Source: Thiobacillus sp. 65-29 (GTDB taxonomy: Bacteria > Pseudomonadota > Gammaproteobacteria > Burkholderiales > Thiobacillaceae). Taken from it: 33,390 nt of DNA. A program made the translations under genes and the position numbers. Under the pieces are notes generated by a model that saw nothing but the letters and a program-made list of their open reading frames with translations, was not told the origin of the DNA and did not search any database. The stretch is from contig MKWN01000002.1 in NCBI GenBank assembly GCA_001899775.1, positions 1 to 33,390 on the forward strand, in the 5' to 3' direction. Of this stretch, positions 1 to 33,390 are shown piece after piece (position 1 is the stretch's first letter; each line of letters begins with the position of its first letter).

Positions 1-2448
1 GGCCGAGGAGCGATGACCAACCATTGGGTTGACATCAAGAACGCGGATCTGGTCCTGATCATGGGCGGCAATGCCGCCGAGGCCCACCCCTGCGGCTTCA
101 AGTGGGTGACCGAGGCGAAGGCGCACCGCAAGGCGCGTCTGATCGTGGTCGATCCGCGCTTCACCCGCTCGGCCGCGGTGTCCGATTACTACGCGCCGAT
201 CCGCGCCGGTTCGGATATCGCCTTTCTTGGCGGCGTCATCAACTATCTGCTGACGCACGACAGGATCCATCACGAATACGTGAAGCACTACACCGACTCC
301 AGCTTCCTGGTGAAGGACGGGTTCTCGTTCGAAAACGGCCTGTTTTCCGGTTACAACGCGGAGAAGCGCAGTTACGACAAGTCGTCCTGGGGTTACCAGA
401 TCGGCGAGGACGGCTACGCAAGGGTCGACCCCACGCTACAGCATCCGCGCTGCGTCTTCCAGTTGATGAAGGCGCACTACAGCCGTTATACGCCCGAGAT
501 GGTTGCGAACATTTGCGGCACGCCGCAGGACGCCTTTCTCAAGGTGTGCGAGACGATCGCGGAGACCTCGGCAGCCGACAAGACCATGACCATCATGTAC
601 GCGCTGGGCTGGACGCAGCACTCGGTCGGCTCGCAGATGATCCGTACCGGGGCGATGGTGCAGTTGCTGCTGGGCAACATCGGTGTGCCCGGTGGCGGCA
701 TGAATGCACTGCGCGGACACTCCAATATCCAGGGGCTGACCGACCTGGGCCTGCTGTCCAACCTGCTGCCCGGCTACCTGACGTTGCCGGGCGACGGCGA
801 GCAGGATTACCACGCCTACATCGCCAAACGCGCCTCCAAGCCCTTGCGTCCGGGTCAGCTGAGTTACTGGCAGAACTACAACAAATTCCACGTCAGCCTG
901 ATGAAGGCCTGGTTCGGCGACGCCGCCACCGCGGAGAACAACTGGTGCTATGACTGGCTGCCCAAGATGGACAAGGGCTACGACCTGCTGCAGGTGTTCG
1001 AGGACATGGGGCAGGGCAAGGTCAACGGCTACGTCTGCCAGGGTTTCAACCCGCTCGGCTCGGCGCCGTGCAAGGTCAAGGTGTCGAATTCGCTGTCCAA
1101 ACTGAAGTTCCTCGTCATCATCGATCCGCTGGCGACCGAGACTTCGGAGTTCTGGCAGAACCATGGCGAGTACAACGATGTCGACCCGGCCAAGATCCAG
1201 ACCGAGGTGTTTCGCCTGCCGTCGACCTGCTTTGCCGAGGAGGATGGCAGTCTGATCAACTCCGGACGCTGGCTGCAGTGGCACTGGAAGGGCGCTGAGC
1301 CGCCCGGCGACGCCAAGGGCGACCAGGAAATCATGGCTGGAATCTTCCTCAGGATCCGTGCCCTCTATCAGAAAGAGGGTGGGGCCTTTCCCGACCCCGT
1401 CCTCAATCTGACGTGGAAGCACAAGGTGCCGTCGTTCCCCGCTCCCGAGGAACTGGCGCGGGAGTTTTCCGGCAAGGCGTTGAAGGACGTGACCGATCCC
1501 AAGGATCCGACCCGGGTGCTGGTCAAGGCGGGCGAGCAGTTGAGCGGCTTCGGCGAACTGCGCGACGACGGCTCGACCTCCTGCGGCTGCTGGATTTTTG
1601 CCGGCGCCTGGAGCGAGAAGGGCAACCTGATGGCGCGGCGCGACAACGCCGACCCCTTCGGCATCGGCCAGACGCTGAACTGGGCTTTTTCCTGGCCAGC
1701 CAACCGGCGCATCCTCTACAACCGCGCTTCCTGCGACCCGAGCGGCAAGCCCTACGATCCGGCGCGCAAGCTCGTGGAATGGGATGCGCGGGCGCACAGG
1801 TGGACGGGTGCCGACGTACCGGACTTCAAGATCGACTCGGCGCCGGAGGAGGGTATGAACCCCTTCATCATGAACCCCGAAGGGGTGGCGCGCTTCTTCG
1901 CGGTGGACAAGATGGCGGAAGGGCCCTTCCCCGAGCACTACGAGCCGTTCGAGACGCCGCTGGCGGCCAATCCGCTCGCGCCCGACAACCCGGTGGCGCG
2001 TTCTTCACCGGCGGCGCGGGTGTTCAAGGACGACTGGGCATCGTTCGGCAAGCCGGACAAGTTTCCGTTCGTCGCCACCACCTACCGGCTCACCGAGCAC
2101 TTCCACTTCTGGACGAAGCATGCCCGCCTGAATGCCATCACCCAGCCGGAGCAGTTCGTCGAGATCGGCGAGGAACTGGCAAAAGAGAAGGGCATCAAGG
2201 CCGGCGACCATGTACGGGTGAAATCGAACCGCGGTCATATCGTCGCGGTCGCGGTGGTGACCAAGCGTCTCATGAGCCTGGACGTGAACGGCAGGCGGAC
2301 CCATACGGTGGGCGTCCCCCTCCACTGGGGCTTCATGGGCCTGGCGAAGAACGGCTATCTCACCAATACGCTGACCCCCTTCGTGGGCGACGGCAACACC
2401 CAGACGCCGGAGTTCAAGGCGTTCCTGGTCGACGTCGAAAAAGTCTAG
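1..2448 (+). CDS. fdnG: Formate dehydrogenase-N alpha (catalytic) subunit, 3' part
   Basis: Large molybdopterin subunit of membrane-bound respiratory formate dehydrogenase. It oxidises formate to CO2 at a Mo-bis-MGD centre on the periplasmic side and passes electrons to the beta subunit. The frame is open at base 1 (GRGAMTNHW...), so the true start is upstream; the ATG at 13 is internal. The 815 visible residues match the FdnG/FdoG family throughout, for example MGGNAAEAHP, ALGWTQHSVG, RGHSNIQGLTDLG, NHGE near the middle, and a C-terminal dinucleotide-binding region ending TLTPFVGDGNTQTPEFK. About 200 N-terminal residues (Tat signal, first 4Fe-4S cluster, Sec residue) are outside the window. 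By family alignment the Sec codon should lie about 40 nt left of base 1; this is inference. The gene ends in TAG, nine bases before fdnH, and the sel genes downstream fit a Sec enzyme. Confidence 0.97.
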   Translation, partial: GRGAMTNHWVDIKNADLVLIMGGNAAEAHPCGFKWVTEAKAHRKARLIVVDPRFTRSAAVSDYYAPIRAGSDIAFLGGVINYLLTHDRIHHEYVKHYTDSSFLVKDGFSFENGLFSGYNAEKRSYDKSSWGYQIGEDGYARVDPTLQHPRCVFQLMKAHYSRYTPEMVANICGTPQDAFLKVCETIAETSAADKTMTIMYALGWTQHSVGSQMIRTGAMVQLLLGNIGVPGGGMNALRGHSNIQGLTDLGLLSNLLPGYLTLPGDGEQDYHAYIAKRASKPLRPGQLSYWQNYNKFHVSLMKAWFGDAATAENNWCYDWLPKMDKGYDLLQVFEDMGQGKVNGYVCQGFNPLGSAPCKVKVSNSLSKLKFLVIIDPLATETSEFWQNHGEYNDVDPAKIQTEVFRLPSTCFAEEDGSLINSGRWLQWHWKGAEPPGDAKGDQEIMAGIFLRIRALYQKEGGAFPDPVLNLTWKHKVPSFPAPEELAREFSGKALKDVTDPKDPTRVLVKAGEQLSGFGELRDDGSTSCGCWIFAGAWSEKGNLMARRDNADPFGIGQTLNWAFSWPANRRILYNRASCDPSGKPYDPARKLVEWDARAHRWTGADVPDFKIDSAPEEGMNPFIMNPEGVARFFAVDKMAEGPFPEHYEPFETPLAANPLAPDNPVARSSPAARVFKDDWASFGKPDKFPFVATTYRLTEHFHFWTKHARLNAITQPEQFVEIGEELAKEKGIKAGDHVRVKSNRGHIVAVAVVTKRLMSLDVNGRRTHTVGVPLHWGFMGLAKNGYLTNTLTPFVGDGNTQTPEFKAFLVDVEKV

Positions 2449-2457
2449 GAGACGGCC

Positions 2458-3324
2458 ATGGCACTGCAATCGCTCGATATCAAGGCCCGCTCCGCCACCA
2501 CCACCCAGCCGCCGGTCGCGCGCGATCCGATTCACGTCGCCAAGCTGATCGACATCTCCAAATGCATCGGCTGCAAGGCCTGTCAGGTGGCGTGCATGGA
2601 GTGGAACGACCTGCGTGACGAGGTCGGCACCAACGCGGGAACGTACGACAACCCGCGCGACCTCACCGCCCAGTCGTGGACGGTGATGCGCTTCTCCGAG
2701 GTGGAGGTGGAGCAGGGCCGGCTGGAATGGCTGATCCGCAAGGACGGCTGCATGCACTGCGAAGACCCGGGATGCCTCAAGGCGTGTCCGGCGCCGGGGG
2801 CGATCGTCCAGTCCGTCAACGGCATCGTCGATTTTCACCAGGAGCACTGCATCGGCTGCGGCTACTGCATCACCGGTTGCCCGTTCAACATTCCGCGCAT
2901 CTCGAAGAAGGACAGCAAGGCCTACAAGTGCACGCTGTGTTCCGACCGCGTCGCCGTGGGAATGGAGCCGGCCTGCATCAAGACCTGCCCGACCGGCGCG
3001 CTGGTGTTCGGCACCAAGGGCGACATGATCCGCCATGCGGAAGGGCGTATCGCCGACCTCAAGGAGCGCGGCTACGCCAATGCGGCACTGTACAACCCCG
3101 AGGGCGTCGGCGGCACGCACGTGATGTACGTGCTGCAGCACGGCGACCAGCCGGAGCTGTACGCGAACCTGCCGAAGGACCCGCACATCAGCCCGCTCGT
3201 CAGCGTGTGGAAGGGCATCACCAAGCCGCTGATGAGCCTGGGCATCGGGCTGGCGGTGTTCGCGGGCTTCTTCCATTTCATCAACGCCGGCCCCAAGGAG
3301 GTCGAGGAAGAGAAGGCGGACTGA
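2458..3324 (+). CDS. fdnH: Formate dehydrogenase-N beta subunit, four 4Fe-4S clusters
   Basis: Electron-transfer subunit linking the catalytic subunit to the membrane cytochrome b. The 288 residues carry four ferredoxin-type cysteine groups: C36/C39/C42/C46 ([11 protein letters not shown]), C98/C101/C106/C110, C131/C134/C137/C141 ([11 protein letters not shown]) and C158/C161/C173/C177. A single hydrophobic helix near residues 261-276 anchors the C-terminus, as in E. coli FdnH, and a charged tail follows. The ATG at 2458 has an AGGAG-type ribosome site just after the fdnG stop, so the two genes are co-translated. The length is typical of the family. Nothing is missing or unusual. Confidence 0.97.
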
Positions 3325-3366
3325 ACCGCTTCGCTTCGATCTTTCACCCGACATCAAGGAGCGAAC

Positions 3367-3981
3367 ATGGGCACGATTCAACGCTACACGGCGAAGGAGC
3401 GCAGCAACCACTGGATAGTGGCGATCGCTTTCGTTCTCGCCGGCCTCTCCGGGCTGGCGCTGTTCCATCCGGCGTTCTTCTTTCTCACCAACCTGTTTGG
3501 CGGCGGCCCCTGGACGCGCATCCTGCATCCCTTCATCGGTGCGGTGATGTTTTTGTCCTTCATGGCGATGGCGGCGCGTTTCTGGCGGGCCAACCAGATC
3601 ACGACGGCCGACCGGCAGTGGATGGGGCGTATCAAGGACGTACTGTGCAACCACGACCAGAATCTGCCCGAAGTCGGCAAGTACAACGCCGGGCAGAAAT
3701 ACCTGTTCTGGGTCATGGTGGTGAGTATCCCCGTGCTGCTGCTTTCGGGCATCGTCATCTGGCAGCCGTGGTTCGCGCCGTTTTTCCCGGTCGGGCTGCT
3801 ACGCGTGGCGGTGGTCGTGCATGCGCTGGTCGCGTGGATCTTGATCCTCGGCATCATCGTGCACATGTACGCGGCGATCTGGGTCAAAGGCTCGGTGCGC
3901 GCGATGACGCGCGGTACCGTGTCGGAGGCCTGGGCCAGGCAGCATCACCGTGCCTGGTATCGCGACATGACGGGGAAATAG
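3367..3981 (+). CDS. fdnI: Formate dehydrogenase-N gamma subunit, cytochrome b556
   Basis: Membrane diheme cytochrome b that takes electrons from the beta subunit and reduces quinone. The protein has 204 residues with four hydrophobic segments (about 16-35, 54-72, 112-132 and 147-172). Histidines at 15, 54, 152 and 166 sit where the FdnI heme ligands are expected. The start at 3367 follows AAGGAGCGAAC, a good ribosome site. It lies 42 nt after fdnH and completes the fdnGHI operon. The C-terminal tail is cytoplasmic and basic, as in the family. Confidence 0.96.
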   Translation: MGTIQRYTAKERSNHWIVAIAFVLAGLSGLALFHPAFFFLTNLFGGGPWTRILHPFIGAVMFLSFMAMAARFWRANQITTADRQWMGRIKDVLCNHDQNLPEVGKYNAGQKYLFWVMVVSIPVLLLSGIVIWQPWFAPFFPVGLLRVAVVVHALVAWILILGIIVHMYAAIWVKGSVRAMTRGTVSEAWARQHHRAWYRDMTGK

Positions 3982-4045
3982 CCCTGGGCTTGCCTTTCTG
4001 GGTAATTGTCCAGACTGAAGAACCGCACACGGATACCTATCGCGC

Positions 4046-4957
4046 ATGACGACGACCCTTATGCAGCCCGGCCAGATCGAAGCGGCGGCCGGCAACATCC
4101 CCGAACTGCGGCTGCCGCCCGCCGACGTGTTCCGCGTGCGCGCCCGCCGGTTCGAGCAACTGGCCGATGGCCATGCGATGGCCGACTACCTGCGCTTTGC
4201 CGCGGGGCTGGCGCACGCGCAGCAGGGTCTTCTCGATGCCGGCCCGGCGGGCGAACTGCCCGCGCCTGGACGGATCGAGCAGTGCCGGGAGCACGGCATG
4301 CCGCCGCTGGCGCCCGCTGGCCTCGCGCGCCCCGCATGGCACGACACCGCCCGCGCGCTCGCCCGCAGCGTGCAGCCGCTGCTCACGCCCGCCGGCCGGT
4401 CCGCCCTGCAGCCGCTGCTGGACGGGCAGGCCGCATGGCTCGACGAACAGGCTGCATACCTGTTCGATAACGACCTGGAGCACGTGGATGCGGCCGTCGC
4501 CCCCGTTATCGGGGCGGCGTTGCAGGTACACTGGACGCAGCTTGCGCGCCGGCTCGAGCCTGCGCGGGTCGCACGCCCCGAGCTGCCCAACCTGTGTCCC
4601 GTGTGCGGCTCGCACCCGGTGAGCTCGGTGGTGCGTATCGGCGGCGCGGAGAATGGCCTGCGCTACCTGCACTGCACGCTGTGCAGTTCGGAGTGGCACG
4701 TGGTGCGTGCCAAGTGCAGCAACTGCGACAACACCCGCGACATCGGCTACTACCATCTCGAAGGGGGCAACCGCGTGGTCGAAGCCGAAAGCTGCCCCGA
4801 ATGCCGGACCTACCTCAAGATCGTCCACCTGGAGAAGTATCCGCAGGCCGATCCGGTCGCCGACGATCTTGCCAGCCTCACCCTCGATCTCCTGATGGAC
4901 GAGACCGAGCACACCCGCAGCGGCATCAACTGGTATCTGATCCACGGCCACCCCTGA
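4046..4957 (+). CDS. fdhE: Formate dehydrogenase accessory protein FdhE
   Basis: Cytoplasmic iron-binding rubredoxin-like protein needed for activity of respiratory formate dehydrogenases; it is thought to act on the catalytic subunit before Tat export. The 303 residues end in the typical FdhE zinc-ribbon or rubredoxin-like region with four CxxC pairs: C184/C187, C210/C213, C224/C227 and C250/C253. The conserved end is [18 protein letters not shown]. The N-terminal half is helical and alanine-rich, as usual. It follows fdnI by 64 nt with no clear terminator between them, so it is probably in the same transcript. The ribosome site before the ATG at 4046 is weak. Confidence 0.95.
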
Positions 4958-4994
4958 CCGCTCACCCTTCACCCCAAAAAAGGGATTGTCTATC

Positions 4995-6392
4995 GTGCAT
5001 AGCGCCCCGCATCTCCGCCCCCCGTCGATCGACCGCGTCCTCAACTGGAGCGCGGTCGTCCCACTGATCGCCGAATACGGTCGCGAACCGGTGCTCGCCG
5101 GAACGCGCCGCGTGCTCGACCATGCCCGCGAGGCCGCGCGCGGCGGCGCGCCGGTCGACTACACCGAGGCCGCGCTGGCATTCGAGCTTGCCGCACACCT
5201 CGCCGAGCGGCACGCGCCGCGCCTCAAGCCCGTGTTCAACCTCACCGGCACGGTGCTGCACACCAACCTCGGTCGCGCGACACTACCGGACGCGGCGGTC
5301 GACGCGCTCGTGAAGGCGGCGCGCTCGCCGTGCGCGCTGGAATACGACCTGGCAAGCGGTGGCCGCGGCGACCGCGACGACGTGGTCGAGGGCGTGCTGT
5401 GCGAGCTGACCGGTGCCGAGGCCGCCACCGTGGTCAACAACAACGCCGCCGCGGTATTTCTGCTGCTCAACACACTGGCGATGCGGAAACAGGTGATCGT
5501 CTCGCGCGGCGAACTGGTGGAAATCGGCGGCGCCTTCCGCGTGCCTGACATCATGAGCCGCGCCGGGGCGAAGCTGGTCGAAGTCGGCACCACCAACCGC
5601 ACCCACCTGCGTGACTTCGCCGACGCCATCCACCCGCGCAGTGCCCTGCTGATGAAAGTGCACACCAGCAACTATGCGATCCAGGGCTTTACCGCCAGCG
5701 TGCCGGAGGCGGAACTGGCGGCGCTGGCCCACGCCAGCGGCCTGCCTTTCGTCGTCGACCTCGGCAGCGGCACGCTCACCGACCTGGCCCGCTTCGGCCT
5801 GCCGCGCGAACCGACTCCGCAGGACTCGATCACCGCCGGCGCCGACCTCGTGAGCTTCAGTGGCGACAAGCTGCTGGGCGGACCGCAGGCCGGCATTCTG
5901 GTCGGCAGCCGCGAATTGATCCGGCGCATCAAGAAAAATCCGCTCAAGCGCGCGCTGCGCGTCGGCAAGCTCACCCTGGCGGCGCTGGAGGCGGTGCTGC
6001 ACCTTTATCGCGACCCCGACCGCCTGCCCGAACGGCTCACCGCGCTGCGCCTGCTGACACGGCCGCAGACCAATATTCATGATCAGGCCCTGCGGTTGCT
6101 GCCGACCATGCAGCAGGCGCTCGCCGGCTGGCCGGTCGGCGTGACCGTCGAGCCCGCGCTGTCGCAGATCGGCAGCGGTTCGCTTCCGGTCGACCGTTTG
6201 GAAAGCTGGGCGCTGGTCGTAAAGCCCGCCACGCGCAGGACCGGCGTGCTGCATGACATCGAAGCCGCACTGCGCGGGCTGCCGCAACCGGTGATCGGCC
6301 GCATCGCCGACGGTGCACTGCGCCTCGACCTGCGCTGTCTCGACGACGAGGCAGGATTCCGCGCGCAGCTCGCAGGGTTGGCCGCAGCATGA
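4995..6392 (+). CDS. selA: L-seryl-tRNA(Sec) selenium transferase
   Basis: PLP enzyme that converts Ser-tRNA(Sec) to Sec-tRNA(Sec) using selenophosphate. Family signatures are clear: [48 protein letters not shown] and the PLP lysine in [12 protein letters not shown]. Two starts are possible. TTG at 4986 sits one base after the AGGG of the ribosome site, too close. GTG at 4995 lies ten bases after AGGG and is preferred, giving 465 residues against about 463 in E. coli. The stop overlaps the selB start (ATGA), so SelA and SelB are translationally coupled. The gene is 37 nt behind fdhE. Confidence 0.97.
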
Positions 6393-8296
6393 TCATCGGC
6401 ACCGCCGGTCATATCGACCACGGCAAAACCACGCTGGTGCGCGCGCTCACCGGCGTCGACACCGATCGGCTCGCGGAGGAGAAAGCGCGCGGCATCAGCA
6501 TCGAGCTGGGCTACGCCTACCAACCCGCAGCGGACGGCGGCGGCGTGCTCGGCTTCGTCGACGTACCTGGCCACGAACGCTTCATCCACACCATGCTCGC
6601 CGGCGCGGCAGGCATCGATTTCGCGCTGCTGGTGCTGGCCGCCGACGACGGTGTCATGCCGCAGACGCGCGAGCATCTTGCCATCCTCGATCTCCTCGGT
6701 GTCACGCGTGGCGCGCTCGCGCTGACCAAGATCGATCGCGTCGACGCCGCGCGCATCGGCGACGTGACGCGCGACGCCCGCGACCTGCTCGCCGGCACCG
6801 CGCTCGCCGGCAGTCCCGTGTTCCCCGTCGCGGCGGTCAGCGGGCAGGGGCTGGGCGCGTTGCGCGACCATCTGCACACCGAGGCGCGAACACGGCCGCG
6901 GGCCGAAGAGGCCGGCGGCTTCCGACTGGCGGTCGACCGCAGCTTCACCTTGAAGGGCGCGGGTACCGTCGTCACCGGTACCGTATTCGCCGGTCGCGTC
7001 GAAGTCGGTGACGAGCTGGTGGTGACGCCAAGCGGAAAATCGGTTCGCCTGCGCAGCCTGCACGTGATGAACCAGGCCGCGCAATCGGGGCAGGCCGGGC
7101 AGCGCTGCGCACTCAATCTTGCCGGTATCGCCAGGGACGAAATTGCCCGTGGCGACTGGATTGTGGCGCCGCGTCTGCACGCGCCCACCGCTCGCTTCGA
7201 CGTGCGGCTGCACCTCTCGCCGCAGGCGCCCGCGCCACTCGCCCACTGGGCGTCGGTCCACCTGCACCTGGGCGCGGCGCATGTCATGGCGCGGGTGGCT
7301 CTGCTCGAAGGCGAAATGCTTGCCCCCGGCGCGTCCATGCTGGCGCAGCTGGTCGCCGACCAGCCGCTTGGCGCGCTGACCGACGACCGCTTCATCCTGC
7401 GCGACGCCACCGCGCGCCACACCCTCGGCGGCGGCACCGTGCTCGATCCCGACGCCCCGGCGCGCAAGCGCAAGACGCCGCTGCGGCGCGCCGAGCTGGC
7501 CGCCCTGGAAACCCCCGATCCCGCCAGGCGTCTGGCGTGCCTGCTCGACCTCGGCGGGGTGGACCTCGACCGCCGCGCCGTGCACTGGAACCACAACGAT
7601 CTCGCCGCCCACCTGCCGGCCGGCAGCGCACGCGTGCACGCCGGTCAGGAGGACTGGGCGTTTTCCAGCATGCACTGGACGAGCCTTCGTGATAAATTTC
7701 GCGCCGACCTCGCCGGTTTTCACGAACGCTTTCCCGACGAGCAGGGGCCGGCGGTCGCCCGTGCCCGCCGCATGTTCTTCCCCCGGCTGTCCGCGCCGGT
7801 GTTCACCGCGCTCGCCGATTCACTCCTCGCCGACGGCAGCCTGCAACGCAGCGGGGCATGGCTGCATCTGCCGACCCACACGCTCGTCCTCAGCGGTGAC
7901 GACGAGGTATTGTGGCAGCGCATCCAGCCCTGGCTCGCCGAGTCACCGCTCGACCCGCCCTGGATGCGCGACCTGGCAAAACGGGCCACGCGCGACGAAG
8001 CCGCGATGCGCCACCTGTTGCAGAAGCTCGCGCGGCAGGGCAAGCTCTACCAGGTCGTGCGCGATCTCTTTTACCTGCCCGAAGCCGTCGCCCGGCTTGC
8101 GGCACAGGTGCAGGAACTGGAGGATGCCAGCGGTGCGGCCCGCGCCGCGGAATTCCGCGACAAGAGTGGCCTCAGCCGCAAGCGCGCGATCCAGGTACTC
8201 GAGTTTTTCGATCGGGTGGGCTACACGCGCCGCGTACGCGAAGCCCACCGGTTGCGCAACCCGGAGCTGTTCGGGGGTGGCGCGCGCAGAATTTGA
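6389..8296 (+). CDS. selB: Selenocysteine-specific elongation factor SelB
   Basis: GTPase that carries Sec-tRNA(Sec) to UGA codons marked by a SECIS hairpin. The 635 residues show an EF-Tu-like G domain: G1 GHIDHGKT at 7-14, DVPGH at 58-62 and TKID at 113-116. Two beta-barrel domains follow, then a long C-terminal region (about 370-635) that should form the winged helices binding the SECIS RNA; a typical piece is [28 protein letters not shown]. The length is close to E. coli SelB (614). It overlaps selA by four bases. A REP-like element and selC follow. Confidence 0.97.
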
Positions 8297-8317
8297 ACCG
8301 GAATTATCCAATAGACC

Positions 8318-8363
8318 GTAGGTCGGGCTTCAGCCCGACATGTCGGATTAAAATCCGACCTAC
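8318..8363. repeat. REP-like double hairpin, copy 1
   Basis: Two perfect hairpins lie side by side: GTCGGGCT/AGCCCGAC at 8322-8339 with a two-base loop, and GTCGGATT/AATCCGAC at 8342-8359 with a two-base loop. An outer arm pair GTAGG (8318-8322) and CCTAC (8359-8363) encloses both. This resembles proteobacterial REP elements. It lies in the gap between selB and selC and could also end the sel transcript, although there is no T-tract. A related copy is at 20822-20854, where the outer arm has changed on both sides. Confidence 0.8.
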
Positions 8364-8380
8364 ATCCCGTTAATTTGTCG

Positions 8381-8409
8381 CGTACGGATGTGCCAATGGA
8401 TTTTTTGGG
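8381..8409 (+). repeat. Dispersed motif copy 1, upstream of selC
   Basis: A 29-base stretch ending AATGGATTTTTTGGG. It recurs at 31771-31799 (24 of 29 bases identical by eye) and, shortened, at 20872-20894. Copies 1 and 2 both follow a REP-like hairpin after a shared CATCCCGTT. This copy ends 21 bases before selC, so it may hold part of the selC promoter or be the tail of a repeat element. No convincing -35/-10 pair is visible. Confidence 0.55.
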
Positions 8410-8430
8410 GTGAAACAAGAGCTTCGACAC

Positions 8431-8525
8431 GGAAGGGATGCGTTCCTGGTGGTGCGGCCGGACTTCAAATCCGGTTGGGGGTGTCAGTCGCTCCCGGGTG
8501 GGTTCGACTCCCACTCCCTCCGCCA
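8431..8525 (+). tRNA. selC: tRNA-Sec (UCA anticodon)
   Basis: The 95-nt gene aligns along its length with E. coli selC. The anticodon loop CTTCAAA (8463-8469) holds TCA at 8465-8467, in a CCGGA/TCCGG stem. A long variable arm (GGGGGTG paired with CGCTCCC, ending at 8495), a T-arm GTGGG-TTCGACT-CCCAC (8498-8514), discriminator G and an encoded CCA (8523-8525) are all present. The D-stem has six pairs with one U-U mismatch. The 5' acceptor strand GGAAGGGA (8431-8438) has eight bases, but the 3' strand TCCCTCC (8515-8521) has only seven, so one A is bulged. It reads UGA with SelA/SelB and lies 134 nt after selB. Confidence 0.95.
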
Positions 8526-8596
8526 CTTCAGCGCCGGGGCCGGCCGCGCAAGGCTCGCCACCGGCAACGTGGCCGATCATGGGGAGCCGGCTCAGC

Positions 8597-9595
8597 ATGA
8601 ACAGTTTCGTCTCGCACTATGCGCTGTTTCTTGCCCAGGCCGCCACTCTCGTGCTCGCCGCCATCGCGCTCGTCGCCGGGCTCGCCGCGCTGTCGCGCCG
8701 CAAGGCGAAGCACTCCGGCCAGATCGAGGCCACCGACATCAATCGCCAGCTCGAAGCGGCGGGTGACCGCATCGAGGCGGCACGGTTGCCGAAGAAGGCC
8801 CACAAAGCCCTGCTCAAGCGGCGCAAGGCCGAGCGCAAGGCGAGGCAGCGGGGGGAAGTCGGGCCCTGCGCTTACCTCATCGACTTCAAGGGCGATCTCC
8901 GCGCCTCGGCCTTCGTCGCGCTGCGCGAGGAGATCACCGCCATCCTGCAGGTCGCCCAGCCCGGCGACGCGGTGCTGCTGCGGCTGGAAAGCCCCGGCGG
9001 CATGGTCAACCGCTACGGCCTCGCCGCCGCTCAACTGCTGCGGCTGCGCGATGCCAAACTGCCGCTCACCGTGATGGTCGACAGCGTCGCCGCCAGCGGC
9101 GGCTATCTCATGGCCGCCGTTGCGGACAAAATTGTGGCCTCGCCGTTTGCGCTGGTCGGCTCGATCGGCGTCGTCGCCCAGATCCCCAACTTCCATCGCT
9201 GGCTGCAGGCGCGCGACATCGACTGGGAACAGTTCACCGCCGGCAAATACAAGCGCACCGTCACCGTGTTCGGCGAAAACACCGAAGCCGGCCGCGCCAA
9301 GCTGCGCGAGGAGCTCGAGGAAATCCACGCGCGCTTCCGCGCCTTCGTGCACGAGCGCCGCCAGCTCGACATGGACAAGGTCGGCACCGGCGAAGCCTGG
9401 CTCGGCAGCCAGGCGCTGGAGCTGGGGCTGGTCGACGAACTCGCCACCAGCGACGAGATCATCCGCGCCGCCTGCCAGCAACGCCGCGTGCTGCAGGTGA
9501 GCTACCAGCGCAAGATGACGCTGCCCGAGCGGGTGAGGATGTCGGCGCAGGCGGCGTGGGACGGGATCTGGCAGCCGCCGGGTTCGTGGGGCTGA
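8597..9595 (+). CDS. S49 family peptidase (SohB/SppA-like), membrane-anchored
   Basis: A 332-residue protein with one N-terminal membrane helix (about 10-32), a basic linker, and a ClpP-fold serine protease domain of the signal peptide peptidase type. Family motifs include ESPGGMVNRYG (131-141), the nucleophile serine at 167 in VAASGGY, SIGVVAQIPN (189-198) and the lysine region GKYKRT (216-221), which should supply the general base. The start at 8597 is preferred because GGGGAGCC lies upstream and the helix follows at once. The frame is open further upstream, but that part overlaps selC and cannot be coding. The role is probably degradation of membrane peptides; substrate is unknown. Confidence 0.88.
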   Translation: MNSFVSHYALFLAQAATLVLAAIALVAGLAALSRRKAKHSGQIEATDINRQLEAAGDRIEAARLPKKAHKALLKRRKAERKARQRGEVGPCAYLIDFKGDLRASAFVALREEITAILQVAQPGDAVLLRLESPGGMVNRYGLAAAQLLRLRDAKLPLTVMVDSVAASGGYLMAAVADKIVASPFALVGSIGVVAQIPNFHRWLQARDIDWEQFTAGKYKRTVTVFGENTEAGRAKLREELEEIHARFRAFVHERRQLDMDKVGTGEAWLGSQALELGLVDELATSDEIIRAACQQRRVLQVSYQRKMTLPERVRMSAQAAWDGIWQPPGSWG

Positions 9596-9638
9596 TCAAA
9601 CCAGAGCCAGTCGATAACCCGCCGACCTATGCGAAAAT

Positions 9639-9661
9639 CCCCCTGATAACAAACAAGGGGG
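9639..9661 (+). promoter_or_regulatory. Hairpin over the hsdR ribosome site
   Basis: CCCCCT (9639-9644) can pair with AGGGGG (9656-9661), loop of 11 bases. The right arm is also the only purine-rich ribosome site for the TTG start at 9666, so the fold would hide it. It may be a translation control or the end of the upstream transcript. Confidence 0.4.
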
Positions 9662-9665
9662 TGTC

Positions 9666-10330
9666 TTGGCTTTGCAGCCGGAACAACACGCGAGGGGGAA
9701 TATCGATGCGCTGCTGGTGGCGGCGGGTTGGCACGTCTGCGATGCCAACGCGGCCAACATCCATGCCTCACAAGGCGTGGCTATCCGCGAATTCCCGCTG
9801 CCCGGCCACGGTTTTGCCGATTACCTTCTCTACATCGACGGCAAAGCCGCTGGCGTAATCGAAGCCAAGAAAGAAGGCGTCACCCTCACCGGCGTTGAAA
9901 CGCAGTCCGACAAATACACCCAGGGTTTGCCCGCCGGGTTGCCGCGCTGGAGCAATCCGCTGCCGTTTGCCTATCAATCCACCGGCGTGGAGACGCGCTT
10001 CACCAACGGCCTCGATCCCAACCCGCGCTCGCGCCCCGTGTTCGCCTTCCACCAGCCCAAGCTCTTGGCCGAATGGCTCGCCTTTCTCCCCTCGCCCGCG
10101 AGCGGGAGAGGGGCCGGGGGAGAGGGCTTGCTGGCGGCTGACGCAAGCACCGGCACTTTACTGGGCAACCTCCAGTCCATGCCGGCGCTCAAGACCGAAG
10201 GCCTCTGGCCCGCCCAGGTCCAGGCCATCCAGAACCTCGAACACTCCCTGAAGGAAAACCGCCCCCGCGCCCTGATCCAGATGGCCACCGGCTCGGGCAA
10301 AACCTTCACCGCCATCTCGTTCATGATCAG
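9666..10330 (+). pseudogene. hsdR: Type I restriction enzyme R subunit, N-terminal remnant
   Basis: The reading frame from TTG 9666 (MALQPEQHARGNIDALLVAAGW) matches HsdR. It holds the nuclease motif (D52 in FADYLLYIDG, E66-A-K68 in VIEAKK) and the start of the helicase domain with Walker A MATGSGKT (206-213). Homology stops about eight residues later at FTAISFMI. From about 10327 the DNA is the antisense of a VapC-like gene, so roughly three quarters of hsdR is missing, and no hsdM or hsdS is present. The product could not be an active translocase. Residues 142-154 (PSPASGRGAGGEG) are encoded by a GC-rich repeat inserted in frame, which adds to the view that the gene is decaying. Confidence 0.88.
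10085..10126. repeat. CCCTCTCCC-type repeat inside hsdR
   Basis: A pyrimidine-rich arm (CTCCCCTCGCCCGC) faces a purine-rich arm (GCGGGAGAGGGG), followed by GGGGGAGAGGG. It is the same kind of element as at 14149-14241 and within dnaE2. It keeps the hsdR frame open and adds about 13 residues not expected in HsdR. Confidence 0.6.
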
Positions 10331-10651
10331 GCCATCCATCACCGGCAGAGGGCGGCAAGAGAGCTCGGATTGGGCGGCGAACTGGGCCCAGGTGTGCAGG
10401 GCGGCGAAATCGAGGGGGAGGATACGGCCGGCGAAGCGCTGTTCCACCTTGCCCAGCCAGGCGGTGAGCTTCTGGCTGCGGCGGGGGTCGGTGGCGCGCA
10501 GCTTGAGGATGCTTTTCTCGATTTCGCCGAGGGTGATGACGCTGAGGTGGAGGCTGGTCTCGTCCTGCTCGTCGAGCCAGGTGATGACCTGCGGCGCGGG
10601 GGATTTCTTGAGGTATTCGGAGAGGACGCAGGTGTCCGGCAACCAACTCAT
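10327..10651 (-). pseudogene. VapC-like PIN-domain toxin, 3' end deleted
   Basis: Reading leftward from ATG at 10651, the protein begins MSWLPDTCVLSEYLKK and follows the FitB/VapC family: the first acidic residue in LPDTCVLSE, SVITLGEIEKSI, RFAGRILPLD and RPLPVMDGLI. The usual next block (about 25-30 residues ending in a VTRN-type motif) is missing. The frame runs instead into the antisense of hsdR. The start overlaps the antitoxin stop (ATGA), the usual toxin-antitoxin layout. The loss of the last helix and strand probably inactivates the RNase, though a chimeric protein could be made because the frame stays open to 9974. Confidence 0.82.
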
Positions 10652-10887
10652 GGCTCGACGTTGCGGCCGGTGTCCGGGTTGCGGGCGAAATCCAGGTCTT
10701 CGCCGGCGAGGCCGGGCCGCAGCAGCAAGGCGGCGGAGAGTTTGCCTCGGCGCGGGCGGGTGAGCCGGGCGTAGGTGTCCGCTGACACGACGACCGCTGT
10801 CGGCTTGCCGTGCACCGTGACGACCTGGGCATCGCCGTGTGTGGCTTCCCTGATCTGCTGGCTCAGGTTGTTCTTGGCTTCCTGCAA
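10648..10887 (-). CDS. Phd/YefM-type antitoxin, start uncertain
   Basis: The protein core WQLQEAKNNLSQQIREA, then VVTVHGKPTAVVVSADTYARL, is typical of Phd/YefM DNA-binding antitoxins, and the C-terminal tail would bind the toxin. The stop overlaps the toxin start. The expected start is an ATG at 10904 preceded by GAGGA, but that ATG is in another frame and ends after 13 codons; two extra bases (CA) just after it would explain this. In-frame options are TTG at 10887 (given here, 79 residues) or the ATG at 11007, which overlaps the stop of the gene upstream and gives about 119 residues. The partner toxin is truncated, so the pair is probably no longer functional. Confidence 0.7.
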   Translation of the reverse strand: MQEAKNNLSQQIREATHGDAQVVTVHGKPTAVVVSADTYARLTRPRRGKLSAALLLRPGLAGEDLDFARNPDTGRNVEP

Positions 10888-11003
10888 TTGCCATTCCTGT
10901 GCATGATGATCGTCCTCACATTCTGTCCAGTCTGGCCAGAATACAACACCGTGCGGGCGGGTTGGCATGCGTGGTTTCAAACATCCGGTTTCAAACGGGG
11001 TGC

Positions 11004-11255
11004 TCATGCCGTCCGCACCCGCCGCTCCACCGTCAGCACCTCGCCCGCCGCGTCCACCACCGCATACAGTCGGGGCTGCGGACGGCCGGCCCACGCCGGG
11101 CCGGGGGCGGGGGTGTCGAGGTAGACCACCTGCGCGCCGTCGAACTGCCGCTCGACCTGGCCGCGGGCGAGCAGATCGTTGAGGGCGTCGATGGAAATCC
11201 CGCGCTGCTTCATGCGGCTGAAGGCGAGGGGGCTGATCTTTCCGAGCTTCATCAT
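11004..11255 (-). CDS. Small protein of unknown function (83 aa), divergent from lexA
   Basis: An 83-residue protein starting [21 protein letters not shown], with [21 protein letters not shown] in the middle and [17 protein letters not shown] at the end. The pattern (helix with RMKQRGIS, then beta strands) recalls DUF4258-like proteins that often lie in toxin-antitoxin neighbourhoods; this is a resemblance only. A strong ribosome site, AGGAG, precedes the ATG. It is the first gene of a minus-strand group leading into the antitoxin and truncated toxin, and it shares its upstream region with lexA. Confidence 0.7.
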
Positions 11256-11301
11256 GGTTTCTCCTGTGCGTGCGCGGCGGGCCGGGGTCGGCACATTCGC
11301 A

Positions 11302-11361
11302 TTGGCGTTTTCCGGTTTCTGTATTTATACTGTATACGCATACAGTTGTAAATATGTACAG
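11302..11361 (+). promoter_or_regulatory. lexA promoter with two tandem LexA boxes
   Basis: Box 1 is CTGT-ATACGCAT-ACAG at 11330-11345, an exact CTGT-N8-ACAG match. Box 2 follows directly: TTGT-AAATATGT-ACAG at 11346-11361, one base off. A likely sigma-70 promoter is TTGGCG (11302-11307), 18 bases, TATACT (11326-11331), so box 1 overlaps the -10. This should make lexA-imuA-imuB-dnaE2 SOS-inducible. The same sites lie upstream of the divergent 83-residue gene. Confidence 0.9.
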
Positions 11362-11377
11362 TATTCGGAGCAATGCC

Positions 11378-11980
11378 ATGCGAGACCTGACCCCCCGCCA
11401 GGAAGAAATCCTGAATCTGATCCGCGAGTGGATCGAGACCACCGGCCTGCCGCCGACGCGCGCCGAGATCGCGCAGCGCTTTGGCTTCAGCTCGCCCAAT
11501 GCCGCCGAGCAGCATTTAAAGGGCCTGGCGAAGAAGGGGGTGCTGGAACTGGTGCCGGGCACCTCACGCGGCATCCGGCTGCCGGGCGGCGGCGGGATGC
11601 CGCTGGTGGGTCAGGTGGCGGCGGGCAGCCCGATCCTGGCGCAGGAAAACATTGAGCGGCATTACCAGCTCGACGCCGCGATGTTCAGTCCGCGTGCGGA
11701 CTACCTGCTCAAGGTGCGCGGCATGAGCATGCGGGACGCCGGCATCCTCGACGGTGACCTGCTCGCGGTGCACCGCAGCAATGAAGCCAAGGCCGGGCAG
11801 ATCGTGGTGGCGCGGATCGGCGACGAGGTCACGGTCAAGCGCTTCAAAAAGCGCGGCCACACCGTGCAGTTGCTGCCGGAAAATCCGGATTTCCAGCCGA
11901 TCGAGGTCGACCTCACGCGCCAGGAACTGGTGATCGAGGGGATCGCAGTCGGGGTGATCCGCAATGGCAGGAGCCTGTGA
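11378..11980 (+). CDS. lexA: SOS response repressor LexA
   Basis: Repressor of the SOS regulon that cleaves itself when RecA filaments form. The 200 residues contain the N-terminal winged helix ([17 protein letters not shown], then [20 protein letters not shown]), the cleavage site Ala82-Gly83 in VAAGSPI, nucleophile Ser117 in GMSMRDAGI and the general base Lys154 in VTVKRF. These match E. coli LexA within two positions. The start at 11378 follows GGAG at seven bases. The frame is open further upstream, but that DNA holds the LexA boxes. It leads the mutagenesis operon. Confidence 0.98.
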
Positions 11981-12022
11981 GAGGTTTCCAAAATGGAAAT
12001 AGCGCGCCAGGAGGGGAGCCCT

Positions 12023-12682
12023 GTGAATTCCTCCCTTGAATCGGTGCTGCAGCATCCCGGCATCTGGCGCGGCAGCCAGCGCGCGCAGGCGGCCGAGGCC
12101 GTGCTGCCGACCGGGTTCGCCGCGCTGGACGCGGTGCTGCCGGGCGGCGGCTGGCCGCGTGGCGCGCTGACCGAGCTGCTGATCCGGCGGCAGGGCATCG
12201 GTGAGCTCAGGTTGCTCACGCCGGCGCTGGCGCGCCTGTCGGAAGAAGACGGCTGGCTTGCCTGGGTGGCACCACCTTACGTGCCCTATGCCGCGGCGCT
12301 CGCCGCGGCCGGTATCGACTTGGCACACGTGCTGGTGGCGAAGCCCGCCAGCGACGCCGACACCTGGTGGACGGCGGAGCAGGCGTTGCGCTCGGGGGCA
12401 TGCGGGGCGCTGCTGGCGTGGCTGCGCGCGGCCGACGAGCGGCGCATGCGCCGCCTGCAACTGGCAGCCGAGACGGGTCGCGCCTGGGGCGTGCTGTTCC
12501 GCCACGCGCGTCTTGCCACGGAGCGTTCGCCCGCCGCGCTGCGCCTGCTGCTCGAACCCGCAAGTGAAGGGCTTGCGGTGCGCGTCCTCAAGCGGCGCGG
12601 CGGGCCGGTGAACCGGCCGCTGGTGGTGGCCTTGCCCGACGCGGGACGCACGACGTCCGTGCTGTCGCTGGCGCGTTCCTGA
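12023..12682 (+). CDS. imuA: Translesion synthesis-associated protein ImuA
   Basis: RecA-like accessory protein of the ImuA-ImuB-DnaE2 mutasome, which copies past DNA damage during the SOS response. Recognisable parts are LQHPGIWRGS near the start, LPTGFAALDAVLPGGGWPRGALTELL (a degenerate Walker A region in two pieces) and the C-terminal RRGGPVNRPL. The GTG at 12023 is preferred because AGGAGGGG lies just before it, giving 219 residues; an ATG at 11993 would add ten residues. It follows lexA by 42 nt with no terminator. Confidence 0.9.
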   Translation: MNSSLESVLQHPGIWRGSQRAQAAEAVLPTGFAALDAVLPGGGWPRGALTELLIRRQGIGELRLLTPALARLSEEDGWLAWVAPPYVPYAAALAAAGIDLAHVLVAKPASDADTWWTAEQALRSGACGALLAWLRAADERRMRRLQLAAETGRAWGVLFRHARLATERSPAALRLLLEPASEGLAVRVLKRRGGPVNRPLVVALPDAGRTTSVLSLARS

Positions 12683-12719
12683 ATCGTATTCCCGCGGTAC
12701 GTTCTGCGAGCGGATTGTC

Positions 12720-14123
12720 ATGCTGTGGCTCGCGCTCCATTTCCATTCGCTGCCGCTGGAAGTTTTCACCCGCGGCGCGGCCGTGTCCGGGCCGCTGGCG
12801 GTGGCCGAAAAACTGGGCGGCCGCACCCGGGTCGTCGCCTGCAACGCCGCCGCCGAGGCCTGCGGCGTGGGTGCGGGCATGGCCGCCTCCGCGGCGCAGG
12901 CCCTGGCCGACGGCCTCGTCGTGCGCCAGCGCGATGCGCTGGCCGAACAGGCGGCGCTCGAGGGGCTCGCCGTGTGGGCGGGGCGCTTCACGTCCTCGGT
13001 GAGCATGGCGCCGCCCGCCGGGCTGCTGCTCGAAGTCGGCACGTGTCTCAACTTGCATCGCGGCCTGGGCAATCTGCTGAAGATGGCGCGCAGCGGGCTT
13101 GAAGAAGTGGGCTACGCGGCGGCCATGGCCTGCGCGCCGTCGTCGCGCGGCGCCTGGTTGCTGGCGCGTGCGGGCGTGGAAAAGGCGATCCACGAGCCTG
13201 CGCGGCTGGAAGCCATTCTCGTCACCTTGCCGGTCGCGCTGCTCGACCAGCCGGCGGGGGTGGTGGAGGGTCTGGACAGGATTGGCGCATCGTCGCTGGG
13301 CGACTGCCTGCGCCTGCCACGCGCCGGTCTGGCGCGGCGCTTCGGCCAGGCGCTCGTCGACGAACTCGACCGCGCGCTGGGACGCGTGCCCGAGGCACGT
13401 GCCTTCTTCGAGCCGCCGGCGCGCTTCGAGCGCGCGCTGGAACTGCCCGCGCCAGTGCACGTGGCGGAAGCACTGCTGTTCGCCGTGCGCCGCCTGCTGC
13501 CGGAGCTGGAGGGATTTCTCACACGGCGCCAGGCTGGCGTGCAGGAACTGGAACTCGTCTGTCGCCACGAACGGCGCGACGCCACCGTCGTGAAGCTCGG
13601 CTTCGTCAAGCCGGTGCGCGACGCCGGGCGCATGCAGCTGCTCATGCACGAGACGCTCGGCCGCACCCGGCTGCCGGCAGCGGTACACACGATCGTGTTG
13701 CGCGCGCCGCGCGTGCAGCCGCTGGCGGGAGCGAACGCTGACCTGTTCCGGACGCAACACGGCGAGGCCGACGGCGACCTGCTGCTCGAGCGTCTGCGCA
13801 TCCGCCTCGGCCCGGACGCGGTTCACGGCGTCGAGACCGCCGCCGATCATCGTCCCGAATGCGCCTGGCGGCCGGCGCAAGGCTCGAAGCGTGCCGCTGC
13901 GGCCAACCGCCACCGCCCGCTGTGGCTGCTGCCCGATCCGCTGCCATGCCGCGACGGCCGGCTCAAGCTGCAATCCGGCCCCGAGCGCATCGAAAGCGGC
14001 TGGTGGGACGGCGGCGATGTCGCGCGCGATTACTACGTGGCGGAGGATGGGGACGGCGCGCGGCTGTGGGTGTATTGCGACCGTGTGAGTGGCGAGTGGT
14101 ATGTGCATGGGGTGTTTGCGTGA
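12720..14123 (+). CDS. imuB: Y-family polymerase-like protein ImuB
   Basis: Non-catalytic Y-family polymerase homologue that bridges DnaE2, ImuA and the beta clamp. The 467 residues begin MLWLALHFHSLPLEVF, where active Y-family enzymes have an acidic DxD-type motif; here those acidic residues are absent, as is normal for ImuB. LLLEVG follows at about residue 101. Near the C-terminus HRPLWLLPDP looks like the clamp-binding motif, followed by the ImuB signature ESGWWDGGDVARDYYVAE. It starts 37 nt after imuA. Confidence 0.93.
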   Translation: MLWLALHFHSLPLEVFTRGAAVSGPLAVAEKLGGRTRVVACNAAAEACGVGAGMAASAAQALADGLVVRQRDALAEQAALEGLAVWAGRFTSSVSMAPPAGLLLEVGTCLNLHRGLGNLLKMARSGLEEVGYAAAMACAPSSRGAWLLARAGVEKAIHEPARLEAILVTLPVALLDQPAGVVEGLDRIGASSLGDCLRLPRAGLARRFGQALVDELDRALGRVPEARAFFEPPARFERALELPAPVHVAEALLFAVRRLLPELEGFLTRRQAGVQELELVCRHERRDATVVKLGFVKPVRDAGRMQLLMHETLGRTRLPAAVHTIVLRAPRVQPLAGANADLFRTQHGEADGDLLLERLRIRLGPDAVHGVETAADHRPECAWRPAQGSKRAAAANRHRPLWLLPDPLPCRDGRLKLQSGPERIESGWWDGGDVARDYYVAEDGDGARLWVYCDRVSGEWYVHGVFA

Positions 14124-14148
14124 AGATGAAAGGCGGCCCTGTCCCTGA

Positions 14149-14241
14149 CCCTCTCCCCAAGGGGAGAGGGTATGAGGATCGATGCTTCGCAGCGAAACCA
14201 GGCATTCCATGGGAACCCCTCTCCCACTTGTGGGAGAGGGG
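14149..14241. repeat. Pair of CCCTCTCCC hairpins between imuB and dnaE2
   Basis: Two perfect hairpins: CCCTCTCCCC-AA-GGGGAGAGGG (14149-14170) and CCCCTCTCCCAC-TT-GTGGGAGAGGGG (14216-14241). A further GTGGGGAGAGGG follows to about 14253. They fill most of the 146-nt gap between imuB and dnaE2. The stems are strong enough to affect transcription or mRNA stability, but no T-tract is present. Related elements occur inside hsdR and dnaE2. Confidence 0.85.
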
Positions 14242-14269
14242 GTGGGGAGAGGGCCGGTCTTAAGCTGTC

Positions 14270-17200
14270 ATGTCCTACGCCGAACTCCACTGCCTCTCCA
14301 ACTTCACCTTCCTGCGCGGTGCGTCGCGCCCGGAGGAACTGGTCGCGCGCGTGCATGAACTCGGCTACGCGGCGCTCGCCATCACTGACGAATGCTCGCT
14401 CGCCGGCGTCGTGCGCGCGCACGTGGCGGCGAAGGAGGTGGGCTTGAAGCTCATCGTCGGCAGCGAAATCGAATTCAGCGAAGGCACGCGCGTGGTGCTG
14501 CTGGCAACCGACCGCGCGGGCTATGGCAATCTTTCCGCGCTCATTACGCGCGGGCGGCGCAGTGCGATCAAGGGACGTTACAGGCTTTCGCTCGCCGACC
14601 TTGCCGATGGCGTGCCCGGCTGCCTCGCTCTACTGCTCGCCGACCCGCCGCCAACGCTTGCACACGCGCAAAGCATCGCCGCACGCTTCCCCGGCCGCGC
14701 CTGGCTCGCGGTGGGGCTGTTCCGTGCGCCCGACGATGCCGAGCGGCTCGGCGCGGCGATCGAGCTGGCTGAAACATCCGCCCTGCCGATGGTTGCGGCG
14801 GGCGAGGTGCACATGCATGTCGCCGGACGGCGCGCGCTGCAGGACACGCTCACCGCGATCCGTCTTGGCGTGCCGGTGTTCGACGTGGGCAACGCGCTCC
14901 ATCCCAACGCCGAGCGCCATCTGCGCGCGCCCGCCGACCTGGCCCGGCTTTATCCGAAGGCCTTGATTGACGCGACACTAACGATCGCCGCGCGCTGTAG
15001 CTTTTCGCTCGATACGCTGCGTTATGAATACCCGGAAGAGCTGGTGCCGCCCGGCGAGACCGCGATCGGCCATCTGCGCAAGCTGACCGAGGAAGGTCTT
15101 GCCCTGCGCTTTACTGCAGGTACGCCAGAGGCGGTGCGTGCGCAGATCGAACACGAACTCGCGCTGATCGAGGAACTCGGCTACGAGCCGTACTTCCTCA
15201 CCGTGCACGACATCGTCCGTTTCGCCCGTCGCCGCGGCATCCTCTGCCAGGGGCGCGGTTCGGCGGCGAATTCGGCGGTGTGCTACGCGCTTTTCATCAC
15301 CGAGGTGAATCCGGCGTGCATGGCGATGCTGTTCGAACGCTTCATCTCGCGCGAGCGCAACGAGCCCCCCGACATCGACGTCGATTTCGAGCACGAGCGG
15401 CGCGAGGAAGTGATCCAGTACCTCTACGCCAAGTACGGCCGCGACCGTGCCGCGCTCGCCGCGACGGTGATCAGCTACCGCCCAAGGAGCGCGATGCGCG
15501 ACGTCGGCAAGGCGCTCGGCTTCGACCTCGAGCAGGTCGACCGCCTGGCCAAGTCCATGGCGTGGTGGGACGGCCGCAAGATCAAGCCCGAGCGCCTGAT
15601 GGAAGCGGGCTTCGATCCTGCCAACAGAAAAGTCGCGCTGCTGATCCGGCTGGTCGACGAACTGGTCGGCTTTCCGCGCCACCTCTCGCAGCACGTCGGC
15701 GGCTTTGTCATCGCGCGCGGACAGCTCTCGCAACTGGTGCCGGTCGAGAACGCGGTAATGCCCGAGCGCACCCTCATCCAGTGGGACAAGGACGATCTCG
15801 ACGCGCTGGGGCTGCTGAAGATCGACGTCCTCGCGCTCGGCATGCTCTCGGCGATCCGCCGCGCGCTCGACCTCGTGAGCAGCATGCGCGGGTGGCCGTT
15901 CGCGATGAGCGACGTGCCGTCCGAGGACCCGGCGGTGTACGAGATGATCGGCCGCGCGGACACGCTCGGCGTGTTCCAGATCGAGTCGCGCGCGCAGATG
16001 GCGATGCTGCCGCGCATGAAGCCGCGCCGCTTCTACGACCTGGTGATCGAAGTTGCCATCGTGCGTCCGGGACCGATCCAGGGCGGCATGGTGCATCCCT
16101 ACCTGCGTCGCCGCGAAGGCACCGAGCCCGTTACCTATCCGAGTGAAGCGGTGCGCGGCGTGCTGGAAAGAACGCTCGGTGTGCCGATCTTCCAGGAACA
16201 GGTGATGCAGCTCGCGGTCGTCGCCGCCGGTTTCACACCGGGCGAAGCCGACCGGCTGCGCCGCTCGATGGCGGCATGGCGCAGGAAGGGCGGGCTCGAT
16301 GCATTCGAGCAACGCCTCATCGACGGCATGCGCGAACGGGGTTACACGGAGGATTTCGCGCGGCAGATTTTCATGCAGATCCAGGGATTCGGCGAATACG
16401 GTTTTCCCGAATCGCACGCTGCGAGTTTCGCACTCCTGGTCTACGTCTCGGCCTGGCTGAAGCGCCACGAGCCGGCGGCGTTCGCCTGTGCGCTCCTGAA
16501 CAGCCAGTCGATGGGCTTCTACGCGCCGGCGCAGATCGTGCAGGACGCGCGCCGCCACGGGGTGGAGGTGTTGCCGGTCGACGTGCTGGAAAGCGAGTGG
16601 GACTGCACGCTGGAGCAGGGGTCAGGATTCAGGGGTCAGGATTCAGGGGGTGGAGGTGGGGGAGAGGGGCAAGGCCCGACCCAAGCACAAAGCACCCCCT
16701 CTCCGCTGGAACGATTGCCCGCTCCCCTTCGGGGAGAGGGCTGGGGAGAGGGGGGGCGTGCATGCGAAGGCACGAGCCCGCCCGCCCTCCGTCTCGGCCT
16801 GCGCCTGGTCAATGGCTTTTCCCTCGAAGGCGCCGCGCGCCTGACCGCGGCGCGCGCGCAAAAGCCCTTCGCCAGCGTCGACGATCTCGCCGCACGCAGC
16901 GGGCTCGATGCGCGTGACCTCAAGTGCCTCGCCGCCGCCGGTGCGCTGGCCCGTCTGGCCGGCCATCGCAGGCAGGCTTATTGGGATGTCGCCGGCATCG
17001 AGCGAGCCAACCCGCTCGCCATGGCGCGCGCTGAAGAGCCGCAGCCCGACTTGTTTCCACTCAGCGAAGGCCAGGACCTCGTCGCCGACTACGCCAGCCT
17101 GGGCCTCAGCCTCGGCCGCCATCCGCTCGCGCTGCTGCGCGACCGTCTGCGACGCGAGCGGATCGTTACCGCCGAGGCACTGCGCCATCTGCCGCACGGC

Positions 17201-17482
17201 CGCCTCGCGCGCGCCGCCGGCCTCGTGCTCAACCGCCAGCGCCCCGGCACCGCGAGCGGCGTCACCTTCCTCACCCTGGAGGACGAGACCGGGCATGTGA
17301 ACGTGGTCGTGTGGCGCGACCTCGCCGAGCGGCAGCGGCGCGAACTACTCGGCGCGCGCCTCCTGGCCGTCTATGGCACGCTCGAGCGGCAGGGCGACGT
17401 GGCGCATCTTGTCGCCGGGCATCTGCGGGATATGACGCCGCTGCTGGGCAATCTGGTCACGCATTCGCGGGATTTTCATTGA
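14270..17482 (+). CDS. dnaE2: Error-prone DNA polymerase DnaE2 (ImuC)
   Basis: C-family polymerase that performs SOS mutagenesis with ImuA and ImuB. The 1070 residues start with a PHP domain (AELHCLSNFTFLRGASRPEEL) and continue with GRGSAANSAVCYAL and the catalytic loop PDIDVDFEHERR (D368, D370, D372). ISYRPRSAMRDVGKALG, FGEYGFPESHAASFALLVY and a C-terminal OB fold (SGVTFLTLEDETGHVNVVVW) follow. Residues about 783-837 are an unexpected Gly/Pro/Ser-rich insert encoded by repeats, between DWDCTLE-type sequence (here EWDCTLE) and ALRLGLRLVNGF. Without it the protein would have the usual length of about 1015-1050. The frame is intact. The ribosome site before 14270 is weak. Confidence 0.96.
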   Translation: MSYAELHCLSNFTFLRGASRPEELVARVHELGYAALAITDECSLAGVVRAHVAAKEVGLKLIVGSEIEFSEGTRVVLLATDRAGYGNLSALITRGRRSAIKGRYRLSLADLADGVPGCLALLLADPPPTLAHAQSIAARFPGRAWLAVGLFRAPDDAERLGAAIELAETSALPMVAAGEVHMHVAGRRALQDTLTAIRLGVPVFDVGNALHPNAERHLRAPADLARLYPKALIDATLTIAARCSFSLDTLRYEYPEELVPPGETAIGHLRKLTEEGLALRFTAGTPEAVRAQIEHELALIEELGYEPYFLTVHDIVRFARRRGILCQGRGSAANSAVCYALFITEVNPACMAMLFERFISRERNEPPDIDVDFEHERREEVIQYLYAKYGRDRAALAATVISYRPRSAMRDVGKALGFDLEQVDRLAKSMAWWDGRKIKPERLMEAGFDPANRKVALLIRLVDELVGFPRHLSQHVGGFVIARGQLSQLVPVENAVMPERTLIQWDKDDLDALGLLKIDVLALGMLSAIRRALDLVSSMRGWPFAMSDVPSEDPAVYEMIGRADTLGVFQIESRAQMAMLPRMKPRRFYDLVIEVAIVRPGPIQGGMVHPYLRRREGTEPVTYPSEAVRGVLERTLGVPIFQEQVMQLAVVAAGFTPGEADRLRRSMAAWRRKGGLDAFEQRLIDGMRERGYTEDFARQIFMQIQGFGEYGFPESHAASFALLVYVSAWLKRHEPAAFACALLNSQSMGFYAPAQIVQDARRHGVEVLPVDVLESEWDCTLEQGSGFRGQDSGGGGGGEGQGPTQAQSTPSPLERLPAPLRGEGWGEGGRACEGTSPPALRLGLRLVNGFSLEGAARLTAARAQKPFASVDDLAARSGLDARDLKCLAAAGALARLAGHRRQAYWDVAGIERANPLAMARAEEPQPDLFPLSEGQDLVADYASLGLSLGRHPLALLRDRLRRERIVTAEALRHLPHGRLARAAGLVLNRQRPGTASGVTFLTLEDETGHVNVVVWRDLAERQRRELLGARLLAVYGTLERQGDVAHLVAGHLRDMTPLLGNLVTHSRDFH
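16616..16783. repeat. Repeat cluster inserted in frame in dnaE2
   Basis: Begins with a 14-nt unit GGGGTCAGGATTCA present twice in tandem (16618-16645). CCCTCTCC-type arms follow: a pyrimidine-rich arm near 16691-16700, a tight hairpin CTCCCC-TTC-GGGGAG, and purine-rich GGGGAGAGGG arms ending near 16757. The total length is a multiple of three, and no stop is created. The sequence is unlike the codon pattern on either side. Confidence 0.8.
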
Positions 17483-17498
17483 ACCTGAAAAAAGCAGT

Positions 17499-17530
17499 TG
17501 AACCACAGCGACACAGAGAACACAGAGCAA
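17499..17530. repeat. CACAGAG-rich short motif
   Basis: Contains ACCACAG, ACACAGAG and ACACAGAG in close succession just after the dnaE2 stop. A similar motif is common in intergenic DNA of many bacteria; its role is unknown. It marks the boundary between dnaE2 and the pseudogene that follows. Confidence 0.35.
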
Positions 17531-17583
17531 AAACATGTGTGTCGGCAAGCACCGTCCGTCACCCGATCCGATTCTTGCGACGT

Positions 17584-17783
17584 TTAACTCAACATGCCGC
17601 CGTCCACGCGGAACTGCGAGGAGGAACAGCACCATGTTCGCGATGTCCGCGCTCTCGGCGTAACGCCCCAGAGGGATGGAATGGGCGATGGCTTCCTGCG
17701 ATGCGCCGGAGCCGCTTTCCAGCGAACGCACCATCCGTGTGTTGACCGGCGAGGGGCGCACGGAGTTGACGCGCACCTGATGC
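17584..17783 (-). pseudogene. Short-chain dehydrogenase/reductase, C-terminal remnant
   Basis: On the minus strand the text VRVNSVRPSPVNTRMVRSL, then AIAHSIPLGRYAESADIANMVLFLL, matches the C-terminal third of SDR-family oxidoreductases. Near 17620 the frame breaks, and the usual ending VDGGMLS appears in another frame before TAA at 17584. The Rossmann fold and the catalytic YxxxK are absent. This is a decayed fragment. The rest of the 395-nt gap between dnaE2 and the next gene shows nothing else I can support. Confidence 0.8.
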
Positions 17784-17877
17784 GCTTCATTCCTGCGGGT
17801 GTCGTCGATTTGTTCGAGATGAACCGGGGGCAGCAGGTATGGACGCCCGCAAGGACCGCAACGCTCCGGCAAGGGCT

Positions 17878-18534
17878 TCAAGCGAGGCGCAGGATGTCCA
17901 GATAACCGCGCCGCGTCATCGCGCGCGCCTCGTCGAGCAGTACGGTGTCGGTCTCGCTCAATGCTTCGCTTGCAGCGGCGGCATCCAGCACGCGCAGCAA
18001 GACGTTCCAGTGCGCGCGCTGGTTCGCCACCGTCAGCGGTGCGGCCACGCCTGTGCGGCGCAATTCGGTGGCACGGCTGACGAGACGGAATTTCGCGGTT
18101 TCCAGTTGCGGCGGCAGCGGCAGGGCGAGGTCGAAGCTGAAGTCCATACGCAGGGGATCGTCGACCGGCCGCGGCTCCGGCGGTGCGGACGGACGCCAGG
18201 ACAGCTCGTCCGGGTCGGGCGCTGCGCGTGCGGGATCGAGCGGGAATTTGTGGAAGCCCCATTTCGCACCCATCCAGCATTCCAGCAGCACACGGTCGTC
18301 GTCAACGACGCACAGTTCTCCCGCAGGTGCGTCAAGCCCGGTATCGCCCGGCAGGGGGCCGTAGGCGCGCGGGTCCTGCTTCCAGCGCAGGAAGTCGCGC
18401 TGCGGCGGCGCGCCGTAGGCGGCTTCCAGGGCGCGCCAGATTTCCATGAAGCGGCGGTAGTCGCGCTGGTACTCGGGGTTGCGGCGCAGGAACTCCCACG
18501 CCCACTGGTCGCGCGTCAGCGTGTCATAGGCCAT
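17878..18534 (-). CDS. Conserved hypothetical protein (218 aa)
   Basis: A soluble protein with no signal or membrane segment. The N-terminus YDTLTRDQWAWEFLRRNPEY recalls a small domain (DUF6499-like) seen in proteobacterial proteins labelled transcriptional regulators. The C-terminus ALSETDTVLLDEARAMTRRGYLDIL recalls the end of DUF2285 proteins. Both are resemblances by eye. The ATG at 18534 comes one base after the stop of the lipoprotein gene, so it is very likely the third gene of the selO operon. Function unknown. Confidence 0.75.
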   Translation of the reverse strand: MAYDTLTRDQWAWEFLRRNPEYQRDYRRFMEIWRALEAAYGAPPQRDFLRWKQDPRAYGPLPGDTGLDAPAGELCVVDDDRVLLECWMGAKWGFHKFPLDPARAAPDPDELSWRPSAPPEPRPVDDPLRMDFSFDLALPLPPQLETAKFRLVSRATELRRTGVAAPLTVANQRAHWNVLLRVLDAAAASEALSETDTVLLDEARAMTRRGYLDILRLA

Positions 18535-18535
18535 G

Positions 18536-19255
18536 TCAGATCGGCAGGAAGATCATGCTGGCGAAGTTGACCACACCGAAGCGGATCGCGCGGCTGGTCT
18601 TGTCCTCGACGATTTTCGCGAGCGTGTCCTCGATGCCGATGAGCTTGCCGAATTCACGCTCGAAGCTGAGGTTGGCGGTGCCGCCTGCTTCCATGCTGTT
18701 GGAGACGAGGATCGCTTCGCCGCGCTCGTTGCGCGCATTGGACAGCTTCCACACGATGGCCTCGGTGTTGCGCGCGGCGTTGTAGAGCTTCTGCGCATCG
18801 ACTTCGCTCAGCAGGTAGAACTCGGTCTGGTGATTGAACGCCGCCATGTGCATCACCAAGAGGCCCTTCATCAGCGCGTGCACCCGGTCGCCGGTGAAAT
18901 CGGCGCGCCACGGCTCGCGCAGCGCATGCTCCCACTGGATATCCCCGGGCGGCGCTGCCTGCCAGTGTGCCACCGGATCGAACAGGGTGGCGGTGGCCGC
19001 CTCGGCGCTCGTCTGTCCGCTCTTGCGCCATTCGTTGGGATTGCGCCGGTACAGTTTCAGCGTGAGCGTTTTCAGGATCGCGAGGATTTCCTGCTGATGA
19101 ATCTCGATCACGTTGTCGACGTCGCCCTTCGCCAGATCCTTCACGCTGAAGCTGCGCGCGCTGCTGGTGCCATCCTTGCGCTGGATGGCGGAGGTGCTGC
19201 AGGCAGCCAGCAGGGCGGTGAAGGTGAAAACGACGGCGAGGACTAGGCGGCTCAC
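18536..19255 (-). CDS. Predicted lipoprotein (239 aa), unknown function
   Basis: Starts at GTG 19255, which overlaps the selO stop (GTGA). The N-terminus is a lipoprotein signal: basic residue, hydrophobic stretch, then LLAAC with the lipidated cysteine at 19. The mature part is mostly helical (EIHQQEILAILKTLTLKLYRRNPNEW; DRVHALMKGLLVMHMAAFNHQTEF) and ends in a hydrophobic piece ASMIFLPI. I do not recognise a named family. Tight coupling to selO suggests a joint role or joint regulation, but nothing in the sequence says which. Confidence 0.82.
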   Translation of the reverse strand: MSRLVLAVVFTFTALLAACSTSAIQRKDGTSSARSFSVKDLAKGDVDNVIEIHQQEILAILKTLTLKLYRRNPNEWRKSGQTSAEAATATLFDPVAHWQAAPPGDIQWEHALREPWRADFTGDRVHALMKGLLVMHMAAFNHQTEFYLLSEVDAQKLYNAARNTEAIVWKLSNARNERGEAILVSNSMEAGGTANLSFEREFGKLIGIEDTLAKIVEDKTSRAIRFGVVNFASMIFLPI

Positions 19256-20718
19256 GAAGAGCAGCTTACCTCAATTGTGCGCGCCCAGTCAGGCGGCTCG
19301 GCGGCATAGGTCTCGAATTCCGGCTGTTCGTCGTAGGGGCGCGTCAGCAGGCGACGCAGGCGTTCGATTTCGCTGTAGTCACGCTGGTCGGCGGCGCGGC
19401 GGATGGCCGTCTCGGCGAGGTGATTGCGCAGGATGTATTTGGGATTGACGCGCCGCTGCGCGGGCGCCCGTTCCGTGTCCTGCGAGCCCTGCCGCCGCAG
19501 TGCGGCGCCATAGCGCGCGGCCCAGGCGTCGAACGCCGCACGGTCGATGAAGAGATCGCGCAGCGGCGCGTTGAGCGCGCCGGCGGTGCTGTCGAAATCG
19601 CACAGACGGCGCATGAAGATCGTGTAGTCGACGCGATTCTGCGCCAGGAGTTGCAGCACATCCATGATGAGAGACACGGTATCGTCGCCAGGCGCGAGAC
19701 CGAGCTTCGCTTGCATGCGCCCGAGGTAGGCGCGGCCGAAGGCCTGCGGATAGTCACCGATTGCCTGCGACGCCGTTTCCACCGACATCAGCGGCACCAG
19801 CGCCTGGGCGAGCTTGGTCAGGTTCCATGCGGCGACGTCCGGTTGCTGGTCGAAGGCATAGCGGCCGCCGGTGTCCGAGTGATTGCAGATGAAACCCGGA
19901 TCGAAGGCGTCGAGAAAACCGAACGGCCCGTAGTCGAGCGTGAGCCCAAGGATCGACATGTTGTCGGTGTTCATCACCCCGTGCGAAAAACCCACCGCCT
20001 GCCACTGTGCCATCAGCTCGGCCGTGCGCAAGGCGACCTGGCGCAGGAACTCGGGGTAGGGGTCGGCAAGATCCGCGAGCTCCGGGTAGTAGCGCGCGAT
20101 GACGTAGTCGGCGAGTTGCCGGATCGGTTCGACCTGGTTGCGGTAGTAAAAAACTTCAAATGATCCGAAGCGCACGAAGCTTGGCGCCAACCGCGTCACC
20201 AGCGCCGCGGTTTCCTCGTCCTCGCGGTAGACCGGGTGGTCGCTGCCGACGATGGCGAGCGCGCGGGTGGTCGGGATGCCGAGCGCGTGCATCGCTTCCG
20301 AGCAAAGAAACTCGCGGATGCTCGAGCGCAGCACCGCGCGGCCGTCGCCACCGCGCGAGTAGGGCGTGCGCCCGCCCCCCTTGATCTGCACTTCCCAGCC
20401 TTCACCCTTGGCGTTCCTCACTTCGCCCAGCAGGATCGCCCGGCCATCGCCCAGTTGCGGCACGTAATGGCCGAACTGGTGTCCCGCGTAGAGCGCGGCG
20501 AGTGTGTCCATGCCCGGCAGCAGGCGGTTGCCGGCGAGCGTTTCAATCAGTTCCGGGCGCGCCATCTCGCCGGGATCGAGATCGAGCAGGGCCAGTGCCT
20601 CCGGGCTGTAGCAGACCAGGTACGGGCCGGGTACCGGCGTCGGACAGACGCGCGAGTAATAGGCCTCGGGCAGACGCGCGAAGCCGTTGTCGAAATGCAG
20701 GGATTCGAGTGTGGCCAT
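19252..20718 (-). CDS. selO: Protein adenylyltransferase SelO (YdiU/UPF0061 family)
   Basis: Pseudokinase that transfers AMP from ATP to protein Ser/Thr/Tyr residues; in bacteria it is linked to redox stress. The 488 residues carry GAGHQFG-type sequence (here YAGHQFGHYVPQLGDGRA), Lys113 in QIKGGGRTPYSR, Glu136 in SSIREFLCSE, the catalytic HGVMNTDN with Asp252/Asn253, and Asp262 in LDYGPFGF. These numbers agree with the known bacterial SelO active site. The C-terminus is EVSCSS, with Cys where eukaryotic SelO has selenocysteine, so this copy is not a selenoprotein. It is first in a three-gene minus-strand operon. Confidence 0.95.
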   Translation of the reverse strand: MATLESLHFDNGFARLPEAYYSRVCPTPVPGPYLVCYSPEALALLDLDPGEMARPELIETLAGNRLLPGMDTLAALYAGHQFGHYVPQLGDGRAILLGEVRNAKGEGWEVQIKGGGRTPYSRGGDGRAVLRSSIREFLCSEAMHALGIPTTRALAIVGSDHPVYREDEETAALVTRLAPSFVRFGSFEVFYYRNQVEPIRQLADYVIARYYPELADLADPYPEFLRQVALRTAELMAQWQAVGFSHGVMNTDNMSILGLTLDYGPFGFLDAFDPGFICNHSDTGGRYAFDQQPDVAAWNLTKLAQALVPLMSVETASQAIGDYPQAFGRAYLGRMQAKLGLAPGDDTVSLIMDVLQLLAQNRVDYTIFMRRLCDFDSTAGALNAPLRDLFIDRAAFDAWAARYGAALRRQGSQDTERAPAQRRVNPKYILRNHLAETAIRRAADQRDYSEIERLRRLLTRPYDEQPEFETYAAEPPDWARTIEVSCSS

Positions 20719-20821
20719 TGGCCGATTCTACGGCCAGGGAAGACGCGCGCGACCCGGCTGCCTACAGGGGTAAACCCGGATTCTCCATCAGCCATTCAGA
20801 CATCGCAAAACCGACGGGTTG

Positions 20822-20894
20822 GCAGGTCGGGCTTCAGCCCGGCATGTCGCCTGCATCCCGTTGATTTTTCACACACGGATGTTCCAATGGATTT
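20822..20894. repeat. REP-like hairpin copy 2 with conserved tail
   Basis: GTCGGGCT-TC-AGCCCGGC at 20826-20843, enclosed by GCAGG (20822-20826) and CCTGC (20850-20854). The second hairpin of copy 1 is missing. CATCCCGTT then follows as in copy 1, and the tail motif at 20872-20894 ends CCAATGGATTT. The element lies in the 252-nt gap between selO and vapC; I see no gene in that gap. Confidence 0.75.
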
Positions 20895-20970
20895 CGGTTG
20901 AAGCAATCGTCCATCAAGGTGGTGGACAATGCCAGCCTCCCGGTACGCATGGGTTCTGCGTTCCCGGCGC

Positions 20971-21378
20971 TCATGCGGCTTCGTGCCAGTTAATCCATTG
21001 CAAGCCCTGAATACGGGAAAATTCGCGCGCATTGCGGGTTACCAGCGAGGCCTGATAACGCAATACCGTCGCAGCGATCAACGTATCGTGCGGACCGATG
21101 GGCGTGCCTGCGGTCTCGAGCTCCACACGGATACGGGCGGCATGAGCCGCGCATTCGCGATCGAACGGCAGAATCTGCATCGGTCGCAGCAAAGCGGTTA
21201 ATGCCAGCAGGCGGGGATTGGCTGCCTCCGGCGGCAAACGCAAAAGACCGTAACGAAGTTCGTATTCCACAATGGCAGGCACGCCGATATCGGCAGGGGA
21301 AAAAGCTTGCAGGCGCGGCACCACCTGCGGATCGCCGCGAAAGTAGTAACTGATGGTGTTGCTGTCGAGAATCAGCAT
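20971..21378 (-). CDS. vapC: VapC-type PIN-domain ribonuclease toxin
   Basis: Toxin of a type II toxin-antitoxin pair; VapC enzymes cut tRNA or other RNA using a four-acid metal site. The 135 residues show LILDSNTISYYF (first Asp), IVEYELRYGLL (Glu), and PIGPHDTLIAAT (later Asp), then LVTRNAREF, so all core motifs are present. The ATG at 21378 is preferred; a TTG at 21387 directly after the antitoxin stop would add three residues. It is intact, unlike the toxin at 10327-10651. Confidence 0.9.
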   Translation of the reverse strand: MLILDSNTISYYFRGDPQVVPRLQAFSPADIGVPAIVEYELRYGLLRLPPEAANPRLLALTALLRPMQILPFDRECAAHAARIRVELETAGTPIGPHDTLIAATVLRYQASLVTRNAREFSRIQGLQWINWHEAA

Positions 21379-21387
21379 GACAGGCAA

Positions 21388-21618
21388 TCAAAAACCCAGG
21401 CGTGGTACATCCGCTGGCTGCGAGGCCGGACTTTCTTCGCGCAGGGGAAAATCGGCGAAACGCCCCGCCAACGCCAGGCAATCCCGCGGCCATTCATGGG
21501 CGGCATATTTGCGGATGATTTCCGCCACCCAGCGGCTTTTCGACATGCCATTGGCCCGTGCGGCCTGCTCGACCAGCGCCTGCGTGGCCTCGTCCAGATA
21601 TAGCGTGATTTGCGACAT
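21388..21618 (-). CDS. vapB: Ribbon-helix-helix antitoxin
   Basis: A 76-residue protein starting MSQITLYLDEATQALVEQAA, then NGMSKSRWVAEIIRKY, a clear CopG/Arc ribbon-helix-helix DNA-binding fold (about residues 1-42). The acidic and proline-rich tail should wrap the toxin. AAGGAGCT lies eight bases before the ATG. The stop is nine bases before the preferred vapC start. It should repress its own promoter through the repeats at 21647-21666. Confidence 0.88.
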   Translation of the reverse strand: MSQITLYLDEATQALVEQAARANGMSKSRWVAEIIRKYAAHEWPRDCLALAGRFADFPLREESPASQPADVPRLGF

Positions 21619-21646
21619 GGTGGCAGCTCCTTGTAATCAAGCCGTA

Positions 21647-21666
21647 CAAGTATAATTGCAAGTATA
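21647..21666 (-). promoter_or_regulatory. Direct-repeat operator upstream of vapB
   Basis: CAAGTATA occurs twice, at 21647-21654 and 21659-21666, a 12-base period. Close direct repeats like these suit ribbon-helix-helix repressors. The minus strand reads TATACTTG twice, and TATACT is a plausible -10. Confidence 0.55.
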
Positions 21667-21744
21667 TTTGATGCAGCAAGCACGTCAAGTCAGAGTCGGT
21701 GCATCGTGCTGGCGTCCTGCGATCAAACGCAAGCGATCCCCTCC

Positions 21745-22686
21745 CTACTCGTACAGCCGCACCGCGAAGCCGTCGTGCTGCCACCCGGCTTTCGGCTGCC
21801 AGCCGGCGGCCTGTGCCAGCGCGTCGAATTCGCGGGGGACGAACTTGTAGGAATACTCGGTGAGCAGGGTTTCGCCGCAGTCGAAGCGGAAGCGCTGGCC
21901 CGCGACGTTCACTGTCTGCTCGGTGAGGCTCGCGAGGTGCATTTCGACGCGGCCTTCCAGCGGGTTGTAGAAGGCGTAGTGGCGGAAGCGTGCCAGGTCG
22001 AAATCGGCAGCGAGTTCGCGGTTGATGCGCGCGAGCAGGTTGAGGTTGAACGCGGCGGTGACGCCGGCCGCGTCGTTGTAGGCCGCGTGCAGGCGCTGCG
22101 GGTCCTTCTTGAGGTCGAAGCCGATGAGCAGGCGGCCGTCCGCACCGGCCAGGCGGCGGAAGCGCGCGAGCAGGGCGGTGGCGGCGGCGGGCGGGAAGTT
22201 GCCGATGCTGGAGCCGGGGTAGTAGACGAGGTGCGGGCCGGCGGCGAGCCAGGGATCGGCCGCATCGAGCTCACCGAGGAAGTCCATTGCCAGCGCGCTC
22301 ACGTCGATGTCCGGGTAATCGTGGGCGACGGCCTGCGCGGAGGCGGCCAGCGGTGCACCGGCGATGTCCATCACGACCAGTCGGTTGGGGCGCAGGGCGT
22401 CGAGCAGCCGGCGCACCTTGGTGCAATCGCCGGCACCGGGTTCGACGATGCTCTCGACCTTGCCCAGCGCGGTGGCGATTTCGGGCAGGTGGGATGCCAT
22501 CAGCGCCTGCTCGGTGCGGCACAGCGCATACTCGGGCTGCGTGCAGATCGTCTCGAACAGGTGGCAGCCCGCTGCGTCATAGAAATATTTCGGTGGAATG
22601 CTCTTCGGGCGGGTCGCGAGCCCGGCCAGCACGTCGGCACGCAGCCTGTCCTGTGCGGCGGGGAAGTCCTGGAAGCTGAACCGCAC
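21745..22686 (-). CDS. egtD: L-histidine N-alpha-methyltransferase (hercynine synthase)
   Basis: SAM-dependent enzyme that trimethylates histidine to hercynine, the first step toward ergothioneine and selenoneine. The 313 residues follow EgtD: PPKYFYDAAGCHLFETIC (31-48), the SAM loop EPGAGDCTK (82-90), VVMDIAG (104-110), YYPGSSIGNF (155-164), and LLTEYSYKF (274-282), with the Glu/Ser pair expected to bind the histidine amino group. The GTG start at 22686 directly abuts the selD stop (TGAGTG), so translation is coupled to selD. This is an unusual partner for egtD and points to selenium use. Confidence 0.94.
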   Translation of the reverse strand: MRFSFQDFPAAQDRLRADVLAGLATRPKSIPPKYFYDAAGCHLFETICTQPEYALCRTEQALMASHLPEIATALGKVESIVEPGAGDCTKVRRLLDALRPNRLVVMDIAGAPLAASAQAVAHDYPDIDVSALAMDFLGELDAADPWLAAGPHLVYYPGSSIGNFPPAAATALLARFRRLAGADGRLLIGFDLKKDPQRLHAAYNDAAGVTAAFNLNLLARINRELAADFDLARFRHYAFYNPLEGRVEMHLASLTEQTVNVAGQRFRFDCGETLLTEYSYKFVPREFDALAQAAGWQPKAGWQHDGFAVRLYE

Positions 22687-23760
22687 TCAGGCACCAACCA
22701 CGACGTCGCGACCGGGGCCCAGCCGGCCGATTTTCGTCGCCTGCGCGAAGCCGTGGCGGCGGAAGACGTCCATCACCGTGTCGCGCGCCTCGGGGGCGCA
22801 GCTGACCAGCAGGCCGCCGCTGGTCTGCGGATCGGTGAGTACGGCGCGCTGCCAGTCGGCGATGCCGTCGGCGAACGTGACCTCGCTGCCGTAGCTCGTC
22901 CAGTTGCGCTGGCTCGCGCCGGTGACGTACCCGGCCCGCGCGAACTCGCCGACGCCGGGCAGGAGCGGCAGCCGCCTCAGTTCGACCGCGGCCGACACCT
23001 TGGACGCGCGGGTGATCTCGAGCAGGTGGCCGAGCAGGCCGAAGCCGGTGATGTCGGTCATCGCGTGCACGCCGGGCATGTCGGCGAGCTCGGCGCCGGC
23101 GGTGTTGAGCTGGGTGGTCGCGGCGATCATCGCGGCGTACTGGTCGGCGCTCAGCGCGCCCTTTTTCAGGGCTGCGCTGTAGATGCCGACGCCGAGCGGC
23201 TTGCCGAGGATCAGCACGTCGCCGGCCTGGCCGCCGGTGTTCTGCTTGACGCGGCGCGGGTCCACCACGCCGATGCCGACCAGGCCGTAGATCGGCTCCG
23301 GTGCGTCGATCGAATGGCCGCCGGCGATCGGGATGCCTGCCGCCTTGCACACCGCTTCGCCACCCGCGAGGATGCGGCGGATCACGCGCTGGGGCAGCTT
23401 GTCGATCGGCATGCCGACGATGGCCAGCGCGAACAGCGGCTTGCCGCCCATGGCGTAGACGTCGGACAGCGCATTGGTCGCGGCGATACGGCCGAACTCG
23501 TAGGGGTCGTCAACGATGGGCATGAAGAAGTCGGTGGTGGCGACGATCGCCTGTTCGTCGTTCAAGCGGTATACCGCGGCGTCGTCGCCGTGTTCGACGC
23601 CCACTAGCAGGTCGGGGTGGGAAGCCGCCCGATGCGAGGCGAACGGGGTGTCGGCGAGGATGTCGCGCAGCACCGCCGGCGCGATCTTGCAGCCGCAGCC
23701 GCCGCCGTGGGAGAAGCGGGTGAGGTGAATCGGTTCTTCGGGTTCGTTCGTGTCGTCCAT
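22687..23760 (-). CDS. selD: Selenophosphate synthetase (selenide, water dikinase)
   Basis: Makes selenophosphate from selenide and ATP. It supplies SelA and, in some bacteria, selenoneine synthesis, where the SelD homologue is called SenC. The 357 residues contain SHGGGCGCKI with active-site Cys22 and Lys25, DDAAVYRL, TTDFFMPIVDDPYEFGRI, NALSDVYAMGG, GGHSIDAPEPIYGL and DITGFGLLGH. The key residue is cysteine (TGC), not Sec. The ATG at 23760 is chosen by length and alignment; an upstream TTG is possible. It is the only selD in the window, so it could serve both the Sec pathway and a small-molecule pathway. Confidence 0.96.
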   Translation of the reverse strand: MDDTNEPEEPIHLTRFSHGGGCGCKIAPAVLRDILADTPFASHRAASHPDLLVGVEHGDDAAVYRLNDEQAIVATTDFFMPIVDDPYEFGRIAATNALSDVYAMGGKPLFALAIVGMPIDKLPQRVIRRILAGGEAVCKAAGIPIAGGHSIDAPEPIYGLVGIGVVDPRRVKQNTGGQAGDVLILGKPLGVGIYSAALKKGALSADQYAAMIAATTQLNTAGAELADMPGVHAMTDITGFGLLGHLLEITRASKVSAAVELRRLPLLPGVGEFARAGYVTGASQRNWTSYGSEVTFADGIADWQRAVLTDPQTSGGLLVSCAPEARDTVMDVFRRHGFAQATKIGRLGPGRDVVVGA

Positions 23761-23820
23761 GGAAATGCTTCCCTCGTGGAAATTCTGTCTAGAATCCAAT
23801 TAACCATAGTGCATCATGCA
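23761..23820. promoter_or_regulatory. Divergent promoter region, selD-egtD versus egtB/senA-like gene
   Basis: The 60-nt gap separates the two divergent starts, so both promoters must lie in it or in the coding ends. It is AT-richer than its surroundings. The palindrome TGCATCATGCA (23810-23820) touches the ATG of the plus-strand gene. I see no consensus -35/-10 pair and no Shine-Dalgarno before 23821. Confidence 0.4.
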
Positions 23821-24978
23821 ATGAACCAAATCCGACCCGTCAGCGGCTATCCTGCAACGGCGCTCGTCAAGCGGCTGGCGCAGGCGCGCGGTCGCCTGCG
23901 CGCACTGATCGACTGCCTGCCCGAGGGCGGCTGGCTGGGGCCGCGCGCGGAACACCTGAATCCGCCCCTGTGGGAGTATGGACACATCGTCTGGTTCCAG
24001 GAGCGCTGGTGCCTGCGCGCACAAGCCAACGGCGGCTACGCGCCCAGTCTGCTCGATGACGCCGATGCGCTGTACGACTCGTCGAGCGTGGCGCACGATC
24101 TGCGCTGGGACCTGCCCCTGCCACGGCCGGCGGTGCTCGATGCCTACGCCGACCGGGTGGCCGGGGCGGTCGCCGAGCGTCTCGCACGCGGCGCCGATGA
24201 CGAGATCGCTTACTACGCCGAGCTGTCGCTGTACCACGAGTTGATGCACGTCGAGGCCTGGTGGATGGCGTTCCAGAACCTGGGCTATGCGCCACCCGCG
24301 CACGCTCCGGGCGATGCTCTGCCGCCCGCGCGGCGACTGACGTTCGATGCGGGCGAGGTGGCGCTGGGCAGCGGCGCCGACGCGGGCTTCATTTTCGACA
24401 ACGAGAAATGGCGCCATCGCGTGCCGGTCGCGGCGTTCGACATCGATGCGGCGCCGGTGTCCGAGACGAGCTTCACGGCGTTCGTCGATGCCGGTGGCTA
24501 CCGGAACAAGGGCTGTTGGTCGGACGCGGGGTGGGCCTGGCGCGAGGCCGCGGGTACGAGCCAGCCGCTCTACTGGCGAAGCGGGGAGGGCGGCTGGCGG
24601 GTGCGGCGCTTCGACCGCTGGGATGCGCCAAGGTCCGACGCGCCGATGCTGCACGTGAACCGCTTCGAGGCCGAGGCCTGCGCCGCCTGGATGGGACGAC
24701 GCCTGCCGGGCGCCGCGGAGTGGGTACGGGCAACGACGCATCCCGACTTTCGGCGCGGCATGGCCTGGGACTGGCTGCGGGATCCCTTCGCGCCATATCC
24801 CGGCTTCTCGCCCGACCCCTATCGCGACTATTCCCGGCCGTGGTTCGACACCCATTGGGAACTGCGCGGCGGCGGGCCGTTCACCGATGCGGCGTTGAAG
24901 CGTCCCGGCTATCGCAATTTCTACCGGCCGCACCGGCGCGACCCGTTCGCGGGCTTTCGCACGGTCGGCGGCGCATAG
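23821..24978 (+). CDS. EgtB/SenA-family iron-dependent sulfoxide/selenoneine synthase
   Basis: A 385-residue two-domain protein. The N-terminal DinB-like part gives the three iron-ligand histidines at the expected places: His55 in WEYGHIVWFQE, and His139 and His143 in LYHELMHVEAWW. The C-terminal part is an FGE-sulfatase fold: VSETSFTAFVDAGGYR, SDAGWAWREA, HVNRFEAEACAAWMGRRLP, and RNFYRPHRRDPFAGFRT. In ergothioneine synthesis EgtB joins hercynine to a thiol; in selenoneine synthesis its homologue SenA joins hercynine to a selenosugar. I cannot tell the two apart by eye. Divergence from selD-egtD favours a selenium role. The gene ends four bases from the end of moaA. Confidence 0.9.
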   Translation: MNQIRPVSGYPATALVKRLAQARGRLRALIDCLPEGGWLGPRAEHLNPPLWEYGHIVWFQERWCLRAQANGGYAPSLLDDADALYDSSSVAHDLRWDLPLPRPAVLDAYADRVAGAVAERLARGADDEIAYYAELSLYHELMHVEAWWMAFQNLGYAPPAHAPGDALPPARRLTFDAGEVALGSGADAGFIFDNEKWRHRVPVAAFDIDAAPVSETSFTAFVDAGGYRNKGCWSDAGWAWREAAGTSQPLYWRSGEGGWRVRRFDRWDAPRSDAPMLHVNRFEAEACAAWMGRRLPGAAEWVRATTHPDFRRGMAWDWLRDPFAPYPGFSPDPYRDYSRPWFDTHWELRGGGPFTDAALKRPGYRNFYRPHRRDPFAGFRTVGGA

Positions 24979-24982
24979 CGGC

Positions 24983-25966
24983 TCAGCCGCCGGTCATCGA
25001 CATGAAGCGCATCACCTTCTGCGGCGCTTCGCGGAATTCGTGGCGCTCGGGCTTGAGGTCGATGGCGTGCAGGATGGCGGCGTCGAGTTCGGCGTCGCTG
25101 CAGCCGTCGCGCAGCATGGGGCGGAAGGCGAAGTGCTCGTCCTGGCCCAGGCACATGTAGGCGGTGCCGTCGACCGCGACACGCACGCGGTTGCAGGTCT
25201 GACAGAAATGCTGCGAAATGGGGGTGATGAAACCGACGTTGAAGCGGCCGTCGGCGCTGCCGAGATAACGCGCCGGGCCGGCACCGGGGAAGGTGGTGTC
25301 GAGGAGACCGAATTCGCGGCGCAGGCGCTCCTTCACCGGTTGCAGGTCGAGGTATTCGGCGTTGCGGCCGGTGGCACCCATGGGCATGGTCTCGATCAGC
25401 CGCAGCACAAAGCCGCGCGCCATGCAGAAGGCGACCATCTGGTCGATTTCGTCGTCGTTGATGCCGGCGAGCGCGACCATGTTGAGTTTGATCGGGGAAA
25501 AACCCGCGGCCTGCGCGGCGTCCAGCCCCGCCATGACGCGCGCCAGCACGTCGCGGCCGTTGATGCGTTCCACCCGCGCCTGCTGCAGCGAGTCGAGGCT
25601 GACGTTGAGCCGCGTGACGCCGGCGGCTTTCAGGGCGGCGGCGTGTTTCTCGAGCTGCGTGCCATTGGTCGACAGGGAAAGATCGTCGATGCCGGGAAGG
25701 GCGGCGAGGCGAGCGCTCAGTTCGACGATGTCGCGGCGCAGCAGCGGCTCGCCGCCGGTGAGACGCACGCGACGCACGCCGAGGCGCGCGAACGCACCGA
25801 TGAGCCGCTCGATCTCGTCGAAATCGAGCCAGTGCGCGGGTTCCTCGAAGCCGTTGAAACCCTCCGGAATGCAGTAGCTGCAGCGCAGGTCGCAGCGGTC
25901 GGTGACGGACAGGCGCACGTAGTCGATCTGGCGGCCGAACTGGTCGATGAGCTGGGGCGCGTTCAT
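24983..25966 (-). CDS. moaA: GTP 3',8-cyclase MoaA
   Basis: Radical SAM enzyme for the first step of molybdenum cofactor synthesis. The 327 residues have the SAM cluster motif CDLRCSYC (C25, C29, C32), RLTGGEPLLR, STNGTQL, and NVSLDSL. A second cluster site is CQTCNRVRVAVDGTAYMC, and the protein ends in the required Gly-Gly tail (MTGG). The ATG at 25966 is chosen by alignment; the open frame upstream is not family sequence. It is divergent from mobB with a ModE-like dyad between them. moaC, the next step, is not in the window. Confidence 0.96.
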   Translation of the reverse strand: MNAPQLIDQFGRQIDYVRLSVTDRCDLRCSYCIPEGFNGFEEPAHWLDFDEIERLIGAFARLGVRRVRLTGGEPLLRRDIVELSARLAALPGIDDLSLSTNGTQLEKHAAALKAAGVTRLNVSLDSLQQARVERINGRDVLARVMAGLDAAQAAGFSPIKLNMVALAGINDDEIDQMVAFCMARGFVLRLIETMPMGATGRNAEYLDLQPVKERLRREFGLLDTTFPGAGPARYLGSADGRFNVGFITPISQHFCQTCNRVRVAVDGTAYMCLGQDEHFAFRPMLRDGCSDAELDAAILHAIDLKPERHEFREAPQKVMRFMSMTGG

Positions 25967-25993
25967 GATGCGGGCGATGGCTGACAGGGCAGG

Positions 25994-26015
25994 GTTATAT
26001 ATGTAAAAATATAAC
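25994..26015. promoter_or_regulatory. ModE-like dyad between moaA and mobB
   Basis: GTTATAT (25994-26000) and ATATAAC (26009-26015) form a perfect inverted repeat with eight bases between. Facing TATAT/ATATA half-sites are typical of the molybdate sensor ModE. The site is centred in the shared upstream region of two molybdenum cofactor genes. No modE gene is in view. Confidence 0.5.
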
Positions 26016-26035
26016 AACTTCGGAGGCGGCAGGCA

Positions 26036-26536
26036 ATGAGAGTTTTTGGCATCGCGGGCTATAGCGGCAGCGGCAAGACCACGCTCATCGAGCGGGTGTT
26101 GCCGCAACTCGCCGCGCGCGGCCTGTGGGTCGCGGTGATCAAGCACACGCACCACGACTTCGACATCGATCAGCCTGGCAAGGACAGCTGGCGCGCGCGC
26201 TCAGCGGGGGCGGCGGCGGTGCTGCTGTCTTCCGACCACCGTACCGCGCTGCTCACCGAGCACCGCAACATGCCGCCGGCGCTCGACGCGCTGCTCGACC
26301 GGTTGCCGCCGTGCGACCTGGTCCTGGTCGAAGGCTACAAGCGCGAGCCGATCCCGAAGCTCGAAGTGCACCGCGCGGCGACCGGCAAGCCCTGGCTGTT
26401 CCCCGAAGACCCGCACATCCTCGCGGTGGCGAGCGATGTCGCACCGCCCGATGGTTTTCCCCGCATCGACCTCGATGCGATTCCGCAACTCACCGATTTC
26501 ATCGTCGACCATGCTCTCAGCCGATCAACTGCTTGA
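26036..26536 (+). CDS. mobB: Molybdopterin-guanine dinucleotide biosynthesis protein MobB
   Basis: GTP-binding adaptor that assists MobA in adding GMP to molybdopterin, needed for the bis-MGD cofactor of formate dehydrogenase. The 166 residues begin with Walker A GYSGSGKT (8-15), then KHTHHDFDIDQPGKDSWRHR-type sequence and VLVEGYKREPIPKLEVHR. GGAGG lies upstream of the ATG. The 3' end overlaps the moeA start by 26 nt. mobA is not in the window. Confidence 0.95.
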   Translation: MRVFGIAGYSGSGKTTLIERVLPQLAARGLWVAVIKHTHHDFDIDQPGKDSWRARSAGAAAVLLSSDHRTALLTEHRNMPPALDALLDRLPPCDLVLVEGYKREPIPKLEVHRAATGKPWLFPEDPHILAVASDVAPPDGFPRIDLDAIPQLTDFIVDHALSRSTA

Positions 26537-27704
26537 CGCCCTGCTCGAACGCGCGCGCGGCGTCACCCAACGGGAAACCGTTGCCGTCACCGACGCGCTC
26601 GGACGCGTGCTTGCCGCACCGCAGACTTCCGGCGTCACCGTGCCGCCCATGGACAACAGCGCGATGGACGGCTATGCGGTACGCGTTGCCGACGTCGCCA
26701 CACCCGGGGTGAAGCTGGCCGTGTCGCAGCGCATCCTCGCCGGCGCCGTCGGCGTGCCGCTCGCGCCCGGTTCCGCGGCGCGCATCTTCACCGGCGCGCC
26801 GGTGCCACCCGGCGCCGACGCCGTGGTGATGCAGGAATACTGTGCGGCGGAAGGCGACGTCGTGGCCATCCACACCCAGCCGCACGTTGGCGAGAACATC
26901 CGCCGTGCCGGCGAGGACGTCCGCGCGGGCGACGCGGTGCTCGCCACCGGCACCCGTCTGGGTGCGGCGGAAATGGGACTCGCCGCATCGGTGGGACTGG
27001 CCGCACTGCCGGTGTTCAGGAAACTCAAGGTGGCCTGCTTCTTCACCGGCGACGAACTGGTCGCGCCGGGCATGACGCTCGCGCCGGGGCAGATCTACAA
27101 CTCCAACCGCTATACGCTGGCGGGCCTCATCGCCGGACTGGGCTGCGAACTCATCGACCTCGGTATCGTGCCGGACACACTGGACGCGACCGAGGCGGCG
27201 CTGGCGCGCGCGGCGCGCGAAGCGGACGTCGTCATCACCAGCGGCGGCGTGTCGGTGGGAGAGGCGGACTACGTCAAAACCGCGGTGGAAAAGCTCGGCC
27301 GCGTCGAGATGTGGAAAGTGGCGATGAAACCCGGCAAGCCGCTCGTCTACGGGCGCGTCGGCGAGGCGGATTTCATCGGCCTGCCCGGCAATCCGGTATC
27401 CGCCTTCGTCACCTTCGGCCTGTTCGTGCGACCCTTCCTGCTCAAGCGCATGGGCGCCGCCGACGTGCTGTATCGCGCGTTCGCGGTGCAGGCCGGCTTC
27501 GCATGGAGCAAGCCCGGCACGCGGCGCGAATTCCTGCGCGCGCGCCTGCAACCCGACGGCCGGCTGGCGCTGTTCCCCAACCAGAGCTCGGGCGTGCTGA
27601 CCTCGTGCGCCTGGGCCGACGGCCTGGTCGACCTGCCCATCGGCCAGACCATCCGGCAGGGCGACTGGGTGCGTTTCATTCCTTTTTCGGAGCTGCTTGC
27701 ATGA
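26511..27704 (+). CDS. moeA: Molybdopterin molybdenumtransferase MoeA
   Basis: Inserts molybdate into adenylated molybdopterin. The 397 residues carry MDNSAMDGYAVR, FTGAPVPPGADAVVMQE, GENIRRAGEDV, FFTGDELV, YNSNRYTL, TSGGVSVGEADYVK and LPGNPVSAFVTF, all standard MoeA blocks. The start at 26511 lies inside mobB, and the frame is open further upstream, but alignment and length support this ATG. The stop overlaps the moaD start (ATGA). Confidence 0.96.
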   Translation: MLSADQLLDALLERARGVTQRETVAVTDALGRVLAAPQTSGVTVPPMDNSAMDGYAVRVADVATPGVKLAVSQRILAGAVGVPLAPGSAARIFTGAPVPPGADAVVMQEYCAAEGDVVAIHTQPHVGENIRRAGEDVRAGDAVLATGTRLGAAEMGLAASVGLAALPVFRKLKVACFFTGDELVAPGMTLAPGQIYNSNRYTLAGLIAGLGCELIDLGIVPDTLDATEAALARAAREADVVITSGGVSVGEADYVKTAVEKLGRVEMWKVAMKPGKPLVYGRVGEADFIGLPGNPVSAFVTFGLFVRPFLLKRMGAADVLYRAFAVQAGFAWSKPGTRREFLRARLQPDGRLALFPNQSSGVLTSCAWADGLVDLPIGQTIRQGDWVRFIPFSELLA

Positions 27705-27955
27705 ATACGCTACGCGTTCTGTACTTCGCCCGCCTGCGCGAGCGCTTCGGCATGGCCGAAGAGACCCTCGAATTTTCCGGCGCCACCGCCGCGGATCTCG
27801 TCGCCACGCTGCACGCACGCGGCGGGGCCTGGGCCGAGGAACTCGGCGGCAGCCGCACGTTCCGCGTCGCGGTCAACCAGGACGTCGTCGCGCTCGACAC
27901 GCCGCTGCCCGAGCGTGCGGAAGTCGCGCTCTTCCCTCCGGTAACCGGAGGGTGA
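27701..27955 (+). CDS. moaD: Molybdopterin synthase small subunit MoaD
   Basis: Ubiquitin-like sulfur carrier whose C-terminal thiocarboxylate gives sulfur to MoaE. It has 84 residues, starts MNTLRVLYFARLRERFG and ends FPPVTGG, with the functional Gly-Gly terminus. It overlaps moeA by four bases and is four bases from moaE, so the three are translated together. Confidence 0.95.
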   Translation: MNTLRVLYFARLRERFGMAEETLEFSGATAADLVATLHARGGAWAEELGGSRTFRVAVNQDVVALDTPLPERAEVALFPPVTGG

Positions 27956-27959
27956 GTCG

Positions 27960-28415
27960 ATGAAGATCCTCGTGCAGGGGGACGCCTTCGACCTCGGCGC
28001 CGAAGTCGACGCGATGCGTCACGGCCGCACCGACATCGGCGCAATCGCCAGCTTCGTCGGTCTCGCGCGCGACATGAACGAGGGCAGCGGCGTGGCGGCG
28101 ATGACCCTGGAGCATTATCCGGGCATGACCGAGAACGCGCTGGGCAAGGTCGTCGACGACGCATGCGCGCGCTGGCCGCTTCTCGACGTGACCGTGATCC
28201 ACCGCGTCGGCCGTCTGCTGCCGGGCGACCCCATCGTGCTGGTGGCGGTGGCGTCGAGCCATCGCGGCGAGGCGTTCGCCGCGTGCGAGTTCATCATGGA
28301 TTACCTGAAGACCCGGGCGCCGTTCTGGAAGAGGGAAGAAACGCCGGAGGGCGCGCGCTGGGTCGAGGCGCGCGCCAGCGACGAGGACGCGGCGGCACGC
28401 TGGCTCGCAGACTGA
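27960..28415 (+). CDS. moaE: Molybdopterin synthase large subunit MoaE
   Basis: Catalytic subunit that turns cyclic pyranopterin monophosphate into molybdopterin with MoaD. The 151 residues contain IGAIASFVGLARD, LEHYPGMTE, IHRVGRL, VAVASSHRGEAFAACEF, and the catalytic lysines Lys117 and Lys124 in DYLKTRAPFWKRE. The length matches the family. It is last in the mobB-moeA-moaD-moaE run; the marR promoter follows. Confidence 0.96.
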   Translation: MKILVQGDAFDLGAEVDAMRHGRTDIGAIASFVGLARDMNEGSGVAAMTLEHYPGMTENALGKVVDDACARWPLLDVTVIHRVGRLLPGDPIVLVAVASSHRGEAFAACEFIMDYLKTRAPFWKREETPEGARWVEARASDEDAAARWLAD

Positions 28416-28439
28416 AATTCTCTCCGGCGGGGCTGGGGC

Positions 28440-28487
28440 TTGACATTTGTTCTAACGCGAACTAAAGTGGTTCGTGTTAGAACAAAT
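28440..28487 (+). promoter_or_regulatory. marR promoter with overlapping 18-bp inverted repeat
   Basis: A sigma-70 promoter TTGACA (28440-28445), 17 bases, TAAAGT (28463-28468) is overlaid by an inverted repeat: ATTTGTTCTAACGCGAAC (28445-28462) and its near-complement (28470-28487), one mismatch, seven bases apart. Each arm is itself a small dyad, GTTC-N6-GAAC. Binding would cover both promoter boxes, so autorepression by the MarR protein is likely. Confidence 0.82.
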
Positions 28488-28497
28488 ATTGCCCTCA

Positions 28498-28935
28498 ATG
28501 CGTGCTGCCGAATTCCTTCCTACCGTCCAGGCCCTGGTCCAGACCTATCAGGCTTTCGAGTCCTGTTCCGGCGCGCACATCCGCACCCTGGGACTGACAC
28601 CGCCGCAGTTCGACATCGTCGCCACACTGGGCAACACGCCCGGCATGACCGCCACCGAACTCGGCGAGAAGACGCTCATCACCAAGGGGACGCTGACCGG
28701 CGTGGTCGACCGTCTCGCCGCGCGAGGCTGGGTCGAGCGCGTTGCCCACGACAGCGACCGCCGCTGCCAGATCATCCGTCTCACGCCGGCCGGCGAGGCC
28801 CTGTTCAAGCAGACATTCCCCGCGCACCTGGCCTACCTGGCGCGCTGTTTCGCAACGGCCAGCGCCGCGCAGCACAAGCGTTGGCAGGCGGCACTGCGCG
28901 AACTGGCCGGACTTTTCGCCAAGGAGAATCCCTGA
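28498..28935 (+). CDS. MarR-family transcriptional regulator
   Basis: A 145-residue winged-helix regulator. The DNA-binding part runs from about 33 to 100: LTPPQFDIVATLG, MTATELGEKTLITKGTLTGVVDRLAARGWVER, and wing DSDRRCQIIRLT. Cysteines at 23, 90 and 117 could allow redox sensing, which is inference. ATG 28498 is used because the likely transcription start lies after the in-frame GTG at 28474. The stop overlaps the next ATG by one base (TGATG), so it is co-translated with cytochrome b561, and the operator upstream fits autoregulation. Confidence 0.9.
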   Translation: MRAAEFLPTVQALVQTYQAFESCSGAHIRTLGLTPPQFDIVATLGNTPGMTATELGEKTLITKGTLTGVVDRLAARGWVERVAHDSDRRCQIIRLTPAGEALFKQTFPAHLAYLARCFATASAAQHKRWQAALRELAGLFAKENP

Positions 28936-29483
28936 TGCCCGATCGCTACACCCCGCCCGCCATCGTCCTGCATTGGCTGGTCGCCCTGTTGATCTTCGTC
29001 GCCTTTCCCCTCGGCGTCTATATGCACGAGCTGCCGCTTTCGCCCAGGAAGTTGCAGTTATACAGCTACCACAAGTGGATCGGCGTGACGATCTTCCTGC
29101 TGGTCGGCCTGCGTCTCGCCTGGCGCGCGACGCACGTACCGCCGCCGCTGCCGGCGGGCATCGCCGCGTGGCAGCTGCGCGCCAGCGCGATCGTGCATGG
29201 CCTGCTGTATGTCCTGATGCTCGCGATACCGCTTACCGGCTGGCTCATGAGCTCGGCCAAAGGTTTTCCGACGGTGTGGTTCGGCATCCTGCCCCTGCCG
29301 GATCTGGTGGAAAAAAACCGCGAACTCGGCGACCTGCTCGCCGGCGTGCACCAGACACTGAACTTTGCGTTGCTGGGGCTGGTCATCCTGCACGTTGCCG
29401 CGGCCCTGCAACATCATTTCATCGAACGTCAGCCCTTCCTGCAGCGCATGGGTCCGGGCGGAAAGGCAAAGGAATCGACATGA
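28935..29483 (+). CDS. Cytochrome b561 family protein
   Basis: Four-helix diheme membrane protein of the bacterial cytochrome b561 (CybB/YodB) type that can exchange electrons with quinones or superoxide. The 182 residues have hydrophobic segments at about 10-29, 48-63, 84-104 and 138-158. Histidines at 13, 46, 139 and 153 are the likely heme ligands. AAGGAG precedes the ATG, and the stop overlaps the yceI start (ATGA). Genes of this kind often pair with yceI, as here. Confidence 0.93.
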   Translation: MPDRYTPPAIVLHWLVALLIFVAFPLGVYMHELPLSPRKLQLYSYHKWIGVTIFLLVGLRLAWRATHVPPPLPAGIAAWQLRASAIVHGLLYVLMLAIPLTGWLMSSAKGFPTVWFGILPLPDLVEKNRELGDLLAGVHQTLNFALLGLVILHVAAALQHHFIERQPFLQRMGPGGKAKEST

Positions 29484-30034
29484 GAACACTGACCCTCGGA
29501 TTGCTCGCCCTGTTCGTCGCCTCCACGGCGCACGCGGTGGAATACACCACGGTACTGCCCAAGCAGAGCCGCGTCGACTTCGAATTCCGCCAGATGGGCG
29601 TGCCGGTGAAGGGCGGTTTCAAGCGCTTCACCGCCCAGATGGCCTTCGATCCGGCACGTCCGGAAGCCGCCCGCGCACAGATCGACATCGATCTGGCCAG
29701 CATCGACGCCGGATCGCGCGAGGCCGACGAAGAAGCAGCCGGCAAGCTCTGGTTCAACCGCAGCGCCTACCCCAAGGCGACGTTCGTATCGTCCAGCGTG
29801 CGTGCGCTGGGCGACGACCGCTACGAGATGCGCGGCACGCTGACGCTCAAGGGCCGCAGCCGCGAACTCGTCGTGCCGGTGCGCTTCGTACCCGGCAAAA
29901 CCGCCGCTGGCTTCGACGGCAGCTTCATTCTCAAACGCCTCGATTTCGGTATCGGCGAAGGCATGTGGGCCGACGTGGCCACCGTCGCCAACGAAGTCCG
30001 CGTAACTTTCCGTATTGCCGCCACCGGCAAGTAA
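29480..30034 (+). CDS. YceI-family periplasmic lipid-binding protein 1
   Basis: A 184-residue exported lipocalin-like beta-barrel that binds isoprenoid-type lipids in known family members. A Sec signal peptide ends in AHA (about residue 19). The barrel shows DFEFRQMGVPVKGGFKRF, IDIDLASIDAG, FVSSSVRALG, LTLKGRSRELVVPVRF and LDFGIGEGMW. It overlaps the cytochrome b561 gene by four bases, so the two act together. It differs clearly from the two paralogues downstream and lacks their cysteine pair. Confidence 0.92.
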   Translation: MRTLTLGLLALFVASTAHAVEYTTVLPKQSRVDFEFRQMGVPVKGGFKRFTAQMAFDPARPEAARAQIDIDLASIDAGSREADEEAAGKLWFNRSAYPKATFVSSSVRALGDDRYEMRGTLTLKGRSRELVVPVRFVPGKTAAGFDGSFILKRLDFGIGEGMWADVATVANEVRVTFRIAATGK

Positions 30035-30063
30035 CCCGCAGTTCCACCCACGAGGAGCCACGC

Positions 30064-30642
30064 ATGAAACGTATCGCCCCCCTGTTCGCGTTGACCGTCT
30101 TGACCGCCGCCGCGCATGCCGCGCCGGAGACCTACACCGTCGACAACAGCCACACCTTCCCGTATTTCACCTACAGCCACTTCGGTTTCTCCAATCAAAC
30201 CCACCGCTTCGACAAGACCAGCGGCACGGTCACACTCGACCGGGCGGCGAAGACCGGTGCCGTCGATGTGGTGATCGATGCCAAGTCGGTGAACACCGGG
30301 TTTCCGCTGTTCAACGAACACATCCAGAGTGAGGATTTCTTCGACACTGCGCAGCATCCGACCATCACCTTCAAATCGAAGGCGATGAAGTTCAAGGGCG
30401 ACCAGCCGGTCAGCGTCACCGGCGACCTCACGCTCAAGGGGGTGACGCGGCCGGTGACGCTGGCGATCAGCCAGTTCAAGTGCATGACGCATCCGGTACG
30501 CAAGGTCGATGCCTGCGGCGCCAACGCGAGCACCACCCTGAAGCGCACCGACTTCAACATGGGCAAGTACGCACCGGGCGTCAGCGATGAGGTGTCGCTG
30601 GTGATCGCGATTGAGACCTACAAGGCAGCGCCGGCACCGTAA
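30064..30642 (+). CDS. YceI-family periplasmic protein 2
   Basis: A 192-residue paralogue with a signal peptide ending near AHA-APETY. Family blocks include YTVDNSHTFPYFTYSHFGFS, VVIDAKSVNTGF, SEDFFDTAQHPTITFKS, LTLKGVTRPVTL and RTDFNMGKY. Cys140 and Cys151 can form a disulfide in the oxidising periplasm, a pair shared with the third copy. It lies 29 nt after the first yceI with a GAGGAG ribosome site and is probably the last gene of the marR operon. Confidence 0.93.
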   Translation: MKRIAPLFALTVLTAAAHAAPETYTVDNSHTFPYFTYSHFGFSNQTHRFDKTSGTVTLDRAAKTGAVDVVIDAKSVNTGFPLFNEHIQSEDFFDTAQHPTITFKSKAMKFKGDQPVSVTGDLTLKGVTRPVTLAISQFKCMTHPVRKVDACGANASTTLKRTDFNMGKYAPGVSDEVSLVIAIETYKAAPAP

Positions 30643-30671
30643 GTCGGCTGGCTGGCACCGTCGGAGCAGGA

Positions 30672-30710
30672 CTGACCGGAAATCCGCTTTGGCCGTTGGA
30701 TTTCCGTCAG
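30672..30710. terminator. Long hairpin after yceI 2
   Basis: CTGACCGGAAATCC (30672-30685) pairs with GGATTTCC-GTCAG (30698-30710) apart from one unpaired base, with a 12-base loop. It lies 30 nt after the stop. There is no T-run, so it may end transcription with help or protect the 3' end. A smaller ACACG/CGTGT hairpin followed by TTT is at 30748-30766. Confidence 0.5.
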
Positions 30711-30803
30711 CCGTTCCCCGCCGGCCGCGTGTCCATCAATAGGATCGACACGTAACGCCGTGTTTTGATGGAATATTTATGTGAGACCTTGGGCGGATGG
30801 GCA

Positions 30804-30820
30804 TGGCACGCTGGTTGCAC
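30804..30820 (+). promoter_or_regulatory. Sigma-54 promoter for yceI 3
   Basis: TGGCACG (30804-30810), four bases, TTGCAC (30815-30820) is an exact match to the -24/-12 consensus of sigma-54. Transcription should begin near 30830, leaving an 85-nt leader before the ATG at 30915. An activator protein would be needed; its gene and sites are not obvious in the window. Confidence 0.8.
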
Positions 30821-30858
30821 GTGAGAAATACGTACCGGGCGTATGCACCGTCCGGGCG

Positions 30859-30875
30859 GGGCGGCCAAGCCGCCC
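30859..30875 (+). promoter_or_regulatory. Hairpin in the leader of yceI 3
   Basis: GGGCGGC-CAA-GCCGCCC, a perfect seven-pair stem, lies within the predicted leader about 40 nt before the start codon. It may stabilise the mRNA or be a chance GC-rich fold. Confidence 0.4.
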
Positions 30876-30914
30876 ACGCAAATATCCGCGTGTCCATTCG
30901 CACAAGGAGCTCAC

Positions 30915-31520
30915 ATGAACCGTCTCACCCTGTTCGCAATGCTGCTTGTCTGTGCCACGTCCGCTCAGGCGGCGCCTGAAACCTATATCATCGATGCCAG
31001 CCAGACGGCATCACTGTTCAGCTATCGCACGCTGGGCCTGCCCAGCCTGACCCACCGCTTCGAGCGCATACGCGGACGCATGGTGTTCGATCTGACCGCC
31101 GGCACCGGATCGGCCGATGTGACCATCGATGCCACGTCGGTTAACACCGGCCAAGCCACGCTGGACACAAAGATTCAGAATGCGGATTTCTTCGATACCG
31201 CCAACCATCCTGCGATCACTTTCAAGTCCACGCGCATGACACTCGATGGCGATCAACCGAGCCTCGCGGGCCTGCTCACGATCAAGGGTGTGACGAAACC
31301 GGTGACACTGGCGCTGAGCAACTTTCACTGCATGCAGGATCCGAATTTCAAGGTCGACGCCTGCGGCGCCCGCGCGACGGTCACGGTGAAACGTTCGGAC
31401 TTCAATATGGGCAAGTACGCCTTCCTCATCAGCGACGAAATCACGCTGAGCCTGGCCTTCCGTGCCGTCAAGCAGGATGCCTACATCCAGGTGGCAAGCC
31501 GCGACCCCATGCAGCAATAA
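30915..31520 (+). CDS. YceI-family periplasmic protein 3
   Basis: A 201-residue paralogue of the gene at 30064. A signal peptide ends near AQA-APETY. It shares DATSVNTGQ, NADFFDTANHPAITFKS, LTIKGVTKPVTL, KVDACGARA and RSDFNMGKY with copy 2, including the cysteine pair (Cys139, Cys150), so the two come from a duplication. AAGGAG precedes the ATG. Unlike the first two it has its own sigma-54 promoter, so it should be made under different conditions. Confidence 0.93.
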   Translation: MNRLTLFAMLLVCATSAQAAPETYIIDASQTASLFSYRTLGLPSLTHRFERIRGRMVFDLTAGTGSADVTIDATSVNTGQATLDTKIQNADFFDTANHPAITFKSTRMTLDGDQPSLAGLLTIKGVTKPVTLALSNFHCMQDPNFKVDACGARATVTVKRSDFNMGKYAFLISDEITLSLAFRAVKQDAYIQVASRDPMQQ

Positions 31521-31597
31521 ATCCGAATTGTCCGTTGGGCGGCAGGAGACCCGCTTGCGCACCGAATCCGGCTTTCACGCAATGCCAATGCCCATTT

Positions 31598-31613
31598 GCA
31601 CCGCAAGCGGTGC
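31598..31613. terminator. Hairpin after yceI 3
   Basis: GCACCGC-AA-GCGGTGC is a perfect seven-pair stem 78 nt after the stop. No T-tract follows, so the call as a terminator is weak. Confidence 0.35.
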
Positions 31614-31639
31614 TCCACACGGGGTAGGGTGTCGTAGGA

Positions 31640-31655
31640 GGGCCGCCCTCGGCCC
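31640..31655. repeat. REP-type hairpin (GTAGGAG...CGATG)
   Basis: GGGCCG-CCCT-CGGCCC flanked by GTAGGA on the left and GATG on the right, the arrangement of a common proteobacterial REP family. It differs from the REP at 8318 and 20822. The remainder of the 291-nt gap between yceI 3 and rlhA has no gene I can support. Confidence 0.55.
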
Positions 31656-31770
31656 GATGCCGTAAAGGCTTCCCCGCCCGAAGATCGCGGCGAGCACCCG
31701 GATGGCATGGAGGCGCCGCCCCTGCCAGGACCGCATGGGCGTCTGTCAGGCCGTTTGGGCTGATGGGTCA

Positions 31771-31799
31771 CGTGTCGATATGCGAATGGATTTTTTGGG
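31771..31799 (+). repeat. Dispersed motif copy 3, upstream of rlhA
   Basis: Ends AATGGATTTTTTGGG like the copy before selC, with five differences over 29 bases. No GTCGGGCT hairpin precedes it here. It finishes 12 bases before the rlhA ATG. Confidence 0.55.
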
Positions 31800-31811
31800 A
31801 TAAAGACTAAA

Positions 31812-33390
31812 ATGGCGTTTTGCTGGTCGGAAGCGCCTCCCTTGGAACCTCATCACCTCGAACTGCTGGCACCGGCACGCAACGCCGACATCGGTATCGA
31901 GGCCGTCAACCACGGGGCCGATGCGGTATACATCGGCGGGCCGTCATTCGGCGCGCGGGCGGCGGCGGACAATAGCGTCGCCGACATCGCACGGCTGGTC
32001 GCGCACGCACACCGCTTCAACGCGCGCATATTCGCCACGCTCAACACCATCCTCGCCGACGACGAGCTGGAACCCGCACGCACGCTGATCCATCAACTCT
32101 ACGATGCCGGCGTCGATGCCCTGATCATCCAGGACATGGGGCTTCTGGAACTGGCTCTGCCGCCGATCCAACTTCATGCCAGTACGCAATGCGACATTCG
32201 CACACCGGCCAAGGCGCGCTTCCTGCAGGACGTCGGTTTCTCGCAGATCGTGCTCGCGCGCGAACTCGATCTCGGTGAGATCGCCGCGATCCGCGCCGCC
32301 ACGCACACCGCGACCACCCTCGAATATTTCGTCCACGGCGCGCTGTGCGTCGCCTACAGCGGCCAGTGCTACATCAGCCACGCGCACACCGGGCGCAGTG
32401 CGAACCGCGGCGATTGTTCGCAGGCATGCCGCCTGCCCTATCAGGTCATCGACATGGAAGGGCGCATCGTTGCGCACGACAGGCACGTGCTGTCGATGAA
32501 GGACAACAACCAGAGCGCGCACCTCGAAGCCCTGGTCGACGCCGGTATCCGCAGTTTCAAGATCGAGGGCCGCTACAAGGACATGGGCTACGTGAAGAAC
32601 ATCACCGCCCATTACCGCACCCTGCTCGACGAACTCATTGCCCGCCGTCCCGAATTCGCACGCGCCTCGTCCGGCCGCACGCGCTTCACGTTCAGGCCCG
32701 ACCCCAACCAGAACTTCAACCGTGAATTCACCGATTATTTCGTCAATGGCCGCCAGGCCGACATCGGCGCCTTCGATTCGCCGAAAAATCCCGGCCAGCC
32801 GGTGGGCTACGTCACCCGCCTCGGCGATGCGTGGATCGAGCTCGAAACCGACGATCCTGCGACCGTGCTCAACAATGGCGACGGGCTGTGCTACTACACC
32901 TTGCAAACCGAGCTTGCCGGATTTGCGGTGAATCGCGCCGAGCGGACGGAGCGGGGTGGTTGGCGGGTGTTTCCGCGCGATGCGCTGGCGGATTTCGAGA
33001 ATCTGCGTATGGGCACGCGGATCAACCGTAACCGCGACATGGCCTGGCAGCGCCTGCTGGAAAAGCCCTCTGCTGACCGCCGCATCGGCGTGTGGTTGCA
33101 TTTCGGCGAGACGGCCGATGGCTTCGCGCTGACACTCACCGATGAAGACGCTCATGTCGCCAGTGTGCGCGCAGCGCATGCAAAGGAAGCGGCGCGCGAC
33201 GCGGCGAAGGCCGAAGCGAACCTGCGCGGGCATCTCGGCAAGTTCGGCGCGACGATCTTCGAGCTTCTGGATCTGCGCATCGAGGTGTCGCAGCCCTGGT
33301 TCCTGCCCGCCGCGTTCGTCAACACCCTGCGCCGCGATGCCGTGGCGGCGCTGGAAGCGGCACGCGCCGCGGCGTACGTGCGTCCGCGGC
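31812..33390 (+). CDS. rlhA: 23S rRNA 5-hydroxycytidine C2501 synthase RlhA, 5' part
   Basis: U32-family protein; E. coli RlhA (YdcP, about 650 residues) hydroxylates C2501 of 23S rRNA. The 526 visible residues match it closely: LELLAPARNADIGIEAV, GADAVYIGGPSFGAR, LNTILADDELEPA, IQLHASTQCDIRT, HGALCVAYSGQCYISHA, RSANRGDCSQACRLPY, SFKIEGRYKDM and KNITAHYR. Cysteines at 179, 186, 202 and 206 probably bind the Fe-S cluster. The frame is open at the right edge, so about 120 residues are missing. ATG 31812 is used; an in-frame TTG at 31842 is also possible and closer to the conserved start. The family was once called a collagenase-like peptidase. Confidence 0.93.
   Translation, partial: MAFCWSEAPPLEPHHLELLAPARNADIGIEAVNHGADAVYIGGPSFGARAAADNSVADIARLVAHAHRFNARIFATLNTILADDELEPARTLIHQLYDAGVDALIIQDMGLLELALPPIQLHASTQCDIRTPAKARFLQDVGFSQIVLARELDLGEIAAIRAATHTATTLEYFVHGALCVAYSGQCYISHAHTGRSANRGDCSQACRLPYQVIDMEGRIVAHDRHVLSMKDNNQSAHLEALVDAGIRSFKIEGRYKDMGYVKNITAHYRTLLDELIARRPEFARASSGRTRFTFRPDPNQNFNREFTDYFVNGRQADIGAFDSPKNPGQPVGYVTRLGDAWIELETDDPATVLNNGDGLCYYTLQTELAGFAVNRAERTERGGWRVFPRDALADFENLRMGTRINRNRDMAWQRLLEKPSADRRIGVWLHFGETADGFALTLTDEDAHVASVRAAHAKEAARDAAKAEANLRGHLGKFGATIFELLDLRIEVSQPWFLPAAFVNTLRRDAVAALEAARAAAYVRPR

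Follow-up and report, generated by a model that had tools for sequence, protein, structure and literature searches.

The locus studied here raises the question of whether a selD gene coupled to egtD, and facing a gene of the EgtB/SenA/OvsA family, can belong to a selenoneine pathway when no gene for the selenosugar synthase SenB lies beside it. It falls within a stretch of 33,390 nucleotides from Thiobacillus sp. 65-29 (the window; on contig C2) in a genome of 2.90 Mb and 61 contigs. The egtD gene, for a histidine Nα-methyltransferase that would produce hercynine, occupies 21745–22686 on the minus strand (TIGR03438, 364.5 bits; cut-off 290.9). On the same strand, selD occupies 22687–23760 and encodes a selenophosphate synthase that would act as SenC, with cysteine in the GGGCGCK motif (TIGR00476, 436.6 bits; cut-off 125). 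Direct reading of the sequence confirmed two features described in an earlier note on this DNA. The selD stop codon TGA (22689–22687, minus strand) is followed without a gap by the GTG start of egtD (22686–22684), giving the contact TGAGTG at 22689–22684; and the EgtB-like gene diverges from selD across 60 nt (23761–23820), counted from the selD ATG at 23760 to the ATG at 23821. For selD, an in-frame TTG at 23799 would be an alternative start. A consensus scan of 23650–23950 found no sigma-70-like promoter and no terminator. The divergent gene, senA, ends at 24978 on the plus strand, encodes 385 amino acids and converges on moaA.

Other selenium genes share the contig with egtD, selD and senA: selA (4986–6392, plus strand; TIGR00474, 569.1 bits, cut-off 267.9), whose product is another possible consumer of selenophosphate; selB, for the selenocysteine elongation factor (6389–8296, plus strand; TIGR00475, 466.9 bits, cut-off 242.25); and a tRNA-Sec gene with anticodon tca (8431–8525, plus strand; found with ARAGORN). 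A set of formate dehydrogenase genes lies in the window too, with its alpha subunit cut by the contig start.

The identity of the EgtB-like gene is central. Its product scored 430.1 bits against the SenA model NF041186 (429.7 bits in the genome-wide search), a narrow pass of about 10 bits over a cut-off of 420 that is also passed by the OvsA-grouped proteins L032, L037 and L038. Against the EgtB model TIGR03440 it scored 244.4 bits and failed the cut-off of 360; against TIGR04373 it scored 84.4 bits (cut-off 71). The protein is made up of DinB_2 and FGE-sulfatase domains, and its best solved relatives are the selenoneine synthase sequences 8ryz and 8k5i (both about 254 bits), which we take to be V. 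paradoxus chains. OvsA (159.7 bits) and EgtB 4x8b (155.4 bits) were further solved relatives. The window SenA is 31–42 residues shorter than both solved SenA sequences.

In a tree of 124 rows, the window protein fell in a clade of 85 rows with SenA and OvsA (SH-aLRT 99), apart from 39 EgtB rows, and within a subclade of 23 rows (SH-aLRT 100). A tree of 59 rows gave the same picture, with the SenA/OvsA clade at 100/99, the window subclade inside it at 100/100 and EgtB outside. The two groups also differ in individual residues, given here in the numbering that we take to be that of EgtB 4x8b. Position 87 is arginine in 38 of the 39 EgtB rows and histidine in 84 of the 85 SenA-clade rows; position 91 is tryptophan in all 85 SenA-clade rows and in none of the EgtB rows; position 137 is methionine in 85/85 and glutamine in 39/39, respectively. 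The window SenA has histidine, tryptophan and methionine at these three positions. R87 and R90 of EgtB presumably bind γ-glutamylcysteine. Histidines are kept at the positions of EgtB H51, H134 and H138, which we take to be the iron ligands. D416 of EgtB was rejected as a discriminator, the betaproteobacterial EgtB rows also being without aspartate there (31/31). From profile score, tree and residues, the gene at 23821–24978 reads as senA rather than egtB, in line with the selenoneine-type locus proposed in the earlier note; that note had set against its proposal a placement well inside the sulfur-using EgtB clades, and the protein lies outside them.

The missing component is encoded elsewhere in the same genome. 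A search with TIGR04348, the NCBIfam model for selenosugar synthase SenB, gave eight places at E ≤ 0.001, none of them on contig C2, and a single match over the cut-off of 300, at positions 3825–4754 of contig C58 (429.4 bits). The absence of senB from the genome is thus ruled out, and the earlier note was right both that the window contains no senB and that the gene might be found elsewhere. When aligned to the solved SenB chains, with positions matched by counting along the alignment, the protein keeps the residues equivalent to G19, N20, T23, R155 and K158, and has EGGANV where the solved chains have EGGAHV; these positions are discussed in PMC10891094 and PMC10702425. On C58, senB adjoins a gene for a TrmH-type RNA methyltransferase. 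As senB is not adjacent to senA on C2, we do not class the locus as a contiguous sen cluster.

SelD/SenC, SenB, SenA and EgtD, the set that defines the pathway, are therefore all encoded in one genome. By analogy with the Variovorax paradoxus enzymes, from which every chemical step given here is taken, EgtD would trimethylate histidine to hercynine and SelD, acting as SenC, would make selenophosphate. SenB from C58 would combine selenophosphate with a UDP-sugar to give a selenosugar. SenA, an iron enzyme, would then join the selenosugar to hercynine as a selenoxide, which would break down to selenoneine. We infer the use of selenosugar and hercynine by the window SenA from its family. The chemistry is described in PMC9814287, PMC10891094, PMC10702425, PMC10903977 and PMC11448449. 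PMC13188914 names ovoselenol alongside selenoneine, PMC11929427 presents SenB as a selenate-reducing enzyme, at odds with the structural papers, and PMC6479598 (2019), which is older than the pathway, names both selenoneine and Thiobacillus. Among titles and abstract openings, with few subscription papers covered, nothing was evidently concerned with a split sen pathway or with senB in the absence of senA.

The genome contains a single egtD match, whose product matched six solved chains, all EgtD-type methyltransferases. The SenA model likewise gave one match in the genome at E ≤ 0.001, with no second member of the EgtB/SenA family. This model also recovers the tree's 31 EgtB proteins from betaproteobacteria, with scores of about 302–396 bits, so a canonical EgtB should have appeared if present; none was found. 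As far as enzymes of the EgtB/SenA family go, selenoneine is therefore the predicted destination of hercynine in this genome. Unrelated ergothioneine enzymes, such as the rhodanese-type EanB, use other routes from hercynine.

The earlier note had also suggested that one SelD might be shared by two selenium pathways. This is weakened by the presence of a second full-length selD at positions 17515–18444 of contig C57 (432.8 bits), beside selU, so that two selenium pathways need not share one enzyme. Three sinks, selenocysteine, selenouridine and selenoneine, stand beside two SelD proteins. Among 50 senB-bearing genomes, that of the window is alone in having two matches to SelD at E ≤ 1e-40. In a SelD tree, the window protein fell in a group of 16 rows (99/99) together with SelD proteins from Hydrogenophilales and from its own family. 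The C57 protein fell in a group of 18 rows (81/98), 17 of which, its own among them, have a selU match no more than about 0.3 kb away. For the SelD loci L268, L269, L270 and L271, the selU match is on another contig. G+C is similar at the three loci.

The arrangement around senA is conserved in relatives. By SenA, the nearest named relatives are mostly titled Thiobacillus or Hydrogenophilales, with identities of up to 76%, and the 36 nearest named loci (L078–L113) have the same make-up. Thiobacillus denitrificans and T. thioparus are among the named records that carry the senA locus. The order egtD-selD-senA is kept together in 24 of these 36, which argues that the grouping is not due to chance and bears out the selD-egtD adjacency, the absence of which in relatives the earlier note had held against its proposal. 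Six have selD-senA with no adjoining egtD (one of them, L103, on a truncated contig) and five have egtD-senA without selD. In L109, from Hydrogenophilus, selD and senB lie close to egtD-senA, bringing all four genes into one locus. The 40 genomes behind L078–L117 carry egtD in 39 cases and senB in 37; for the 36 genomes behind L078–L113, senB is found in 33, and the three with senA and no senB match are G157, G175 and G180, genomes whose completeness is not given.

The place of senB is also conserved. Among the best 30 of 38 senB matches, a TrmH-type gene lies beside senB in 29, the exception being L176 (Hydrogenophilus). The order senB-senA-trmH occurs in 14 of the 150 SenA-family loci scanned, indicating that the pathway has been split; as the place of senB is common to other families, the senA of the window lineage either left the position beside senB and trmH or took over from a copy that had been lost. 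Within the SenA clade, holding the window subclade with the senA rows of trmH blocks gave an AU p value of 0.287, and holding it with the V. paradoxus group gave 0.28, so that neither placement is rejected. The sen cluster of Variovorax paradoxus (senA, senB, senC) resembles the present case in its SelD/SenC, SenB and SenA families, each over its curated cut-off here, and in the relation of its solved SenA and SenB chains to proteins of the window genome. It differs in that here senA and senB are on different contigs, egtD and selD are coupled, and SenA belongs to a separate subclade in which senB lies within 4 kb of senA in only 1 of 23 rows. The corresponding figure for the whole SenA clade is at least 52 of 85 rows; the true number may be higher, since many of the loci are short and since, among three of the 85 rows, two are bare reference chains. 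With one pathway gene away from the others, this is a real but rearranged example of a known pathway, and its arrangement is unusual. On the identities given by profile and tree, the presence of all components in one genome and the conservation of the locus, we consider it very probable that egtD-selD-senA makes up the greater part of a selenoneine pathway that has been split, with its senB at a separate locus.

To place this in context, we turned to a sample of 150 genomes from the order. SenA was over the cut-off in 37 of them, and 34 of these 37 had SenB at E ≤ 1e-40 (G033, G059 and G104 had no SenB match at that level). We noted that senB was present in more genomes of the sampled order than senA: 46 genomes had SenB over the cut-off, and 50 had it at E ≤ 1e-40. 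These 50 senB-bearing genomes had SelD in 49, EgtD in 38, SelA in 25 and SelU in all 50; the universal SelU explains the presence of SelD without SenB. There was no EgtD match in 12 of the 50. One genome, G084, has SenA over the cut-off beside senB and selD and no EgtD match, a gene set that the pathway outlined above leaves unexplained. Eleven of the 50 (G014, G017, G028, G043, G050, G064, G069, G088, G095, G106 and G108) have neither EgtD nor SenA over the cut-off and keep SelD; in G017, G064 and G108 the SenB match is itself under the cut-off. The selenosugar may therefore have other fates in such genomes. In G043, from the window's own family, senB is adjacent to selD. No partner enzyme for SenB was recognised in the neighbourhoods L158, L159, L161–L164 and L171. 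In L161–L164, from senB genomes without SenA over the cut-off, a gene between senB and trmH was considered as a substitute for senA: those scanned (L162–L164) encode pentapeptide-repeat proteins, which the L161 translation resembles by eye. L171 holds a diverged SenB-SelD pair, the neighbours of which are an RND efflux adaptor, a dihydrofolate reductase-like gene, thyA, fabI and an oligopeptide-type ABC transporter.

Three other readings of the locus were weighed. It could encode a sulfur-using EgtB and lead to ergothioneine, with selD there only because it goes with the nearby selenocysteine genes. Across the order, EgtD and EgtB are commonly encoded side by side, selA, selB and tRNA-Sec are on the same contig, and the locus shares with the EgtD/EgtB pathway the supply of hercynine by EgtD and a DinB_2 plus FGE-sulfatase protein with three iron-ligand histidines. 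The low EgtB profile score, the SenA-clade residues at positions 87 and 137 and the placement outside both EgtB clades nevertheless rule out EgtB as the identity of the gene, as do AU tests in which a placement of the window subclade with the EgtB of betaproteobacteria was rejected (p 0.012) and one with EgtB of the actinobacterial type was rejected marginally (p 0.049). With senB in the genome and no canonical EgtB found there, we regard an ergothioneine locus as very unlikely. Slightly less likely again is a selenoxide synthase of the OvsA type, which would act on histidine and give an ovoselenol-like product. The neighbouring gene is egtD, the solved SenA sequences scored about 95 bits above OvsA, and a joint group of OvsA, L032, L038 and the window subclade was rejected at p 0.032, in an AU test in which the single characterised OvsA sits on a long branch. 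This reading draws on the presence of OvsA in the same large clade with the same histidine, tryptophan and methionine, for which reason the residues are no proof that hercynine is the substrate.

The least likely of the three is that the trmH-linked senB works in some other selenosugar pathway and that the window SenA takes another selenium donor. In 22 of the 23 window-subclade rows senB is not within 4 kb of senA, which would fit this, as would the eleven genomes above, in which senB can have another role. The two genes nevertheless co-occur in 37 of the 40 genomes behind the nearest loci, stand together in L109 and are within 4 kb of each other across much of the SenA clade. A selenoneine pathway divided between two loci therefore remains the preferred reading.

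We also considered a wider and more tentative reading, possible but on balance doubtful, in which SenB is a more general pathway part. It would be a selenosugar synthase with a fixed chromosomal place in many betaproteobacteria and more than one end product. Selenoneine would be one of these, made here with EgtD serving selenium alone, and those genomes that have senB and lack both SenA and EgtD would make an undescribed selenosugar-derived metabolite. The senB-only genomes named above are a place to look directly for a new selenometabolite, and this side finding may outweigh the main result. For Thiobacillus-type sulfur oxidisers, the main result predicts selenoneine rather than ergothioneine made by EgtB, and it implies that a sen pathway can be overlooked where senB is expected beside senA.

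Judged by profile matches, SelD and SenB are present, EgtD is absent and no SenA exceeds the cut-off in genomes G014, G017, G028, G043, G050, G064, G069, G088, G095, G106 and G108 (example locus, L158 9574–11588). Among these, the SenB score is below the SenB cut-off in G017, G064 and G108, and selD adjoins senB in G043. In genome G084, a search of the genome gave no EgtD match at E ≤ 1e-20, despite a SenA over the cut-off (481.9 bits) whose gene lies with adjoining senB and selD at locus L252 (G084, contig C8, 38000–47500).

At four loci, the senB/trmH interval carries a pentapeptide-repeat protein gene (L161 7898–8866, L162 10035–10889, L163 10536–11456 and L164 8063–8977), a call for which the domain scan covered L162–L164. 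This gene occupies the position held by senA in other families, and none of the four genomes has a SenA over the cut-off.

Diverged SenB-like proteins are encoded at L170 9005–10048, L171 8969–10042 and L172 9473–10546, scoring 180–229 bits against a cut-off of 300. The gene is adjoined by selD in L171 and L172, and in L171 is flanked by thyA and fabI. Proteins from loci L032, L037 and L038 match the SenA model at 483–496 bits and group with OvsA, so the model also lets OvsA-grouped proteins pass; no senB was found in the neighbourhood of these matches.

Near the egtD-selD-senA locus, the window contains a gene for a SelO-type protein adenylyltransferase (19252–20718), and 24 of the 36 senA-bearing loci L078–L113 have a SelO match. 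The window also holds imuA (11993–12682) and an error-prone DNA polymerase gene (14270–17482), which together are likely to form a DNA-damage mutagenesis cassette.

The SelD match contains a single in-frame TGA in 9 of 50 genomes (G005, G012, G046, G055, G060, G090, G100, G131 and G140), the sequence pattern expected of a selenocysteine-containing SelD.
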